Shown: positions 1 through 64,000 of the stretch, in pieces
Layout of the letters: each line of letters opens with the position of its first letter
How positions within the stretch are numbered: position 1 is the first letter of the stretch
Assembly: GCA_947383005.1 (NCBI GenBank)
Contig: CANDBT010000015.1
Span: forward strand, 32,085-96,084
Origin: an uncultured bacterium
GTDB lineage: Bacteria; Bacillota; Clostridia; Lachnospirales; Lachnospiraceae
Length of the DNA: 64,000 bases
Direction of reading: 5' to 3'
Notes under the pieces: generated by a model
What the model was told of the DNA's origin: nothing
Seen by the model: only the letters and a program-made list of their open reading frames with translations
Databases searched by the model: none
Made by a program: the position numbers and the translations under genes

Positions 1-576
1 GAGGAAGAGCTGCATACTTTCCGTCCTTCTGTCTGCAACCGTCTGGATCGGAATACCAGCGGTCTGGTAGCTGCCGGAAAGAGCATGGCCGGTCTGCAGA
101 TTTTGTCGGCCTTGTTTAAAGATCGCTCTCTGCATAAATATTATTTGTGTGCGGTCAGCGGAAAAGTCGAAAAGAAGCAAGTGATAGACGCCTTTTTGGT
201 AAAGGAAGAAAAAACCAATCGGGTAACGGTCTATCCGGCGGACGATAAGGATGCTCCCGGGGTTTTGATACGTACAATATATGAGCCGTTGAAGACCCGG
301 GATTCATATACACTGTTAAAAGTCACCTTGGTTACAGGACGGACGCATCAGATTCGCGCTCATCTGGCTTTTATAGGCTATCCTCTTGTGGGGGACAGCA
401 AGTATGGGGATTTTCAGGTAAATGAAAGGGTAAGGCAGCAGTACAATATCCGTTCCCAAATGCTTCATTCCTACGAGCTTGTATTTCCCGAACTTCCCGA
501 ACCATTCTCTTATCTGAAGGGAAAACGGTTTACGGCGCCGCCGCCGCCGGAATTTGAACGGCTGTTCGGAAGATAA
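1..576 (+). CDS. RluA-family pseudouridine synthase (C-terminal part)
   Basis: The 5' end lies outside the window; the frame is open from base 1. The first codons read RPSVCNRLDRNTSG, which is the RluA-family catalytic motif (RLDxxTSG) with the catalytic aspartate. Further on, VTGRTHQIRAHLAFIGYPLVGDSKYG is split here as VTGRTHQIRAHL and GYPLVGDSKYG, both hallmarks of RluA, RluC and RluD enzymes, which isomerise uridines in 23S rRNA or tRNA. About 190 residues are visible and the gene ends at a TAA. Which uridine is modified cannot be told from this fragment. The product is cytosolic. Confidence 0.93.
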   Translation, partial: EEELHTFRPSVCNRLDRNTSGLVAAGKSMAGLQILSALFKDRSLHKYYLCAVSGKVEKKQVIDAFLVKEEKTNRVTVYPADDKDAPGVLIRTIYEPLKTRDSYTLLKVTLVTGRTHQIRAHLAFIGYPLVGDSKYGDFQVNERVRQQYNIRSQMLHSYELVFPELPEPFSYLKGKRFTAPPPPEFERLFGR

Positions 577-587
577 AACGTAATTGT

Positions 588-740
588 CCAGGTAGTAACG
601 AAAATCGTAACAGATAGGTCTGCGCGTTCACCGCGCTGACCGTACGGAAACGTAGCGGTCGCGGGCATACGGCCCATCGCCTCGGCGATTCTAAATGGCC
701 GTATGCCGTAACAGTTCAAGGGTTATCTGAACTGCTGCCG
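588..740. repeat. Intergenic palindromic element, hairpin cluster
   Basis: This non-coding stretch between the pseudouridine synthase and the activase holds at least three hairpins. GACCG-TACG with a GAAA loop is closed by CGTA-GCGGTC (638-660). GGCATACGGCC (664-674) pairs with GGCCGTATGCC (697-707) and encloses ATCGCC/GGCGAT. CAGTTCA (712-718) pairs with TGAACTG (728-734). The GTAACAGTTCA edge resembles the ends of the repeats at 12281, 15423, 17531 and 43137, so I place it loosely in the same family. Confidence 0.6.
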
Positions 741-778
741 AAAATCGAGGAAAAACGAGGAAAACCTCCATAGCCTTC

Positions 779-807
779 TTGCCGAAACGCTTCTTTCGTG
801 ATATAAC
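779..807 (+). promoter_or_regulatory. Candidate sigma-A promoter for the activase pair
   Basis: TTGCCG (779-784), a 17-base spacer and TATAAC (802-807) lie about 35 bases before the TTG start at 841. The spacing is ideal and the boxes are fair matches. Confidence 0.45.
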
Positions 808-840
808 ATAGTTAAAAGACGATTATAAGAGGTGGATTGA

Positions 841-3795
841 TTGAGAATTGGATTGGATGTTGGGTCAACGACAATAAAAAGTATTGTTCTTGATGATTGG
901 GGAAAGATAGTTTATTCTGCCTATGAGCGACATTTTTCACAAATTACGGCGAAGACAGCAGAGGCTCTGGCAAAGGTCAGAGCCGCCTTTGATAAAAGCA
1001 CCCCTTTCAGCCTGGTGATTTCCGGTTCTGCCGGTATGGGGATGGCGGAGAGCTGTTCCGTTGATTTTGTACAAGAGGTTTATGCGACGAAAGTTGCCGC
1101 AGAAAAAAATGCACCCGATACAGATGTGATTATCGAGCTGGGCGGGGAGGATGCCAAGATTATTTTCCTTGAAGGGGCGATGGAAGCCAGGATGAACGGT
1201 TCATGTGCCGGAGGCACGGGAGCTTTTATCGATCAGATGGCGACTCTTTTGGGGATTACTCCGGATGAAATGAACGACTACGCCAAGGAAAGTACCAAAC
1301 GTTATACGATTGCATCCCGATGCGGCGTGTTTGCGAAAAGCGATATTCAGCCTTTGATTAATCAGGGTGCGGACAAGCGGGATATTTCCGCCAGTATTTT
1401 CCATGCGGTAGTAAATCAGACTATAGGCGGTTTGGCCCAAGGGCGGGCGATAAAGGGGAATGTACTGTATTTGGGCGGCCCCCTTACTTTTATGTCCGAA
1501 TTGAGAAAAAGCTTTGACGAGACATTGTATCTGGAAGGGGTTTGCCCGGAAAACTCGCTCTATTTCGTGGCGTTGGGGGCTGCGCTTTGCGCCAGGGAGC
1601 AGGTGGATTTGGATACGGTGATGGATAAGCTTTCCCAATATGAGGCAGTCAATGAATTTAACACCCTTCCTGCTCTTTTTGCGGATCAGGAAGAATACGA
1701 GCAGTTCTGCAGCCGCCATAAGCAGGCAGATGTGGCTTACGGGACGCTGGAAGGCTACGAGGGAAAGGCTTATATCGGCATTGATGCCGGTTCGACTACG
1801 GTAAAAGCTGTGGTTATGGGAGAGGATAAAGAGATTTTGGACAGCACATATCTCTCCAACAGCGGAAACCCGGTACCGATTGTCAAAGAATATCTGACGG
1901 AAATATACAGACGCTGTCCCGATATCCAGATAGCCGGTTCCTGTGTGACTGGTTATGGGGAAGACATTATTAAGAACGCCTTTTCCATTGATTGGGGGTT
2001 GGTGGAAACCATGGCCCATTTAAAGGCCGCACAGGAGTTTATGCCGGATGTGGAATTTATTATCGATATCGGCGGCCAGGATATGAAATGTTTTAAGATA
2101 CATAATTCTGCCATCGACAATATTTACCTGAATGAAGCTTGCTCGTCGGGTTGCGGTTCTTTTTTGCAGACCTTTGCAGGTGCTTTGGGCTATTCGGCGG
2201 AGGAGTTTTCCCGCATGGGGCTTTTTTCTAAAAATGCCGTGGATTTGGGTTCCCGGTGCACGGTGTTTATGAATTCTTCTGTAAAACAGGCGCAAAAGGA
2301 CGGGGTCAGTACAGAAGATATTTCTGCCGGCCTTTCTATCAGTGTGGTAAAAAATGCCATTTATAAAGTTATCCGTCCTGCAAGCATGGACGAGCTGGGC
2401 AGGCGTATCGTTGTTCAGGGCGGGACATTTTTAAACGATGCGGTTTTGCGGGCTTTTGAACGGGAATTGGGGTTTCCCGTGGTCCGGCCAGTGATTGCCG
2501 GACTTATGGGAGCTTACGGATGTGCCCTTCATGCCAGGGAAAGGGTGGAGCTTGCTGAGGGAGGAGAAAAGAGCGGGATTGTTACCCGCCTGGAACTTGA
2601 AAATTTTGTCCATCAGGTAAAAAATGTCCATTGCGGCCGCTGCAGCAACAATTGCCTGCTCAGTGTCAATACTTTTTCCGGCGGCAGAAAATATATTGCG
2701 GGGAATAAATGCGAGCGGCCGGTGACAAAGCAGTCGACGGATTCTGACCACAATATATACAAATACAAACAGGAACTGCTTTTGGAATATTCCTCCATAA
2801 AGGGACGGCGAAAAGAAGTGATTGGCCTGCCTTTGGGCCTGAATCTTTATGAAATGGTGCCTTTCTGGCATCGCTTTTTTGGTGAGTTGGGTTTTGGGGT
2901 TGAAGTTTCGCCTTTTTCCAATCGGGAGTTATATCTGTCCGGTCAGTATTCCATTCCCAGTGATACCGTATGCTTTCCGGCAAAAATGCTCCATGGCCAT
3001 ATCGAATATCTGCGGAAAAAACAAGTGGATGCGATTTTCTACCCTTGTATGAGCTTCAATTTTGACGAGGGACTTGGCGACAACAATTATAATTGTCCGG
3101 TGGTCGCTTACTATCCGGAAGTTATTGCGGCGAATGTCAAATTCGACGGATTAACGATATTGATTAATGATTATGTCGGCCCGCATAAACGGAAATTCTT
3201 TCCTCAGAAGATGACCGAGCTTTTGAACCGGTATTTTACGGACATCGATCCCAAGCAAGTAAAAAGAGCCAGCGAGCTGGCTTTTCAGGAAAGGGAGATT
3301 TTCCTGGGCAAGGTGAGGAGTAAGGCGGCGCAGATTATTGCGCTGGCCAGAAAAGAAGGAAGAAGGATAATCGTCCTTGCCGGCCGTCCCTATCATGTTG
3401 ACCCGGAAATCAATCACGGTATCGATATGCTGATTAACGGTTTCGGCGTTTCCGTCATTTCCGAGGATTCGGTCAGCCACAATGTATCCAAGTTCCCGGT
3501 GAGGGTGCTGAATCAGTGGATGTACCATGCCCGGCTTTATGCCGCGGCAAAATATGTATGTACGCAGGAGGATATGGATTTGGTTCAGTTGGTCAGTTTT
3601 GGCTGCGGTCTGGATGCGATCACTACGGATGAAGTCAGAAGCATTATTGAAAAGGGCGGTAAGATTTATACTCAGATCAAAATTGATGAAATTACCAACC
3701 TGGGGGCAGTAAAGGTGAGGCTGCGCAGCCTTTTGGCAGCTTTGGATCGCCAGAAAGGGCCGTCGGGCAGCAAAAGAATAGCAGGAGGAAATTGA
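841..3795 (+). CDS. Acyl-CoA dehydratase activase, two BadF/HgdC modules plus DUF2229
   Basis: This 984-residue protein starts at TTG, preceded by GAGGTGG. It carries two tandem ASKHA-type ATPase modules of the 2-hydroxyacyl-CoA dehydratase activase family. The first (about residues 1-300) shows DVGSTTIKS, GGEDAK, NGSCAGGTGAF and SRCGVF. The second (about 315-600) shows DAGSTTVKA, GGQDMK, ACSSGCGSF and SRCTVF. The cysteines in these motifs are the usual ligands of the bridging [4Fe-4S] cluster. A DUF2229 region follows (GLPLGLNLYEMVPF, then SDTVCFPAKM). Family members drive ATP-dependent one-electron transfer to dehydratases. In many Clostridia this and the next gene are one fused protein of about 1400 residues; here they are separate. 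The physiological substrate is unknown. Confidence 0.88.
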   Translation: MRIGLDVGSTTIKSIVLDDWGKIVYSAYERHFSQITAKTAEALAKVRAAFDKSTPFSLVISGSAGMGMAESCSVDFVQEVYATKVAAEKNAPDTDVIIELGGEDAKIIFLEGAMEARMNGSCAGGTGAFIDQMATLLGITPDEMNDYAKESTKRYTIASRCGVFAKSDIQPLINQGADKRDISASIFHAVVNQTIGGLAQGRAIKGNVLYLGGPLTFMSELRKSFDETLYLEGVCPENSLYFVALGAALCAREQVDLDTVMDKLSQYEAVNEFNTLPALFADQEEYEQFCSRHKQADVAYGTLEGYEGKAYIGIDAGSTTVKAVVMGEDKEILDSTYLSNSGNPVPIVKEYLTEIYRRCPDIQIAGSCVTGYGEDIIKNAFSIDWGLVETMAHLKAAQEFMPDVEFIIDIGGQDMKCFKIHNSAIDNIYLNEACSSGCGSFLQTFAGALGYSAEEFSRMGLFSKNAVDLGSRCTVFMNSSVKQAQKDGVSTEDISAGLSISVVKNAIYKVIRPASMDELGRRIVVQGGTFLNDAVLRAFERELGFPVVRPVIAGLMGAYGCALHARERVELAEGGEKSGIVTRLELENFVHQVKNVHCGRCSNNCLLSVNTFSGGRKYIAGNKCERPVTKQSTDSDHNIYKYKQELLLEYSSIKGRRKEVIGLPLGLNLYEMVPFWHRFFGELGFGVEVSPFSNRELYLSGQYSIPSDTVCFPAKMLHGHIEYLRKKQVDAIFYPCMSFNFDEGLGDNNYNCPVVAYYPEVIAANVKFDGLTILINDYVGPHKRKFFPQKMTELLNRYFTDIDPKQVKRASELAFQEREIFLGKVRSKAAQIIALARKEGRRIIVLAGRPYHVDPEINHGIDMLINGFGVSVISEDSVSHNVSKFPVRVLNQWMYHARLYAAAKYVCTQEDMDLVQLVSFGCGLDAITTDEVRSIIEKGGKIYTQIKIDEITNLGAVKVRLRSLLAALDRQKGPSGSKRIAGGN

Positions 3796-3818
3796 CACCA
3801 AAACAGTAGCGTTCCAGC

Positions 3819-5117
3819 ATGATACAAAAAGAAAATGGTGCAAGAATAACTATGGCAAAAATCAAACGAGCGAAAAATGGAAGAATCATTTTTACAAAGG
3901 AAATGAAAAGAGATTATACCATTCTGGTTCCGGATATGCTTCCTATTCATTTTGAAATTATGAAATATGTTTTTCTCAATGAAGGATATAAAATTGAACT
4001 GCTGCGTACAGCCAAGCCCGAGATAAAACAGTTGGGATTGCGATATGTTCATAATGATACCTGTTATCCGGCTCTTTTGGTTATTGGACAATTTTTGGAT
4101 GCCCTGGAAAGCGGAAAGTACGACGTGAATCGGACGGCGCTTTTGATTATGCAGACCGGCGGAGGCTGCCGGGCATCCAACTATATTCATTTGCTGAGAA
4201 AGGCGTTGGAAAAAGCGGGTTACAATCAGGTCCCGGTAATCTCTTTCAACCTTTCCGGAGTCGAATACAACAGCGGATTTTCCCTGACACTGCCGATTAT
4301 CCGTAAATGTACCGCAGGCGTGATTTACGGTGATTTGCTGATGCTCTTAAGCAACCAGGTAAAGGCTTATGAGATACATAAAGGGGACGCAAACCGTTTG
4401 ATTGAGCAATGGGTTGCGAGGATTACCAAACAATTCCAACAGTCACGGGGATTTGCATTAAAAGCCATGAAGGAGAATTTTGACCGGATTATTTCTTCCT
4501 TTGCCAAGATTCCCATGAAAAAGGTTCCCAAGGTAAAAGTGGGGGTAGTAGGGGAAATCTATGTCAAATATGCCAGTTTTGCCAACAATAATCTGGAAGA
4601 GTTTTTGGCGGAGCAGGACTGTGAGGTAATGGTTCCCGGGCTTTTGGGCTTTCTGATGTTCAAGGTGGATGCCAGGATTCAGGATGTAAAGCTGTATGGC
4701 GGCAGTAAGATAAAATTTGCTGTTGCTACCTTTTTGCTGAATTATTTTAAAAAGGTGGAAAAGGCATTTATGGAATGTGTGGATAAATATCCGGTATTTA
4801 CCCAGCTATCCAGCTATGAAGCGACCAAACCTTTGGTTGACGGCTTGATTGGTGTTGGCAATCGAATGGGGGAAGGGTGGTTTTTGCCGGCGGAAATGAT
4901 TGAGCTGGTCAATCATGGATATGAAAATATCGTATGTACCCAGCCTTTTGGCTGCCTTCCCACCCATGTGTGCGGGAAAGGAATGATCCACCGGATTAAG
5001 GAAATGTATCCCCGTGCCAATATTGTCCCTATTGACTATGACCCGGGAGCCACAAAAGTAAATCAGGAAAACCGGATTAAGCTGATGCTGTCGGTGGCCA
5101 GGGAAGCAATGCAGTGA
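3819..5117 (+). CDS. 2-hydroxyacyl-CoA dehydratase-like protein, partner of the activase
   Basis: A 432-residue protein corresponding to the C-terminal third of the fused activase/dehydratase-like proteins of Clostridia. Recognisable stretches are NDTCYPALLVIGQF, TGGGCRASNY, QPFGCLPTHVCGKG and IDYDPGAT. The conserved cysteines (NDTC, GGGC, PFGC, HVC) suggest an iron-sulfur site. The start is uncertain: ATG 3819 has no good Shine-Dalgarno, while ATG 3852 (MAKIKRAKNG) matches where homologues begin. A perfect AGGAGG lies at 3782-3788, but the frame after it stops at 3807. It is probably co-transcribed with the upstream activase, and the pair should act as one complex. Confidence 0.85.
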   Translation: MIQKENGARITMAKIKRAKNGRIIFTKEMKRDYTILVPDMLPIHFEIMKYVFLNEGYKIELLRTAKPEIKQLGLRYVHNDTCYPALLVIGQFLDALESGKYDVNRTALLIMQTGGGCRASNYIHLLRKALEKAGYNQVPVISFNLSGVEYNSGFSLTLPIIRKCTAGVIYGDLLMLLSNQVKAYEIHKGDANRLIEQWVARITKQFQQSRGFALKAMKENFDRIISSFAKIPMKKVPKVKVGVVGEIYVKYASFANNNLEEFLAEQDCEVMVPGLLGFLMFKVDARIQDVKLYGGSKIKFAVATFLLNYFKKVEKAFMECVDKYPVFTQLSSYEATKPLVDGLIGVGNRMGEGWFLPAEMIELVNHGYENIVCTQPFGCLPTHVCGKGMIHRIKEMYPRANIVPIDYDPGATKVNQENRIKLMLSVAREAMQ

Positions 5118-5259
5118 AGAGGGGCGTCCACGGGGAGGTTGTTTCCGGGGAAACGTTTTCCAGAGCTGCTATTTTCTGCTGTCTGAACGGTTATACATGA
5201 TTGGGCTCAAGGGCATAATTTTTCGTGCAGATGGCATATGCTGGCACAGGAGGAGTGGT

Positions 5260-5586
5260 ATGGATAATTATAATAACAATTATAATAATTACAACAATTA
5301 TAACAATTATAACAATTATAACAACGGTTACAACAATAATTATAACAACAATTACAACAATAACCCTGCGGTAGTTGACGAAGGCGGCTTTTTATGGGAG
5401 CTTTTAGGGTGCTGTGTCCCCATCATGGGTATAATTTTGTTTTTCGCATGGAAGGATCAGAAACCGAAGTCGGCCAGAGCGGCGGGAATGGGTGCATTAG
5501 CTGCTCTGGTAGGGAGCGTCATTATCGGCCTGGCTATTGGCCTTCTAATCGCTTTGCCAATTCTTTTTTCTCTGGCTTCTATGTAA
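5260..5586 (+). CDS. Small membrane protein with Asn/Tyr repeat head (WKDQKP family, copy 1)
   Basis: The start is placed at ATG 5260 behind AGGAGG; the frame is open further upstream but without a ribosome site. The first 35 residues are almost only Asn and Tyr (NYNNYNNYNNY), encoded by imperfect AAT-TAT-AAC triplet repeats. Then comes a conserved core, GGFLWELLGCCVP-IMGIILFFAWKDQKPKSARAAGMGAL, with one hydrophobic segment on each side of the WKDQKPK loop. Two paralogues follow at 5891 and 6716 with the same core and shorter heads. The family is common and uncharacterised in Clostridia; I infer a small two-span membrane protein but no function. Unlike the other copies it has no DUF2085 partner. 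Confidence 0.75.
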   Translation: MDNYNNNYNNYNNYNNYNNYNNGYNNNYNNNYNNNPAVVDEGGFLWELLGCCVPIMGIILFFAWKDQKPKSARAAGMGALAALVGSVIIGLAIGLLIALPILFSLASM

Positions 5587-5683
5587 AAATCGGATTGGTT
5601 AAATTTGGATTGGTATAATCTGGACTGGTAAACCCGGATTGGTACAATTTGGGTTGGCTTTAAGGGAAAAATTAAAACGAGGC

Positions 5684-5732
5684 TGCCTGAACGGGCCCTG
5701 TGAACAGTAACGCGAACTGTTACAACAACAGA
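5684..5732. repeat. Fragments of the GTTAC/GTGAAC palindromic repeat
   Basis: GGGCCCTGTGAACAGTAAC, then AACAGT and ACTGTT forming a short hairpin. The GTGAACAGTAAC end is the one seen at 15547, 43169 and 17681. It sits between two WKDQKP paralogues. Confidence 0.5.
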
Positions 5733-5752
5733 ACAAATAAAATGGGTGAAAC

Positions 5753-5781
5753 TTGACAATTAAATATATTTGATGTATAAA
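5753..5781 (+). promoter_or_regulatory. Strong sigma-A promoter for the copy-2 cassette
   Basis: TTGACA (5753-5758), 17 bases, then TATAAA (5776-5781), about 110 bases before ATG 5891. Near-consensus boxes with ideal spacing. Confidence 0.75.
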
Positions 5782-5890
5782 TATGTCATGGCTTGTCACT
5801 TTAGCGGAGCGTGTTTGTTTTCGCAGGCATATTCATCCGGCAGAAGCGATATAGTTATTAAAAATACAGGAAAGAAGCAGGAGGAGTGGT

Positions 5891-6121
5891 ATGGACAATT
5901 ATAACAACAATACCGCAGTAGTTGACAATGGTGGTTTTTTATGGGGGCTTTTAGGGTGTTGTATCCCCCTTGTAGGTTTGATTTTGTTTATTATGTGGAA
6001 GGATCAAAAACCGAAGACGGCTAAGGCAGCAGGCATAGGCGCATTGGTATGCGTGGGGATAAACATTGTTATCTGTCTGCTTATGGGTATCCTGATGGTT
6101 ATGGGCGTTGCGATGGGCTGA
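5891..6121 (+). CDS. Small membrane protein (WKDQKP family, copy 2)
   Basis: This 76-residue protein begins at ATG 5891 behind AGGAGG. A short Asn-rich head (MDNYNNNTAVVDNGG) leads into the family core FLWGLLGCCIPLVGLILF-IMWKDQKPKTAKAAGIGAL and a second hydrophobic helix. Four bases separate its stop from the start of a DUF2085 gene, an arrangement repeated exactly in copy 3. The shared promoter and tight spacing argue that the two proteins work together in the membrane. The twin cysteines in GCC could be ligands or modification sites, but nothing in the sequence settles that. Confidence 0.75.
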   Translation: MDNYNNNTAVVDNGGFLWGLLGCCIPLVGLILFIMWKDQKPKTAKAAGIGALVCVGINIVICLLMGILMVMGVAMG

Positions 6122-6125
6122 CCTT

Positions 6126-6518
6126 ATGGGAAGGTTTTTGCGGATCTTTTTTGGCTGCCATGCGAGGGCTGACCGCTCCTTCTTTTTTCGGGGCAGGCAG
6201 TTTCCGATATGCGCCAGATGTACAGGAGAATTGATAGGAATCCTTTGCGGGATTCCTATTGCCATCTTTGCCGGTTATGCCAGTTTCCCGATAACTCTTT
6301 TGCTGATGGTTCCGCTGGTATTTGATGGTTTTTTGCAGCTTCTTACCTCTTATGAAAGTAAAAATTACCGGCGGTTGATTACCGGGATATTATTTGGCAT
6401 TGCCTTTGTGTTTATGTTGATCTATTATTATCGGGCTTGCATAACAATCGCCGGAGCTATTGTCCGGCTGTTTATGACCCCGGAAAAGGTAGACCGGGCG
6501 TTAGAGCTGCTTTTATAG
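6126..6518 (+). CDS. DUF2085 membrane protein (copy 2)
   Basis: The start is placed at ATG 6126 by alignment with the paralogue at 6990 (MGKFLRILFGCHGRADRS); an in-frame ATG at 6108 overlaps the preceding gene. The protein has 130 residues. The N-terminus carries FGCHARADRSFFFRGRQ and PICARCTGELIGI, the DUF2085 signature with a CH and a CxxC that could bind a metal or form a disulfide. Three or more hydrophobic segments follow. The function of the family is unknown. It is coupled to the WKDQKP small protein 4 bases upstream. Confidence 0.8.
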   Translation: MGRFLRIFFGCHARADRSFFFRGRQFPICARCTGELIGILCGIPIAIFAGYASFPITLLLMVPLVFDGFLQLLTSYESKNYRRLITGILFGIAFVFMLIYYYRACITIAGAIVRLFMTPEKVDRALELLL

Positions 6519-6610
6519 GTTTATGATGAAGCGTGGTGCTTGACATGGGAGTGAACAGCAACACTGGTTATATCGGGGGCAAATAAGCATGCTCGCGAGT
6601 ATAAATGGAT

Positions 6611-6639
6611 TTGACAATCATCTGCCGATAAGGTATACT
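6611..6639 (+). promoter_or_regulatory. Strong sigma-A promoter for the copy-3 cassette
   Basis: TTGACA (6611-6616), 17 bases, TATACT (6634-6639), about 77 bases before ATG 6716. Each duplicated cassette therefore has its own promoter. Confidence 0.75.
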
Positions 6640-6715
6640 TGGTAGAGCATAAAGCCCAAAGATGTTTTTTGCCGGATGGCAAAAGGCAGATAAATGAGGC
6701 GGAGGGAGGATTTTT

Positions 6716-6985
6716 ATGGCTGACGATTACAATTATAATAATGCAGGTAGTAATAACAATACAGTGACGGATAGCGGCGGCTTTTTATGGGGACTTTTGG
6801 GCTGCTGCGTTCCTATCGCTGGCTTGGTTCTCTTTCTGGTATGGAAAGACCAGAAGCCGAAGACAGCCAAAGCAGCAGGGATTGGCGCGCTGGTTTCGGT
6901 AATTGCCAGTGTGGCATTTACCGTGTTGTATTTTGTCTTTATTTTTGTCATGACTATGGTTGCTGTCAGTGGTGTAGGGTATTAA
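6716..6985 (+). CDS. Small membrane protein (WKDQKP family, copy 3)
   Basis: An 89-residue paralogue preceded by GGAGGGAGG. The head is ADDYNYNNAGSNNNTVTDSGG, again Asn/Tyr-rich. The core GGFLWGLLGCCVPIAGLVLF and VWKDQKPKTAKAAGIGAL is nearly identical to copy 2, followed by a longer C-terminal membrane helix. Core conservation with a drifting head suggests the core is the functional part. It is followed after 4 bases by a DUF2085 gene. Confidence 0.75.
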   Translation: MADDYNYNNAGSNNNTVTDSGGFLWGLLGCCVPIAGLVLFLVWKDQKPKTAKAAGIGALVSVIASVAFTVLYFVFIFVMTMVAVSGVGY

Positions 6986-6989
6986 ACTG

Positions 6990-7382
6990 ATGGGAAAATT
7001 TTTGCGTATTCTTTTTGGCTGTCATGGGAGAGCCGACCGCTCCTTCTTTTTTCGGGGCAGACAGTTTCCCTTATGCGCCAGATGTACAGGTGAGTTAATA
7101 GGAATCCTTTGCGGGATTCCTATTGTTATCTTTGCCGGTTATGCCAGCTTCCCCGTGAGCTTATTGCTGATGGTTCCTTTAATTGTTGACGGATTTGTCC
7201 AGCAGCTTACTTCTTATGAAAGCAACAATGCCAAACGGCTGGTCACCGGTTTTTTATTTGGGATGGCCTTAGTATTTCTTTTTGTCCATTTTCACAGGAC
7301 CTGTGTAAAGCTTGCGGGAGCCATTCTGAAAAGGTATTATGACCCGGAACGGGTGGAGCGGGCGCTGGAGTTGTTTTTGTGA
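6990..7382 (+). CDS. DUF2085 membrane protein (copy 3)
   Basis: A 130-residue paralogue of the protein at 6126 and highly similar along its length (FGCHGRADRSFFFRGRQF, then PLCARCTGELIGILCGIP). Cys, His and CxxC positions are conserved. The duplication covers both genes of the cassette, and synonymous and conservative differences show it is not recent. The gene precedes nagB by 37 bases, but nothing links it to amino-sugar metabolism. Confidence 0.8.
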   Translation: MGKFLRILFGCHGRADRSFFFRGRQFPLCARCTGELIGILCGIPIVIFAGYASFPVSLLLMVPLIVDGFVQQLTSYESNNAKRLVTGFLFGMALVFLFVHFHRTCVKLAGAILKRYYDPERVERALELFL

Positions 7383-7419
7383 ATGCTTATATAATAAATG
7401 AAAAGGAGAAGGAAAATTG

Positions 7420-8175
7420 ATGAAAATTTATTGTGAGAAAGATTACCAGGCGATGAGCCGGAAAGCCGCCAATATTATTTCTGCGCTGATGATTGAAAAA
7501 CCGGATTGTGTATTGGGATTGGCTACCGGTTCTTCACCTGTCGGCATTTATGAACAATTGGTAAAACGGTATCGGGAGGGGGATTTGGATTTTTCCCGGG
7601 TGACCAGCGTAAATCTGGATGAATACAAAGGCTTGTCCGGAGATAATGATCAAAGCTATCGCTATTTTATGGATACGCATTTGTTCAATCATGTGAATAT
7701 CCGCAAAGAGCATACTTATATACCAAACGGCTTAGAGCCGGACAGCCAAAAAGCCTGTGATGCTTATAATGAGATTATCCGCAATACAGGCGGCATTGAC
7801 CTGCAGCTTTTGGGTCTGGGTCATAACGGCCATATCGGATTTAATGAGCCGGGCCCCGTTTTTGAAAAGGAGACGCATTGCGTAGATTTGGCGGCCCGCA
7901 CGATCGAAGCCAATAAACGTTTTTTCGAAAAGGAAGAAGACGTGCCGCGGCAGGCATATACCATGGGTATTCAGAATATTATGATGGCCCGCCGGATTTT
8001 GGTGGTGGTTTCCGGGGAAGATAAAGCAGATATTGTGGCAAAAGCTTTTTTGGGCCCGGTGACACCGGAAGTACCGGCTTCCATTCTGCAGATGCACAGG
8101 TCGGTGATATTGGTGGGCGACGAAAAGGCGCTGCAGAAATTTCCTAATTTAAAACAAAATATTTGCGAACAGTAG
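7420..8175 (+). CDS. nagB: Glucosamine-6-phosphate deaminase
   Basis: This 251-residue enzyme converts glucosamine 6-phosphate to fructose 6-phosphate and ammonia, linking amino-sugar catabolism to glycolysis. Signature stretches are LGLATGSSPVGIYEQL (phosphate loop), VNLDEYKGL (catalytic Asp) and LGLGHNGHIGFNEPG (active-site His). Length matches short bacterial NagB. ATG 7420 behind AAGGAGAAGG is preferred over the TTG three bases earlier. It stands without nagA in this window. Confidence 0.95.
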   Translation: MKIYCEKDYQAMSRKAANIISALMIEKPDCVLGLATGSSPVGIYEQLVKRYREGDLDFSRVTSVNLDEYKGLSGDNDQSYRYFMDTHLFNHVNIRKEHTYIPNGLEPDSQKACDAYNEIIRNTGGIDLQLLGLGHNGHIGFNEPGPVFEKETHCVDLAARTIEANKRFFEKEEDVPRQAYTMGIQNIMMARRILVVVSGEDKADIVAKAFLGPVTPEVPASILQMHRSVILVGDEKALQKFPNLKQNICEQ

Positions 8176-8217
8176 ACCTATAGGAAAATACAATAGAATA
8201 TATTATATATATAGTAT

Positions 8218-8246
8218 TTGCATAATACAAAAACAAGCGTTATAAT
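8218..8246 (+). promoter_or_regulatory. Sigma-A promoter for the hydratase
   Basis: TTGCAT (8218-8223), 17 bases, perfect TATAAT (8241-8246), 55 bases before ATG 8302. Its position shows that the longer open frame starting at 8218 is not all translated. Confidence 0.7.
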
Positions 8247-8301
8247 GAATCCAACAAAACAAGCCAGAACATATTTATGGATTGAGAAGGAGGATTCTTG
8301 T

Positions 8302-10596
8302 ATGGTAAAATTGTATGAGGGCGGCGCGTATTTAGTAAACGGTACAGAGATTGTGCCGGAGGCCGAAACGGCGAAAGTGACAGCTTTGACAGGAAAGGCC
8401 GTGAGCAGGGAAGAAGCGAAAAAGGGGACGATCGCTTACTCGATTATGGAAGCTCATAATACTTCAGGGGATATGGATAAGCTGAAGATTAAATTTGACG
8501 CCATGACCAGTCATGATATTACATTTGTGGGAATTATCCAGACAGCGAAAGCTTCCGGCATGGAGAAATTTCCGATTCCCTATGTGCTGACCAACTGCCA
8601 TAATTCCCTGTGTGCGGTAGGCGGAACCATTAACGAAGACGACCATGTATTTGGTTTATCTGCGTGCAAAAAGTATGGCGGCATTTTTGTGCCTCCTCAT
8701 ATCGCTGTTATCCATCAATATATGCGTGAAATGATGGCCGGCGGAGGGAGGATGATTCTTGGTTCGGACAGTCATACCCGTTACGGCGCTTTGGGCACTA
8801 TGGCTATCGGCGAAGGCGGCGGTGAACTGGTGAAGCAGTTGCTGCAGGATACATATGACATAAACTATCCGGATGTAGTTGCCATTTATCTGGACGGGAA
8901 ACCCAATCCGGGTGTTGGGCCACAGGATATTGCCCTGGCGATTATCGGCGCCGTATATTCATGCGGCTATGTAAAAAATAAAGTGATGGAATTTGTGGGA
9001 CCAGGCATTACTTCCATGACTACAGACTTCCGTAACGGGATTGACGTAATGACTACGGAAACCACTTGCCTGTCCTCCATTTGGCGTACGGATGAAGATA
9101 CGAAAGCGTTTTTGACGATGCATGGCAGGGAAGAAGCGTATAAGGAGCTGAATCCGGCCGAAGTGGCATATTATGATGGTGTGGTATATGTGGATATGAG
9201 CACGGTTAAGCCGATGATTGCCCTGCCTTTCCATCCCAGCAATACGTATGAGATTGAGGAATTGAATGCCAACCTTGGCGATATCTTAAGGAGTGTGGAG
9301 GTGGAAGCGACCAAAGTTACCGGAAATCCCGATATCCGCTTTTCCATGACCGATAAGATTGCAGACGGCAAGCTGAAAGTGACACAGGGAGTAATCGCAG
9401 GCTGCGCGGGCGGGAATTATACCAATGTGATGGAGGCGGCAAATATTTTGCGCGGCAAGAGTTGCGGCTCGGATGTTTTCTCTCTGTCGGTTTATCCTTC
9501 CTCTCAGCCGGTGTATATTGACTTGGTGAGAAAAGGCGCTATTGCCGATTTGATGGCGGCAGGCGCCGTGCTGAAGACCGCGTTCTGCGGGCCATGTTTT
9601 GGGGCAGGCGATACGCCGGCCAACAACGGTTTTTCTATCCGTCATACGACCAGGAATTTCCCCAACCGTGAGGGTTCCAAACCGGGAGTGGGGCAGATGT
9701 CCGCGGTTGCGCTTATGGATGCCCGTTCTATTGCGGCGACAGCAGCTAACGGCGGTATCCTGACTCCGGCAACGGACATGGTCGACGGCAGTTATCATGT
9801 ACCGGAGTACAGCTTTGATGGCAGCGTGTATAAGGCAAGGATTTACCAAGGCTATCAAAAAGAAGATCCGCAATCCGAGCTGGTCTATGGGCCAAATATT
9901 AAGGATTGGCCGGAAATGAGCCCTCTTACCGACAATATTTTACTGAAAGTATGCTCGAAGATTCTTGACCCGGTGACCACCACCGATGAATTGATTCCTT
10001 CCGGCGAGACATCTTCTTACCGCTCTAATCCGTTAGGGCTGGCAGAATTTGCTTTATCCCGCCGTGATCCTCAGTATGTGGGCCGGAGTAAGGAAGTTGA
10101 CCGGATAGAAAAGGCAAGGGCAGCCGGTACATGCCCGTCCGAAGTGGCACCTGAGCTAAAGGCGGTATTTGAGAAAATTCGGACAATTCCAGGCAATGAG
10201 GAAGTGAAGATTTCCGAGACGGAGATGGGAAGCATGATTTATGCCAGAAAACCGGGGGACGGCTCAGCAAGGGAACAGGCGGCCAGCTGTCAGCGGGTAA
10301 TCGGAGGGTTGGCGAATATCTGCAGCGAGTATGCGACCAAGCGTTACCGCTCGAATGTAATGAACTGGGGAATGATTCCTTTCCAGATGAAGGAAGAGCC
10401 GGATGCCTTTGAAGTAGGCGATTACCTCTATGTACCGGGGATCAAGGCTGCCCTTGACGGAGACATGAAAGATATTAAAGCTTATGTTATCGGGGACACC
10501 GTGAAAGAAATAAGCTTGTATATTGCGGATATGACCCAGGACGAGCGGAAAATTGTCAAAGCCGGCTGCCTGATTAATTACAACAGAAACCGTTAA
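8302..10596 (+). CDS. Aconitase-family hydratase (YbhJ-like)
   Basis: A 764-residue protein of the aconitase superfamily. ATG 8302 follows AAGGAGG by 7 bases and fits the promoter at 8218. Aconitase landmarks include [13 protein letters not shown] (substrate and cluster region) and the cluster cysteines in [13 protein letters not shown] and [12 protein letters not shown]. The C-terminal swivel domain follows (GMIPFQ). Its organisation resembles the YbhJ-type hydratases of enterobacteria and Clostridia rather than the TCA-cycle AcnA or AcnB. The substrate is not established. It appears to be a single-gene unit with its own promoter and terminator. Confidence 0.85.
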
Positions 10597-10633
10597 AGAA
10601 GTGGAAATGAAATTGAACAGTTATGAATAAGCC

Positions 10634-10692
10634 ATAAGAGCCGCAGGCTTGGACGGGATGATACTACCCGGCCAAAGCCTGCGGCTTTTATG
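10634..10692 (+). terminator. Rho-independent terminator after the hydratase
   Basis: AGCCGCAGGCTTGG (10639-10652) pairs with CCAAAGCCTGCGGCT (10672-10686), followed by TTTTAT. It sits between convergent genes and could also slow transcription arriving from the MATE gene. Confidence 0.8.
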
Positions 10693-10784
10693 GTGGAGTA
10701 TTCAACAAAACTTACTGCGTCAGCCGGAGGCTCCCGGGAAATCCCCTTTCATTTATGGCGGCACCTAAAAAGCGGCATGGGGAT

Positions 10785-12176
10785 TTACTGGCGAAGTGCT
10801 TTGACGGGTTGTTTAGCAGCGTCGGGATTGCGTTGGACTAATGCTTTCCTTTTCCAATGGCCGGTACGGTACCAGCAAAAAGAGAGGATAAAGTTGGCCA
10901 GCCAGCCCATGGGGACGGCATACCAAATTACCTGAATGCCATAGATCGGGGAGCAGATTTTGGCTACGGATACCCGGATGGTTAGGTTAATCAGGTTGGC
11001 AATCATGTAGACAAGGACATCTCCGGATCCCCGAAGGACCCCGTCCGTGATGGCCTTAAAACCAATAACACAGAAAAAGCAGCCGATAAAACGCAGATAG
11101 GCGACTCCCGTCTGATAGGCCACAGGAGAAACATCGATCTTCACAAAAGCAGAAAGCATGGGTTGGTAAAATAACTGACAGAGCAAAAAAAGAATCAGGG
11201 AAAAGCCAATGATAATTCCGTAAGAGGCATGATATCCCTGCAAAATCCGCTTTGTCTGCCTGGCGCCTAAGTTTTGTGCGGTAAAAGTCGATACGGCGTT
11301 TCCTGTGCCGATCATCGGTACAATGCCGATGGATTCCAGGCGCATACCGGCAGAATAGCCGGCCAGTGCGGAAGAACCAAACTGGTTGACCGAGGATTGG
11401 GTCAGAAGCATGCCGATGCTGACGATCGACTGCTGGACAATGGAGGGAATGGCGATTTTTGTCCCTTTTATCAGCATAGCCGGGCTATACAGGCGAGGCT
11501 TGTCCTGTGCCGGATAGTCCCCAAGCTGCATCATCAGGATAATAAAGGAAATTGCGGCAGATATCCCCTGGGCAATTACCGTGGCAATGGCTACGCCAGA
11601 TACCCCCATCCGGAAGAAAATTACCATCAGGATATCCAAAAGGATATTCAGCAGAGAGGAGAAAAGCAGCAGGCCAAGAGGTATGCCGGATTTCCCCAAG
11701 GCGTTAAAATTGGCGGCCAGTACATTGTACATGAACATAAAAGGCAGGCCGATAAAATAGATCTGCAAATATAATACGGCATCATTATAGATGTTTTCCG
11801 GCGTATTCAGTATGGATAACACAAAAGGATTGAAAAGAAAACCGAAGCAGGCCAGCAAGGTGCTGAAAAGGGCAAAGGTAATTAAAAAGGTATACACGGA
11901 AGTTTTCATTTCCGAATTCTTTCCGGCGCCCAGGTACTGGCTGGTCAGCACGGAAGCGCCGATGCCGCCTCCGATGGCAACCATAATAAATACGTTGGTA
12001 AAGGCGTAGGAAGCGCCAACCGCGGCTAAAGCATCCTCGCCGACGAAATACCCTACAATGACCGAATCGGCCATGTTGTAAAATTGTTGGAAAAGGTTGC
12101 CAAAAATAATCGGCAGGGCAAACAGCAGTAGAGAACGGCCGGGAGGGCCTTCCAGTAATTTTTGTTTATTATTCAT
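10785..12176 (-). CDS. MATE-family multidrug/Na+ antiporter
   Basis: A 463-residue polytopic membrane protein. The start is placed at 12176 (MNNKQKLLEGPPGRSLL); the open frame extends 121 codons further, but that part is encoded by intergenic repeats. LFALPIIFGNLFQQFYNMAD and SVIVGYFVGEDALAAVG are typical of the first helices of the MATE (NorM/DinF) family, with the second half repeating the fold (TQSSVNQFGSSALAGYSAG). Such pumps export cationic compounds using Na+ or H+ gradients. The substrate is unknown. It is transcribed opposite to its neighbours, facing the hydratase tail to tail. Confidence 0.92.
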   Translation of the reverse strand: MNNKQKLLEGPPGRSLLLFALPIIFGNLFQQFYNMADSVIVGYFVGEDALAAVGASYAFTNVFIMVAIGGGIGASVLTSQYLGAGKNSEMKTSVYTFLITFALFSTLLACFGFLFNPFVLSILNTPENIYNDAVLYLQIYFIGLPFMFMYNVLAANFNALGKSGIPLGLLLFSSLLNILLDILMVIFFRMGVSGVAIATVIAQGISAAISFIILMMQLGDYPAQDKPRLYSPAMLIKGTKIAIPSIVQQSIVSIGMLLTQSSVNQFGSSALAGYSAGMRLESIGIVPMIGTGNAVSTFTAQNLGARQTKRILQGYHASYGIIIGFSLILFLLCQLFYQPMLSAFVKIDVSPVAYQTGVAYLRFIGCFFCVIGFKAITDGVLRGSGDVLVYMIANLINLTIRVSVAKICSPIYGIQVIWYAVPMGWLANFILSFCWYRTGHWKRKALVQRNPDAAKQPVKALRQ

Positions 12177-12280
12177 GGGAGCAAAACCTCGCTTGTAATT
12201 AGGAATTTGCTGATTATTATAGCCCGTTTTATCGCAGATTACAAGACAGAACAATGACAATATCAGCAATTTTAGTTTCA

Positions 12281-12424
12281 GTTCATGGGGCGGGGAAGAC
12301 CGGATGAAAACAGATGTCAAGCTTGCTTGTAAGACTGTTTTCGTCCGGTTTTCTCCATCGAGTGAACGCCCGATGCTTCTTGTTCGGCGTAGCCGGACAA
12401 GAAGATGCGCTCCGTGAACGTAAC
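12281..12424. repeat. Cloverleaf-like palindromic repeat, inverted copy of 17531-17681
   Basis: Read on the minus strand this 144-bp stretch is the same element as 17531-17681 with scattered differences. The shared parts are the CTTCTTGTCCGGCTACGCCG arm with ACAAGAAG, the CATCGGGCG arm, the long AAAACCGG-AAAACAG arm with AAGCAAGCTTGA in its loop, and GTTCAC/GTGAAC closing ends. Some stem pairs are broken here (CGATGGAG against CATCGGGCG), so this copy is the more decayed one. It lies upstream of the MATE gene. Confidence 0.85.
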
Positions 12425-12450
12425 CGTATATGCCCCATAATGATATCTGC

Positions 12451-12482
12451 CCATGGCTAATCAGCGGAGTGATTAGCCATGG
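12451..12482. repeat. GGCTAATCA hairpin repeat
   Basis: CCATGGCTAATCA, a GCGGAG loop and TGATTAGCCATGG make a perfect 13-bp stem. Similar hairpins occur at 15370, 47931 and 49171. It is followed by TGTGAACAG-TACAACAGTAAC, a degenerate end of the GTTAC family. Confidence 0.8.
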
Positions 12483-12612
12483 TGTGAACAGTACAACAGT
12501 AACCCTGCGAACCGGAAACAATAGGATTATGTGTGGCATCTATGGAAAAAATCGGTTATAATGTCTAATGAAAGATAGCATGGCAGGCATATGTGGGAAG
12601 GAGGGAGAAATC

Positions 12613-13284
12613 GTGGAGCTAATCTGTTTGGGGAGGATTGTGCTGGCGGGTTTTTGCGGAGGCATTTTAGGTTACGAGCGTCAGAGAAAGAAAAAGAAGG
12701 CAGGCATGAGAACCCATGTGATTGTAGCCATTTCATCGGCGCTTATGGTCGTATTGTCAAAGTATGGTTTTCAGGATGTGTTGGGAGAAAATGTCCGGGT
12801 AGATCCGTCCCGTATAGCAGCGGCAGTAGTGACGGCTATCGGTTTTCTTGGTTCAGGGATGATTATTTTCAGAAATAATAATGTCCGTGGTTTGACTACT
12901 TCTGCGGGCATATGGGCTACTGTGGGCGTGGGGATGGCTATGGGAGCGGGTATGTATATGGTGGGATTTTTTACCGCCGTTATGATACTTTTTGTGGAAA
13001 TGTTCCTGGGGCGCAAATCCATATTGCCGCGGAAGAAAAAAACGGCAAGCAGAAAGATGATGATTGAATACCGGCTGATGCAGGGAAGCAATTTTTTGGC
13101 GGAAATAGAAAAAGAGGCGGCAAGAGAAGGCGGAGAGATCATATCCATCCGGACAAAGCGGGGGGAAGACGGCCAGGTGAAGGTTCGGGTATTGGTAAAG
13201 GAAGGAGAAAATTGGGACGGGCAAGGTTTTGTGGAGCGGATGATTAGCTGGGAACAGGTGCTGCAAGTGAAGGAATGGCTGTAG
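12613..13284 (+). CDS. MgtC/SapB-family membrane protein
   Basis: A 223-residue protein from GTG 12613, chosen because AAGGAGGG lies just upstream; an in-frame ATG at 12568 would add a 15-residue head. The N-terminal half has the MgtC landmarks GGILGYERQRKKKKAGMRTH, SRIAAAVVTAIGFLGSG and RGLTTSAGIWATVGVGMAMG with about four helices. The C-terminal half is a soluble ACT-like region (MIEYRLMQGSNF onwards). The family is linked to growth at low Mg2+ and to F-ATPase or phosphate control in other bacteria; its role here is not shown. Confidence 0.88.
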   Translation: MELICLGRIVLAGFCGGILGYERQRKKKKAGMRTHVIVAISSALMVVLSKYGFQDVLGENVRVDPSRIAAAVVTAIGFLGSGMIIFRNNNVRGLTTSAGIWATVGVGMAMGAGMYMVGFFTAVMILFVEMFLGRKSILPRKKKTASRKMMIEYRLMQGSNFLAEIEKEAAREGGEIISIRTKRGEDGQVKVRVLVKEGENWDGQGFVERMISWEQVLQVKEWL

Positions 13285-13377
13285 CTCATTATTGTTTACG
13301 CTTAGGCTAATCACCATGCTGATTGATTATAAAACAACACAGCTATGGGGCGAAAACATACGAAAGGTTGTTAAGTT

Positions 13378-15393
13378 ATGGAAGAGAAAATGAGAGAAGA
13401 GACAGAAGCGCTGATTCAGCTTTATATCCGGGAATACGAGTTGGCGGGAAAAAAGAAACGTGCACTTTCGGCAAAAGCCAAAGGAGCGGCAGAGCGGGCG
13501 GGAAGTTTGGCCAGAATGATGAGACGGGCCAGGGAAAGCCAGATGACGAGGAATACGTTGGAAAATTATCACCGCCAGTTGAATAACCTCTATTATTGCG
13601 GACTCAGATATTCCATCCATCCGGTAATAAAAAAACTGAGGAAGGAAGTGATACCGGAACTGGTGCGGCTGGATTTGGCTTTACTGCTGCCGGAAGACTG
13701 CCGTCTGATCAATTCGTCGTTTTTTGATTATCTGGAAAAAGATGTACCTGGGGAAATATGTGTTGCTTCCCTGTTTGATTTGTTCCACACATATCGGACG
13801 CAGGTGCTCAAGTCTAAAATTTTGCAGTTGGTTCCTTCAAGGCCGGAATTGGAGTTTCCGGAGGCTATGGATATGAACCGGCGTTTTGTACTGCATGTCG
13901 GGCCGACCAACAGCGGGAAAACTTTTCAGGCGTTGGAAAGGCTGAAAGAGGCCCGGAAAGGAATTTATCTGGGGCCTTTACGTCTTTTGGCTTTGGAAGT
14001 TTACGAAAAAATGAAAGAATACGATATTGCCTGCACCATGCTGACCGGTCAGGAGTGCATAGCCGAGCCAAATAGCCGGGTGATATCTTCCACGGTGGAA
14101 ATGGCGGACTTCCATGAGGTTTACGATGTGGCGGTTATTGATGAAGCGCAGATGATTGAAGATTCGGAAAGAGGCCATTGCTGGACAAAGGCAATTTTGG
14201 GGATACAGGCTTCGGAAATCCATGTCTGCATGAGTCCGGCGGCAGAAAATGTAGTCAAACATTTAATCCAGTTATGCGGCGATCAGGCAGAGACACATTA
14301 TTACGAGCGAAAAACGGCTTTGATATGTGAAAAGGAGGCGTTTTGTTTCCCGGAAGATGTCCGGGAAGGAGATGCGTTGGTGGTATTTTCCAAAAAATCC
14401 GTTTTGGATGTAGCAGGCCGGCTTGAGGAACAGGGAATCGGAGCTAGTGTTATTTACGGAAGCCTTCCGCCGGAAATACGCCGCCGGCAGATGAGGATGT
14501 TTGCCAGCGGCCAGACAAAAGTGGTGGTGGCTACAGACGCTATCGGTATGGGACTGAATTTGCCGGTCAGGAGAATTGTGTTTATCCAGACAGAGAAATT
14601 TGACGGGATATCCCGCCGGGGATTGAATATTCAAGAGATTAAGCAAATTGCCGGACGGGCGGGCCGATATGGGATTTATAATACCGGATATATCAATGCT
14701 ATGGGAGAAAAAGCTCTGGAATATATACGGGAACGGTTTGAAGCAGAGGAAGGCATCCTGGATACGGTGAGTCTCGGCTTTCCGCAGGTGCTTCTGGATT
14801 TGGAAGAGCCTCTCGATGTGATTTTGCAGGTGTGGCATTCCCAGGAGGCGCAAAAGCCTTTTGAGAAGATCAGTATCGATGAATTGCTTTGCCTTTATGG
14901 TTTTGCCAAACGGTACGAAAACCAAATTATGGGATTTGAAGACAAAAGTATTTTGTATCGGATGATTAGCTGCCCGATTGATATTAAAGACCGCAGCCTG
15001 GTGAAACAATGGCTCAGGTATTGTATGGATTATCCCGCAGATTCCTCATTGGAGCATCCGAAGCTGGATACATCCGGTAAAGGAAACAAAGGCAACAGGA
15101 AAACCGGTATACAAAATTATGAAACTTATTATAAAAAACTCGATCTGTATTATCAATTTTCTCACCGTTTTGAGAAAAAAATTGACGAGGAATGGCTGGC
15201 GCGGGAGCGGGAGCGGACGGAGGCCGCCATTATGCGATACCTTTCCAAGGGGAAGAAGGGGTATATTGCACGGTGCCAGTATTGCGGAAAACTGCTGCCG
15301 GTAGGATATATGACAGGAAAATGCCGGAAATGCGCGCTTTTACGTTATCGTCCGGTTACTGCTCACACTATGGCTAATCATCACGCTGATTAG
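13378..15393 (+). CDS. SUV3-like superfamily 2 RNA helicase with C-terminal zinc ribbon
   Basis: A 671-residue helicase. Residues 1-160 form an alpha-helical head. The Walker A motif GPTNSGKT (about 175-182) is followed by KGIYLGPLRLLALEVYEKM, TGQE, SSTVEM and the Walker B VIDEAQMIED. The second RecA domain has VVATDAIGMGLNLPVRRIVF, KFDG and EIKQIAGRAGR. This motif set is that of SUV3, the mitochondrial RNA-degradosome helicase. A CxxC pair, ARCQYCGK and GKCRKCA, ends the protein and should bind zinc. The final codons and the stop lie inside an intergenic hairpin repeat (15370-15397). An RNA decay or ribosome-related role is inferred from the family. Confidence 0.85.
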   Translation: MEEKMREETEALIQLYIREYELAGKKKRALSAKAKGAAERAGSLARMMRRARESQMTRNTLENYHRQLNNLYYCGLRYSIHPVIKKLRKEVIPELVRLDLALLLPEDCRLINSSFFDYLEKDVPGEICVASLFDLFHTYRTQVLKSKILQLVPSRPELEFPEAMDMNRRFVLHVGPTNSGKTFQALERLKEARKGIYLGPLRLLALEVYEKMKEYDIACTMLTGQECIAEPNSRVISSTVEMADFHEVYDVAVIDEAQMIEDSERGHCWTKAILGIQASEIHVCMSPAAENVVKHLIQLCGDQAETHYYERKTALICEKEAFCFPEDVREGDALVVFSKKSVLDVAGRLEEQGIGASVIYGSLPPEIRRRQMRMFASGQTKVVVATDAIGMGLNLPVRRIVFIQTEKFDGISRRGLNIQEIKQIAGRAGRYGIYNTGYINAMGEKALEYIRERFEAEEGILDTVSLGFPQVLLDLEEPLDVILQVWHSQEAQKPFEKISIDELLCLYGFAKRYENQIMGFEDKSILYRMISCPIDIKDRSLVKQWLRYCMDYPADSSLEHPKLDTSGKGNKGNRKTGIQNYETYYKKLDLYYQFSHRFEKKIDEEWLARERERTEAAIMRYLSKGKKGYIARCQYCGKLLPVGYMTGKCRKCALLRYRPVTAHTMANHHAD

Positions 15394-15397
15394 CCAT
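15370..15397. repeat. GGCTAATCA hairpin repeat that supplies a stop codon
   Basis: ATGGCTAATCA, a TCACGC loop and TGATTAGCCAT. The TAG of the right arm (15391-15393) terminates the helicase gene, so the last residues MANHHAD derive from the repeat. Confidence 0.8.
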
Positions 15398-15422
15398 GGG
15401 CCAATACAGTTATGGGGGCAAA

Positions 15423-15547
15423 GCATATGCCCCCGTCTACACTCCGTTCCGGTCGGTTCTAAACAAGCGCCACTGGCGCTTAGAACCCGTAGGCAATCTT
15501 AAATGGGCATATGCAGTTACGTTCACAGGGCACCTGTGAACAGTAAC
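15423..15547. repeat. Palindromic repeat with 19-bp core and GTTAC/GTAAC hairpin
   Basis: GCATATGCCC (15423-15432) pairs with GGGCATATGC (15505-15514). Inside lie the core TCTACACTCCGTTCCGGTC (15436-15454) and the nested hairpin GGTTCT-AAGCGCC-ACT-GGCGCTT-AGAACC. GTTAC-GTTCACAGG/CCTGTGAACAGTAAC follows. The core recurs at 36955 and 46516. Confidence 0.85.
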
Positions 15548-15586
15548 ATCGTCCGCAGAGGACAGAAAAAGTAGAATAAATGGAAG

Positions 15587-15615
15587 TTGAATGTTAAAAT
15601 CGCTTATGATATACT
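15587..15615 (+). promoter_or_regulatory. Sigma-A promoter for the HAD gene
   Basis: TTGAAT (15587-15592), 17 bases, TATACT (15610-15615), about 50 bases before ATG 15668. Confidence 0.65.
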
Positions 15616-15667
15616 GAATCCGGGAAAATACAAACATTTATTTTGGAAAGCGGGTGGGAAGATAAGG

Positions 15668-16459
15668 ATGGGAAGGAAAGCATTATTTTTTGATGTAGAC
15701 GGAACCTTGCTGAGTGAGATTACCCATACGGTTCCGGACAGTGCTGTAAGTGCTTTGGACGCTTCGCGGAGGGCTGGAAATCTGGTGTATATCAATTCGG
15801 GGAGAACCTATTCGTTTTTGGGGGAGATAGAAAATCTGGTACAGTGCGACGGGATTTTGTGCGGTTGCGGCACCTGTGTGGTCGAACGCGGCCGGGTGGT
15901 TTTTCAGCACCGGATAGACCGAAGGCGGGGAATCGAAATCCGCAGGGCCATGTTGCAGTATGGTTTTGATGGGATATTGGAAAGCACGGAGGGGTTGTTT
16001 ATGAGAAATGAACGTTCCTGGATTGCTCCGCTTAACAATCTGAGGGACGGGGTGGCTCAAAAAGGGCTTTTATCGGATGACCGATGGGAGGATGACCGCC
16101 TGGAATTTGATAAATTTTGTGTTTTTGCTGATGAAAACAGCAAGAGGGAAGAATTTTTTCAGTTTTTATCTCCGGACATTCAGGTGATTGACCGGGGAAA
16201 TCATTTTTATGAGTGTGTCCCGGCCGGATTTACTAAGGCGACAGCCATCGCATGGGTGCTGAACCGTTATGGTATCGAGAAAAAGGATGCTTATGTATTT
16301 GGCGACAGCAGCAATGATCTGGCTATGTTTGCCTATGCGGACAATGCGGTGCTGATGTATGACCACGATAAAGTGCTGGAGCCTTATGCGACGTTTGTGA
16401 CAAAACGTGTAGAGGAAGATGGAATTGCCTGGGCGATGCAGGAGCTGGGGCTGATTTGA
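15668..16459 (+). CDS. HAD-superfamily hydrolase, Cof type (subclass IIB)
   Basis: A 263-residue cytosolic phosphatase of the Cof/YidA type. ATG 15668 is used because the promoter overlaps the earlier part of the open frame. Motif I is FFDVDGTLL with the nucleophile and acid aspartates, motif II is YINSGRT, and motif IV is VFGDSSNDLAMF; a conserved lysine lies in FTKATAI. Members dephosphorylate sugar phosphates or cofactors such as FMN and PLP. The substrate cannot be deduced. Confidence 0.88.
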   Translation: MGRKALFFDVDGTLLSEITHTVPDSAVSALDASRRAGNLVYINSGRTYSFLGEIENLVQCDGILCGCGTCVVERGRVVFQHRIDRRRGIEIRRAMLQYGFDGILESTEGLFMRNERSWIAPLNNLRDGVAQKGLLSDDRWEDDRLEFDKFCVFADENSKREEFFQFLSPDIQVIDRGNHFYECVPAGFTKATAIAWVLNRYGIEKKDAYVFGDSSNDLAMFAYADNAVLMYDHDKVLEPYATFVTKRVEEDGIAWAMQELGLI

Positions 16460-16537
16460 ATTTTTGAGGCTGCTTTAATTTAGATTTGTACGATTTATCG
16501 TTAGTTGGAAGAGAAAATCGGGAAAAGGAGGAATTTT

Positions 16538-17524
16538 ATGACTATTCGAGTTGGCATCCTGGGATACGGAAATTTGGGAAAAGGGGTGGAAAGCGCGATA
16601 GGCCAAAATCCGGATATGAAGCTGGCTGCTGTTTTTACCCGCAGGGTCCCGGAAAAGCTGCAAATCAGGACAAAAGGTGTTTCCGTGCTGCCGGCAGATG
16701 AGCTGCAGCGTCTGCAGGAAGAAATTGACGTGCTGATTATTTGCGGCGGAAGCGCGACGGATCTGCCGGAACAGACGCCAAAGTTTGCCTCTCTGTTTAA
16801 TGTGGTAGACAGCTTTGATACCCACGCGAAAATACCGGAGCATTTTGCGGCCGTGGATGCTGCCGCACAGAAGGGCGGAAAGGTAAGTATTATTTCCTGC
16901 GGCTGGGATCCGGGGATGTTTTCTTTGAACCGTCTGTATGCCAATGTGATTTTGCCTCAGGGACATGACTATACATTTTGGGGCAGAGGTGTCAGCCAGG
17001 GTCATTCCGATGCTATCCGCCGGATTCCGGGAGTTAAAGATGCAAGGCAATACACGATTCCCGTACCGGAGGCGGTAGAAGCAGTCCGAAGCGGTTTGAA
17101 TCCGGAATTGAGCACCCGGCAGAAACATACCCGTGAATGTTTTGTGGTAGCCTGTGAAGGAGCTGATTTAGCCGCGATTGAACGGGAAATCAAGACTATG
17201 CCCAATTATTTTGCCGATTATGATACGACGGTACATTTTATATCGGAAGAGGAATTGGCCAGGGACCATAAAGGGTTGCCTCATGGCGGCAGCGTGATCC
17301 GCACCGGGGAGACGGGCATGGACGGGGAGCATAAGCATGTGATTGAATATCGTTTGGCTTTAGATTCCAATCCGGAGTTTACCGGGGCGGTACTTGCCGC
17401 CTATGCCAGAGCGGCTTTTCGGATGAATCAGGAAGGGATAAAAGGCTGTAAAACGGTATTTGACATAGCGCCGGCTTATCTGTCGGCGAAGAATGGCGCG
17501 GAATTGCGGAAGCAGTTGTTGTAA
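16538..17524 (+). CDS. ddh: meso-Diaminopimelate dehydrogenase
   Basis: A 328-residue NADPH enzyme that makes meso-diaminopimelate directly from tetrahydrodipicolinate, for lysine and peptidoglycan. ATG 16538 follows AAAGGAGG. The Rossmann start is VGILGYGNLGKGVE. CGGSATDLPEQ, VDSFDTHAKIP and SCGWDPGMFSLNR are characteristic of Ddh, as are the FWGRGVSQGHSDAIRRI and TIPVP stretches. Length matches the family. It has no lysine-pathway neighbours. Confidence 0.95.
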   Translation: MTIRVGILGYGNLGKGVESAIGQNPDMKLAAVFTRRVPEKLQIRTKGVSVLPADELQRLQEEIDVLIICGGSATDLPEQTPKFASLFNVVDSFDTHAKIPEHFAAVDAAAQKGGKVSIISCGWDPGMFSLNRLYANVILPQGHDYTFWGRGVSQGHSDAIRRIPGVKDARQYTIPVPEAVEAVRSGLNPELSTRQKHTRECFVVACEGADLAAIEREIKTMPNYFADYDTTVHFISEEELARDHKGLPHGGSVIRTGETGMDGEHKHVIEYRLALDSNPEFTGAVLAAYARAAFRMNQEGIKGCKTVFDIAPAYLSAKNGAELRKQLL

Positions 17525-17530
17525 GGTTGC

Positions 17531-17681
17531 GTTACTGTTCACGGGGCGCATCTTCTTGTCCGGCTACGCCGAACAAGAAGCATCGGGCGTTCGCCCGATG
17601 GGGAAAACCGGATGAAAACAGTCTTACAAGCAAGCTTGACGCCTGTTTTCATCCGGTTTTCCCCGCCCCGTGAACGGTAAC
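17531..17681. repeat. Cloverleaf-like palindromic repeat (intact copy)
   Basis: The closing stem GTTAC-T-GTTCACGGGGCG pairs with CGCCCCGTGAAC-G-GTAAC. It encloses three arms: CTTCTTGT-CCGGC/GCCG-ACAAGAAG, CATCGGGCG-TT-CGCCCGATG, and a 22-bp stem from GGGGAAAACCGG to CCGGTTTTCCCC with AAGCAAGCTTG in the loop. The whole 151-bp unit can fold as a four-way junction on either strand. It directly follows ddh and could also act as a terminator. A reverse-oriented copy lies at 12281-12424. Confidence 0.9.
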
Positions 17682-17691
17682 GGACATTTCC

Positions 17692-17720
17692 TTGATTTTT
17701 TGGAAAAAATGAGATAGAAT
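17692..17720 (+). promoter_or_regulatory. Sigma-A promoter for glnS
   Basis: TTGATT (17692-17697), 17 bases, TAGAAT (17715-17720), starting 11 bases after the cloverleaf repeat. No T-box leader is visible in the short 5' region. Confidence 0.6.
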
Positions 17721-17773
17721 GTGGAAATGGTAATCCGAGTGGTAATCATATTGCAGGGAAAGGAACGGGAAAT

Positions 17774-19450
17774 ATGGAAAAGGATATAGAGAAAGAGCTG
17801 GTATCAAAAAATTTTATTGAATCGGAGATTGAACGGGATTTGGCGGCGGGAGTTTATGACCATGTACAGACCCGTTTCCCGCCGGAGCCTAACGGTTATC
17901 TGCATATCGGCCACGCAAAGTCTATTTTGCTGAACTATGGCCTGGCGAAGAAATACAACGGCAAATTTAACATGAGATTTGACGACACCAATCCGACAAA
18001 GGAGAAAACCGAGTTTGTCCAGTCTATTTTGGATGATATCCACTGGCTGGGAGCAGATTATGAGAACCGTTTGTTTTTTGCCTCCAATTATTTTGAACAG
18101 ATGTATGAATGCGCTGTGCTGCTGATTAAAAAGGGCAAAGCGTTTGTCTGCGATTTGAGTGCGGAAGAAATCAGAGAGTACAGAGGGGATTTCAAGACAC
18201 CCGGCAAGGAAAGCCCTTACCGCAGCCGTTCGGTGGAAGAAAACCTGCGGCTGTTTGAAGAAATGAAAGAGGGGCGGTATGCGGATGGGGAAAAGGTGCT
18301 GCGGGCTAAAATTGATATGGCCTCCCCCAATATTAATATGCGGGACCCGGTGATTTATCGGGTTGCCCATATGAGTCACCATAATACGGGAGAGCGTTGG
18401 TGTATTTATCCCATGTATGATTTTGCTCATCCCATAGAGGATGCGATTGAGCATATTACCCATTCTATTTGTACTTTGGAATTTGAAGACCACCGTCCGT
18501 TGTATGATTGGGTGGTGCGGGAATGTGAGTTTGAGAATCCCCCTCGCCAGATAGAATTTGCAAAGCTGTATCTGACTAATGTGGTGACAGGCAAGCGCTA
18601 TATTAAGAAGCTGGTAGAGGACAAGGTCGTGGATGGATGGGATGATCCGCGTTTGGTGTCTATCGCTGCGCTGCGCCGGAGAGGGTATACGCCGGAGGCT
18701 ATCCGTATGTTTGTGGATTTGGTGGGAGTGGCGAAAGCTAACAGCTCCGTGGATTATGCCATGCTGGAATATTGTATCCGTGAGGATTTGAAGCTAAAGA
18801 AGCCTCGGATGATGGCGGTACTCAATCCGGTCAAGCTGGTGATTGACAATTATCCGGAGGGGCAGACAGAGATGCTTTCCGTGCCGAACAATCTTGAAAA
18901 TCCCGAACTTGGCGCCCGGATGGTGGCCTTTGGCCGGGAACTCTACATTGAGCGTGAAGATTTTATGGAAAATCCGCCCAAAAAGTATTTCCGGCTTTTT
19001 CCGGGCAATGAGGTTCGCCTGATGGGTGCGTATTTTGTTACCTGTACAGGTGTGGAAAAGGATGAAAACGGGGAGATCAGCGTGATACATGCCACCTATG
19101 ATCCGGAGACCAAGAGCGGTTCGGGATTTGAAGGCAGGAAGGTAAAAGGGACGATTCATTGGGTGCATGCCGATACGGCTAAAACGGTGGAATGCCGTCT
19201 CTACGAAAACATTGTTGACGAGGAAAAGGGAAAACTAAATGAGGACGGGTCTCTGAATTTGAATCCCAATTCTTTGCAGGTGGTGACAAACTGCAAGGTG
19301 GAACCGCTATTGGCAGAAGCGAGAGCTTATGACAGTTTTCAATTTGTCAGAAACGGTTTTTTCTGTGCGGACTGCAAAGACAGTAAAGAAGGGGCGCCGG
19401 TATTTAACCGGATCGTGTCGCTGAAATCTTCGTTTAAACTTCCTAAATAA
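17774..19450 (+). CDS. glnS: Glutaminyl-tRNA synthetase
   Basis: This 558-residue class I synthetase charges tRNA-Gln with glutamine. The ATP-binding HIGH motif is in [15 protein letters not shown] (about residues 36-48), followed by FDDTNPTKE and the catalytic-domain stretch [20 protein letters not shown]. The KMSKS-like site reads [15 protein letters not shown], less canonical than in E. coli, followed by GWDDPR. The anticodon-binding beta barrels follow ([11 protein letters not shown]). Presence of GlnRS means at least part of Gln-tRNA is made directly. The gene is followed after 13 bases by the MocR regulator. Confidence 0.96.
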
Positions 19451-19463
19451 GCGGTGGGGCAGA

Positions 19464-20888
19464 ATGGAAATATTGGTACCCATTGATTCTCAGAAGAAAA
19501 AACCGTTATATGAACAGATTTATGAATATATCCGCGGAGAAATCCGCTGCGGCGGCCTGAAAGCTTCAGACCGCCTTCCGTCCACCCGGATGCTGGCGGA
19601 GCATTTAAAAGTCAGCCGCAGTACTACCCAGATGGCCTATGACCAGCTTTTGGCGGAAGGATATATCGAAGCCCATCCCTGCAGGGGATATTTTGTGGCC
19701 CAGATGGAGGAACTGACTGAAGTCGAGGCGCACATTGCCGGGGAAATGGAGATGGAAGGTGTGGAAGAAGCTGGGGAGACGGGAGAAAAACCGATTGACT
19801 TTTCGCCCCGCGGCATCGATTTGGACAGCTTTCCTTTCCATATTTGGCGGAAGCTCAGCCGCAATACCCTGGTTGATGGTAATAAAGAATTTTTCCATTC
19901 GGGAAACCCTCAGGGAGAGCCGGGGTTTCGGGAAGCGATAGGCGCTTATCTCCATTCTGCCAGAGGCGTGGATTGCACGCCAGAACAGATTATTATTGGT
20001 GCAGGCAGCGAGTATTTGCTTATGCTTTTATCCCAGGTATTGGGAAGCAGCCGGAAAATTGCCATGGAAAATCCTACTTATAAGCAGGCATATCGGGTAT
20101 TTGGCAGCCTGGGGTACGATGTGTGCCCGGTGGAAATGGATGATTCCGGGATGAATCCGCGGCTGCTGGAAAGGGCAAAGGCCGATGTGGCTTATGTTAT
20201 GCCTTCTCATCAGTTTCCGACAGGAATTGTCATGCCGGTGAGAAGACGTCTGGAACTGCTGCGATGGGCATCTGCGGGAGAGGGCGGGCAGGAGCGTTAT
20301 TTGATTGAAGACGATTATGACAGTGAATTTCGCTACAAAGGGAAGCCTATCCCGGCTCTGCAAGGAATGGACAAAAAAGGCTTGGTCATCTATCTGGGTA
20401 CCTTTTCCAAAGCGGTTGCCCCGGCAATCCGTGTCAGTTATATGGTGCTCCCGCCTGTTCTTTTGAAACGTTATCAGGAACGGGCGGGTTTTTATGCTTC
20501 CACGGTGTCCCGCATTGATCAGAATATTTTATATCAATTTCTGGCTCAGGGCTATTTTGAACGTCATTTGAACCGCATGCGGTCGATATATAAGGCAAAG
20601 CATGATTGTTTCCTCAACGCCGCCCGTTTGTTGGAAAAGGATTTTTCCATCAGCGGGGAATATGCCGGGCTGCATATCTTATTGACGGACAGGCGCGGGC
20701 GCACAGAAAAGGAACTGATTTCCCTGGCCCGTGAAAGAGGAGTCCGTGTCTATGGGATTAGCAGTTATCTGATCCATCCGGTTTCCGGCGGGCTGTCCTC
20801 GACAATCGTAGCCGGTTATGCAAATTTAAGCGAACAGGACATTATCCAGGGGGTAAAGCTGCTGGCGGAAAGCTGGAAAATCGAGTAG
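19464..20888 (+). CDS. MocR-family GntR regulator with aminotransferase domain
   Basis: A 474-residue fusion. Residues about 10-80 are a GntR winged helix (PLYEQIYEYIRGEI, LPSTRMLAEHLKVSRSTTQMAYDQL). A linker leads to a fold-type I aminotransferase domain with YLIEDDYDSEFRY and the PLP lysine in LGTFSKAVAPAIRV. MocR proteins use PLP or amino acids as effectors; PdxR and GabR are studied examples. The target genes are not evident. Close spacing to glnS suggests read-through but not shared function. Confidence 0.9.
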   Translation: MEILVPIDSQKKKPLYEQIYEYIRGEIRCGGLKASDRLPSTRMLAEHLKVSRSTTQMAYDQLLAEGYIEAHPCRGYFVAQMEELTEVEAHIAGEMEMEGVEEAGETGEKPIDFSPRGIDLDSFPFHIWRKLSRNTLVDGNKEFFHSGNPQGEPGFREAIGAYLHSARGVDCTPEQIIIGAGSEYLLMLLSQVLGSSRKIAMENPTYKQAYRVFGSLGYDVCPVEMDDSGMNPRLLERAKADVAYVMPSHQFPTGIVMPVRRRLELLRWASAGEGGQERYLIEDDYDSEFRYKGKPIPALQGMDKKGLVIYLGTFSKAVAPAIRVSYMVLPPVLLKRYQERAGFYASTVSRIDQNILYQFLAQGYFERHLNRMRSIYKAKHDCFLNAARLLEKDFSISGEYAGLHILLTDRRGRTEKELISLARERGVRVYGISSYLIHPVSGGLSSTIVAGYANLSEQDIIQGVKLLAESWKIE

Positions 20889-21028
20889 GGAAGAGCTGTC
20901 TCCCCCTGCTCGCCGCGCCCAAAGGACGCCCGTGTGCATAAAAAAAGAATTTTGTTTGTTCCGGGAGGGCGTTGTGGCCCGGATTATGAATAAATTGTAA
21001 ATATCTGTTGTGCAGGATATCTGTCATA

Positions 21029-21080
21029 CAAAAAGAGCAAGGTAAACCGTCTGGCAGCAGGCGGCTTGTCTTGCTCTTTG
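21029..21080 (-). terminator. Terminator for the Ala-rich protein gene
   Basis: On the minus strand AAAGAGCAAG pairs with CTTGCTCTTT and is followed by TTG; the stem bases are 21070-21079 and 21032-21041, with a run of A on the plus strand giving the U-tract. Inner GCCGCCTGC/GCAGCAGGCGGC adds stability. Confidence 0.75.
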
Positions 21081-21094
21081 TTTGAAGGCAAATC

Positions 21095-21664
21095 TTATTG
21101 TTTGTCGGGGTTGGGGTCTTCCGTAATGATGGTGGCCGCTTTTTCGGCAGCGTCCGAAACGTCTTTGGCAACGTCGGCAGCCTTCCCGAGGGCTTCTGCG
21201 GAAGCGTCTGCTGCTGCCTTTGCAGCATCACCGGCGGTTTCCTGAGCCATATCTATGATATCTTCGGCTTTTTCGGCCGTATCCTCTGCGGTTTTTGCAA
21301 ATGTGGCTTTGGCGGCCGAAGCAGAGTCGGCGGCGGCGCTCATCGCATCACGCGCTGTGTCGGTCACGATAGCGGCAGCATCTTTGACTACATTTTTTGC
21401 CGCTCCGGCAGCGCCTTTGACAGCAGATAGTACATCTCCGGCAGCTACCAGGAATTCGTCCTTGTCTGCATGGAGAGATACGTAGTTACGGTTCATCGTG
21501 CTGTCCGGCACAGGTGTTTCCTCTTCCTTATTTTCTTCGAAATCGTGGAAATCCTCATCCAGCTCTTTGTTGAAAGAACGGTATTTCTTGAAATAAGAGA
21601 TCCCTGCGACTGCAGCGCCGGCGACAGCGGCCAGCGCTAAAATTTTACCCGCTTTTTTTGCCAT
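21095..21664 (-). CDS. Ala-rich, membrane-anchored helical protein (YtxH/LEA-like)
   Basis: A 189-residue protein preceded by AAGGAGCACC on its strand. An N-terminal hydrophobic segment (GKILALAAVAGAAVAGISYF) is followed by KKYRSFNKELDEDFHDFEE and then about 120 residues dominated by Ala, Asp and Lys in roughly 11-residue amphipathic units (AADSASAAKATFAKTAEDTA). This resembles the YtxH and LEA-like stress proteins of Firmicutes. It should be a long helix anchored at the membrane. The function is unknown, possibly desiccation or envelope stress. Confidence 0.7.
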   Translation of the reverse strand: MAKKAGKILALAAVAGAAVAGISYFKKYRSFNKELDEDFHDFEENKEEETPVPDSTMNRNYVSLHADKDEFLVAAGDVLSAVKGAAGAAKNVVKDAAAIVTDTARDAMSAAADSASAAKATFAKTAEDTAEKAEDIIDMAQETAGDAAKAAADASAEALGKAADVAKDVSDAAEKAATIITEDPNPDKQ

Positions 21665-21818
21665 AGTGGTGCTCCTTTCCTTGGTTCCAGTTTACTAAAG
21701 GATATTGTAATACGAAAGTAAAAAAAAAGAAAGGGGACAAGTGAAAAAAATTTAGGTTTACGGCCAATGTCAGTTAGGTTAAGAACTTTAAAAATCGAAT
21801 AGATAATCAGAAAAATGC

Positions 21819-22226
21819 TTGCTTGAGTCATCAAGGACTGATGAATACGATGTTCCACTGGCAAAAGCAAGTGCGAAAGACTATTATAAAGAGATGCTAA
21901 GTACCATCCAGGGAGTTATGTCTGTGCTTAAAGACAATCCTGCCTTGGGCTTTGCCGTTGTGACCGGCTGTCTGCAGATTGTTAAAGAAAGTATCTTCGC
22001 CGGCACAAATAATTTTGTGTCAGATACAATTTCGGATTCTTGTCTGGATGAATATTTTGGATTTATTCAGGCAGATGTTGATAAAATACTGTCGGATACG
22101 GAGCTTAATGCCCATGCGGACGAGATCAAAGAATGGTACGATGGATACCACTTTGGTGAACATGATGTTTACTGCCCTTGGGATGTGATGAACCATGTGA
22201 GAAAGCAAGTAAAAGGCTCAGCGTAG
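21819..22226 (+). pseudogene. Fragment of an AAA-ATPase-like (PF09820/PD-DEXK) protein
   Basis: The readable piece contains DEYDVPLAKA, which in intact proteins is the Walker B region, then GCLQIVKESIFAGTNNF, EYFGFIQADVDKIL, EIKEWYDGYHFGEHDVYCPWDVMNHV. These are successive landmarks of the AAA-ATPase-like/DUF1703 family. The Walker A half is absent upstream, and the nuclease-like C-terminal half is absent after MNHVRKQVKGSA. It is a relic with both ends lost. Confidence 0.8.
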
Positions 22227-22385
22227 CACTACTACGCCTCCGCTTTTTAGAATTTTTAACGCCGCCCATAACGTATCAATAAACCTGTTCTGAGCAATCA
22301 GGTTATAAAGAAAATAAGACGTTGGTTAATGATTGGTTAAATCAGAAGAAGCCAATGATTACCCTCGTCAACCCACGCCGGTTTT

Positions 22386-22535
22386 ATGCTGATTGCCGAA
22401 AACCACTTAATTCCCCGGTTTTGCAAGCGTAAGATTGGCGGCATTACGGAAGCGGATATCCAGAATTACATATCCTATCTCCGAAGGCTCATAATTGTGG
22501 GGCAAATTGATAAGACCATGTTTTGCCTGTCTTAA
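22386..22535 (+). pseudogene. Fragment of a tyrosine integrase N-terminal domain
   Basis: A 49-codon frame reading AENHLIPRFCKRKIGGITEADIQNYISYL, the SAM-like core-binding domain of phage-type integrases (compare family members with ENHIIPYFG and DIQ). No catalytic domain follows. Together with the AAA-ATPase relic it marks the 22227-22627 gap as the site of a lost element. The rest of that gap shows nothing recognisable. Confidence 0.55.
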
Positions 22536-22627
22536 ATTCCGCATAATTTGGTTTGTACAAGAATAGGATGATTTGGGGCTCATCGGATAAATCAATCAAA
22601 TGCGTTGGCAATCTATGGAGGTGGAGG

Positions 22628-23953
22628 ATGGCAAAACAAAATCATATCTATGGGCTGATGGCGGGAATTACCATCGGTTTTGCTTTTTGGGGAAGTTCAA
22701 ATGTCGGGGCGCCTCAGGCACGGGAGGCGGTCATATCCGCCGAACAGCCTGTTCGTGTGTTAGAGCCTTTGGATGACGCTCAGGAGGATTCGCTGTCTCT
22801 TCACGCTTTGTCTGCCGTATTGATGGATGGGGATTCCGGCCGTATTCTCTATGAAAAGCAGGGAGACGTATTTCGCCCGATGGCCAGCACGACGAAAATT
22901 ATGACTTGCATCCTGGCTTTGGAGGAAGGAAATCTATCAGATATCTGCACGGTATCCGATGTGGCTGCGTCTCAGCCCAAGGTTCATTTGGGGGCTTCGC
23001 GGGGAACACAATTTTATCTCAAAGACCTGTTGTATTCCCTGATGCTGGAATCTCATAATGATTCAGCCGTAATTATCGCTGAACATTTGGGCGGAAGTGT
23101 GGAAGGCTTTGCCCGGATGATGAATGAAAAGGCGAAGGAGATCGGGTGTGAGAATACTTGTTTTGTCACACCCAACGGTTTGGATGCTATGTATACCACA
23201 CCGGACGGAAAGCAGCTTACCCATGGCACTACTGCTGCCGACCTGGCAAAAATCATGTGCTACTGTGCCAGGAAATCTCCTAAGCGGAATGAATTTTTGG
23301 CAATTACTCAGACGGCTGGCTATACTTTTTCCGACACAGAGGGAAAGGGGGATTATTCCTGCGTGAACCACAATGCTTTTTTGACTATGATGGACGGCGT
23401 GCTGTGCGGAAAAACCGGTTTTACCAATGGGGCGGGCTATTCTTATGTGGCGGCGTTGGAAGATGACGGAAGGACTTTTGTATTGGCTCTTTTAGGGAGC
23501 GGATGGCCTCCCCATAAAACTTATAAATGGGCAGATGCCAGGACATTGTTTGATTACGGGAAAAACAGGTACCATTTTCGGGATGTCTATGAAGAACCTC
23601 AATTCAGGCCCGTTCCGGTGCTGAACGGAATCCCGCCTCTAAAGCCGGGGGACACAAACCGGCAGTTGATCGGCAGTCCGGCAACAATTACCCTGACAAC
23701 CGGTCTTCCCGATTCGCAGAAACATCTGGAGATTTTGCTGGCAGAAAGCGAACAGGTACAGCAAAAAACGGAAATTCCCGCTGCCGTGGAGGCGCCGGTG
23801 CATAAAGGAGAGGTTATCGGGCGCATTACTTATCTGTTGAACGGGGAAGCCATCGAAACCTATCCCCTTTATGCAGGCCAGTCCGTATCGCGCATAGATC
23901 TTTTGTACTGCATAGAGCAGATCTGGCTGCGGTTTTGCTTTTGTGACGGTTGA
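22628..23953 (+). CDS. D-alanyl-D-alanine carboxypeptidase (DacF/PBP5-like)
   Basis: A 441-residue exported penicillin-binding protein that trims the terminal D-Ala of peptidoglycan stem peptides. ATG 22628 follows GGAGGTGGAGG; the open frame further upstream is integrase debris. A hydrophobic leader (YGLMAGITIGFAFWG) precedes the S11 peptidase domain with SxxK in MASTTKIMTCIL, SxN in ESHNDSAV and KTG in LCGKTGFT. A DacF/PBP5-type C-terminal beta domain follows. A true C-terminal anchor helix is only weakly suggested (LLYCIEQIWLRFCFC). Confidence 0.9.
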   Translation: MAKQNHIYGLMAGITIGFAFWGSSNVGAPQAREAVISAEQPVRVLEPLDDAQEDSLSLHALSAVLMDGDSGRILYEKQGDVFRPMASTTKIMTCILALEEGNLSDICTVSDVAASQPKVHLGASRGTQFYLKDLLYSLMLESHNDSAVIIAEHLGGSVEGFARMMNEKAKEIGCENTCFVTPNGLDAMYTTPDGKQLTHGTTAADLAKIMCYCARKSPKRNEFLAITQTAGYTFSDTEGKGDYSCVNHNAFLTMMDGVLCGKTGFTNGAGYSYVAALEDDGRTFVLALLGSGWPPHKTYKWADARTLFDYGKNRYHFRDVYEEPQFRPVPVLNGIPPLKPGDTNRQLIGSPATITLTTGLPDSQKHLEILLAESEQVQQKTEIPAAVEAPVHKGEVIGRITYLLNGEAIETYPLYAGQSVSRIDLLYCIEQIWLRFCFCDG

Positions 23954-24056
23954 GGTGTTCGCGGCCCTGCCGTTCACCCTGCCGGACAACAAGGAGAATG
24001 CACATAATGGCCGGAATCTGGGCCACCCGGTTTTTTAGCGAAACAGCCAATAACTC

Positions 24057-24085
24057 TTGATAAATGGTTTTTACTATGATAAGAT
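24057..24085 (+). promoter_or_regulatory. Candidate sigma-A promoter for the small protein and alaS
   Basis: TTGATA (24057-24062), 17 bases, TAAGAT (24080-24085), 74 bases before ATG 24159. No T-box sequence is recognisable between here and alaS. Confidence 0.5.
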
Positions 24086-24158
24086 ATTAAGGCGAATGCA
24101 ACAGTTTTTGGGTATTTCAAGAGAATACTCTCAATAATAAATGGAGGCGATCACAGGA

Positions 24159-24311
24159 ATGGAAATAAGCAGATTTTTAGTCAGTTTCGGCGTTAATGGT
24201 TTAAAGGCATTGATTTTCGCGCTGCTTGCTTACGGAGGGATTATCCTGGGCAAAAAGTACAGAGACAGCCGGGATGCAAAGAAGGCTGCCGAAAGCCAGG
24301 AAGGCAAATAG
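24159..24311 (+). CDS. Small single-span membrane protein, 50 residues
   Basis: MEISRFLVSFGVNGLKAL starts this short protein, followed by a membrane helix (IFALLAYGGIILG) and a charged tail KKYRDSRDAKKAAESQEGK. GGAGG lies 11 bases before the ATG. It ends 26 bases before alaS and shares its promoter. I do not recognise the family. Codon use looks normal and the helix-plus-basic-tail design supports a real gene. Confidence 0.6.
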   Translation: MEISRFLVSFGVNGLKALIFALLAYGGIILGKKYRDSRDAKKAAESQEGK

Positions 24312-24337
24312 GCGAAAGACATCGGAGGATATAAAAC

Positions 24338-26983
24338 GTGAAGAAATATGGCGTAAATGAATTGAGGAGAATGTTTCTGGAATTTTTTCAAAGCAAGGGC
24401 CATCTGGCGATGAAAAGCTTTTCGCTGGTTCCTCATAATGACAACAGCCTGCTGCTGATTAATTCAGGCATGGCTCCGTTAAAACCTTATTTTACCGGAC
24501 AGGAGATTCCGCCATGCCGGAGAGTGACTACCTGTCAGAAATGTATTCGGACCGGAGATATTGAGAATATCGGCAAAACCGCACGGCACGGGACTTTTTT
24601 TGAGATGCTGGGCAACTTTTCTTTTGGCGATTACTTTAAAGACGAAGCGATTCACTGGTCTTGGGAATTTTTGACCGAGGTTGTGGGGTTGGATGCCGGA
24701 CGTCTGTATCCGTCGGTATATCTGGACGATGACGAGGCATTTAATATTTGGCATAAGGAGATTGGTATCCCTGAGGAGAGAATTTTCCGTTTTGGCAAAG
24801 AGGACAACTTCTGGGAACACGGCGCAGGCCCCTGCGGCCCCTGTTCGGAGATATATTATGACCGGGGCGAGAAGTACGGGTGCGGGAAACCCGGCTGTAC
24901 GGTGGGCTGTGACTGTGACCGCTATATCGAGGTATGGAATAATGTGTTTACCCAGTTTGATAATGACGGCCATGGCAATTACAGTGAACTGAAACAGAAA
25001 AACATCGACACAGGCATGGGACTGGAGCGTCTGGCGGTAGTGGTTCAGGATGTGGATTCCTTATTCACGGTAGACACCAATAAGGCGCTGATGGATCAGG
25101 TATGTGCTTTAGCCCATACAGAGTATCTGTTGGATGAAAAGAAAGATGTGTCGTTAAGGATTATTGCTGATCATGTTAAATCCTGTACTTTTATGGTGTC
25201 TGACGGGATTATGCCTTCTAACGAAGGGCGCGGATATGTATTGCGGCGGCTTTTGCGCCGGGCGGCCCGCCATGGCAGGCTTTTGGGTATTGAAGGGCGT
25301 TTTATGGACAGGCTTTCCGAGACGGTTATCGCCCTTTCCCAAGATGGGTATCCTGAGCTGGAAGAGAAAAAGGCGATGATCCTTAAGGTCCTGGCTGAGG
25401 AAGAGGGCAAGTTCAATCGTACGATTGACCAGGGCTTGCTGATTTTGGCGGAGATGGAAGCGGAGATGGCAAAGAACGGCGAAACCATCCTTTCCGGCGC
25501 TAATGCTTTTAAATTATATGATACTTACGGTTTTCCGCTCGATTTGACCGTTGAAATTTTGGCAGAAAAGAATATGGCTGTAGATGAAGAAGGTTTCCAG
25601 GAGGCGATGAAAGAGCAGCGGTTAAAAGCCAGAAAAGCCAGGAAAACGACCAACTATATGGGAGCCGACGTTACGGTTTATCAGTCTATTCCCGCAAAGA
25701 TTACCACTGTCTTTGTCGGATATGGCAAGCTTTCTCATGATTCCCGCATTTCCGTGCTGACTACGGAAAATGAGCTGGTGGAAGCGCTGACGGACGGGCA
25801 GAAGGGAACCGTTATTGTGGAGGAGACCCCGTTTTACGGCACCATGGGCGGACAGGCCGGGGATACCGGGCTGATTGAGAGCGCCGGAGGCTGTTTTCAG
25901 GTAGAGGATACTATTCATCTGCAGGGCGGAAAGGTAGGCCATGTGGGCAAGATGGTTTCCGGTATGTTTGCCGTAGGCGATACGGTTACGCTGAAGGTAG
26001 ATACGAAAAGCCGCTGCTCGACAGAGAAGAATCACAGCGCCACCCATCTGCTGCAGAAAGCTTTGCGGATTGTATTGGGCGATCATGTGGAGCAGGCCGG
26101 CTCTTTGGTGACTCCGGATCGTTTGCGGTTTGATTTTACGCATTTTTCGGCGATGAGTCCGGAGGAATTGCAGGATGTTGAGAATTTGGTCAACCAAGAA
26201 ATCCAGAATGACCTGGATGTGACGACGCAGGAGATGAGTCTGGATGAAGCGAAAAAAACAGGCGCTATGGCGCTTTTTGGCGAAAAATATGGCGAAACGG
26301 TACGTGTGGTCAAGATGGGCGGTTTCTCTACCGAGCTTTGCGGTGGGACTCATGTGGATCATACTGGTGAGATCCGCTCGTTCAAGATCCTCTCTGAAGC
26401 AGGAATCGCTTCCGGCGTCCGCCGTATCGAGGCGCTGACGGGAGAGGGCCTGGCCGCCTATTATCAGAAGACCGAAAAAGAACTGCACGAGGCGGCAAGG
26501 GCTGCAAAGACGACCCCATCAGAGCTGAAATCCCGGATTGAGGCGCTGATGGAAGAAATTCGCGTCCTCCATGCAGAAAATGAAAAGCTGAAAAGCCGTT
26601 TGGCAAAGGAATCGCTGGGCGATGTGATGGATCAGGTGAGGGAAGTCAACGGAATTAAAATACTTGCTTCCCGGGTAAGCGACGTGGATATGAACGGTTT
26701 GCGTGAACTGGGCGATCAGCTTAAGGATAAGCTGGGCGAAGGGATAATTGTGCTGGCTTCCGTCCTTGACGGAAAAGTCAGTCTGATGGCTACAGCGACC
26801 GACGGGGCGCAAAAGAAAGGCGCTCATGCCGGAAATTTGATCAAAGCTATTGCCTCATTGGTAGGCGGAGGCGGCGGAGGCCGTCCCAATATGGCTCAGG
26901 CAGGGGGGAAGAACCCGAACGGAGTGGATGCCGCCTTGGAAAAAGCTTATGAGACAGCGGCGCAGCAAGTCGGCATGGTGTGA
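24338..26983 (+). CDS. alaS: Alanyl-tRNA synthetase
   Basis: This 881-residue class II synthetase charges tRNA-Ala. It starts at GTG 24338 with GGAGG about 10 bases before it. Motif-bearing stretches are FLEFFQSKGH, the aminoacylation core with GPCGPCSEIYYDRG, MGLERL, the editing domain zinc ligands in HSATHLLQKALR and ELCGGTHVDHTG, and a C-terminal DHHA1-type region (GGGGGGRPNMAQAGGKNP). All modules are present. A CxxC-rich insert (YGCGKPGCTVGCDCDRY) is seen in the catalytic domain as in other Clostridia. Confidence 0.97.
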   Translation: MKKYGVNELRRMFLEFFQSKGHLAMKSFSLVPHNDNSLLLINSGMAPLKPYFTGQEIPPCRRVTTCQKCIRTGDIENIGKTARHGTFFEMLGNFSFGDYFKDEAIHWSWEFLTEVVGLDAGRLYPSVYLDDDEAFNIWHKEIGIPEERIFRFGKEDNFWEHGAGPCGPCSEIYYDRGEKYGCGKPGCTVGCDCDRYIEVWNNVFTQFDNDGHGNYSELKQKNIDTGMGLERLAVVVQDVDSLFTVDTNKALMDQVCALAHTEYLLDEKKDVSLRIIADHVKSCTFMVSDGIMPSNEGRGYVLRRLLRRAARHGRLLGIEGRFMDRLSETVIALSQDGYPELEEKKAMILKVLAEEEGKFNRTIDQGLLILAEMEAEMAKNGETILSGANAFKLYDTYGFPLDLTVEILAEKNMAVDEEGFQEAMKEQRLKARKARKTTNYMGADVTVYQSIPAKITTVFVGYGKLSHDSRISVLTTENELVEALTDGQKGTVIVEETPFYGTMGGQAGDTGLIESAGGCFQVEDTIHLQGGKVGHVGKMVSGMFAVGDTVTLKVDTKSRCSTEKNHSATHLLQKALRIVLGDHVEQAGSLVTPDRLRFDFTHFSAMSPEELQDVENLVNQEIQNDLDVTTQEMSLDEAKKTGAMALFGEKYGETVRVVKMGGFSTELCGGTHVDHTGEIRSFKILSEAGIASGVRRIEALTGEGLAAYYQKTEKELHEAARAAKTTPSELKSRIEALMEEIRVLHAENEKLKSRLAKESLGDVMDQVREVNGIKILASRVSDVDMNGLRELGDQLKDKLGEGIIVLASVLDGKVSLMATATDGAQKKGAHAGNLIKAIASLVGGGGGGRPNMAQAGGKNPNGVDAALEKAYETAAQQVGMV

Positions 26984-27021
26984 ACGGTAAAACAAAATTC
27001 CCCAGGATTTGCAAAAAATAG

Positions 27022-27049
27022 TTGACGTATGAGGAATTTATGCTATAAT
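27022..27049 (+). promoter_or_regulatory. Sigma-A promoter for rpsU
   Basis: TTGACG (27022-27027), 16 bases, perfect TATAAT (27044-27049), 77 bases before rpsU. Confidence 0.75.
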
Positions 27050-27125
27050 TCAAGTAGTGCGAATAAATACCCAAACAGTTGTATTATGCACAAGTACACA
27101 ACTGGAGGGAGGTAAGGTGTGAGCG

Positions 27126-27302
27126 ATGTCTAACGTGATTGTTAAAGAAAACGAAAGTCTGGACAGTGCATTACGCAGATTCAAAAGAAACTGCGCTAAG
27201 GCTGGTATCCAGCAGGAGATTCGTAAGAGAGAGCATTACGAGAAACCCAGCGTCAGACGTAAGAAAAAGTCTGAAGCCGCAAGAAAACGTAAATACAATT
27301 AA
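27126..27302 (+). CDS. rpsU: 30S ribosomal protein S21
   Basis: A 58-residue basic protein beginning [20 protein letters not shown] and ending [15 protein letters not shown], which is S21 over its entire length. S21 sits on the 30S platform near the anti-Shine-Dalgarno region and takes part in initiation. GGAGGGAGG precedes the start. It has its own promoter and a strong terminator, so most transcripts are monocistronic, with yqfC downstream. Confidence 0.97.
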
Positions 27303-27312
27303 GCGTTTGCCC

Positions 27313-27343
27313 AATCCTCAGTCATAAGACTGAGGATTTTTTC
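27313..27343 (+). terminator. Rho-independent terminator after rpsU
   Basis: AATCCTCAGTC, an ATAA loop, GACTGAGGATT and a run of T. Confidence 0.92.
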
Positions 27344-27380
27344 GTAGAATGATAGTAAATACAAATATGGGAAGATTCTT

Positions 27381-27650
27381 TTGTTTGATCAAGTCAAAGC
27401 AGCAGCGGCAGATAATCTGAAGTTACCGAAAGATGTGGTATTGGGAGAGGTGCTGGTTTCTTTTGTAGGGCGAACCAGTGCGGTTGTGGAAAATTACCGG
27501 GGAATTTTGATTTATGATGACCAAACGGTGAAGCTGCAGGCGAAAAATTGCAAGCTTCAGTTTCATGGCAGGCATCTTCATATTGATTATTATAACCATG
27601 ACGAAATGAAAATCAGCGGACAGATCCAATCCATGGAATTTGGGGACTGA
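27381..27650 (+). CDS. yqfC: Sporulation protein YqfC
   Basis: An 89-residue protein from TTG 27381. Its opening (KLPKDVVLGEVLVSFVGRTSAVVENYRGIL) and the KLQFHGRHLHIDYYNHDEMKI stretch match YqfC, a sporulation protein always found next to yqfD. It is a small beta-rich protein without a signal sequence. Six bases separate it from yqfD, and the order yqfC-yqfD-phoH-ybeY is conserved across Firmicutes. Confidence 0.85.
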   Translation: MFDQVKAAAADNLKLPKDVVLGEVLVSFVGRTSAVVENYRGILIYDDQTVKLQAKNCKLQFHGRHLHIDYYNHDEMKISGQIQSMEFGD

Positions 27651-27656
27651 CAGGGG

Positions 27657-28913
27657 GTGAATCAGGTGAAGGAAGCCTTGAAACATTATTGCGGCGGATA
27701 TCTGTGTGTCCGTTTGAGAGGATTTTCCCCGGAGCGTTTTTTAAACCTTTGTATGGCCAGAAAGATTGTTATTTGGGATCTCCGGTATCAGGACGGCGGG
27801 TATCAGTTTTTGATTTCGGTCGGGGATTTCCGCCGGATACGGCCTTTGGTGAAAAAAGCCCAGGTGAGGCTTTTGATTCTGGGAAGATATGGGCTTCCCT
27901 TTTTTTTATATCGTAATCGGAAAAGAAAATTATATGCTGCGGGAATAGGCGCTTTTTTTCTGGTGCTCTTTTTGATGTCCCAGTTTATTTGGAATATTTC
28001 CGTGGAAGGGAATTATCATTTTACGGATGATACCTTGCTTCATTATCTGGATACGTTGGATATCCGCTATGGAAGGCTTAAGGCGGGGATTGACTGTAAT
28101 GTGCTGGAAGAGTCTATCCGCAGCCAATATCCGGAAATTATCTGGGTGTCGGCACGGATTTCCGGCACCCGGCTGATGATTAAGGTAAAAGAAAATGAAG
28201 TGATGAGCAATGTTCCCGAAAAAGACGAGGTTCCCCGGAACTTGGTGGCGGGAAAAAACGGGATAGTTACCCGGATGGTAGTGCGCCGCGGAAAAGCACA
28301 GGTGGCTGTCGGTGATCAGATAGAGGCCGGGCAAGTGCTGGTCAGCGGAGAAATCCCTATTTATAATGACGCTGAAGAACTGGCTGATTTACAATTCGTG
28401 CATGCCGACGCAGATATTTATGCCACGGTTTCCGAGAGCTACCGGGAGGTTCTGCCAGCCTGTGTTGTCGAACGGACAGATACAGGACGGTGTCGGCGGG
28501 GCCTTCGTCTCAGGGCAGGAGGTTTGTCTTTTTTGTGGATGCTGCCGTCTATTGGAGGAAATCCCTGGGAGATTACCAGCAAAAGCTGCCAGCTAACTGT
28601 GCTGGGAGATTTTTATTTGCCGGTATGGGTGGATCAAATCCAGGCGCAGGAATACCAAACATATGAGCGTTGTCTGACAAAAGAAGACAGGGAAATAAGA
28701 AAAAATATCATTCATCAGCAAAAGATAGAAAATTTATCGGAAAAAGGGGTACACATTATCGAAAATAGTGTTAAAATATTGAAAGAAGGTTCTGGCTGGG
28801 TGGTGCAGGGGGATTTTCTCTTGGAAGAGCCGGTTGGAATCGGGCAAGAGATAGAAGAAACGAATAAAAAGGAGATTGATCAAGCGGATGAGCGTAATGG
28901 AAACCATTATTGA
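27657..28913 (+). CDS. yqfD: Sporulation stage IV-type membrane protein YqfD
   Basis: A 418-residue protein starting at GTG 27657 (a second GTG at 27666 is possible). An N-terminal soluble part (RLRGFSPERFLNLCMARKIVIWDL) precedes one membrane helix (LYAAGIGAFFLVLFLMSQFIW), then an extracytoplasmic domain with WNISVEGNYHFTD and WVSARISGTRLMIKVKENEV, resembling POTRA-like repeats. YqfD is needed for efficient sporulation in Bacillus. It overlaps the phoH start. Confidence 0.88.
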   Translation: MNQVKEALKHYCGGYLCVRLRGFSPERFLNLCMARKIVIWDLRYQDGGYQFLISVGDFRRIRPLVKKAQVRLLILGRYGLPFFLYRNRKRKLYAAGIGAFFLVLFLMSQFIWNISVEGNYHFTDDTLLHYLDTLDIRYGRLKAGIDCNVLEESIRSQYPEIIWVSARISGTRLMIKVKENEVMSNVPEKDEVPRNLVAGKNGIVTRMVVRRGKAQVAVGDQIEAGQVLVSGEIPIYNDAEELADLQFVHADADIYATVSESYREVLPACVVERTDTGRCRRGLRLRAGGLSFLWMLPSIGGNPWEITSKSCQLTVLGDFYLPVWVDQIQAQEYQTYERCLTKEDREIRKNIIHQQKIENLSEKGVHIIENSVKILKEGSGWVVQGDFLLEEPVGIGQEIEETNKKEIDQADERNGNHY

Positions 28914-29934
28914 CATACCTGTTGAACATGAGCGCAATGTGTGCGGCCAGTTTGATCAGTATTTAAAGAAAATTGAACGTACTCTCCGGGTGACTATTGT
29001 GGCCCGGGATGGCGCCATTAAGCTGATTGGCCCGGAAGAGATGATCCGGCGGGCAAAAAGTGTGTTCAATAATCTGGCAGAACTTTCCCGGAGAGGGAAT
29101 ACCATCACGGAACAGAATGTGGATTATGCTTTGTCTTTATCCTTTACTGATTCAGACAGTGCGATTTTGGAAATAGATAAGGATATTATCTGCCGGACGG
29201 TGAACGGAAAGCCAGTGAAACCCAAAACATTGGGACAAAAGCATTATGTAGATGAAATCAGAAATAAGATGATTGTATTTGGCGTGGGTCCGGCGGGTAC
29301 GGGGAAGACTTATCTGGCCATGGCCATGGCTATCCAGGCTTTTAAAAATAATGAGGTAAACCGGATTATTCTGACCCGTCCGGCCATTGAGGCCGGGGAA
29401 AAGCTGGGATTTTTGCCTGGAGATTTGCAAAGTAAAATCGATCCCTATCTGCGGCCTTTGTATGATGCTTTGTATCAGATTATGGGGGCGGAAAGTTTTC
29501 TGCATAATTCCGAGAAGGGATTGATTGAAGTGGCGCCTCTGGCTTATATGAGAGGGCGGACTTTGGATAATGCCTATATTATTCTGGACGAAGCGCAAAA
29601 TACGACTCCGGCCCAGATGAAGATGTTTTTGACGCGTATCGGATTTGGCTCCAAGGTGATTATTACCGGGGATAAAACGCAAAAAGATTTGCCGGGAGGG
29701 GCGGCGTCGGGGCTTGATATAGCGATGAAGGTTCTGCACAAGATTGATGATATTGGTTTTTGCAGCCTGACCAGCGAAGATGTGGTCCGTCATCCGCTGG
29801 TGCAAAAGATTGTACAGGCGTATGACGATTATGAGCAAAAGAGCGGGGGTAAGGGAAGAGACGGGGAGGCAGGGCAAAAAGGAAGAGATTCCAGCCAGAT
29901 GAAAAAGGGGAGAAAAAATGACTATAGACATTGA
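28888..29934 (+). CDS. phoH: PhoH-family ATPase
   Basis: A 348-residue cytosolic P-loop protein. ATG 28888 is chosen; TTG 28876 lies too close to GGAG. A KH-like N-terminal segment (IERTLRVTIVARDGAIKLIG) is followed by Walker A GPAGTGKTYLAMAMA (about residue 134), TRPAIEAGEKLGFLPGDL and Walker B YIILDEAQNTTPAQMKMFLTR. PhoH proteins are tied to RNA metabolism, and the adjacent gene is the RNase YbeY, with which they are often coupled or fused. It overlaps both yqfD and ybeY, indicating translational coupling. Confidence 0.93.
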   Translation: MSVMETIIDIPVEHERNVCGQFDQYLKKIERTLRVTIVARDGAIKLIGPEEMIRRAKSVFNNLAELSRRGNTITEQNVDYALSLSFTDSDSAILEIDKDIICRTVNGKPVKPKTLGQKHYVDEIRNKMIVFGVGPAGTGKTYLAMAMAIQAFKNNEVNRIILTRPAIEAGEKLGFLPGDLQSKIDPYLRPLYDALYQIMGAESFLHNSEKGLIEVAPLAYMRGRTLDNAYIILDEAQNTTPAQMKMFLTRIGFGSKVIITGDKTQKDLPGGAASGLDIAMKVLHKIDDIGFCSLTSEDVVRHPLVQKIVQAYDDYEQKSGGKGRDGEAGQKGRDSSQMKKGRKNDYRH

Positions 29935-30415
29935 GTATGAAGCGGCAGACCGTCTGGATATTCCTTATGAGGAGATTATTCGGGAGATTATTCCGGCAGT
30001 ACTGGATAGGGAACAGTGTCCTTATGAGGCGGAGGTCCATGTGCTTTTGACGGATAATGAGGCAATCAGGGAAATCAATCGGGATTATCGTCAGATCGAT
30101 ACGCCTACGGATGTACTTTCCTTTCCGATGGTAGAGTTTGAGCGGGAGTCGGATTTTGGACATGCGGAGGATTGTGTGGAAGAGTGCTTTAACCCGGATA
30201 CGGGGGAATTGATATTGGGGGATATTGTAATTTCCGTAGACAAGGTGAAGGAACAAGCTGAAAACTACGGCCATTCCTGCCGGAGGGAATTAGCGTTTCT
30301 GCTGGCTCACAGTATGCTGCATTTGTGCGGATACGACCATATGGAGGAAGAGGAACGGCTGGTTATGGAGCAGAGGCAGCGGGAAATTTTGGCTGAAAGA
30401 GGATATAACCGATGA
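29918..30415 (+). CDS. ybeY: Endoribonuclease YbeY
   Basis: A 165-residue metal-dependent RNase that acts in 16S rRNA 3'-end maturation and ribosome quality control. The zinc site HSMLHLCGYDH provides three histidines, and PTDVLSFPM and ELILGDIVIS are the other family landmarks. It overlaps phoH by 17 bases and the downstream lipoprotein gene by 4 bases. Confidence 0.95.
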   Translation: MTIDIEYEAADRLDIPYEEIIREIIPAVLDREQCPYEAEVHVLLTDNEAIREINRDYRQIDTPTDVLSFPMVEFERESDFGHAEDCVEECFNPDTGELILGDIVISVDKVKEQAENYGHSCRRELAFLLAHSMLHLCGYDHMEEEERLVMEQRQREILAERGYNR

Positions 30416-31572
30416 AAAAGGGATGGATGGATAGTAAAAAAAGGGGACTCTGCCTGCTGGCTGCACTGTGCGCGCTGTTGACGGCAGGGTGCTCAGCGAA
30501 AGGCAGTCTGGAAGCGGCCGCTACGGAAACTGCCGTCGAAACAATCCGGATAGAGCCGGAGACAAAGCCGATTGTCATTGAGACGGAACCGGAGACAGAG
30601 GAGGACTTAAGTCCGCTTATCTATGCGCCCGGCGATCCGCGGATTGCGGAGAATGGCAATATACGCAGTTACCTTACAGGGATGGATGTCCCGGAATCTC
30701 AGGGAAACAGGCGGCCATTGGCCATTATGATGAGCAATGATAAGGCATCTTTGCCTCAGTATGGGATTAATCGGGCCGCTGTGGTTTATGAGGCTCCGGT
30801 AGAGGGAGAGATGAACCGGTACATGGCGATTATTGAGGATTATGACGACTTGGATCGGATTGGGTCCGTGCGGAGTTGTCGTACGTATTATACGTATTTT
30901 GCCAGAGAATTTGATGCTATTTATGCTCATTTCGGGCAGAGCACTTTTGCCAAGCCTTATCTGAAAAACGTGGACAACATCAATGGCATTGAGGGCATTG
31001 GAGATACGGCTTTTTATCGTTCTAAAGATCGGAAAAGGCCTCACAATGCTTATGCCAGCTTTGACGGAATACAAAAGGCGATTGAAAAGCTGGGTTATTC
31101 CCAGGAGTATGATGATTCATATAAAGGCCATTATTATTTTGCCGCGCAGGAAAGCGCCGTAACGCCGGAAGGGGGATATGTGCAGGATGCCCGCAAAGTG
31201 ATGCCGGGCTATTCGATGAATAATCCCTGGTTTGAATATCATGAGGACGACGGGTTGTATTATCGCTATCAGTATGGGGCGCCTCATTTGGGCGATGAAG
31301 GGCCTATCGCTGTAAAAAACATTCTGATCCAGTGTTGTGCCGCCGGTTATTACGCGACTACCGATTATCGGAATATCAATGTTCATGAAGACACATGGGG
31401 CGGATTTTTTATTACCAATGGCAAAGTTGCCAATATTTCCTGGAAAAAGGACGGGGAATTCGGAGTGACTCATTATTATTATCCCGATGGCCGTGAGATT
31501 GTGCTGAATCCCGGGAAAACGTGGATTTGCATTGTTCCGACTTCCGAAGCCGGGAAGATTGCCTTTGAGTAA
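30412..31572 (+). CDS. DUF3048 lipoprotein (YerB-like)
   Basis: A 386-residue lipoprotein. The leader ends in LLTAGC, a lipobox, so the mature protein is anchored at Cys27. A Glu/Thr-rich linker (EPETKPIVIETEPETEED) leads to the DUF3048 domain with RPLAIMMSND, GSVRSCRTYYTYFAREFDAIYAHFG, and the C-terminal DUF3048 part HYYYPDGREI and NPGKTWICIVP. YerB-type proteins sit on the outer face of the membrane; function is unknown. The ATGA overlap couples it to ybeY. Confidence 0.88.
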   Translation: MKKGWMDSKKRGLCLLAALCALLTAGCSAKGSLEAAATETAVETIRIEPETKPIVIETEPETEEDLSPLIYAPGDPRIAENGNIRSYLTGMDVPESQGNRRPLAIMMSNDKASLPQYGINRAAVVYEAPVEGEMNRYMAIIEDYDDLDRIGSVRSCRTYYTYFAREFDAIYAHFGQSTFAKPYLKNVDNINGIEGIGDTAFYRSKDRKRPHNAYASFDGIQKAIEKLGYSQEYDDSYKGHYYFAAQESAVTPEGGYVQDARKVMPGYSMNNPWFEYHEDDGLYYRYQYGAPHLGDEGPIAVKNILIQCCAAGYYATTDYRNINVHEDTWGGFFITNGKVANISWKKDGEFGVTHYYYPDGREIVLNPGKTWICIVPTSEAGKIAFE

Positions 31573-31641
31573 CAGCGAATAGAAAATGGAATATAAGGGA
31601 AAAATAAACAGAAAATATCCTTATCAATGGGAGGCTTTACG

Positions 31642-32049
31642 ATGAAAAGGTATATGATCTGTTTATTTTTGTTCGTAGGAGTTGGCGCTGTATGCCTGAC
31701 TGCCGCTTATTTTCTGACGGGACGCTATCGTGTGACAGCCTCGCCTACGAGAGAAGAATCAGCGGCTGCTTTGGAAAGTGTGGATATCCTTGAGACAGTG
31801 CCGGAAAATCTGGCTGCTGTCAATGGAGAACATGTCCTTCATGAAAAAGCGGCGCTGACAGAGGAGTTTTATCTGGTTTCTGAGGATGGATTTTTATTGG
31901 TGTTTGGGAAGGACCAGGAGACCATTTGCCTCTATACCCATATCCCTTTGATGGATTTTCCGGCAAGGGAACAGGAACGGCTCAGAGAAGGAATCTGGTT
32001 TCCCGGTATGATGGAAGTTATCCAATATTTGGAATCCTATACTAGTTAA
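31642..32049 (+). CDS. BofC C-terminal-domain-like protein
   Basis: A 135-residue protein from ATG 31642, which has GGGAGG just upstream. An N-terminal membrane helix (YMICLFLFVGVGAVCLTAAYF) exposes a domain reading EFYLVSEDGFLLVFGKDQET, LYTHIPLMDFPAREQERLREGI and VIQYLESYTS. This matches the C-terminal domain of BofC, a forespore intermembrane-space protein that restrains SpoIVB signalling. Because the N-terminal BofC domain is missing, the sporulation role is only inferred. Confidence 0.65.
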   Translation: MKRYMICLFLFVGVGAVCLTAAYFLTGRYRVTASPTREESAAALESVDILETVPENLAAVNGEHVLHEKAALTEEFYLVSEDGFLLVFGKDQETICLYTHIPLMDFPAREQERLREGIWFPGMMEVIQYLESYTS

Positions 32050-32078
32050 AAGACAACGGTGTCCGCAAAAGAATCTGC

Positions 32079-32107
32079 TTGAAAATAGCGGCCGGAATGG
32101 ATACAAT
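32079..32107 (+). promoter_or_regulatory. Candidate sigma-A promoter for the FAD-protein pair
   Basis: TTGAAA (32079-32084), 17 bases, TACAAT (32102-32107), 60 bases before GTG 32168. Confidence 0.6.
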
Positions 32108-32167
32108 AATAAAGGGCTAAAAAATAGGCTGGATGCTGTTTTTGATGATGGTTTTGGAGGGCAGATT

Positions 32168-33391
32168 GTGGGGAAAAAGGTAATTGTTGTCGGCGGAGGC
32201 GCTTCTGGTTTGGCGGCAGCTATTCTGGCAGCCAGACAGGGCGCCCAGGTAACTATTTTAGAACATATGGATCGGGTGGGGAAAAAGCTGCTGTCTACAG
32301 GCAACGGCCGCTGTAATCTGACCAATTGGGAAATGAGAGAGGATTGCTATCATTGCGGCCAGAAGGATTTTCCCATGAAGGTATTGGGACAATTCGGAGT
32401 GGAGGATACACTGGCTTTTTTTGAGGAAATCGGGATCACGGTGAAAAGTAAGAAAGGGTATATTTATCCCCGTTCGGAACAGGCATCAGCTGTATTGGAT
32501 ATGTTACGGCTGGAAGTAAAAAGGTTAGGGGTTCAGGAGCAGACCGGATGTGAGATTAAGGAGCTTCGTCAGAAAGGGAACCGCGGCTTTTTGGCCAGGA
32601 CTAACCAGGGAGTCTGGACGGGGAATACGCTGATTCTGGCTGCCGGTTCCCGGGCTGCTCCGGCGACGGGGTCAGACGGAAGCGGCTACAAAATGGCCAG
32701 AGGATTTGGCCATACCATTATCCGGCCGCTACCGGCATTGGTACAGCTTCGCTGCGAAGGAAGATTTTTTAAACATTTGGCCGGAGTACGCTGCGAAGCC
32801 AGGGTAGCCATCGTTTCCCAAGGTGAAGTGTTGGCTGGAGATGTGGGAGAGGTTCAGTTTACGGATTATGGAATTTCCGGAATACCTACTTTTCAGGTAA
32901 GCCGGTTTGCCGCCGCTGCTTTGGCCGAAGGAAAGCCGGTGGAAGCTGTATTGGATTTTCTGCCGGGTATGGAATGGGAGGAGGCGGAGGCTTTTTTGGA
33001 AGGCCGGATAAAGAAGCTGCCTCATTTGACCGGAAAAGATTTTTTGACCGGCGTGTTCCCTAAAAAACTTGCGGAAGTGCTGATACGGCTGGCTGGTATA
33101 GAACCTGGCGAAAGGATATCCCAAAAACCACCCGGCGCCAGAGAAGAACTCCTGGGCCATATCAAGGCTTTTGAGGCTGTAGTTACGGCCACAAATTCGT
33201 TCGAGCAGGCGCAGGTTTGCAGCGGGGGCGTAGATACCAGGGAGGTGTTTGCGGAAACGATGGAGTCAAAGCTGGCGCCGGGGTTATATCTGGTTGGGGA
33301 GATTTTGGATGTGGATGGAATCTGCGGAGGTTATAATTTGCAATGGGCATGGTCTACGGGTTGTATTGCCGGTAAACATGGGGGAGCATAA
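32168..33391 (+). CDS. HI0933/YhiN-family flavoprotein
   Basis: A 407-residue FAD protein from GTG 32168 behind GGAGGGCAG. The dinucleotide fold is VIVVGGGASGLAAAILAARQ, followed by the family hallmark GKKLLSTGNGRCNLTN and the C-terminal VDGICGGYNLQWAWSTG. Members include BaiN, a bile-acid reductase of gut Clostridia, but most have unknown substrates. It is separated by 4 bases from a second FAD protein. Confidence 0.88.
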   Translation: MGKKVIVVGGGASGLAAAILAARQGAQVTILEHMDRVGKKLLSTGNGRCNLTNWEMREDCYHCGQKDFPMKVLGQFGVEDTLAFFEEIGITVKSKKGYIYPRSEQASAVLDMLRLEVKRLGVQEQTGCEIKELRQKGNRGFLARTNQGVWTGNTLILAAGSRAAPATGSDGSGYKMARGFGHTIIRPLPALVQLRCEGRFFKHLAGVRCEARVAIVSQGEVLAGDVGEVQFTDYGISGIPTFQVSRFAAAALAEGKPVEAVLDFLPGMEWEEAEAFLEGRIKKLPHLTGKDFLTGVFPKKLAEVLIRLAGIEPGERISQKPPGAREELLGHIKAFEAVVTATNSFEQAQVCSGGVDTREVFAETMESKLAPGLYLVGEILDVDGICGGYNLQWAWSTGCIAGKHGGA

Positions 33392-33395
33392 AAAT

Positions 33396-35042
33396 ATGAT
33401 ACGGATTACCCAACTGAAATTGCCGGTGGAGCATGGACCGGAAGAGTTAAAAAGAAAGGCTGCCAGGCTTTTAAAAGTCAGGCCGGAGGAAATACGGGAG
33501 ATATATGTGCGCAGGCAGTCTCTCGATGCCAGAAAAAAGCCGGAATTATTTTACAGTTATACTTTGGATATTGAAATGGCTCCGGAGAAAAGAGCCGGAA
33601 AAGATACGGGGAAAACAGTTTTGTCAAAAAAGAGGGAAAACGCATTGATACATAAGGCGAAAAGCTCCCAGGTAACGGCGGCCAAGGAGAATCGTTACCG
33701 GTTTGTGGAAACCGGGAAGCAATCGTTCCACCATCCTCCGGTAATTGTTGGGGCTGGTCCTGCCGGGCTGTTCTGCGGATGGATGCTTGCCCGTCATGGC
33801 TACTGTCCGGTGATATTGGAACGTGGTGAGGATGTGGATACCCGGAAGAGGAAGGTAGACAGATTCTGGGAGACAGGCTGCCTGGATGAATGTTCCCATG
33901 TACAATTCGGCGAGGGCGGGGCGGGAACTTTCTCTGACGGCAAACTGAATACGTTGGTAAAGGATACGCAGGGACGGAACCGGCTTGTTCTGGAAATTTT
34001 TCATCAAATGGGCGCAGATGAGACTGTTTTATATCAACATAAGCCCCATATCGGCACGGATGTGCTGGGCAGCATTGTGAAAGCGATGAGAGAGGAAATC
34101 CTGCGTCAGGGAGGACATATACGGTTTGGCTGCCAGGTGACTGATTTGGTAATTAAAGACGGCCGGGTTTGTGCGGTCAGAACCGGCCAGGGAGAGACGG
34201 TCGCCGCAGAGGCGGTAGTGCTGGCCGTCGGCCATAGCGCAAGAGATACGTTTTTTATGCTTGAACAAAAAGGCATCCCTTTGTCCCCGAAAGCTTTTGC
34301 CGTAGGGTTGCGTATCCAGCACAGCCAGTCAATGATTAATTTGTCTCAATACGGACGGGAAGATGCGGGGAGCTTGGGCGCTGCCGACTATAAAGTGACA
34401 GCAAAAACTGCCGGGGGGCGGGGGGTATACTCCTTTTGCATGTGTCCGGGAGGATATGTGATCAATGCCTCATCGGAGACGGGGCGTTTGGCTGTCAACG
34501 GTATGAGCTATCATGCCCGGGCCGGTGTCAATGCCAATAGCGCTTTGGTTGTGACTGTGACGCCGGAAGATTTTCCCGGCCATTCACCTTTGGCCGGGGT
34601 TGTTTTTCAACAGCAATTGGAAGAAGCAGCTTACCGGGCGGCCGGCGGGAAAATTCCTTTGCAGCTTTATGAGGATTTTCGGGCCGGGCGCATGTCACGG
34701 CAGCTAGGGGATATCAAACCGCAGATGAAGGGAGCCTGGGAATTAGCTGATTGCCGCCAGATTTTGCCGGAGGTGTTGAATGGCGCCCTGTTGGAAGCAA
34801 TGGAAAGCTTTGGCCGGACAATAAGAGGGTTTGACCGGGGTGATGCGCTGCTGGCCGGAGTGGAGAGCCGGACTTCTTCACCCGTGCGGATTTGGCGGGA
34901 TCAGAGTATGGAAAGCCAGATAAAGGGGATATATCCATGTGGAGAAGGCGCCGGATATGCAGGCGGAATAACTTCCGCCGCTATGGATGGAGTACGGGCG
35001 GCAGAAGCAATTGCAGGAAAATATGCACCGATAAAGAGCTGA
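33396..35042 (+). CDS. FAD-dependent protein (COG2509 family)
   Basis: A 548-residue protein. ATG 33396 is chosen because homologues begin MIRITQLKLP and a GGGGGAG lies 10 bases upstream. A ferredoxin-like N-terminal domain (KAARLLKVRPEEIREIYVRRQSLDARKK) precedes the FAD domain with VIVGAGPAGLFCGWMLARHG and the family motif FGEGGAGTFSDGKLNT. The C-terminus has GIYPCGEGAGYAGGITSAAMDG. Widespread in Clostridia, with unknown reaction. Confidence 0.88.
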   Translation: MIRITQLKLPVEHGPEELKRKAARLLKVRPEEIREIYVRRQSLDARKKPELFYSYTLDIEMAPEKRAGKDTGKTVLSKKRENALIHKAKSSQVTAAKENRYRFVETGKQSFHHPPVIVGAGPAGLFCGWMLARHGYCPVILERGEDVDTRKRKVDRFWETGCLDECSHVQFGEGGAGTFSDGKLNTLVKDTQGRNRLVLEIFHQMGADETVLYQHKPHIGTDVLGSIVKAMREEILRQGGHIRFGCQVTDLVIKDGRVCAVRTGQGETVAAEAVVLAVGHSARDTFFMLEQKGIPLSPKAFAVGLRIQHSQSMINLSQYGREDAGSLGAADYKVTAKTAGGRGVYSFCMCPGGYVINASSETGRLAVNGMSYHARAGVNANSALVVTVTPEDFPGHSPLAGVVFQQQLEEAAYRAAGGKIPLQLYEDFRAGRMSRQLGDIKPQMKGAWELADCRQILPEVLNGALLEAMESFGRTIRGFDRGDALLAGVESRTSSPVRIWRDQSMESQIKGIYPCGEGAGYAGGITSAAMDGVRAAEAIAGKYAPIKS

Positions 35043-35096
35043 ATAGTTAAGTTTAAGAGTCATCCAGACGCTTATGACAGAAAAGAGAAGAAAATC

Positions 35097-35954
35097 ATGG
35101 ATACGGATAATCTGAACAGAGAAAAGTTAAAAAACAAAAAACGGGTGGTGATAAAAATCGGTTCCTCTTCCCTGACCCATATGGAGACAGGAAAGCTTGA
35201 TTTGCTGAAAATGGAAAAATTGATTCGCATTCTTTGCGACTTAAGAGGGCAGGGACGTGAGGTGGTCCTGGTGTCATCAGGGGCTATCGCTGCAGGGCGT
35301 CAGGCTTTGGGCGGGCAGAAAAGACCAGATACGATTTCCGAAAAACAGGCATACGCTGCCGTAGGACAAGCAAGGCTGATGATGGTCTATCAAAAGTTGT
35401 TTTCCGAATATAACTATACGGCGGCGCAGATTCTGTTGACAAAGGATACGATGACGAATGAAGTATCCCGCTATAATGCACAGAATACGTTTGATGAGCT
35501 GCTGAAGCTGGGGGTTATTCCTATTGTCAACGAAAATGATACCGTGTCAACTCACGAAATCCAGTTTGGGGATAACGATCGGCTGTCGGCTATTGTGGCG
35601 GCACTTATCGGCGCGGATCTGCTGATTTTGCTTTCGGATATTAACGGTTTATATTCTGATGATCCCAGGCAGAATCCCCAGGCGGAATTTATCGGGCTGG
35701 TAGAGGAAATCACCCCGCAGCTCCTTGTAATGGGCAAAAGCAGCGCGGGCAGCGACGTGGGGACAGGGGGGATGTCTTCTAAACTGGCAGCGGCGAGAAT
35801 TGCTACGGATAGCGGTTCGGATATGGTGATTGCCAATGGGGAAAATGTGGAAATCATTCATGACATTATGTCGGGAGAGGAAAAAGGGACATTGTTTATC
35901 GCACATACAAATCTGGATTTTGATTTGATGAATTATATTGATCACGAATATTAA
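35097..35954 (+). CDS. proB: Glutamate 5-kinase
   Basis: This 285-residue amino-acid kinase catalyses the first step of proline synthesis. Landmarks are RVVIKIGSSSLT, LVSSGAIAAGRQALGG, PIVNENDTVS, FGDNDRLSAIVAALI and GTGGMSSKLAAARIA. It lacks the C-terminal PUA domain of the longer E. coli enzyme, as is common in Clostridia. ProA, the next enzyme, is encoded at 37142 after two small genes. Confidence 0.95.
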   Translation: MDTDNLNREKLKNKKRVVIKIGSSSLTHMETGKLDLLKMEKLIRILCDLRGQGREVVLVSSGAIAAGRQALGGQKRPDTISEKQAYAAVGQARLMMVYQKLFSEYNYTAAQILLTKDTMTNEVSRYNAQNTFDELLKLGVIPIVNENDTVSTHEIQFGDNDRLSAIVAALIGADLLILLSDINGLYSDDPRQNPQAEFIGLVEEITPQLLVMGKSSAGSDVGTGGMSSKLAAARIATDSGSDMVIANGENVEIIHDIMSGEEKGTLFIAHTNLDFDLMNYIDHEY

Positions 35955-35965
35955 GACAGGAGATA

Positions 35966-36202
35966 ATGATGGATCAAAGCGGAATAAACCGAATTAATGA
36001 GTTGTATCACAAATCTAAAGGCGAGGGTCTCACTGAAGAGGAAAAAAAGGAACAGGCAGCTTTGCGTAAGGAGTATATTGAAGCAATCCGAAGAAATCTG
36101 CGTGCTAATTTGAACAATATTTCCATTCAGGAGGAAGATGGCACAATTACGGATTTGGGAAAGAAATACGGCGGGGTTCAAGATGGGCAGTCAATCAAGT
36201 AG
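35966..36202 (+). CDS. DUF896 (YnzC/UPF0291) protein
   Basis: A 78-residue cytosolic protein. The N-terminus (INRINELYHKSKGEGLTEEEKKEQ) forms the helical hairpin typical of DUF896, followed by LRKEYIEAIRRNLRANL. YnzC of Bacillus belongs to the SOS regulon; the molecular role is unknown. It starts 11 bases after proB and overlaps the next gene by 20 bases. Confidence 0.88.
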   Translation: MMDQSGINRINELYHKSKGEGLTEEEKKEQAALRKEYIEAIRRNLRANLNNISIQEEDGTITDLGKKYGGVQDGQSIK

Positions 36203-36851
36203 GGGAGGCTTTCCCCCTGCCGCCGGCGCAGCTTGCGGGTTGCGCCAGCAGCAGATCCCGTTATGCGGGACTGCGTATAAAGAAGATATTCGCCGGGATA
36301 TCCGCCAGCAGCGCCGGTTGCTGGCGCCGGAGGCAAAAAGCCGGATGGATGAACGGATTTATCACAATCTTTTAAGATTGGTGAACCATTTCCAGCCGGA
36401 AGTTTTATATGCTTACGCTTCCGTGCGACAGGAGGCGGATACCTGGCAGTTCATGAAAAAAATGTGGGAAATGAAAAAGCCGATAGCTTTGCCGCGTATA
36501 GAAGGGGAACAGATTTGCTTTTATTATGTTACCGGCAGGCAGGACTTGCAGGCCGGTCCAATGGGGATTCTTGAACCTGCGGAGGGAAAGTGTATACCTG
36601 CCGCGCAGGCAGCGGCTCTGGTGATTACGCCCGGCCTGGCATTCTCCCCGGATGGGGATCGGATTGGCTATGGGGGCGGATATTATGATCGCTTTTTTGC
36701 CCGGGAGCCGTATCATACATCGGTAGCTGTCGCATATCCGTTCCAGATCCGCCAGGATATCCAGCCGGAAAACTGTGATCAAAAAATCCATTATCTTTTG
36801 ACGCCGGAACGTGTCATTAGCTGCCAGACAGGGGATACCATCCCCTTTTGA
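36183..36851 (+). CDS. 5-Formyltetrahydrofolate cyclo-ligase
   Basis: A 222-residue protein in which the enzyme proper begins near YKEDIRRDIRQQRRLL. It converts 5-formyl-THF to methenyl-THF using ATP. Landmarks are LPRIEGEQICFY, VITPGLAFSPDG and the phosphate loop RIGYGGGYYDRFF. The first 32 residues (from MGSQSSRGGFPPAAGAAC) are an unusual extension encoded by short palindromes, GGCGCA/TGCGCC and CCCG/CGGG. No better in-frame start with a ribosome site is visible, so the real start is uncertain. Confidence 0.85.
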   Translation: MGSQSSRGGFPPAAGAACGLRQQQIPLCGTAYKEDIRRDIRQQRRLLAPEAKSRMDERIYHNLLRLVNHFQPEVLYAYASVRQEADTWQFMKKMWEMKKPIALPRIEGEQICFYYVTGRQDLQAGPMGILEPAEGKCIPAAQAAALVITPGLAFSPDGDRIGYGGGYYDRFFAREPYHTSVAVAYPFQIRQDIQPENCDQKIHYLLTPERVISCQTGDTIPF

Positions 36852-36877
36852 GCCCTATGGTACGGATACATAGGGTT

Positions 36878-37097
36878 GCTAGTACTGCATTGCGGAAACA
36901 ATGGTGAATACAGTGCTTGATATTTTCGTCATCTGTGCGTCTGCAAAGCGACGTTCTACACTCCGTTCCGGTCCTTGCTGGGCAAGCGCCACTGGCGCTT
37001 AGCAACGTAGTGGTGCTTACGTCTAGTTTTGCAGGCGTGCAGAAGGCGGAAATAGCGAGTGACGAATTCACCGGAATTTCCGCAAGGCAGTACTAGC
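36878..37097. repeat. 220-bp fold-back repeat with 19-bp core
   Basis: GCTAGTACTGC (36878-36888) pairs with GCAGTACTAGC (37087-37097), and the pairing continues inward through GCGGAAA/TTTCCGC. CGTCTGCAAA pairs with TTTGCAGGCG, and TTGCT-AAGCGCC-ACT-GGCGCTT-AGCAA forms the apex. The core TCTACACTCCGTTCCGGTC lies at 36955-36973, as at 15436 and 46516. It fills the gap between the cyclo-ligase gene and proA. Confidence 0.85.
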
Positions 37098-37141
37098 CAT
37101 TTGGGAGCATTATTTTATTTTACAGAAAGGAATTTGCTTTT

Positions 37142-38386
37142 ATGAATTTACAGGAAATCGGTCAAAAATCAAAAGCGGCCGCTTCATATCTCGGCCAATT
37201 GGGAGTGTCCCGAAAAAATGAAGCTTTGTATGCCGCCGCCCAGGCGATACTCGATGGTGAGCCGGAGATTTTGACAGCAAACCAGGACGATGTTATTCGT
37301 GCCGCGGCTTCCGGTATGAGCCCTGCCATGCTTGACCGCCTGGAACTGACGCCGGCCAGAGTGCAGGCTATGGCAGAAGGGCTTATCCAGGTAGCCGCAT
37401 TAGAGGATCCCATTGGTGAAGTCATTTCCATGAAGCAGCGTCCCAACGGCCTGATGATTGGGCAAAAACGGGTGCCGCTGGGAGTGATTGGCATAATCTA
37501 CGAAGCTCGTCCCAACGTGACCGCCGATGCCTTTGGCTTGTGCTTTAAAGCAGGAAACGCCGTGATTTTAAAGGGGGGAAGCGATGCTCTCGAGTCAAAT
37601 AAGGCCATTGTCGGCTGTATAAGAAGAGGATTGTCGCGCTGCAAAATAGAGGAAGATTCTTTACAGTTGATTACCGATACAAGCCGTGAGGCAGTAAGGC
37701 AGTTGATGAGGCTGAATCAATATGTAGATGTATTAATACCCAGGGGCGGTGCCGGGCTGATTCGCACCGTAGTGGAAAACAGCACGGTACCAGTGATTGA
37801 AACGGGGACGGGTAACTGCCATATCTATGTGGATGAGACTGCCGATTTCAACATGGCCCTTGATATTATTGATAATGCCAAAACACAGAGAATCGGCGTA
37901 TGCAATGCCTGTGAGTCTTTGGTGGTCCATAAAAAAATTGCCCGGCAATTCCTCCCGTTGCTGAAAAAAAGACTGGTGGAAAAACAGGTAGAGATAAGGG
38001 CCGACCGGGAAGCCTGTGAGCTTTTGCCGGGGTTTGTTTTAGCTACGGAGGAAGACTGGGGACAAGAATATCTGGATTATGTGGTTTCTTTGAAATTGGT
38101 TGATTCTTTGGATGAAGCTATCGCCCATATTAACCAATATAATACCGGGCATTCGGAGGCTATCATTACGTCGGATTATCATGCAGCTCAAAAATTTTTA
38201 AATGAGATTGATGCTGCTGCGGTTTATGTCAATGCGTCCACGCGGTTCACGGATGGAGCTGAGTTTGGTTTTGGGGCAGAAATCGGAATTAGTACGCAAA
38301 AGCTTCATGCCCGCGGCCCAATGGGGCTAAAGGCGTTGACGGCCACAAAATATATTATTTATGGAAACGGGCAAGTGAGAGCTTAA
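37142..38386 (+). CDS. proA: Gamma-glutamyl phosphate reductase
   Basis: This 414-residue NADPH enzyme reduces glutamyl phosphate to glutamate semialdehyde. Landmarks are [54 protein letters not shown], the catalytic cysteine in [15 protein letters not shown], and [29 protein letters not shown] lies 8 bases upstream. It is separated from proB by two genes and the fold-back repeat. Confidence 0.96.
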
Positions 38387-38401
38387 GACGGTATTTTCCG
38401 T

Positions 38402-38429
38402 TTGCGGTTTGGTTGTTTTATGTTATAAT
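38402..38429 (+). promoter_or_regulatory. Sigma-A promoter for ahpC
   Basis: TTGCGG (38402-38407), 16 bases, perfect TATAAT (38424-38429), 45 bases before ahpC. Confidence 0.65.
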
Positions 38430-38473
38430 GAGAGGGCAAAAGAGAACGGGAAATTACAGAAAGGAGCAAGGAT

Positions 38474-39037
38474 ATGAGTTTGATTAACAAAGAAATTGAA
38501 GATTTTCGCGTGCAGGCATATCAAAAAGGAGAATTTTTGGAGGTGACAAAAGAAGCCGTTTTGGGGCATTGGTCGGTATTCTTTTTTTATCCTGCGGATT
38601 TCACTTTTGTCTGTCCTACGGAGCTGGGCGATCTGATGGATCATTATGAGGAGTTCCAAAAGATAGGCTGCGAGATTTATTCGGTATCGGAGGATACCCA
38701 TTTTGTCCATAAGGCATGGGCCGATACGTCAGAGACCATCGGGCGGATACAGTTCCCGATGCTGGGCGATCCGGCAGGGGTGCTGGCGCGCCAGTTTGGT
38801 GTCCTGGTGGAGGCGGAAGGCCAGGCGCTAAGAGGGACGTTTGTCGTGAATCCCCAAGGTTTGGTCAAAGTGTATGAGATTCATGATATGGGAATCGGAC
38901 GCAATGCCCAGGAGCTGCTGCGCAAGGTCCAGGCCGCCCAGTTCGTCCACGAGCATGGCGATCAGGTATGTCCGGCAAAGTGGAAGCCCGGCGAAGAGAC
39001 TCTTACCCCCAGCCTGGATTTGGTAGGGCTTTTGTAA
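38474..39037 (+). CDS. ahpC: Alkyl hydroperoxide reductase AhpC (2-Cys peroxiredoxin)
   Basis: A 187-residue peroxiredoxin that reduces H2O2 and organic peroxides. The peroxidatic cysteine is in FYPADFTFVCPTEL, the resolving cysteine in HGDQVCPAKWKPG near the C-terminus. AAAGGAG precedes the ATG. It is followed within 33 bases by its likely electron donor, an AhpF-like thiol protein. Confidence 0.97.
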   Translation: MSLINKEIEDFRVQAYQKGEFLEVTKEAVLGHWSVFFFYPADFTFVCPTELGDLMDHYEEFQKIGCEIYSVSEDTHFVHKAWADTSETIGRIQFPMLGDPAGVLARQFGVLVEAEGQALRGTFVVNPQGLVKVYEIHDMGIGRNAQELLRKVQAAQFVHEHGDQVCPAKWKPGEETLTPSLDLVGLL

Positions 39038-39069
39038 TGACAAAAAGTATGTTTGGAGAGGAAACGCCT

Positions 39070-39729
39070 ATGATTGATTTGAGTACGATTTCTTCCCGGT
39101 CGGATTTGCTGGATGAAACATTGAAAGGCCAGCTCAGGCAGGTTCTGGCCAGGATGAAACAGCCAGTGACCCTGAAAGCCGTGGTTGATATGGAAAATCA
39201 AAGCAGTCGGGAGATGGCTGCGTTTTTGAACGTATTCAGCAGTTTGTCAGATCAACTTTCGCTTGAATTGTACCTGCCGCAAGAGGCCGGACAAGTGCCG
39301 GAACTGGATGTTACGTACCTTCCGGTGACGGGATTGTACCAGGACGGACAGTATAAACGGGTGGCATTTCACGGAATACCTGGGGGTAAAGAGATAAATT
39401 CTTTTGTAGCGGCTGTGGGGAATCTGGCGGGGGCCGGTAAAGGCGTAGGTTTTTTGCTGAAGAAAAAAATCGATAAAATCCGGCATAAAGCCAATTTAAA
39501 AATTTGTGTGTCGCTGTCTTGCCATCACTGTCCGGGAGTAGTGGCGGCATGTCAGCAGATTGCCCTGTTGAATCCCAATGTGGAGGCCGAAATGATTGAT
39601 GCCAGGTTATACGAGGACTTGGTGAGCCGGTATCAGATTGAGCGGGTTCCCTTTATCATTGTCAATGACCATGACACCTATATGGGCAATAAGACGGCGG
39701 AGGATATTGCGGATCTGTTAATTTATTAA
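39070..39729 (+). CDS. Stand-alone AhpF N-terminal (thioredoxin-fold) domain
   Basis: A 219-residue protein from ATG 39070, with GGAGAGG 7 bases upstream; ATG 39037 overlapping the ahpC stop is an alternative. It aligns end to end with the N-terminal domain of AhpF. An opening QLRQVLARMKQPVTLKAVVD is followed by a degenerate first thioredoxin fold, then SLSCHHCPGVVAACQQIALLNPN with the CxxC that reduces AhpC, and RVPFIIVN. The FAD/NADH-binding half of AhpF is absent, so another reductase must supply electrons. Confidence 0.85.
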   Translation: MIDLSTISSRSDLLDETLKGQLRQVLARMKQPVTLKAVVDMENQSSREMAAFLNVFSSLSDQLSLELYLPQEAGQVPELDVTYLPVTGLYQDGQYKRVAFHGIPGGKEINSFVAAVGNLAGAGKGVGFLLKKKIDKIRHKANLKICVSLSCHHCPGVVAACQQIALLNPNVEAEMIDARLYEDLVSRYQIERVPFIIVNDHDTYMGNKTAEDIADLLIY

Positions 39730-39831
39730 CAAAACGCCGAAAAAGTGTTGAAATTTTGTGCATTTTATCTAAAACATAAGGGGATAATTCTGAGAAAAAA
39801 TGTTAATATATAATGAAATAAAAAATGAGTC

Positions 39832-39860
39832 TTGAAAAAATATGTGCAATATGCTATGAT
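39832..39860 (+). promoter_or_regulatory. Sigma-A promoter of the glp operon
   Basis: TTGAAA (39832-39837), 17 bases, TATGAT (39855-39860). Transcription would start near 39867, leaving a leader of about 165 bases before glpP. Confidence 0.7.
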
Positions 39861-39892
39861 TAAATCAATTAAAAAACAGTGCAGAGACGATG

Positions 39893-39946
39893 AGAGCATG
39901 GTGGTTCAACAGAAATGTTGTTGTACTTCTGTGCTCTTAATTTTTA
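39893..39946 (+). terminator. Leader terminator, probable GlpP antitermination target
   Basis: AGAGCA (39893-39898) pairs with TGCTCT (39932-39937), with inner CAACA-GAAA-TGTTG pairs, followed by TAATTTTTA. It lies between the operon promoter and glpP, whose product is a leader-RNA antiterminator. A similarly placed hairpin precedes the dehydrogenase genes at 43220. Confidence 0.65.
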
Positions 39947-40032
39947 GGACAAGATGTCAGAATACATAAATAATAATTTTTCATGTCCCAAAAATTTTTG
40001 TTAAAGACTGATAATTAGAGGGAGTTTTTCCA

Positions 40033-40602
40033 TTGGAACAAAAATATTTTGATCTTATTGAAGCGAATCCGGTGATTGCGGCGATAAAGGACGACAGAGG
40101 ATTGTCCGCTTGCTGCTTGTGCGAGGAAGTCAGGGTAGTATTTATTCTTTATGGAGATATTTGCAATATCAGCCAGATTGTGGAGAAAGTGAAAGAGGCC
40201 GGTAAGATTGCCATGGTTCATGTGGATCTGGTAAGCGGCCTGTGCGGGAAGGAGATCGCCGTAGATTTTATCAAGACCAACACCTGTGCGGACGGGATTA
40301 TTTCCACTAAACCGGCTTTGGTCAAACGGGGCAAAGAATTGAAGCTATATACGACTTTAAGAATTTTTATTCTGGATTCCATGGCTTTTGAAAATATTCA
40401 AAAGCAGATGAGCGTAGCAAAGGCCGACATGATTGAAATTCTTCCCGGGTTGATGCCCAAAATTATCAACCGTATTTGCCGATTGGTAAAAGTGCCGGTG
40501 ATTGCCGGCGGCCTGATTTCGGAGAAAGAAGATGTGGTGGCGGCGTTGGCGGCGGGAGCGATTGCCGTCTCTTCAACAAATCCTAAAGTTTGGAAGATGT
40601 AA
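40033..40602 (+). CDS. glpP: Glycerol uptake operon antiterminator GlpP
   Basis: A 189-residue protein from TTG 40033 behind AGAGGGAG. The TIM-barrel-like sequence has NPVIAAIKDDRGL, VHVDLVSGLCGKEIAVDFIK, ADGIISTKPALVKRGKEL, DMIEILPGLMPKII and VPVIAGGLISEKEDV, all typical of GlpP. With bound glycerol 3-phosphate, GlpP prevents termination in glp leaders. Here it sits first in the operon, followed by glpK after 47 bases. Confidence 0.93.
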   Translation: MEQKYFDLIEANPVIAAIKDDRGLSACCLCEEVRVVFILYGDICNISQIVEKVKEAGKIAMVHVDLVSGLCGKEIAVDFIKTNTCADGIISTKPALVKRGKELKLYTTLRIFILDSMAFENIQKQMSVAKADMIEILPGLMPKIINRICRLVKVPVIAGGLISEKEDVVAALAAGAIAVSSTNPKVWKM

Positions 40603-40637
40603 TAGTAATAAAGGCATAACGATTATGCCTAATATAA

Positions 40638-42146
<1,509 letters not shown>

Positions 42147-42200
42147 TTTGGCTGCGGATTCGGAAAAGCCAGGGGAAAGAAGGTATAGACACAAGTATGT

Positions 42201-42401
42201 AAGTTATATTATAGGAAGCAAAACCGGCTTCCTATAATCGGATTTACGGCGCAAAGGCATGCGCCTTTTATGAGAATCAAAAGCGTGATTCTCATAAGTT
42301 ATATTATAGGAAGCAAAACCGGCTTCCTATAATCGGATGGACGGCGCAAAAGACGCGCCTTTTATCGGAAATTACTTCGCAATTTCCAATAAGTTATATT
42401 A
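42201..42401. repeat. Two tandem 95-bp hairpin-trio repeats plus partial third
   Basis: Units 42201-42295 and 42296-42390 both start AAGTTATATTATAGGAAGC and end at a variable hairpin; a third AAGTTATATTA follows at 42391. Each unit holds ATAGGAAGC/GCTTCCTAT, GGCGC/GCGCC and a variable third stem (ATGAGAATCA/TGATTCTCAT in unit 1, GGAAATTACTTCGCAATTTCC in unit 2). The first two stems are conserved and the third differs. A fragment of the same family lies at 59746. Confidence 0.92.
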
Positions 42402-42414
42402 AGGGGGTAATCAT

Positions 42415-43128
42415 ATGCTGCCATATATTGCAGAATTTATAGGAACATTTATGCTGATACTTTTAGGTGATGGCGTAGTTGCGAACGTGACACTTGACAA
42501 ATCCGGGATGAAGGGCGGCGGATCTATCCAGATTACGATTGCCTGGGGCCTTGCGGTTATGGTTCCGGCATTTATCTTTGGCGCGGCTTCAGGTGCACAT
42601 TTCAATCCTGCGTTGACTATTGCGCTGGCCGTGGACGGAAGCCTGGCCTGGTCTATGGTTCCTGGTTATCTGGTAGCTCAGTTTGCGGGAGCGTTTATCG
42701 GTGGCTGTCTGGTTTATGTTTTGTTTAAAGATCAGTTTGACGCTACGGAGTCTGCGGGAACAAAACTTGGCGTATTTTCTACCGGTCCATCGGTTCCCAA
42801 TATGCCGTTGAATATTCTCAGCGAAGCAGTTGCTACTTTCGTTTTGGTATTTGCCATCAAAGGGATTGCACAGGTGACAAATTGTGCACCTGGTGTTGAT
42901 AAGTTTTTAGTGTTTGGTATCATTGTTTCTATTGGTATGTCTTTGGGTGGCCTTACCGGTTATGCTTTGAATCCGGCCCGTGATTTAGGCCCTCGTCTGG
43001 CTCATGCAGTTATGCCGATTAAGGGTAAAGGAGATTCTAATTGGGGTTATGCACCAGTTGTTATTGCGGGGCCTGTGCTTGGCGCTGTCGTGGCAGTTTT
43101 GCTGTATGGCGCGATTCCGTGGGCATAA
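42415..43128 (+). CDS. glpF: Glycerol facilitator (MIP/aquaporin family)
   Basis: A 237-residue channel with six membrane helices. The two pore half-helices carry HFNPALTIAL and ALNPARDLGPR, the NPA boxes; the Asp after NPAR (NPARD) is typical of glycerol-conducting members. AAGGGGG lies 9 bases before the ATG, immediately after the repeat array. It supplies glycerol to GlpK. Confidence 0.95.
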   Translation: MLPYIAEFIGTFMLILLGDGVVANVTLDKSGMKGGGSIQITIAWGLAVMVPAFIFGAASGAHFNPALTIALAVDGSLAWSMVPGYLVAQFAGAFIGGCLVYVLFKDQFDATESAGTKLGVFSTGPSVPNMPLNILSEAVATFVLVFAIKGIAQVTNCAPGVDKFLVFGIIVSIGMSLGGLTGYALNPARDLGPRLAHAVMPIKGKGDSNWGYAPVVIAGPVLGAVVAVLLYGAIPWA

Positions 43129-43136
43129 ACGAATAC

Positions 43137-43169
43137 GTTACTGTTCACGGGTACCCTGTGAACAGTAAC
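43137..43169. repeat. Minimal GTTAC/GTAAC palindrome
   Basis: GTTACTGTTCACGGG-TA-CCCTGTGAACAGTAAC with one mismatch: only the ends of the longer elements at 17531 and 15423, joined without the arms. It follows the glpF stop by 8 bases and may serve as its terminator. Confidence 0.8.
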
Positions 43170-43219
43170 ACGAAAACAATACAGATACAGGTTATACTTA
43201 TGGGGTATAAGATAAGGAT

Positions 43220-43270
43220 AGGGCAGAGCGGTATGGTGCGGGCACATGGCTCCATGTGCTCTGCCTTTAT
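43220..43270 (+). promoter_or_regulatory. Leader hairpin before the glycerol-3-phosphate dehydrogenase genes
   Basis: AGGGCAGA pairs with TCTGCCTTT, enclosing GCACATGG-CT-CCATGTGC. A TATACT at 43193-43198 could be a -10 box, though no good -35 is seen. The GCAGAG-CGxTG sequence at its base resembles the glpP leader (GCAGAGACGATG), hinting at shared GlpP control. Confidence 0.4.
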
Positions 43271-43371
43271 CCGATGATGTCGGGGGAAAAACTTTTGTTC
43301 CCTGTAAATTGACTTTTATTTATGGGGTTCTGCTCGGGCAGAAACATCCATATAGGAAAGGAAATGAGACA

Positions 43372-44811
43372 ATGTATGATGTAATTATAATCGGGGCAGG
43401 TGTGGCAGGAAGCTGTTCGGCACGTGAATTATCCCGGTATCAGGTTCATGCGTGTGTGTTGGAAAAAGAAGAAGATGTATGCTGCGGTACATCGAAAGCG
43501 AACAGCGCTATTGTCCATGCCGGCTATGATGCTGCCGAAGGTTCTCTGATGGCAAAACTCAATGTCCAGGGAAATGAGATGATGGAAGCGCTGTCTGAGG
43601 AATTGGATTTCCCGTTTAAGCGGTGCGGTTCTCTGGTGGTATGCCTGGCTGAGGAAGAACTTCCGGGTTTATATGCCCTTTATGACCGTGGGGTAAAAAA
43701 TGGCGTGAAAGATATGAAGGTCATCGTAGATAAGGAAGAGATTCATAAATTGGAGCCAAATCTGACAGATGAGGTAGCCGGAGTTTTGTATGCGCCTACG
43801 GCAGGGATTGTCTGCCCGTTCAATCTGAATATTGCCATGGCGGAGAATGCTTATGTAAACGGTGTGGAATTTCAGTTTGACACAGAAGTGCAGGAAATCA
43901 AAAGGATTGATGGTGGATGGGAGCTGATAACGAATAAAGGGGCATTCCAGGCGCGCTATGTGGTTAATGCGGCCGGGGTTTATGCGGATAAATTTCACAA
44001 TATGGTCAGCGAGAAAAAAATCCACATTACACCGCGCAGGGGAGATTACTGCCTGTTGGACAAGAAAGCCGGAAGCCATGTATCCCATACGGTTTTTGCT
44101 TTGCCTGGCAAGTTTGGCAAGGGTGTCCTTGTTTCACCGACGGTTCATGGGAATTTGCTGGTAGGGCCGACGGCAATAGATATTGAAGATAAAGAGTCTA
44201 CGGCAACTACCCGGGAGGGGTTGGATGAACTGATCAGTAAAGCCGGCATGAATGTGAAAAATCTTCCTATGCGTCAGGTGATTACTTCTTTTGCCGGATT
44301 GCGTGCCCATGAGGATGGCCATGAGTTTCTTATCGGGGAAGTGGAAGGGGCAAAAGGGTTTATCGATTGTGCCGGTATTGAATCTCCGGGGCTTACCAGT
44401 GCACCGGCCATCGGAAAGATGGTAGCTGAGATTCTCAGGGAGAAGATGGATTTGCAGCCAAAGGAGGATTTTCAGGCAGGACGAAAAGGCATTTTAGATC
44501 CGGAAACCTTATCTTTGGAAGAACGCAATGCGTTAATCAAAGAAAACCCGGCATACGGCAATATTATCTGCCGCTGTGAGATGATAACGGAAGGGGAAAT
44601 TCTTGATGCTATCCACCGTCCTCTTGGCGCTAAATCTTTAGATGGAGTAAAGCGGAGAACCAGGGCGGGGATGGGGCGCTGCCAGGCTGGATTCTGCTCG
44701 CCCAGAACGATGGAAATATTGGCACGCGAGTGTGGGATGAGTATGTTTGACATTACCAAATCCGGGGGGGACTCCAAGCTGGTAGCAGGAACCAATAAGG
44801 ATCGGATTTAA
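43372..44811 (+). CDS. FAD-dependent glycerol-3-phosphate dehydrogenase-like protein (GlpA type)
   Basis: A 479-residue flavoprotein from ATG 43372 (AAAGGAAATGAG upstream). The FAD fold is YDVIIIGAGVAGSCSARELS, followed by SKANSAIVHAGYDA, a DAO-family motif. The C-terminus is a BFD-type [2Fe-2S] domain, IICRCEMITEGEILDAI and GMGRCQAGFCSPR. With the next two genes it forms the three-part oxidoreductase found beside glpK in many Clostridia. It probably oxidises glycerol 3-phosphate to dihydroxyacetone phosphate. Confidence 0.88.
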   Translation: MYDVIIIGAGVAGSCSARELSRYQVHACVLEKEEDVCCGTSKANSAIVHAGYDAAEGSLMAKLNVQGNEMMEALSEELDFPFKRCGSLVVCLAEEELPGLYALYDRGVKNGVKDMKVIVDKEEIHKLEPNLTDEVAGVLYAPTAGIVCPFNLNIAMAENAYVNGVEFQFDTEVQEIKRIDGGWELITNKGAFQARYVVNAAGVYADKFHNMVSEKKIHITPRRGDYCLLDKKAGSHVSHTVFALPGKFGKGVLVSPTVHGNLLVGPTAIDIEDKESTATTREGLDELISKAGMNVKNLPMRQVITSFAGLRAHEDGHEFLIGEVEGAKGFIDCAGIESPGLTSAPAIGKMVAEILREKMDLQPKEDFQAGRKGILDPETLSLEERNALIKENPAYGNIICRCEMITEGEILDAIHRPLGAKSLDGVKRRTRAGMGRCQAGFCSPRTMEILARECGMSMFDITKSGGDSKLVAGTNKDRI

Positions 44812-44823
44812 AGGAGGGCGCAG

Positions 44824-46089
44824 ATGAAGTCATATGATATTGTGATAATCGGCGGCGGTCCTGCGGGCCTTGCTGCAGCAGTTTCAGCCAGAAAAGAAGG
44901 CGTCGGCAGCATTCTGATTCTGGAACGTGATAAAGAGCTGGGAGGGATTTTAAACCAGTGCATTCATAACGGATTTGGTTTGCATACCTTTAAAGAAGAG
45001 CTGACCGGCCCTGAGTATGCAGGACGTTTTATTGATCAGGTAACGGAACTTGGCATTGAATATAAACTTCATACTATGGTTATGGACATCCGTGAGGATA
45101 AGCTGGTGACGGCCATGAATCGTGAAGAAGGAATGTTTCAGATAAAGGCGGGGGCAGTAATACTGGCTATGGGCTGCCGGGAAAGATCCAGAGGCGCCCT
45201 GAACATTCCCGGTTATCGCCCGGCGGGCATTTATTCCGCGGGTACCGCTCAGCGTTTAGTCAATATGGAAGGTTTTATGCCCGGACGTGAAGTGGTAATC
45301 CTTGGTTCTGGTGATATCGGCCTGATTATGGCGCGGCGCATGACGCTGGAAGGAGCAAAAGTAAAAGTGGTGGCCGAGCTTATGCCTTATTCGGGAGGGT
45401 TGAAGAGAAATATCGTTCAGTGCCTGGATGATTATGGCATACCCCTAAAATTGAGCCATACCGTTGTGAATATTAAGGGAAAAGAGCGTCTTGAAGGTAT
45501 TACCTTGGCTCAGGTGGATGCGAAAGGGAAACCGATCCCGGGGACAGAAGAGGAATATACCTGCGATACGCTGCTTCTGTCCGTAGGCCTGATACCGGAA
45601 AATGAGCTGTCTGACGGAATGGGTATCGACATGAATCCGGTAACTTCCGGACCTAAGGTTAATGAACGGATGGAAACCAATATTGAAGGTGTATTTGCCT
45701 GTGGCAATGTGCTCCATGTCCATGATTTGGTGGATTTTGTCTCTGAGGAAGCGGCGGTTGCCGGAAGGAATGCCGCCCGTTATGTAAAAGGTGAAAACGG
45801 CCAGGGCAGCGGTCATAAGATCGTGCTGAACCCTGTTCAGGGTGTACGTTATACCGTTCCCTGCACGATTGATCCGGAGAAAATGGACGATACGCAGATT
45901 GTCCGTTTCCGTGTGGGAAATGTGTATAAAAAATGCACAATAGGGGTATATTTTGATGAAGAGCGGGTGATGAGCAGAAAGCGTCAGGTGGTGGCTCCCG
46001 GTGAGATGGAGGAAATCAAGCTGGAAAGAACGAAGCTTTTGCAGTATCCGAATCTGAAAACGATAACCATTAAGATAGAGGAGGCATAG
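44824..46089 (+). CDS. NAD(P)/FAD-dependent oxidoreductase, GlpB-position subunit
   Basis: A 421-residue pyridine-nucleotide-disulfide-type reductase without the CxxxxC redox pair. YDIVIIGGGPAGLAAAVSA is the FAD site, EVVILGSGDIGLIMARRM the NAD site, and VFACGNVLHVHDLVDFVSEE the C-terminal FAD motif. It likely passes electrons from the GlpA-type subunit to NAD or another acceptor. It begins 12 bases after that gene and is followed after 3 bases by the DUF1667 gene. Confidence 0.87.
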   Translation: MKSYDIVIIGGGPAGLAAAVSARKEGVGSILILERDKELGGILNQCIHNGFGLHTFKEELTGPEYAGRFIDQVTELGIEYKLHTMVMDIREDKLVTAMNREEGMFQIKAGAVILAMGCRERSRGALNIPGYRPAGIYSAGTAQRLVNMEGFMPGREVVILGSGDIGLIMARRMTLEGAKVKVVAELMPYSGGLKRNIVQCLDDYGIPLKLSHTVVNIKGKERLEGITLAQVDAKGKPIPGTEEEYTCDTLLLSVGLIPENELSDGMGIDMNPVTSGPKVNERMETNIEGVFACGNVLHVHDLVDFVSEEAAVAGRNAARYVKGENGQGSGHKIVLNPVQGVRYTVPCTIDPEKMDDTQIVRFRVGNVYKKCTIGVYFDEERVMSRKRQVVAPGEMEEIKLERTKLLQYPNLKTITIKIEEA

Positions 46090-46092
46090 ACC

Positions 46093-46491
46093 GTGGAAAA
46101 AAGAGAATTGATTTGCATTGGTTGTCCTATGGGCTGTCCTCTGACTGTGGAGCTGGATGGTGGCCAGGTGGTCAGCGTGGTTGGCCATACTTGCAAACGT
46201 GGCGAGGTATATGCCCGCAAGGAAGTGACGAATCCTACCAGAATTGTTACTTCTACGGTAAAAGTAGAAGGTGGGAGCGCGGATATGGTTTCCGTAAAAA
46301 CCAAGGAAGATATTCCTAAAGACAAGATTTTTGACTGTGTTAAAGCGCTGAAAGGCGTGACGGTAAAAGCGCCTGTCCACATTGGGGATGTGATTATGTC
46401 TGATGTTGCCGGAACAGGGGTGGATATTGTGGCGACTAAGCATGTACAGTCAAATACCCTGCAGCAAGCTGACGGGGCATTAAACTTGTAG
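46093..46491 (+). CDS. DUF1667 protein, third subunit of the glycerol-3-phosphate oxidoreductase set
   Basis: A 132-residue protein from GTG 46093. ICIGCPMGCPLTVELDG, GHTCKRGEVYARKEVTNPTRIVTSTV is the DUF1667 signature; cysteines C-x2-C-x3-C and a later C suggest an iron-sulfur cluster. It always accompanies the two flavoproteins upstream. It is inferred to be the electron-transfer subunit. No membrane segment is seen. Confidence 0.87.
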   Translation: MEKRELICIGCPMGCPLTVELDGGQVVSVVGHTCKRGEVYARKEVTNPTRIVTSTVKVEGGSADMVSVKTKEDIPKDKIFDCVKALKGVTVKAPVHIGDVIMSDVAGTGVDIVATKHVQSNTLQQADGALNL

Positions 46492-46509
46492 CGCGGCAAG
46501 CTGTGGGGT

Positions 46510-46604
46510 ATTTGGTCTACACTCCGCTTCGGTCGGCGCTGACCATACGCCACTGGCGCATAGCACCCTCGCGGCAGTCGCCAAATGGACATGCAAGCAT
46601 GTCC
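46510..46604. repeat. Palindromic repeat with 19-bp core
   Basis: ATTTGG (46510-46515) pairs with CCAAAT (46581-46586) around the core TCTACACTCCGCTTCGGTC (46516-46534) and GCGCT-ATACGCC-ACT-GGCGCAT-AGC; GGACATGC-AA-GCATGTCC follows. It is the third copy of the 15436/36955 core and separates the dehydrogenase genes from the Cys-repeat peptide gene. Confidence 0.8.
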
Positions 46605-46690
46605 GCCTGGCTCGTTGTCCGCGGAAATAACTGTACGGATATAGCTGTAAGTGTCAATACTGTGCGATTATAAAACAGAAAGGACGGAGC

Positions 46691-46888
46691 ATGGAAAAGA
46701 AAAAAGCGTTGGGCATTACCAATATGAATGGTATGCAGGATGATGCAGATACAACCTGCGGCCTGAATGATATGAATTGTCTGGGAGGGCAGAAGGATAC
46801 AACATGTGGCCTGAACGATATGAATTGCGTGGAAGAAAAAGACGATAAGACTTGTGGACTCAACGACATGAACTGCCTGGGGGATTAA
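46691..46888 (+). CDS. Cys-repeat peptide with 16-residue period (CGLNDMNC)
   Basis: A 65-residue protein behind AAGGACGGAG. From residue 22 it consists of TCGLNDMNC repeats beginning at residues 22, 38 and 54, exactly 16 apart; residues 6-15 (ALGITNMNGM) are a degenerate cysteine-free first unit. Each unit has two cysteines spaced C-x6-C, six in all, with acidic linkers. The codons for CGLNDMNC differ between units at synonymous sites while the residues are identical, which indicates selection on the protein. No signal peptide or membrane helix. It precedes dhaK by 17 bases, so it should be co-transcribed with the dihydroxyacetone kinase genes. I do not recognise a family. Metal binding or a modified peptide are guesses. 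Confidence 0.75.
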   Translation: MEKKKALGITNMNGMQDDADTTCGLNDMNCLGGQKDTTCGLNDMNCVEEKDDKTCGLNDMNCLGD

Positions 46889-46905
46889 AACGGGAGGTAT
46901 CGGAA

Positions 46906-47892
46906 ATGAAAAAATTTATCAATGATGTGTCTAAAGTGGAAGAACAGATGATTCAAGGCATGGTAAAAGCGTACCCGGGTTATTTAAGAAAGCTGGATTG
47001 CGGCAATGTAGTGGTACGTGCGCAAAAGAAGGAAGCAAAGGTAGCCCTGATCAGCGGCGGCGGCAGTGGCCATGAGCCTGCTCACGGAGGTTTTGTCGGG
47101 ACGGGTATGCTGGATGCTGCCGTGGCGGGAGCCGTCTTTACTTCTCCGACACCCGATCAGATCCTGGAAGGAATCCGGGCTATTGCCACCGATGCCGGCG
47201 TGCTGATGGTTGTTAAGAATTATACCGGTGACGTGATGAATTTTGAGATGGCGGCAGACATGGCCGAGATGGAAGGTATTTCCGTAAAGCATGTAGTTAC
47301 CAACGATGATGTGGCTGTAAAGGATAGCCTGTATACGATAGGACGCCGGGGCGTGGCGGGGACCATATTTGTACATAAGATTGCCGGTGCTAAGGCTGAG
47401 GAGGGTGCTTCCTTGGATGAGGTGCAGGCAGTTGCCCAGAAAGTGATTGATCATGTGCGGACCATGGGTGCGGCGATTACGCCCTGCACGGTTCCGGCCG
47501 CTGGGAAACCGGGATTTGAATTGGAAGAAGATGAGATGGAAGTCGGTATTGGCATTCACGGAGAACCGGGCACGCACAGGGAGAAGATTCGCCAAGCGGA
47601 TGAAATCGTCGATCATCTGTTGGAGCAGATTTTAGCGGATATTGATTATACCGGCAGCGAGGTGGCGGTTATGGTAAACGGCGCCGGAGCTACTCCTCTT
47701 ATGGAATTGTTTATTATCAATAACCGCGTGGCGGATGTACTGGCAGAAAAAGGCATTAAGGTCTATAAGACTTTTGTGGGTGAGTATATGACTTCTATTG
47801 AGATGCAGGGGTTTTCACTCTCTTTGCTGCGTCTGGACGAAGAGATGAAACGGCTTCTTGATGCGCCGGCGGACACACCGGCGTGGAGATAA
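46906..47892 (+). CDS. dhaK: Dihydroxyacetone kinase, DhaK subunit
   Basis: A 328-residue substrate-binding subunit of the PEP-dependent dihydroxyacetone kinase. ATG 46906 follows GGGAGG. Landmarks are LISGGGSGHEPAHGGFVG, VKNYTGDVMNFEMA, and GIGIHGEPGTHRE with the histidine that binds dihydroxyacetone covalently, then NGAGATPLMELFI. It forms dihydroxyacetone phosphate with DhaL and DhaM. Confidence 0.96.
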   Translation: MKKFINDVSKVEEQMIQGMVKAYPGYLRKLDCGNVVVRAQKKEAKVALISGGGSGHEPAHGGFVGTGMLDAAVAGAVFTSPTPDQILEGIRAIATDAGVLMVVKNYTGDVMNFEMAADMAEMEGISVKHVVTNDDVAVKDSLYTIGRRGVAGTIFVHKIAGAKAEEGASLDEVQAVAQKVIDHVRTMGAAITPCTVPAAGKPGFELEEDEMEVGIGIHGEPGTHREKIRQADEIVDHLLEQILADIDYTGSEVAVMVNGAGATPLMELFIINNRVADVLAEKGIKVYKTFVGEYMTSIEMQGFSLSLLRLDEEMKRLLDAPADTPAWR

Positions 47893-47930
47893 CATCGTCC
47901 ATATGTTTTGCTCCTGTAACGGTATTCGTA

Positions 47931-47958
47931 AGGGCTAATCAGCGGAGTGATTAGCCCT
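47931..47958. repeat. GGCTAATCA hairpin repeat
   Basis: AGGGCTAATCA, a GCGGAG loop and TGATTAGCCCT. The loop is identical to the copy at 12464-12469. It lies between dhaK and dhaL, and CGTGAACTC follows it. Confidence 0.8.
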
Positions 47959-47999
47959 GGCGTGAACTCAAATAACAGAAAAAAGAAGGTAGATACGTC

Positions 48000-48626
48000 A
48001 TGACAGACAGTAACAAGGTGCGGGAGATTTTGTTGGCAATCGGAGAAAAGATTCAGCAGCAGAAGGATTATTTAACTGAATTGGATCAGCCTATCGGTGA
48101 TAGTGACCACGGGATTAATCTGGCCAGGGGATTTGAGGCGGTAAAGCAAAAGGCGCCTTCCATGGAAGGGCAAGATATTGGAACGATTTTGAAGAATGCC
48201 GGCATGATATTAGTGTCTACTGTTGGCGGCGCTTCCGGTCCGTTATATGGATCGGCATTGATGAAAGCAGGAATTGCCATGGCCGGAAAAACCGAGATGG
48301 GGCCGGAAGACTTTTTGCATATGATGGAAGTGGCAATAGAAGCCGTAAAGCAGCGGGGCAAGGCAATTGAAGGAGAAGCGACTATGCTTGATGCGATGAG
48401 CCCGTCTCTGAGAGCGATGAAAACTGCTTATGAGGAAGGGAAGGATATTTCGGCAATGTTGGCGGAAGGAGTGAGGGCTTCCTGGGCAGGCGCGGAGCAT
48501 ACGAAAGATCTGGTAGCGACCAAGGGACGTGCCAGTTATGTCGGAGAGCGGGGATTAGGCCATCAGGACCCGGGGGCAACGTCGTATTCTTATATGTTGG
48601 AAGTGGTGGCGGAAGTTATCGGTTAA
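48000..48626 (+). CDS. dhaL: Dihydroxyacetone kinase, DhaL subunit
   Basis: A 208-residue ADP-binding subunit. The Mg2+/ADP-binding aspartates are in DQPIGDSDHGINLARGF, followed by VGGASGPLYGSAL and the C-terminal GRASYVGERGLGHQDPGA. It takes phosphate from DhaM and hands it to dihydroxyacetone on DhaK. AAGAAGG precedes the start. Confidence 0.96.
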   Translation: MTDSNKVREILLAIGEKIQQQKDYLTELDQPIGDSDHGINLARGFEAVKQKAPSMEGQDIGTILKNAGMILVSTVGGASGPLYGSALMKAGIAMAGKTEMGPEDFLHMMEVAIEAVKQRGKAIEGEATMLDAMSPSLRAMKTAYEEGKDISAMLAEGVRASWAGAEHTKDLVATKGRASYVGERGLGHQDPGATSYSYMLEVVAEVIG

Positions 48627-48641
48627 AGAGGTGCAGAATTT

Positions 48642-49022
48642 ATGGTAGGAATTGTCATTGTATCACATAGCCGACATTTGGCAGAAGGAGTTGCAGAGAT
48701 GGCGGCTATGATGGCTCAGGATGCGCCCTTGGCGATTGCCGGAGGATTGGAAGACGGCAGCCTTGGCACCAGTTTTGACAAAATAAGCGCCGCCATTGAA
48801 TCGGTTTATTCCGATGATGGAGTATTGGTGTTGATGGATTTGGGAAGCGCAGTCATGACCACGGAGATGGTTTTGGAAACGATGCCGGAGCGGAAAGTGG
48901 AAATGGTGGACTGTCCTTTGGTTGAAGGCGCGGTAATAGCGGCGATTCATGCAGCGGCCGGCGCCGGTTTTGAGGCCGTAAAAGACAATTTGGAGAAAGT
49001 GGCTTTTACGAAGAAGTTTTAG
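48642..49022 (+). CDS. dhaM: Dihydroxyacetone kinase phosphoryl donor DhaM (EIIA-Man-like)
   Basis: A 126-residue protein with the single EIIA-mannose-like domain. The phosphorylated histidine is His9 in VIVSHSRHLAEG; VLVLMDLGSAVMTTEM is typical of DhaM. It lacks the HPr and EI-like extensions of E. coli DhaM, so general PTS HPr should phosphorylate it. It starts 15 bases after dhaL and ends the operon. Confidence 0.94.
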   Translation: MVGIVIVSHSRHLAEGVAEMAAMMAQDAPLAIAGGLEDGSLGTSFDKISAAIESVYSDDGVLVLMDLGSAVMTTEMVLETMPERKVEMVDCPLVEGAVIAAIHAAAGAGFEAVKDNLEKVAFTKKF

Positions 49023-49107
49023 AAGGAATTGCCGGAAATTATATTTTGATTCCCGCGAGCAATGAGCCAAGTGCCGTGCTTACAGCGGGGTTGTTGACTT
49101 AAAACAG

Positions 49108-49141
49108 AGGCGGAGGCGACGTATATGCGTTGCCTCCGCTT
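49108..49141 (+). terminator. Terminator after the dha operon
   Basis: GCGGAGGC-GACG and CGTTGCCTCCGC form a strong stem with a TATATG-type loop; only a short T tract follows. Confidence 0.6.
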
Positions 49142-49170
49142 GGTTAGTCATGGGAAATGTGGTGTTCACT

Positions 49171-49202
49171 TCATGACTAATCACTTCGCTGATTAGTCAT
49201 GA
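49171..49202. repeat. Hairpin repeat, GACTAATCA variant
   Basis: TCATGACTAATCA, a CTTCGC loop and TGATTAGTCATGA. A compensatory change of G-C to A-T in the stem relative to the copies at 12451 and 47931 keeps pairing. The rest of 49023-49447 holds the operon terminator and the adhesin promoter. Confidence 0.8.
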
Positions 49203-49243
49203 GCCAATATAGTTATTTTCTTCTGAACAATCCTGAAAAACTC

Positions 49244-49272
49244 TTGATTTTTGAAACTTTATGAATTATACT
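49244..49272 (+). promoter_or_regulatory. Sigma-A promoter of the giant adhesin
   Basis: TTGATT (49244-49249), 17 bases, TATACT (49267-49272). The 5' leader would be about 170 bases and ends in AAAGGAG before ATG 49448. Confidence 0.6.
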
Positions 49273-49447
49273 TATCTTAACTGGCAGTTATTGGCAAAAC
49301 GGCTGCATTATGTAATATCCTTTTTGTGGAACATGTGGAACGGGAAGGGGATTTTGTTGTTTCCAGGCAAGCGCCTGATAACATAGATACATGATCATGG
49401 CCAAACACATGGCTGACGGAAAATTTAGTGAAAAGGAGCAGATAAGT

Positions 49448-52400
49448 ATGTGGAAAAAAATTCGCAGGAACTACCGACGCCTGGTAGCGTTCTTACTGAC
49501 AGCGGTCATTGTAGGCACCAATGTCTGTGGGAATGTCGGCGTTGCGTTCGCGGCAGGGATGTCGGAAAGTGCCTTGTTCCTGGTGGATGGAGAAGAGCTT
49601 CGTGAAGCCATCCAGGAGGCGAAAGAACACAGGGAAGTGTTTTCGTTTTCGGCACTGGAGCTGGCGGCTGCCAGGAAAAGCATTCGAAACAAGTATGAAA
49701 AACTGTTAGGGAAAAAAGACGGGGAAGTTTACGAGCTGGATTTGGAAATTGACGACAGCTATGCTCCGGAAGGGGCAGCCGTACAGGTATTTTACCATGC
49801 AGGTACGGAAGATGTGGTTTTCCTGTTCCTCAATGAAACCGATATGGAAGTGGAATACCGGGTAAACATCGATGGTTATGAGACAGAGCCGGTGACGGTA
49901 AAGCCCAATACTTATAATATTGAAGAGGAAGAGGATGCGTCTTTTGGGGAAAATTATGAAGCGGCGGATATGATCGACGACGTGAAGACGGCTCCGAAGG
50001 CGGAAGTAGTGGAGACAAAAGAGGCGCCGGCCGGAGAGGAAAGCGAAGAAGCCGGAAAGGATGAGACGGCTAAAGATGCTTCCCCGGACAGTAAAGGGGA
50101 GGAAAGCAGCGCGGTGGACGAAACCCTGGCGGATGAGGAAGAAAGCCAGGAAACGGAAGCTGACAGCACTGAGGCCGCCACGGAAGAAGGTACGGAAAAA
50201 GCCGGTGAGACAGAAGCTGCTGACAAAGAGGATGAAGAAACCGATGCAGAGGAAGAGCAAGTAACAGAAACCGAAGCGGAGACGGAAACTGAAACAGAGA
50301 CGGAGCCGCAGACGGAGGCAGAGGTTGAGGATGCCGATGAAGTTTTGGATGAGCGGGAAGAGGAAGCATTAAGCAAATCCAATAGACAGGCAGCAGTTGT
50401 AGCTCTTTCCCTGGGGGACTTAGAAGAGGAAACTACAGCGGAGACAGAGGTTTCTGCTGAGGAAGAGACAGAAGCTGCTGAAACAGAAAAAGAAACCGAG
50501 GCGGAAGAGCCTGCAGAGGGTAAGACGGAAGAGGCTGCCGGAAGCGAAACAACTGAAGATGAAGAAAAAGAAACGGAAGCCGAAGCCGGGGAAACCGAGT
50601 ACGAAACGGAAGAAGAAAGCAAGGCTGAGGATACGGAAACTGAGAAATCGACGGAAGCGGAAGAAACCGAAGCAGAAGAAACGGAAAAGGATGCCACGGT
50701 AGAAGAGACGGAAGCCGAAGATAAAACAGCGGCCGGAGAAACAAAGGGCGAAGAGAAAGAAGAGATAAAGGAAAATAGTGTCGGTTCCAACAGCAGCCAA
50801 ACAGGCAGCACAGACAAGACGGACGGACAACTGTTAGAGGACGACAGCATAGAATTTCTGGGCAGACTGAAGGGGAAAGATTATGCTACAGTTACTCTGA
50901 AAAATCATGTGAACGCCAGGGCGCTCAAGGTCGCCTGGGAGGATATTGAAGAAATCATTTCTGAAGAGGAAGAAGAAATTTTTGAGTATCTGGTGGATTA
51001 TTATGTAAATCTGCCGGAGGGCGCATCGGTGGAAGGCGCCGACCGAGTGGCCGAGGGTGAAGACCTGTATTTTGCCGTAGATGTGGAAGAGGGGTATGAG
51101 ATCGCCGGCGTATATGCCAACGGCGAAGAACTGGAAGAGATTGAAGATGCGGCCGACAGGGCAAGCGCGTCCGACTGGGAGAGTTATGCCCATGTATATG
51201 TGGTTGAAGCGGTAGAAGATGACCTGACGGTTGAGGTTGAGGTTGAGGAACCGGAAGAGCTGGCGCCGGTAATTGCGGCGGCTACCTACACGGCCGAGAC
51301 GGATGATGCCGTTGTCACGGTGAATGTGCCGGACGGGGCATTTACAGAGGAAGTAGACCTGAAGGTAGCAAAGATTGAAAATGAGGATCAGGTTGAGGCA
51401 CTGAAGATTCAGGCGAACAGCCTTTTGGAAGAGGGCCAGGTTGTGGCGGAATTCCTGGCATATGATGTAAGCTTTGTTTCCAAAGAGACTGGAGACGAAG
51501 CAGAGCCTATGTATACGGTAGCAGTAAACATTCAGGTGAAGAAGCCTATGGTTTCCAAGGATACGGCTGAGACAGAAGCAATCGGAGTTTCCGTGCTTCA
51601 TCTGCCGGAAGACGGGGAAGCAAAAGTAGTGACTTCGACCGAGAAAGCAGACGAAACCGAGTTTGCCTTTGAGACAGACAGCTTTTCGCCCTATGGAGTC
51701 GCCCTGCTTTCGGCTGGTTCAGGCAATAAAGCGAAAATTGGAGATACGGAATATGAATCCCTTCAGAAGGCAATTGAGGCCAGCCAACAGGGAGATGTGA
51801 TTGTCCTGCTGGACTCCACGGATGAGAATATTACGTCCAATGGAAAAGAGTATACTCTGGATATGCAGGGCAGGATCTTGCGGTGCGGTCCGCAGAGGAA
51901 GAATGTTTTTACGGTTAATGGCGGAAATGTGACGATTCAAAACGGTACAATTACTGGCGGTGACTGGGGAAATAGAAGCGGCCAGGACGGCATTGGGCTG
52001 TACATTACTTCTGGCGCCGTTGTATCGCTGGAAAATTGTTTAATTACCGAAAACATGGGGAGAGCCAGCGGCGGAGTCCATGTTACAGGCCAAAGCGAAC
52101 TGACACTGACGGACTGCCGGATTTCCGGGAATACAGGTATTAACGGAGGCGGGGTTGTTGCCGAGAATAGCACGGTTGTTATCAGTGGCGGAAGCATTAC
52201 GGACAATATGATAAAGAATACCAATGACAACTCCAGCGGAGGAGTCATGGTGAAAAACGGAAGCCTGAGTATCGATGGCACAGAAATCAGCGATAATACC
52301 AATGGTTCCGGCGGTTTTAGCGGGCTTTATGCACTCAATAGCGTGGTGTCGCTGAAAAATACAGCATTGACAGGCAATAAGCTGAAAATTGATAATACAG

Positions 52401-55400
52401 ATCAGGTTATTTCCTTTGAAAATGTGGAAGTAAAAGATATTACGGATAGATGTGCCGCCTATGTAAAGACGAATGGGATTTTTGTGGCGGAAAACTGTAA
52501 ATTCCATGATAACGTTGGCAGAGGAGGGGCTTCTGGCTCGCCCACAAACATTCTGACTTTTGTCGGAACAGGGACAAAAACTTTGACGAACTGCCAGTTT
52601 ACCGGCAATATAGGGGATGCAGACCCTGCGGATGCAACGAACAGTTACGTTGCAGGGCCAGTGAGAATTACGGCCGGGGATGTGGTTTTGAATAACTGCA
52701 CGTTTTCCGGGAATACAAACTGGAAATACGGAACAATCTACAGCAACACAACAGGGACCGTTACCCTGAACGGATGTCAGATTACCGGCAATGACGGCGT
52801 TGATGTCGGTGGGGTTTTTGTTACAAACAGCAAGATGGACGTTCTGGATTCTGTCATTAAAAATAATACGGGAATCAATAAGGCAGGCGGTATTCAAATT
52901 GACAGAAACGCGAAATTCAGCATGACAGGGGGCGCATTGTATAATAACCGATGCGAGAAAGTCCCTGCCAACGATGTGAATATGACAAGTACTCCCTCTG
53001 CGGTAACGATTCAGAAGGCCAGCGCGATGTCAGACGGTGATGTTGATTTCAGTGATTATGTCTGGGCTAATTTAAATAACCAGATGCTTGATGGGGAACT
53101 GACTGTCAACAGTGACTTTTCGTTTAAGACCTGGAATGCAATAAAGCGTGATAAATGTGTGGCCCGGCTGAATGGAAAAGATTATGAAACCCTGACTGAG
53201 GCATTAACGGCAGCAAAGAACGGCGATACGATTGATCTGGTTGCTTCGTATATTCCGATCAAGAAAATGTTTACCGTTGATAAAGAAATTACTGTTAATA
53301 TGAACGGCTGCTATATTTTTGCGGATAACCCAGGAAATGATAAGTACACAAACACGGCGTCAGGTACGCAAGGTGTGAGCGGCGGCGTAGTTGCAAGAGG
53401 CGGTATTTTTAAAGTGGCGAAAGGCGGTACGCTTAACCTTAGTGGAAAGGGTACTATGGGAAACCGTATTATTATGGCGGGCGGCGAACTGAATTTCAAC
53501 GGCGATGTTTTTATTAAACTGTCAGGCAGTAGCAATACCGACAGCGCTCCGGTAGCTGCCGCTAATTATGATAAAGAAGTGAGAGGCGGAACGGTCAACG
53601 TCAACAGCGATATGGATTTCCTGAAAGTTTACTTGCAGGAAGGGGAATTCCGGATAAACGAAAACGCATCGGTGAATAATCTGAACCTGGAATTAAGAGC
53701 ACAGACAAGTAGAAAAACATTCGTGAAGGCAGAAATCAATGGCCCTGTTACGGAAATGACGCTTTCCCAGAGCATTTCCGGAGCCGGAAGATATGGTACG
53801 GCAGAGGAACTCCAGGATGTGACATTAAACAGCGCCATAGGATCGCTGGCATTATCTAAGGGACAGGATTCTTCTTATGGATATGTTCCTGTTACCAAAG
53901 CGGGTCCTGGGCTCAGGTTGGATTCTTTTGCTTACACGGTAACATTAACTGCGCCATATGATAAAAAAACGATGGCTAATCCGACAATACCAATGGATGA
54001 TATCATGATCATCCAGGGAGACGTTAAGGCGGAACAGATCAATCTGGCTAATGCTGACTGGAAATCCGGTTCCACTTACGACATGAAATGGTATAAATCT
54101 GATGGAGGAGATGATAAAAATTATAAATTCCTGATCACGGTTGCCGTGGGGGACAAAGGAATCGTTTTACGGAAAAACCTGCCGACCGGGGCGGCTGTAT
54201 TCCTGGATGGCAAAAATGGTAAAGATACCAATGACGGTAAGGCGATTAATACCCCTGTCAAGACTTTTTCGAAGGCAAAAGAAATACTTAAAACGAGTGA
54301 CCTGGATACCATCTATGTGATTGGAACCGTATCCGTCACCGGTACCAGCACAAGGCCGGAGAAGTGGAGTCTTGGAGACCTTGGGGAAGGAAAGACACTG
54401 AAGCGGTATGCGACCCTTCAGGAACCGATGGTGAACGTGCCATCCGGAAAGGTTCTGGAATTGGGGAATATCGTTATTGACGGCGGTAATATGGAGGTAA
54501 CTGCGCCGATTATCAAAAACATCGGTACATTGAATATTACAGCAGGCACAGTGTTACAAAATAATATCAACACTTATAATAATTTTACGCAATATGGCGG
54601 CGGAACGAAATGTGAGGGCGGCGCGGTCTGGAGTTCCGGTACGCTGAATATGAGTGGCGGAACGATTACCAATAATACGGCAGTAAGCGGCGGCGGTGTG
54701 TTCACCGAGGGTGTATTTAATTTCAGCGGAGGAGATATTACCGGCAATAAGGGCGAGGGAACTTTAAAGTTTAAAGCCGGTACAAAGTCAGCCGAATCCC
54801 CGAGCGGTGGCGGTGGCGTGTTCGTGGCCTTTAAGAGCGGAAAGATGAATATGAGCGGCGGAACGATTTCGGGCAACAGCGCGATGGCAGGCGGCGGCAT
54901 TGCTCTGGGTAATCTTTCTACTATGTATATTGGCGGTACATTGACTATGACCGGCGGCACGATTGAAGGGAATACGGCTGAGAATAAAAAGGCTGATGCC
55001 AGTGCTTATGCCGGTGGCGGTGGTATTTACGTCCAGGCAACTGGTGTCGCAGAGATTACGGGCGGTTCCATCATCGGAAACCACAGTGAAGGCGGTATGT
55101 TTGGCGGTGGCGGTATTTATGTCAATGGAGGCAAGCAGGGGTATAAGAACGGCTTGCTGAAATTGAAGAAGGTAAAGGTCAGCGAAAACAGCAGTGATGA
55201 AAGCGGCGGCGGAATTGCGGGATGCCCGAGTTCGGATGTAGAAATTTATCTGACGGATGGCGGCCTGATTCATGGGAATAACGGAGGGAAAGACGATATC
55301 TTTATTACCAGCAAGGTAGCCGGGTATTATGGAACCCCCAATGTGGATATTTCCCGTTATATGATAAATGGTGGAGTATATGGGTGGAAAGATACACAGA

Positions 55401-58192
55401 CCGGAGAGTTTGCTTCTTCCAGCGTCCTGCGCTGCGTCAGCTCCGGAAATATCCAGAGCACCTACGAAGCTCGTATCTATGCCTCGGTGGATGCGGATGA
55501 CATTACCGTGACGGATGATGATTTGAGCGTGTTCATCACCGGTAATACATCTCGCACAAGAGGTGGCGGAATCGGTACGAATGGAGATGTGGTAATCGGT
55601 ACTGAGGATGATACGGAGAAGACTCAGATTAAAGTCACCAAACAATGGAGACTGACGGAAGGTGGCCCTGTATTAACGGACGCCGAGCTGAATGAGCCTG
55701 GCAGCATTAACGATATATTTAAGTACACCAGGGTTCATTACACTCTGTGGGGCAAATATGCGACAGAGGGTGAAGATGCCTGGCAGGTGATTGACCGGGG
55801 TTCTTCCGCGGTTCAGTCTGATGGCAAGTGGTTTGTCTCCACGTTTTCCAATCTGGATCTGAAGGATGCAGCCGGAAACGAATGGGTGTATAAGGTAACA
55901 GAGGACGAAGACGATCTGTTTACAGGTGAAGTGGTAGACAATAAGGATGGAACCTGGACAGTGACGAATACTCCGGTATATTCCCTGAAGATCTCGAAGA
56001 AGGTTGTCAACACGTATGAGGATGAATATCCGGAGAAGAAGACATTTACTTTTACTGTCACCTTAAAGGATAAGGACGGGAATCTCTTCAATGGGGATTT
56101 AACGGCAGTCAACCAAAATGATGAAACCAGTACCATTTCCTTTGTGGATGGAAAAGCCAGCGTGGATCTTGCGGATGCTGAATCTGTCTGGATTAAGGGG
56201 ATTCCTGCCGGAAGTGTATATTCTGTGGAAGAGGACCCGGGAGAGGATTACGAGGCGTCTATTGTGATTACAACCCACCAGGCAGGGCGCAGCGACCTCA
56301 AGGAGGAAAATATCAGCGGACCGGCAACAGGGGATCAGACCATCTCGGTTGGCGTTAATGATGTTACCTATACGAACACTACCAAAGTGCCCCATGGCAG
56401 CTTGGTGATCAGTAAAACGGTTGCCGGCGGCGGAGATTTGGAAAAAGAGTGGAACTTTACGGTAGAATTGTTTAAAAAGAAGAAAGTGGATTCGAGCGAA
56501 GAAGATACAGAAGAGAAGTATACGAAAGAAGCCCTGAAACCGGAGACCGGAAAAGTATTCGACTTTACTTATACCAAGAAGTCAGCGGACGGGGAAGTAG
56601 TAGATACCGGCAATGTAAGGCTGAACGGCATAAAGGCTGAATTCGGGGATAAGGAAACCGGAGTATTCCAGGAGACCATTTCTCTGGCTCATGGGCAGTC
56701 AGTAATGATTGAGGGCCTGCCTGCAGGCGCCAGCTATCTGGTGACAGAAGAAGAGGCAAATGAGGGAGATTATGTAACTACCGTTACTGGAGAAGAGGGA
56801 ATTATCGTAAATAAGCAGACCAAGGAAGTCAAATTCACCAATACCGAAGTCGGCGGCCTGACAATCCATAAGACGGTGGAAGGAACAGACGGAGATAAAC
56901 AGAAGGATTGGGAATTCACCGTGAATCTGAATCTGACTGATGAAGAGGGCAATTCCCTGTTTACCGGAACAGAAGATCCGGATACGTTTATTACCTATAA
57001 GAAGTACAATGGCGTTCTGGGTACGGAGAATGAGGGAATCCTGGAGACGGGAACCATTCCTGTGAATAAGGATACAAGCAAAGCAGAATTTACCACAACC
57101 CTGAAGCATGGCGAGTATATTACCATCAGCAATCTGCCGACCGGGACAGGGTATGATGTAAGTGAAACAGAAGCAAATACTGGCAGCTATGTGACCACGG
57201 TTAATAATGAAGCTTATGTTGACTCGGCTTTAGGAAGAATCGAGATTGAGGCGGGAAAGGAAATCCAGGTTCATTTCGTCAATGATCTGCAAAAAGTAGA
57301 TATTGAAGGAAAGAAAGTCTGGGATGACGCCGGAAACCAGGATGGAAAACGCCCGCAGAGTATCACCGTGAACTTGTATGCTGATGGTGAACTGGCGGAC
57401 AGCATTTCGGTGACGGCTGCAGATGCAGAGAACAGCGACCAATGGAACTGGAAGTTTACCGGCCTGCCGAAGTATGAGAATGGGGCAGAGATCAAGTATA
57501 CGGTTACAGAAGATGCCGTGGCCGATTACAGTACGGCATATGATAATGACAATTTTGTCATTACCAACAAGTATACTCCAGGCGAAACCAGTTACACGGT
57601 ACAGAAGATCTGGTCAGATGAAGGAGATAAGGATAAACTGAGACCGAACAGCATCAGCGTGCAGTTGATGCAAAATGGTGAGACAAGAGATGAAGCGGTG
57701 ATCCTGAATGCGGAAAACGGCTGGACTTATACATGGTCGGGGCTTCCGCAGAAATCGAATGGCCAGGATATTGAATATAGGGTAGCGGAAATCGGAAGCA
57801 TAAATGGCTATACGGTAAGCTACAACTATACAGGAAATACCACGATTATCACCAACACACATACCCCGGAAAATCCGCCGGATGAGCCAGGCAAACCAGG
57901 AAGGCCTAACCGCCCAGGCGGTGGCGGCGGCAATCCGCCACGAGGCGGAGACAACCCGGGAGGGCCAGGTACTACGACTACGATCGAAACCCCGGAAGTG
58001 CCGTTGGCAAACTTCCCGCCGGAGCCGATAGTGGAATTGCCGGAGGAGATGGATGTCCCGCTGGCGGCGCTGCCAAGAACTGGAGACAGCCGCCAGGCAG
58101 GCGCGATGATGGCATTGTTCGGGATAGCAGGTCTTGGAGCCTTGTTCTCGGCCATAGCGCTTCATAAGAAAAAAGATGATCAGGAAGGCTGA
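49448..58192 (+). CDS. Giant LPXTG-anchored beta-helix adhesin
   Basis: A 2914-residue cell-wall protein. ATG 49448 has AAAGGAG upstream and starts a signal peptide (KKIRRNYRRLVAFLLTAVIV, cut near AFAAG). Residues about 178-462 are a Glu/Thr/Ala spacer. Residues 465-755 form a globular region. Beta-helix blocks follow (about 761-1238, 1241-1570 and 1661-2040) with repeats such as NMSGGTISGNSA and TLTEALTAAKNGDTIDLV. An inserted module FLDGKNGKDTNDG starts near 1583. From 2055, Cna-B-like and related pilin-type domains (ISKKV, ISKTVAGG, IHKTVEG, GKKVWDDAGNQDGKRP, VQKIWSDEGDKDKLRP) act as a stalk. A Pro/Gly spacer, LPRTG (2875-2879), a hydrophobic helix and KKKDDQEG complete the sortase signal. 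The ligand is unknown, and no sortase gene is in the window. Confidence 0.93.
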   Translation: MWKKIRRNYRRLVAFLLTAVIVGTNVCGNVGVAFAAGMSESALFLVDGEELREAIQEAKEHREVFSFSALELAAARKSIRNKYEKLLGKKDGEVYELDLEIDDSYAPEGAAVQVFYHAGTEDVVFLFLNETDMEVEYRVNIDGYETEPVTVKPNTYNIEEEEDASFGENYEAADMIDDVKTAPKAEVVETKEAPAGEESEEAGKDETAKDASPDSKGEESSAVDETLADEEESQETEADSTEAATEEGTEKAGETEAADKEDEETDAEEEQVTETEAETETETETEPQTEAEVEDADEVLDEREEEALSKSNRQAAVVALSLGDLEEETTAETEVSAEEETEAAETEKETEAEEPAEGKTEEAAGSETTEDEEKETEAEAGETEYETEEESKAEDTETEKSTEAEETEAEETEKDATVEETEAEDKTAAGETKGEEKEEIKENSVGSNSSQTGSTDKTDGQLLEDDSIEFLGRLKGKDYATVTLKNHVNARALKVAWEDIEEIISEEEEEIFEYLVDYYVNLPEGASVEGADRVAEGEDLYFAVDVEEGYEIAGVYANGEELEEIEDAADRASASDWESYAHVYVVEAVEDDLTVEVEVEEPEELAPVIAAATYTAETDDAVVTVNVPDGAFTEEVDLKVAKIENEDQVEALKIQANSLLEEGQVVAEFLAYDVSFVSKETGDEAEPMYTVAVNIQVKKPMVSKDTAETEAIGVSVLHLPEDGEAKVVTSTEKADETEFAFETDSFSPYGVALLSAGSGNKAKIGDTEYESLQKAIEASQQGDVIVLLDSTDENITSNGKEYTLDMQGRILRCGPQRKNVFTVNGGNVTIQNGTITGGDWGNRSGQDGIGLYITSGAVVSLENCLITENMGRASGGVHVTGQSELTLTDCRISGNTGINGGGVVAENSTVVISGGSITDNMIKNTNDNSSGGVMVKNGSLSIDGTEISDNTNGSGGFSGLYALNSVVSLKNTALTGNKLKIDNTDQVISFENVEVKDITDRCAAYVKTNGIFVAENCKFHDNVGRGGASGSPTNILTFVGTGTKTLTNCQFTGNIGDADPADATNSYVAGPVRITAGDVVLNNCTFSGNTNWKYGTIYSNTTGTVTLNGCQITGNDGVDVGGVFVTNSKMDVLDSVIKNNTGINKAGGIQIDRNAKFSMTGGALYNNRCEKVPANDVNMTSTPSAVTIQKASAMSDGDVDFSDYVWANLNNQMLDGELTVNSDFSFKTWNAIKRDKCVARLNGKDYETLTEALTAAKNGDTIDLVASYIPIKKMFTVDKEITVNMNGCYIFADNPGNDKYTNTASGTQGVSGGVVARGGIFKVAKGGTLNLSGKGTMGNRIIMAGGELNFNGDVFIKLSGSSNTDSAPVAAANYDKEVRGGTVNVNSDMDFLKVYLQEGEFRINENASVNNLNLELRAQTSRKTFVKAEINGPVTEMTLSQSISGAGRYGTAEELQDVTLNSAIGSLALSKGQDSSYGYVPVTKAGPGLRLDSFAYTVTLTAPYDKKTMANPTIPMDDIMIIQGDVKAEQINLANADWKSGSTYDMKWYKSDGGDDKNYKFLITVAVGDKGIVLRKNLPTGAAVFLDGKNGKDTNDGKAINTPVKTFSKAKEILKTSDLDTIYVIGTVSVTGTSTRPEKWSLGDLGEGKTLKRYATLQEPMVNVPSGKVLELGNIVIDGGNMEVTAPIIKNIGTLNITAGTVLQNNINTYNNFTQYGGGTKCEGGAVWSSGTLNMSGGTITNNTAVSGGGVFTEGVFNFSGGDITGNKGEGTLKFKAGTKSAESPSGGGGVFVAFKSGKMNMSGGTISGNSAMAGGGIALGNLSTMYIGGTLTMTGGTIEGNTAENKKADASAYAGGGGIYVQATGVAEITGGSIIGNHSEGGMFGGGGIYVNGGKQGYKNGLLKLKKVKVSENSSDESGGGIAGCPSSDVEIYLTDGGLIHGNNGGKDDIFITSKVAGYYGTPNVDISRYMINGGVYGWKDTQTGEFASSSVLRCVSSGNIQSTYEARIYASVDADDITVTDDDLSVFITGNTSRTRGGGIGTNGDVVIGTEDDTEKTQIKVTKQWRLTEGGPVLTDAELNEPGSINDIFKYTRVHYTLWGKYATEGEDAWQVIDRGSSAVQSDGKWFVSTFSNLDLKDAAGNEWVYKVTEDEDDLFTGEVVDNKDGTWTVTNTPVYSLKISKKVVNTYEDEYPEKKTFTFTVTLKDKDGNLFNGDLTAVNQNDETSTISFVDGKASVDLADAESVWIKGIPAGSVYSVEEDPGEDYEASIVITTHQAGRSDLKEENISGPATGDQTISVGVNDVTYTNTTKVPHGSLVISKTVAGGGDLEKEWNFTVELFKKKKVDSSEEDTEEKYTKEALKPETGKVFDFTYTKKSADGEVVDTGNVRLNGIKAEFGDKETGVFQETISLAHGQSVMIEGLPAGASYLVTEEEANEGDYVTTVTGEEGIIVNKQTKEVKFTNTEVGGLTIHKTVEGTDGDKQKDWEFTVNLNLTDEEGNSLFTGTEDPDTFITYKKYNGVLGTENEGILETGTIPVNKDTSKAEFTTTLKHGEYITISNLPTGTGYDVSETEANTGSYVTTVNNEAYVDSALGRIEIEAGKEIQVHFVNDLQKVDIEGKKVWDDAGNQDGKRPQSITVNLYADGELADSISVTAADAENSDQWNWKFTGLPKYENGAEIKYTVTEDAVADYSTAYDNDNFVITNKYTPGETSYTVQKIWSDEGDKDKLRPNSISVQLMQNGETRDEAVILNAENGWTYTWSGLPQKSNGQDIEYRVAEIGSINGYTVSYNYTGNTTIITNTHTPENPPDEPGKPGRPNRPGGGGGNPPRGGDNPGGPGTTTTIETPEVPLANFPPEPIVELPEEMDVPLAALPRTGDSRQAGAMMALFGIAGLGALFSAIALHKKKDDQEG

Positions 58193-58220
58193 TAGTCAGC
58201 CAGGAATTGAACATTGAATG

Positions 58221-58271
58221 CCCACGGGCTGCTATACTTGATTGATCAAGTATAGCAGCCCGTGGGTTTTT
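58221..58271 (+). terminator. Strong terminator after the adhesin
   Basis: A perfect 22-bp inverted repeat, beginning CCCACGGGCTGC (58221) and ending GCAGCCCGTGGG (58266), then TTTTT. Confidence 0.93.
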
Positions 58272-58293
58272 ATTCCACAGGAGGAGGGGTGTA

Positions 58294-58536
58294 ATGAGCA
58301 AATATGATGTATTATGGAAACGGGTAAAAGATGACGGCAGGGAGTCTTTTATATTGACTTTTGATGAGATTAAGGAGATAGTTGGGATTCCGATTGACCA
58401 TTCTTTCCTGAAATACAAAAAAGAACTGGACGGGTACGGATATCGGGTCGGTAAAATATCGATGAAAAACCAAACGGTTATTTTTGAAAAAATTGGGGAA
58501 TTTGCATGTCCGGCAGAGCCAGCAGAGAAGAGGTAA
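58294..58536 (+). CDS. Conserved small protein, 80 residues
   Basis: Preceded by AGGAGGGG. The sequence KYDVLWKRVKDDGRESFILTFDEIKEIVGIPIDHSFLKYKK, then GYRVGKISMKNQTVIFEKI, resembles a family of small DUF proteins of Clostridia in which a winged-helix-like fold is likely (residues suggest a helix-turn-helix around FDEIKEIVGIPIDHSFLKYK). Function is unknown. It is the last intact-looking gene before a run of gene fragments. Confidence 0.7.
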   Translation: MSKYDVLWKRVKDDGRESFILTFDEIKEIVGIPIDHSFLKYKKELDGYGYRVGKISMKNQTVIFEKIGEFACPAEPAEKR

Positions 58537-58552
58537 TATCATGAAGGAGATA

Positions 58553-58921
58553 TTAACACAGGATCAGCGGCTTGATCCGGGAGGGTGATGCCGGTCTTAT
58601 CTTTTTTAGAGAATCGGCAGATTTTATTGGTCTTTTTCCATAGCGGGAACCGCTGTGGTCCGGGCAGACAATTTCAACATCTGGGAGGAATTGCACATCC
58701 ATTGTGATCTGTCCCGTACCGTCACAGGCGGGGCAGCGCAGTGAGCCGGTATTATAGGAAAAATCGGCCAGTTTGTACCCGTTGGTTTTCGCATCCGTTA
58801 TGTTGGCGTACAATCGCCGCAGATCGTCCAAAACGCCGCCGTATGTGGCAACGGTAGAGCGGACATTCGTACCAATGGATGTTGCGTCAATCATATTCAC
58901 CCGCTGGATTCCATTCCACCA
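58553..58921 (-). pseudogene. Fragment of a UvrA-like excinuclease subunit
   Basis: Minus-strand reading VNMIDATSIGTNVRSTVATYGGVLDDLRRLYA, then GYKLADFSYNTGSLRCPACDGTGQITMDVQFLPDVEI-CPDHSGSRYGK, is the zinc-module region of UvrA-like proteins (the shorter drug-resistance type also fits). Everything N- and C-terminal to it is missing; after SRYGK the match is lost. It abuts the kinase fragment on the opposite strand. Confidence 0.85.
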
Positions 58922-59220
58922 TATCTGAATGTCAGGTGAAATTAGACGAGCAGATATTTTTCCGTATTGTCGAGAATATCTTTTCTAATGCCATTCGATA
59001 TGCTAAAGGCAAGGTGAATTTTGGTTACTCCCTTACCGATGGGATGCTTATGATCACCATATCGGACGATGGCAAAGGCTTTTCAAGGGCAATGCTTTGT
59101 AAAAAGAACACCTTTCTTTATTCTGAGGATAAAACAGGAGAGTATATGGGCATGGGATTGGCTACAAGCCGCATCCTTAGTTAGAAACACGGCAGAAGTT
59201 TAGAACTTTCAAATTCGTAA
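58922..59220 (+). pseudogene. Sensor histidine kinase C-terminal fragment with nonsense codon
   Basis: VKLDEQIFFRIVENIFSNAIRYAKGKV is the N-box of a HATPase domain, ITISDDGKGFS the G1 box and MGMGLATSRIL the G2 box. In the same frame, a TAG at 59182-59184 replaces a residue, after which KHGRSLELSNS, the usual end of such kinases, is still legible up to a TAA at 59218-59220. The sensor and dimerisation parts are missing. Confidence 0.85.
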
Positions 59221-59248
59221 ATCATAAAGTTGCAAAGGTGGGGTATAG

Positions 59249-59608
59249 GTGAACTTAAATAGAATCAAATCCATTTTCCCTGATTTTCAAATGAGCCATT
59301 TCAATATGTTTGATAGGATTACCTTTTTGAAATGGGAAACTACATTAGATAATAATTCTTGGGAAGAACATACAAATTTAGTATTAGGTATGACCAGTCC
59401 AGATAATTATAAAATTTTCATAAAATTTGTAGATGTAAATTCTTGGCGTTTTCACAAAAGTGGTAAAATTTCTGGATTTTATATTAAAGATATGACCGTG
59501 AGAGGATATGAAAATAATTCAAAGTATGAGGTTGGTGATTATGAAGATAATGAAATAGAATTTTACTGTTCAGATGTAATAATAAAAAGTTTGGAAAAAG
59601 GCGGATAA
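59249..59608 (+). CDS. AT-rich orphan protein, possibly immunity-like
   Basis: A 119-residue protein from GTG 59249 with GGTGGGG upstream. Its base composition is clearly lower in G+C than the neighbours, suggesting transfer. The sequence alternates beta-strand patterns (YKIFIKFVDVNSWRFHKSGKI, then GDYEDNEIEFYCSDVIIKSL), a look shared with Imm50-type contact-inhibition immunity proteins, but I cannot confirm the family. No toxin gene is nearby. Confidence 0.55.
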   Translation: MNLNRIKSIFPDFQMSHFNMFDRITFLKWETTLDNNSWEEHTNLVLGMTSPDNYKIFIKFVDVNSWRFHKSGKISGFYIKDMTVRGYENNSKYEVGDYEDNEIEFYCSDVIIKSLEKGG

Positions 59609-59745
59609 TAATTTTATATTTGTGGAAGTGGCAGGACGAGAAATTATTATCTTTAAGGGGTGGCAACATGAATAATTACAAAAAAGTTTTATTTTACATT
59701 GCTGAAAACGGATAAAATGAACAGTAACTATACAAATAACTGAAC

Positions 59746-59797
59746 GCGCCTTTTATCACAATTTGCTTCGCAAATTCTGATAAGCTATATTATCTGA
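59746..59797. repeat. Fragment of the 95-bp hairpin repeat family
   Basis: GCGCCTTTTATC, the hairpin AATTTGCTTCGCAAATT, and TAAGCTATATTA reproduce the end of the units at 42201-42390 and the start of the next. GAACAGTAAC just upstream (59719-59728) matches the GTTAC family end. Confidence 0.75.
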
Positions 59798-59855
59798 TAT
59801 AAAAAGTATAGGGTTATTTATCTTAAAGAGTCCGGCAGGCTGTTTTTTCGCAGAC

Positions 59856-60202
59856 TAACTTATTCTGCGAAAATCCTTCCAAAATCAGGTAAAAGTAAGG
59901 CTTTTAAGCCGTATGACCACGAATTTGACCATAAAACAAATTCATCATTGCCTGTCATTCCTTTCGATTTCAAAGGTGTTTTTCGTAATTTTGACCATGA
60001 AAGTGACCATAAAAACCTTATTTCTTTCAAATTTTGCCCTGATGAAATATCAGCCACCCGGAATAATCCCTGTTACAGCCATCTGAAACTGCCCCCAAAT
60101 CAAAAAATCATTGCGGTTCCTTATTAAGTATGATAAAATAACATTCGGTATAGTTGATGACGCAGAAAGAATATCTGTTTTTTCTTTTCGCAGAATAAGT
60201 TA
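59856..60202. repeat. 347-bp segment with 18-bp perfect inverted ends
   Basis: TAACTTATTCTGCGAAAA (59856-59873) and its exact reverse complement TTTTCGCAGAATAAGTTA (60185-60202) bound this AT-rich stretch. The left end itself can form a TTTTCGCAGA/TCTGCGAAAA hairpin with 59845-59854. Inside are four TGACCA sites in two pairs, each pair 12 bp apart (59914, 59926; 59992, 60004). No gene is recognised inside. Confidence 0.7.
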
Positions 60203-60287
60203 ATCTATGACAACTGAATTCCGCCTGGACATGGGAACTCACTTGTCGCTGGTCTGGGCTTATCCTGCAAGTCAGGATGGAGTTTAC

Positions 60288-61622
60288 ATGAAAGAGCATA
60301 AAAATACGATATATAAGACCATTTACCAATACAATCAGGTTCCCGTTCCTGCTTCTGACATGAAGCGGCTGCTGGAGATTGCCAGGGACTGCAAAGTAGT
60401 TAAAAATTATGTTTATGACCGTTATGGCGGGATTGGCGGCCTGCTAAAAATCTATCCAGGCTATACGGTGCAGAACGAGATGACCAAAAGCGGGCTGAGA
60501 GAAAAGCTGGGTCTTCCATCCATATATTTTTACTTGTCCATTTTTGATGCTTTGGGGGATATTAAAAGCCAGTGGACATATGCAAAAAAACGGGTGGAGA
60601 AAAATATCAGGAATAATCCGAATCTGTCAGCAGAGGAACGGCATTACCTGCGTTTTGTCATGAAGCAAAGTCAATGTTTTGAATCAATTCTTGTGGGGGG
60701 AGAACTGAAGCTGGCGGATGGTTGGAGCGAGGGGTATGCGGCTATATGTGCGGGCGTTGATACTCACAGGCTGGATCAATATCTGCGCAGGCAGGTGCGG
60801 CGGCATTTGGATAAGCCCCATACTGACGCGGCGGAGGGGTTTATTGTCTCTCCGAAAGGATATCGGTATGCGGATCACGGGATCTATCTTACAATGAAAG
60901 AAAGCCGAAAGAGGCTATTCATTCCATTGACTGACAATAACCAGTACAAGACGCAAATTTATGTCCGTCTCTGCCCAGACAAAGAAAGAATCACACTCAA
61001 CATTCCTATTGAGGTAAGACAGCGGCATCCAAAGGGGTATAGCGGGAAATCGGGGCTGGCAATGGGGCTTAATTGTATGTTTGTGACAGACCAGGGCAGG
61101 GTCTATGGGGAGAAATATTTAGAGTATCAGTCTGCCATCACGGATTATGTGCGCGAAAGGCTTCCACGCCACCAGAGAAACTCCAGAAACAATCCTGGCA
61201 AGAAAAAATATAATGCGGGGAAGACAAGGCTGGAGAAGATGATGCATGATTATGTAAATGCGGAAATTAATCGGATGTTGGAAACGGAAAAGCCAGGCGT
61301 TATTTATATTCCTAAATTCCCGGCAAAGTCAAAGGCAGGTTTTAACCGGAGAGTAAACGCGACAATCAATATGTGGCAGAAGGGATTTATAAAAAGCAGG
61401 TTGTCCCAGAAATGCAGGGAACGGTCTATTGAATTGGTGGAAGTATTTGGTAAAGGAATTAGTACCCAGTGCAGCCGTTGCGGCGCGGATGGGGTGAAGG
61501 AGGATGGGGTATTTCGCTGCTCAGCCTGTAAAATGGAGCTTCCAGAAAGGCAAAATACCGCAGGGAATGTCCTGAGAAGAGGACAGGAATCAAAGAAGGG
61601 AATAGAGGCAGGTTCATTATGA
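60288..61622 (+). CDS. TnpB-like (IS200/IS605 OrfB) protein lacking RuvC acidic residues
   Basis: A 444-residue protein. ATG 60288 is chosen for the GGATGGAG 5 bases upstream; ATG 60207 in frame would extend into the inverted-repeat end. The C-terminal half follows TnpB: GLAMGLNCMFVTDQGRVYG aligns with the RuvC-I strand, NNPGKKKYN and DYVNAEINRMLETEKP with the bridge region, VIYIPKF with RuvC-II, and the zinc ribbon is C395xxC398 and C411xxC414. The expected catalytic residues are replaced: Ala258 for the RuvC-I Asp, Pro342 for the RuvC-II Glu, and ERQNTAGN for DRDxNAA. Known TnpB proteins are RNA-guided nucleases; this one may bind RNA and DNA without cutting. No TnpA is present. Confidence 0.8.
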   Translation: MKEHKNTIYKTIYQYNQVPVPASDMKRLLEIARDCKVVKNYVYDRYGGIGGLLKIYPGYTVQNEMTKSGLREKLGLPSIYFYLSIFDALGDIKSQWTYAKKRVEKNIRNNPNLSAEERHYLRFVMKQSQCFESILVGGELKLADGWSEGYAAICAGVDTHRLDQYLRRQVRRHLDKPHTDAAEGFIVSPKGYRYADHGIYLTMKESRKRLFIPLTDNNQYKTQIYVRLCPDKERITLNIPIEVRQRHPKGYSGKSGLAMGLNCMFVTDQGRVYGEKYLEYQSAITDYVRERLPRHQRNSRNNPGKKKYNAGKTRLEKMMHDYVNAEINRMLETEKPGVIYIPKFPAKSKAGFNRRVNATINMWQKGFIKSRLSQKCRERSIELVEVFGKGISTQCSRCGADGVKEDGVFRCSACKMELPERQNTAGNVLRRGQESKKGIEAGSL

Positions 61623-61711
61623 AGGATCCCATGGATGAACGTACCGCGAGGAAGCGTTTGACCGGAATCGAAGATTGAAACAGGAACGTGGGTAAATTCT
61701 TTTGATAAAAA

Positions 61712-61752
61712 AAAAGACGGCGTTAGAAGCCAGTTCTTTAGGGAACTGGGTA
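61712..61752 (+). other. IS200/IS605-type right-end hairpin, possible guide-RNA scaffold end
   Basis: GTTAGAAG-CCAGTTC-TTTAGG-GAACTGG (stem 61730-61736 with 61743-61749) is the type of hairpin found at the right end of IS605-family elements, following TnpB. In such elements it also ends the omega-RNA scaffold, so a guide would begin just after it (around 61750, TATTGGGTATGCC). The rest of 61623-61991 has no gene; several further short palindromes are visible. Confidence 0.55.
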
Positions 61753-61991
61753 TTGGGTATGCCAAGACCCAGGGAACTCTCATGTGGGCTTTCTGCCATG
61801 GGAGAAGTACCGGGAGCGAAGCGGGCAGAATATAACCATAAAGTGAAATACCATGTATGGGAAACTGTCAGCATCACCCGATGAGGTGACCAAATATGTC
61901 TTATTAAAAGGCAAGCACGGCACTTGGCTCAGTGTCACGGAAATAAAGGAGAGCCTGTGGAAATAGGTAAACCATAGCGAAAGAGGACTAT

Positions 61992-62708
61992 ATGATTACA
62001 ACGTTGATTTTTGCGGGTGGGACGGGAAAGAGAATGAACAGCCGTTCAAAGCCCAAACAGTTTTTGGAGATGCATGGAAAACCGATTATTATTTATACGT
62101 TAGAGTATTTCGAGTATCACGATGAAATTGATAATATAGTAGTTGTCTGCATAGCAGACTGGATAGAGGAATTAAAGGGGCTTTTGAAGCGCTTTGGCAT
62201 CACGAAAGTTAGCAAGATTGTGCCAGGAGGAGAAACGGGGCATGATTCGATATATAAGGGCCTGCTTGCTATGAGGAATATGATATTAGACAAGGATATC
62301 GTACTGATTCACGATGGGGTCAGGCCTTTGATTAATAAAGAGCTGATCAGCTTAAACATTGACGCGGTTAAAAAATATGGAAATGCAATTACGGTGGAGG
62401 CGGTAAGAGAAAGCATAGTACGCAGCGAGGACGGACAAAAGATCACAGATGTCCCGCCCCGAAATCAGATGTACATAGCAAAGGCGCCACAGTCATTCTT
62501 TTATCATGATATATTGGATTTATACGACAGGGCAGAAAAAGATGGAATCAAGACCATTGACTCTTCTCATTTGTGCAGTCTTTATTATGTTCCGATGCAC
62601 ATGGTCAATAGCACAAAAAATAACATTAAAATTACAGAACCAGCGGATTTTTATATTTATCGGGCACTTTATGAAGCGTTGGAAGGACAGCAGGTTTTTG
62701 GAATATAA
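61992..62708 (+). CDS. IspD/TarI-family cytidylyltransferase
   Basis: A 238-residue nucleotidyltransferase that joins CTP to a polyol phosphate. The CTP site is LIFAGGTGKRMNSRSKPKQFLEMHGKPIIIYTL, with lysines typical of IspD and TarI, then VLIHDGVRPLI and VPPRNQMYIAKAPQSF. The next gene is a CDP-glycerol transferase-like enzyme, so a ribitol-5-phosphate role (TarI-like, for surface polymer) is more likely than isoprenoid synthesis. AGAGGACT precedes the ATG. Confidence 0.8.
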   Translation: MITTLIFAGGTGKRMNSRSKPKQFLEMHGKPIIIYTLEYFEYHDEIDNIVVVCIADWIEELKGLLKRFGITKVSKIVPGGETGHDSIYKGLLAMRNMILDKDIVLIHDGVRPLINKELISLNIDAVKKYGNAITVEAVRESIVRSEDGQKITDVPPRNQMYIAKAPQSFFYHDILDLYDRAEKDGIKTIDSSHLCSLYYVPMHMVNSTKNNIKITEPADFYIYRALYEALEGQQVFGI

Positions 62709-62720
62709 GGAGCTTTTTTT

Positions 62721-64000
62721 ATGGGAAGGCATATAAAAAAAGAATTATTGAAGACGATAGATTTAATGATAGAAGCAAACCTTACCATCCGTGATATGAA
62801 CCAGAATGACCGGTCTGTGATTATGGATAACCTTGCACAATCCCAGGAGGCAGCGCTGAGGATAGGTAATGCTCTGGAAAGCTTGGAGGGAAAGGGAAGC
62901 CAAACCGTTTTCCGGCTGGAGGAATACTGTGAGAGTTTGTATTTGATGAGTCAATCCGTAGAAGATCCCGCGCAGTATGTGAAATGCTCGAAGATTATCC
63001 AGAAGCAATTAGCTTGCATAAGGGAGGAAATCTACCATGGGCTGTCTGATGAAAAGTGGGAGATCGTATTCCTGCCTTACAAGGCTTCCATGTGGGATAG
63101 TTTAGAAAGTGTGTGGAGGGCGGCGTCGCTGGATAAGCAGTGTGATGTCTATGTGGTTCCTATTCCATATTTTGAAAGACGTTCTGACGGTACGTTGGGT
63201 GAGATGCGTGATGAAGGCGACTTGTATCCGAGGTATGTGCCGATTACTTCGTGGAAGGAATATAACATGATGGAAAGGCATCCGGATATCATATATATCC
63301 ATAACCCATATGATCAATATAATTATGCGACCAGCGTCCATCCGAATTTTTATTCCGTTCAATTAAAGCGATATACAAATATGTTGGTTTATATACCTTA
63401 TTTTGTTGCTACGGCGCATCGCGTCGGAGAAGATTTTTGTACTTTGCCAGGGGTATTTTTTGCAGACAAAGTGATTGTAGAGGACGATGATATAAGAAAA
63501 ATTTACATAGATGAATTACGAAAGTTCGAAAAGGAAAACGGTTGCGAAGGAAAATTTGGAAAGGCAGAAAAGAAATTCCTGTCTCTGGGAAGTCCTAAAT
63601 TTGACAAAGTGCTCTATACGAAAAGAGAACAAGTATCGATACCGTCAGAATGGGAGCCGTTTCTGTACGCCGAAGATGGAACGCGCAAAAAGGTTGTATT
63701 GTACAACACGACATTGGATGCTCTTTTGAAAGATGAAGGATATATTAAAAAAATCAAAGCCGTTCTCCATATGTTTTATGAAAACAAGGATGATATCACG
63801 CTTTTATGGCGTCCCCATCCGTTGAATATGGCTGCCATGCAGTCGGTACGCCCTCAAAAGCTTATGGAGTATCAGACAATCGTTAAGGATTACAAAGAAG
63901 AAGGATATGGAATTTATGATGATACTCCGGATATCCACAGGGCGATCGCGATCAGCGACATCTATTACGGAGACTGGAGCAGCGTCGTGTCATTATATGA
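62721..64000 (+). CDS. CDP-glycerol glycerophosphotransferase-like protein (5' part)
   Basis: The gene starts at ATG 62721 behind AAGGAG, 12 bases after the cytidylyltransferase, and runs off the window after 426 codons. A helical head (residues 1-105) precedes a transferase domain beginning WEIVFLPYKASMWDSLESVW. LVYIPYFVATAHRV, LSLGSPKFDKVL, VVLYNTTLDALL, TLLWRPHPLN and ISDIYYGDWSSVVSLY follow; the last is the acceptor/donor-binding motif (DxxxxDxSS) of TagB/TagF-type enzymes, in a variant. It probably polymerises or decorates a surface polymer. Confidence 0.7.
   Translation, partial: MGRHIKKELLKTIDLMIEANLTIRDMNQNDRSVIMDNLAQSQEAALRIGNALESLEGKGSQTVFRLEEYCESLYLMSQSVEDPAQYVKCSKIIQKQLACIREEIYHGLSDEKWEIVFLPYKASMWDSLESVWRAASLDKQCDVYVVPIPYFERRSDGTLGEMRDEGDLYPRYVPITSWKEYNMMERHPDIIYIHNPYDQYNYATSVHPNFYSVQLKRYTNMLVYIPYFVATAHRVGEDFCTLPGVFFADKVIVEDDDIRKIYIDELRKFEKENGCEGKFGKAEKKFLSLGSPKFDKVLYTKREQVSIPSEWEPFLYAEDGTRKKVVLYNTTLDALLKDEGYIKKIKAVLHMFYENKDDITLLWRPHPLNMAAMQSVRPQKLMEYQTIVKDYKEEGYGIYDDTPDIHRAIAISDIYYGDWSSVVSLY

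What the first reader, a model, noticed from the sequence alone, without database searches (positions are those of the whole stretch)
60288..61622. TnpB-like protein with all three RuvC acidic positions substituted
The RuvC-I strand reads GLAMGLN instead of GxDxG, the RuvC-II strand IYIPKF instead of a V-E-D/N type, and the C-terminal motif ERQNTAGN instead of DRDxNAA, yet the zinc ribbon, bridge region and overall length are preserved and the frame is intact over 444 codons. Nuclease-dead TnpB derivatives used as RNA-guided repressors (TldR) are known; this could be an independent case. No TnpA is near.
Basis: partly seen in the sequence, partly recalled or inferred. Interest (0 to 1): 0.75.

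Follow-up and report, generated by a model that had tools for sequence, protein, structure and literature searches.

The report
Dead TnpB behind flipping promoters
Lachnospiraceae, bacteria common in the gut, carry a family of TnpB proteins that have lost their DNA-cutting residues, many of them encoded with a structured guide-like RNA behind a DNA switch that flips a promoter in front of cell-surface genes, which suggests an RNA-guided regulator of surface variation.

Summary
Window 60288-61622 encodes a 444-aa TnpB homologue without RuvC acidic residues; none of 97 aligned sequences keeps any of the three, while the zinc ribbon stays, and dN/dS of 0.05-0.10 shows that the protein is used. 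After the gene lies a conserved structured RNA (window 61716-61905; 17 of 24 pairs with changes on both sides) ending in an 11-nt tail just after a proposed pseudoknot, the place of a guide. The tail is more alike between loci of one genome than between genomes at matched protein identity; the scaffold is not. In 50 of 72 loci (0 of 177 controls) the gene follows inverted repeats that enclose a segment, often with a strong promoter; glycerophosphotransferase-like or other surface genes often follow. Best reading: a TldR-like, RNA-guided DNA-binding regulator made when a surface operon is switched on. RNA and DNA binding are inferred, and no convincing target was found; a resemblance to codons of the glycerophosphotransferase-like gene is only suggestive. 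CsrA-linked TldRs with Hin switches are a published precedent; I found this clade in no paper I could search.

The parts
60288..61622 (+). nuclease-dead TnpB-like gene, 444 aa (an upstream in-frame ATG lies at 60207)
61053..61067 (+). RuvC-I strand, GLAMG in place of GxDxG (residues 256-260)
61296..61322 (+). RuvC-II strand, GVIYIPKFP; Pro in the Glu column (residues 337-345)
61470..61529 (+). zinc ribbon, C395, C398, C411, C414 invariant in the sequences aligned
61545..61568 (+). RuvC-III, ERQNTAGN; Arg421 in the Asp column (residues 420-427)
61716..61905 (+). conserved structured RNA (scaffold plus tail), six helices with covariation
61753..61756 (+). UUGG, 5' strand of the proposed pseudoknot
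   Evidence: matching changes in three distant loci, read by eye
61890..61893 (+). CCAA, 3' strand of the proposed pseudoknot, just before the tail
61895..61905 (+). 11-nt tail TATGTCTTATT in guide position; identical in the second copy of this genome
59845..59873 (+). left inverted-repeat arm of the proposed switch
60185..60213 (-). right inverted-repeat arm (86% complementary over 29 nt, 311 nt between the arms)
59874..60184 (.). proposed invertible segment, no recombinase gene inside; a 65% match to the recombinase of locus L026 lies within the repeats of the second copy of this genome (contig C5)
60111..60139 (+). weak promoter-like site TTGCGG-N17-TAAAAT; not better than shuffles of this segment
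61992..62708 (+). IspD/TarI-type D-ribitol-5-phosphate cytidylyltransferase (NF001183 over cut-off)
62721..63998 (+). CDP-glycerol glycerophosphotransferase-like gene, runs off the window
   Evidence: PF04464
63392..63402 (+). TATACCTTATT in the LVYIPYF codons of the glycerophosphotransferase-like gene; resembles the tail with two mismatches

Best explanation
A domesticated, nuclease-dead TnpB clade works as an RNA-guided DNA-binding regulator inside phase-variable surface operons. Shown by sequence: loss of the RuvC triad across the family, purifying selection, a structured RNA encoded after the gene, a nearly constant 11-nt tail in the place of a guide, and in most loci tested a segment between inverted repeats in front, with promoters and with both orientations seen. 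Inferred: (1) the recombinase flips the promoter; (2) only in the ON state is the mRNA made that carries protein, RNA and surface genes; (3) the protein binds the RNA scaffold as TnpB binds its omegaRNA; (4) the 11-nt tail guides it, in trans, to a site shared by the loci of that genome, where it blocks transcription without cutting. What the shared site is remains open; candidates are the paralogous surface operons themselves, either at their own tail-coding DNA or in the glycerophosphotransferase-like gene.
For: Triad lost in all 97 aligned sequences and, with other residues at RuvC-I, in relatives of 34% identity. dN/dS 0.05-0.10 in 25 of the 27 pairs computed (the 25 most alike of 181 pairs plus two with the window; two gave no value). 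RNA: 97.4% of cells paired against 81.8% shuffled, 17 of 24 pairs with changes on both sides, 0 of 500 shuffles as high. In the own genome and 30 relatives the RNA model finds 10 RNAs in 7 genomes, each next to a family gene (only the best 99 candidates per genome were scored). Pseudoknot UUGG:CCAA before the tail with matching changes in L142, L141 and L200 (by eye). Tail mismatches within genomes 0.91 against 1.70 in identity-matched pairs between genomes, 22 pairs, 18 genomes, 0 of 3000 draws as low; positions 12-42 show no effect; scaffold control 3.05 against 3.04. Switch: inverted repeats in 50 of 72 loci, 0 of 177 controls; the 365-bp segments of L030 and L032, two loci of one MAG, lie in opposite orientation at 93% identity, with TTGACA-N17-TATAAT facing the gene in one and away in the other.
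Against: No convincing target. In the own genome the 13-mer with up to one mismatch has 37 matches against 34 for the reversed pattern; near the loci 22 against 17. In eight genomes the perfect 11-mer has 40 matches, 10 of them the loci themselves, 30 others against 21 for the reversed pattern; among those others no site was shared by more than two genomes, and the single-copy genome G005 (86% complete) has none. The resemblance to the glycerophosphotransferase codons does not track the own locus (2.295 against 2.300 mismatches) and misses at tail position 4 in 38 of 44. Several loci keep only part of the proposed pseudoknot. RNA or DNA binding, TAM and repression are untested. The pairs are not corrected for shared ancestry. 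The control windows lie downstream and are mostly coding. The window's own segment has no good promoter, and 22 of 72 loci showed no repeats at this threshold.
Confidence: 0.52

Rival explanations
1. The protein binds its RNA only in cis, in the leader of the operon mRNA, and controls transcription elongation, processing or translation of the surface genes; there is no DNA target and the tail is a signal for another factor.
For: 73 of 79 named loci have a gene of 150 aa or more in the same direction within 1.2 kb after the TnpB-like gene, so the RNA can lie in its leader; no DNA target found; no terminator-like site on this strand between gene and operon in the window.
Against: Tail variants agree between separate loci of one genome, which fits a partner acting in trans; a purely cis signal need not do that.
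Confidence: 0.25
2. The protein-RNA complex acts on the DNA switch itself, for example biasing the recombinase.
For: The gene lies directly behind the repeats (50 of 72), often beside a recombinase gene (phage integrase family in 24, resolvase in 5 of 69 nearest upstream genes).
Against: Two different repeat types go with one RNA tail; no tail excess in the 450 bp upstream (75 loci: 0 perfect, 3 with one mismatch against 1.65 expected).
Confidence: 0.1
3. A decayed transposon gene carried along without function.
For: No catalytic residues; patchy presence (10 of 24 genomes of the genus, own one included).
Against: dN/dS 0.05-0.10, conserved RNA, recurring place behind inverted repeats.
Confidence: 0.03
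4. Still a nuclease, with acidic residues supplied from other positions.
For: Nothing direct; the structure could not be predicted to exclude it (tool off).
Against: All three catalytic columns are replaced in the sequences aligned.
Confidence: 0.03

Closest known systems
CsrA-associated TldRs of Oscillibacter and Flavonifractor (PMC13418256; sections 11 and 12 read, other passages seen)
   Same: Nuclease-dead TnpB in gut Clostridia, guide RNA downstream, several loci per genome, invertase gene and about 120-bp invertible promoter upstream, surface-structure genes
   Different: Here no CsrA or flagellin pattern in the flanks; sugar-polymer or secreted-protein genes instead; tyrosine- as well as serine-recombinase genes upstream; one nearly constant 11-nt tail instead of guides with known fliC targets. 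Their sequences were not on hand, so kinship of the proteins was not tested.
Prophage fliC-associated TldR of Enterobacter (same paper)
   Same: Nuclease-dead TnpB placed beside an alternative surface protein gene
   Different: Here bacterial contigs; in phage records only three remote transposase hits; one IMG/VR contig (L200)
TnpB of IS200/IS605 and IS607 elements
   Same: Fold family by profile, zinc ribbon, RNA on the 3' side of the gene
   Different: No catalytic triad; conserved tail rather than a free guide; element ends and TnpA were not looked for
Cas12m (start of the abstract of PMC10442227 seen in search listings)
   Same: A Cas12 relative that silences without cutting double-stranded DNA
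   Different: Cas12m has an altered RuvC and belongs to a CRISPR type
UpxY/UpxZ and LoaP type regulators at the head of polysaccharide operons (recalled)
   Same: Regulator as first gene of variable surface operons
   Different: Unrelated proteins; no guide RNA

Membership tests
TldR (TnpB-like nuclease-dead repressor) | TnpB homology | tested here: met
   PF07282 over cut-off; NF040570 E 7.7e-15 but below cut-off; PDB profile hits
TldR (TnpB-like nuclease-dead repressor) | RuvC catalytic residues lost | tested here: met
   0 of 97 keep any of the three
TldR (TnpB-like nuclease-dead repressor) | guide RNA encoded next to the gene | tested here: inconclusive
   conserved structured RNA with a guide-position tail; binding untested
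TldR (TnpB-like nuclease-dead repressor) | guide matches a host target next to a TAM | tested here: inconclusive
   no convincing target; guide length and TAM unknown
TldR (TnpB-like nuclease-dead repressor) | represses transcription without cutting | not testable with these tools
   needs an experiment
CsrA-associated TldR clade | csrA and fliC within 3 kb | tested here: not met
   no match to a CsrA or flagellin sequence pattern (patterns recalled) in 1.49 Mb of flanks (no positive control)
CsrA-associated TldR clade | invertase gene and promoter inversion upstream | tested here: met
   here mostly tyrosine recombinases (24 against 5 resolvases of 69)
invertible promoter (inverton) | inverted repeats around a promoter, both orientations seen | tested here: met
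   for the family: 50 of 72 against 0 of 177; L030/L032 flipped; strong promoter-like sites in 24 of 33 short segments against 4.6 in base-composition shuffles. For the window: repeats met, promoter weak
IS200/IS605 transposon | TnpA gene and element ends | not tested
   no TnpA model was run; among nearest upstream genes recombinases lead (first 25 of 85 families shown)

The most novel reading that the evidence does not exclude
RNA-guided exclusion among phase-variable surface operons: the locus whose promoter is flipped ON makes a dead TnpB with a guide shared by the loci of the genome, and this complex silences the sister operons (or limits its own), so that surface polymers are expressed in an ordered, mutually dependent way. 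In this reading the target is carried by each operon itself, as the tail-coding DNA or as the conserved Pro-Tyr codons of the glycerophosphotransferase-like gene.
Probability: 0.22. Interest if true: 0.88.

Novelty: new variant of a known kind. Interest (0 to 1): 0.72.

Why it matters
Surface variation in gut Lachnospiraceae is likely to shape contact with host, phages and neighbours, and I know of no account of how several switchable loci in one cell are kept in order (from memory, not a search). A guide-carrying TnpB remnant in such operons would be a second setting for RNA-guided transcription control besides flagellin, and the nearly constant tail makes the target question directly testable in cultured strains that carry the family (Schaedlerella arabinosiphila, Acetatifactor muris, Sporofaciens musculi).

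Tried and rejected
Target searches that led nowhere: tail 13-mer in the own genome; cis search in the loci (22 hits against 17 for shuffled tails); 16 nt after the tail (84 matches with up to three mismatches against 62 for the reversed pattern, no second match better than two mismatches); 11-mer in eight relatives. Two coincidences were set aside: the start of a zinc-ribbon gene (MPYCPKC) in two of the first six genomes, and a TRAP-binding-protein gene in the own genome and S. arabinosiphila.

Resemblance to the glycerophosphotransferase-like gene: found post hoc. Of nine tests (three regions, three mismatch levels) two, both in the 3 kb after the RNA, exceeded all 40 shuffles: one mismatch allowed, 18 hits against 8.5 (largest shuffle 15); two mismatches, 136 against 117. 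One of the 18 is the locus's own tail (L072), and ten lie at one codon stretch, LVYIPYF (my count), some in near-identical loci (L068, L080), so they are not independent. Inside the TnpB-like gene the tail is rarer than shuffles (24 against 47). With tail columns permuted, 1 of 300 permutations reached the observed best mean of 2.30 mismatches over 44 genes. Distant L140 has a tail that differs from its gene's NPYD codons at three third-codon positions only. Against it: no covariation with the own locus; of the three such genes in the own genome none matches its tail better than two mismatches at this stretch. I keep it as suggestive.

Closer intact TnpB: apart from family members and the fragment L143 (E 1.6e-22), the profile's best hits in 295 genomes of the order are at E 5e-11 or worse; except L149 and L150 their motifs were not examined. 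No active relative with an alignable RNA was found. CsrA-TldR sequences were not on hand. Plasmid and phage records hold only remote relatives (three records each).

My notebook contains one slip: 12 of 24 genus members positive; one search shows 10 of 24.

Full report
What is there. The ORF at 60288-61622 (444 aa) is as described. It matches PF07282 above the cut-off and the guided_TnpB model below it. The own genome (4.99 Mb, 136 contigs) holds a second copy of 73% identity on contig C5, and a fragment of another TnpB C-terminus with DRDINAA. In 61 genomes (own and 60 relatives) 11 have the family, 10 of 24 in the genus, with one to four matches each, some of them fragments. A scan of species genomes gave 219 relatives, of which the best 80 were kept, so the sample leans to close relatives. 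Most titles name Lachnospiraceae or other Clostridia; a few say only 'bacterium'.

Nuclease loss. In the alignment of 97 sequences none keeps the Asp, Glu or Asp of RuvC. The columns were checked against one intact TnpB, L150. Relatives at 34% identity (L139-L141) have lost them too, with His in place of the first Asp. In 27 pairs (the 25 most alike of 181, plus the window with its two nearest sampled relatives) dN/dS is 0.05 to 0.10 where it could be computed, in 25. So the loss is old and the protein is kept.

The RNA. After the stop codon lies a conserved RNA: ACGGCATTAGAAG, hairpin, GTATTGGGTATGCCAGGACC, a helix with a GAA/GUA internal loop, GGGAGCGAAGC, two more hairpins, then CCAA and TATGCCTTATT. 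Of 95 loci with enough DNA, 84 showed core and tail by pattern, 7 more had the core and a tail with more changes, read by eye, and 4 had no core (one of these, L017, is a coordinate slip of mine, and L092 and L097 lie near contig ends). On 56 sequences, chosen for short inserts and distinct, a structure of 24 pairs that I drew by eye gives 97.4% paired cells against 81.8% in shuffles, and 17 pairs with changes on both sides. Rfam has no match there at E up to 1 (its one hit lies elsewhere and below threshold). The RNA model finds no copy away from a family gene in 31 genomes, with 99 candidates scored per genome. UUGG in the second conserved stretch can pair with CCAA before the tail; three distant loci change both sides (L142 UUAG:CUAA, L141 UCGG:UCGA, L200 GUUG:CAAC, by eye). 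Against it, some loci near the window read ACAA and keep three of four pairs, and L030 and L037 (UUAG with ACAA) keep fewer.

The tail as a guide. Between genomes the tail is conserved for 11 nt and then varies freely. Within a genome, 22 pairs of loci from 18 genomes (23 pairs less one of 94% identity) differ by 0.91 of 11 positions, against 1.70 for pairs of equal protein identity from different genomes (0 of 3000 draws as low). The effect is absent from positions 12-42 and from the ten positions before the tail; a scaffold control also shows none, 3.05 against 3.04. In 14 of 18 genomes the difference has this sign. The draws do not correct for shared ancestry, and seven tails were read by eye. 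The simplest reading is a partner that the loci of one genome share.

The switch. In front of the gene lie inverted repeats in 50 of 72 loci (window and named loci with at least 700 bp upstream), 0 of 177 control windows from downstream of the same loci. One type (TTTCGCAGAAT..ATTCTGCGAAA and similar) encloses about 0.2-0.4 kb, or 1.1-1.6 kb, mostly with a tyrosine recombinase gene; the other (CCAAAAAGTGTACTTTTTGG and similar) encloses about 90-116 bp. In 18 long segments the longest ORF, mostly the recombinase, runs with the TnpB-like gene in 11 and against it in 7; L030 and L032 of one MAG carry the same 365-bp segment in opposite directions. Of 33 short segments 24 have a strong promoter-like site against 4.6 in base-composition shuffles; the better site points toward the gene in 7, away in 23, equal in 3. 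The window has the repeats but a poor promoter and no recombinase inside; its sister locus on C5 has one inside its repeats.

The operons. Of 79 named loci 73 have a gene of 150 aa or more in the same direction within 1.2 kb. By a sequence motif 32 of 73 are glycerophosphotransferase-like, and at least seven more look alike at the N-terminus (by eye); Pfam sees only 6. The rest include nucleotidyltransferases, other sugar enzymes, and a small membrane protein followed by a secreted protein. In the window a ribitol-phosphate cytidylyltransferase and a glycerophosphotransferase-like gene follow. Nearest upstream genes: phage-integrase family 24, resolvase 5 of 69.

Targets. None is established; the searches and their nulls are listed under Tried and rejected. 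The best hint is the codon stretch LVYIPYF of the glycerophosphotransferase-like gene, with one distant parallel at NPYD, but own-locus covariation is absent.

What is known. The Enterobacter and CsrA-linked TldRs are described in PMC13418256 (sections 11 and 12 read; other passages seen). [quoted passage not shown] Wiegand 2024 and Altae-Tran 2023, cited there, are not held, so I cannot exclude that this clade is listed in them. Searches with TnpB/nuclease-dead/TldR (4 of 4 papers listed), TnpB/catalytically inactive/RNA-guided transcription/exapted (20 of 101), TnpB/phase variation/invertible (3 of 3), TldR alone (15 of 253), invertible promoter/Lachnospiraceae/recombinase (none), and names of dead TnpB (20 of 44) showed no description of it in the titles and starts of abstracts listed.

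Noticed in passing
window 49391-58192 (+): 2933-aa surface protein with acidic repeats and an LPRTGD-type C-terminal sorting signal (by eye), upstream of the repeats.
   Followed up: no
window 58879-59184 (+): Short ORF with a histidine-kinase ATPase domain (PF02518), apparently a gene remnant.
   Followed up: no
L001 1471-1707 (own genome, contig C21): C-terminal fragment of a TnpB with DRDINAA, the only PF07282 hit of this genome besides the two copies.
   Followed up: partly
L028, L058, L070, L026, L153 and others, downstream of the RNA: Recurring pair: a 170-190-aa one-helix membrane protein followed by a secreted protein of about 330-440 aa; perhaps a surface fibre system.
   Followed up: partly
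L143 (G221, contig C67): 214-aa fragment of a remote relative that keeps the RuvC-II Glu (IKEDL) but has Asn in the RuvC-III Asp column; a possible half-way stage.
   Followed up: no
L200 (IMG/VR contig): Family member at 43% identity with a serine-recombinase-like gene, inverted repeats, RNA and a glycerophosphotransferase-like gene on a contig classed as viral.
   Followed up: partly
L142 (G178): Member that lacks the NPGRKKY stretch but keeps zinc ribbon and RNA; its tail reads GGTGCCCTATGAA.
   Followed up: partly
L212 (S. arabinosiphila) and L109 (own genome): TRAP-type binding-protein-like genes that share the 11-mer TATGCCTTATT at the codons of MPYLF; taken as chance.
   Followed up: partly
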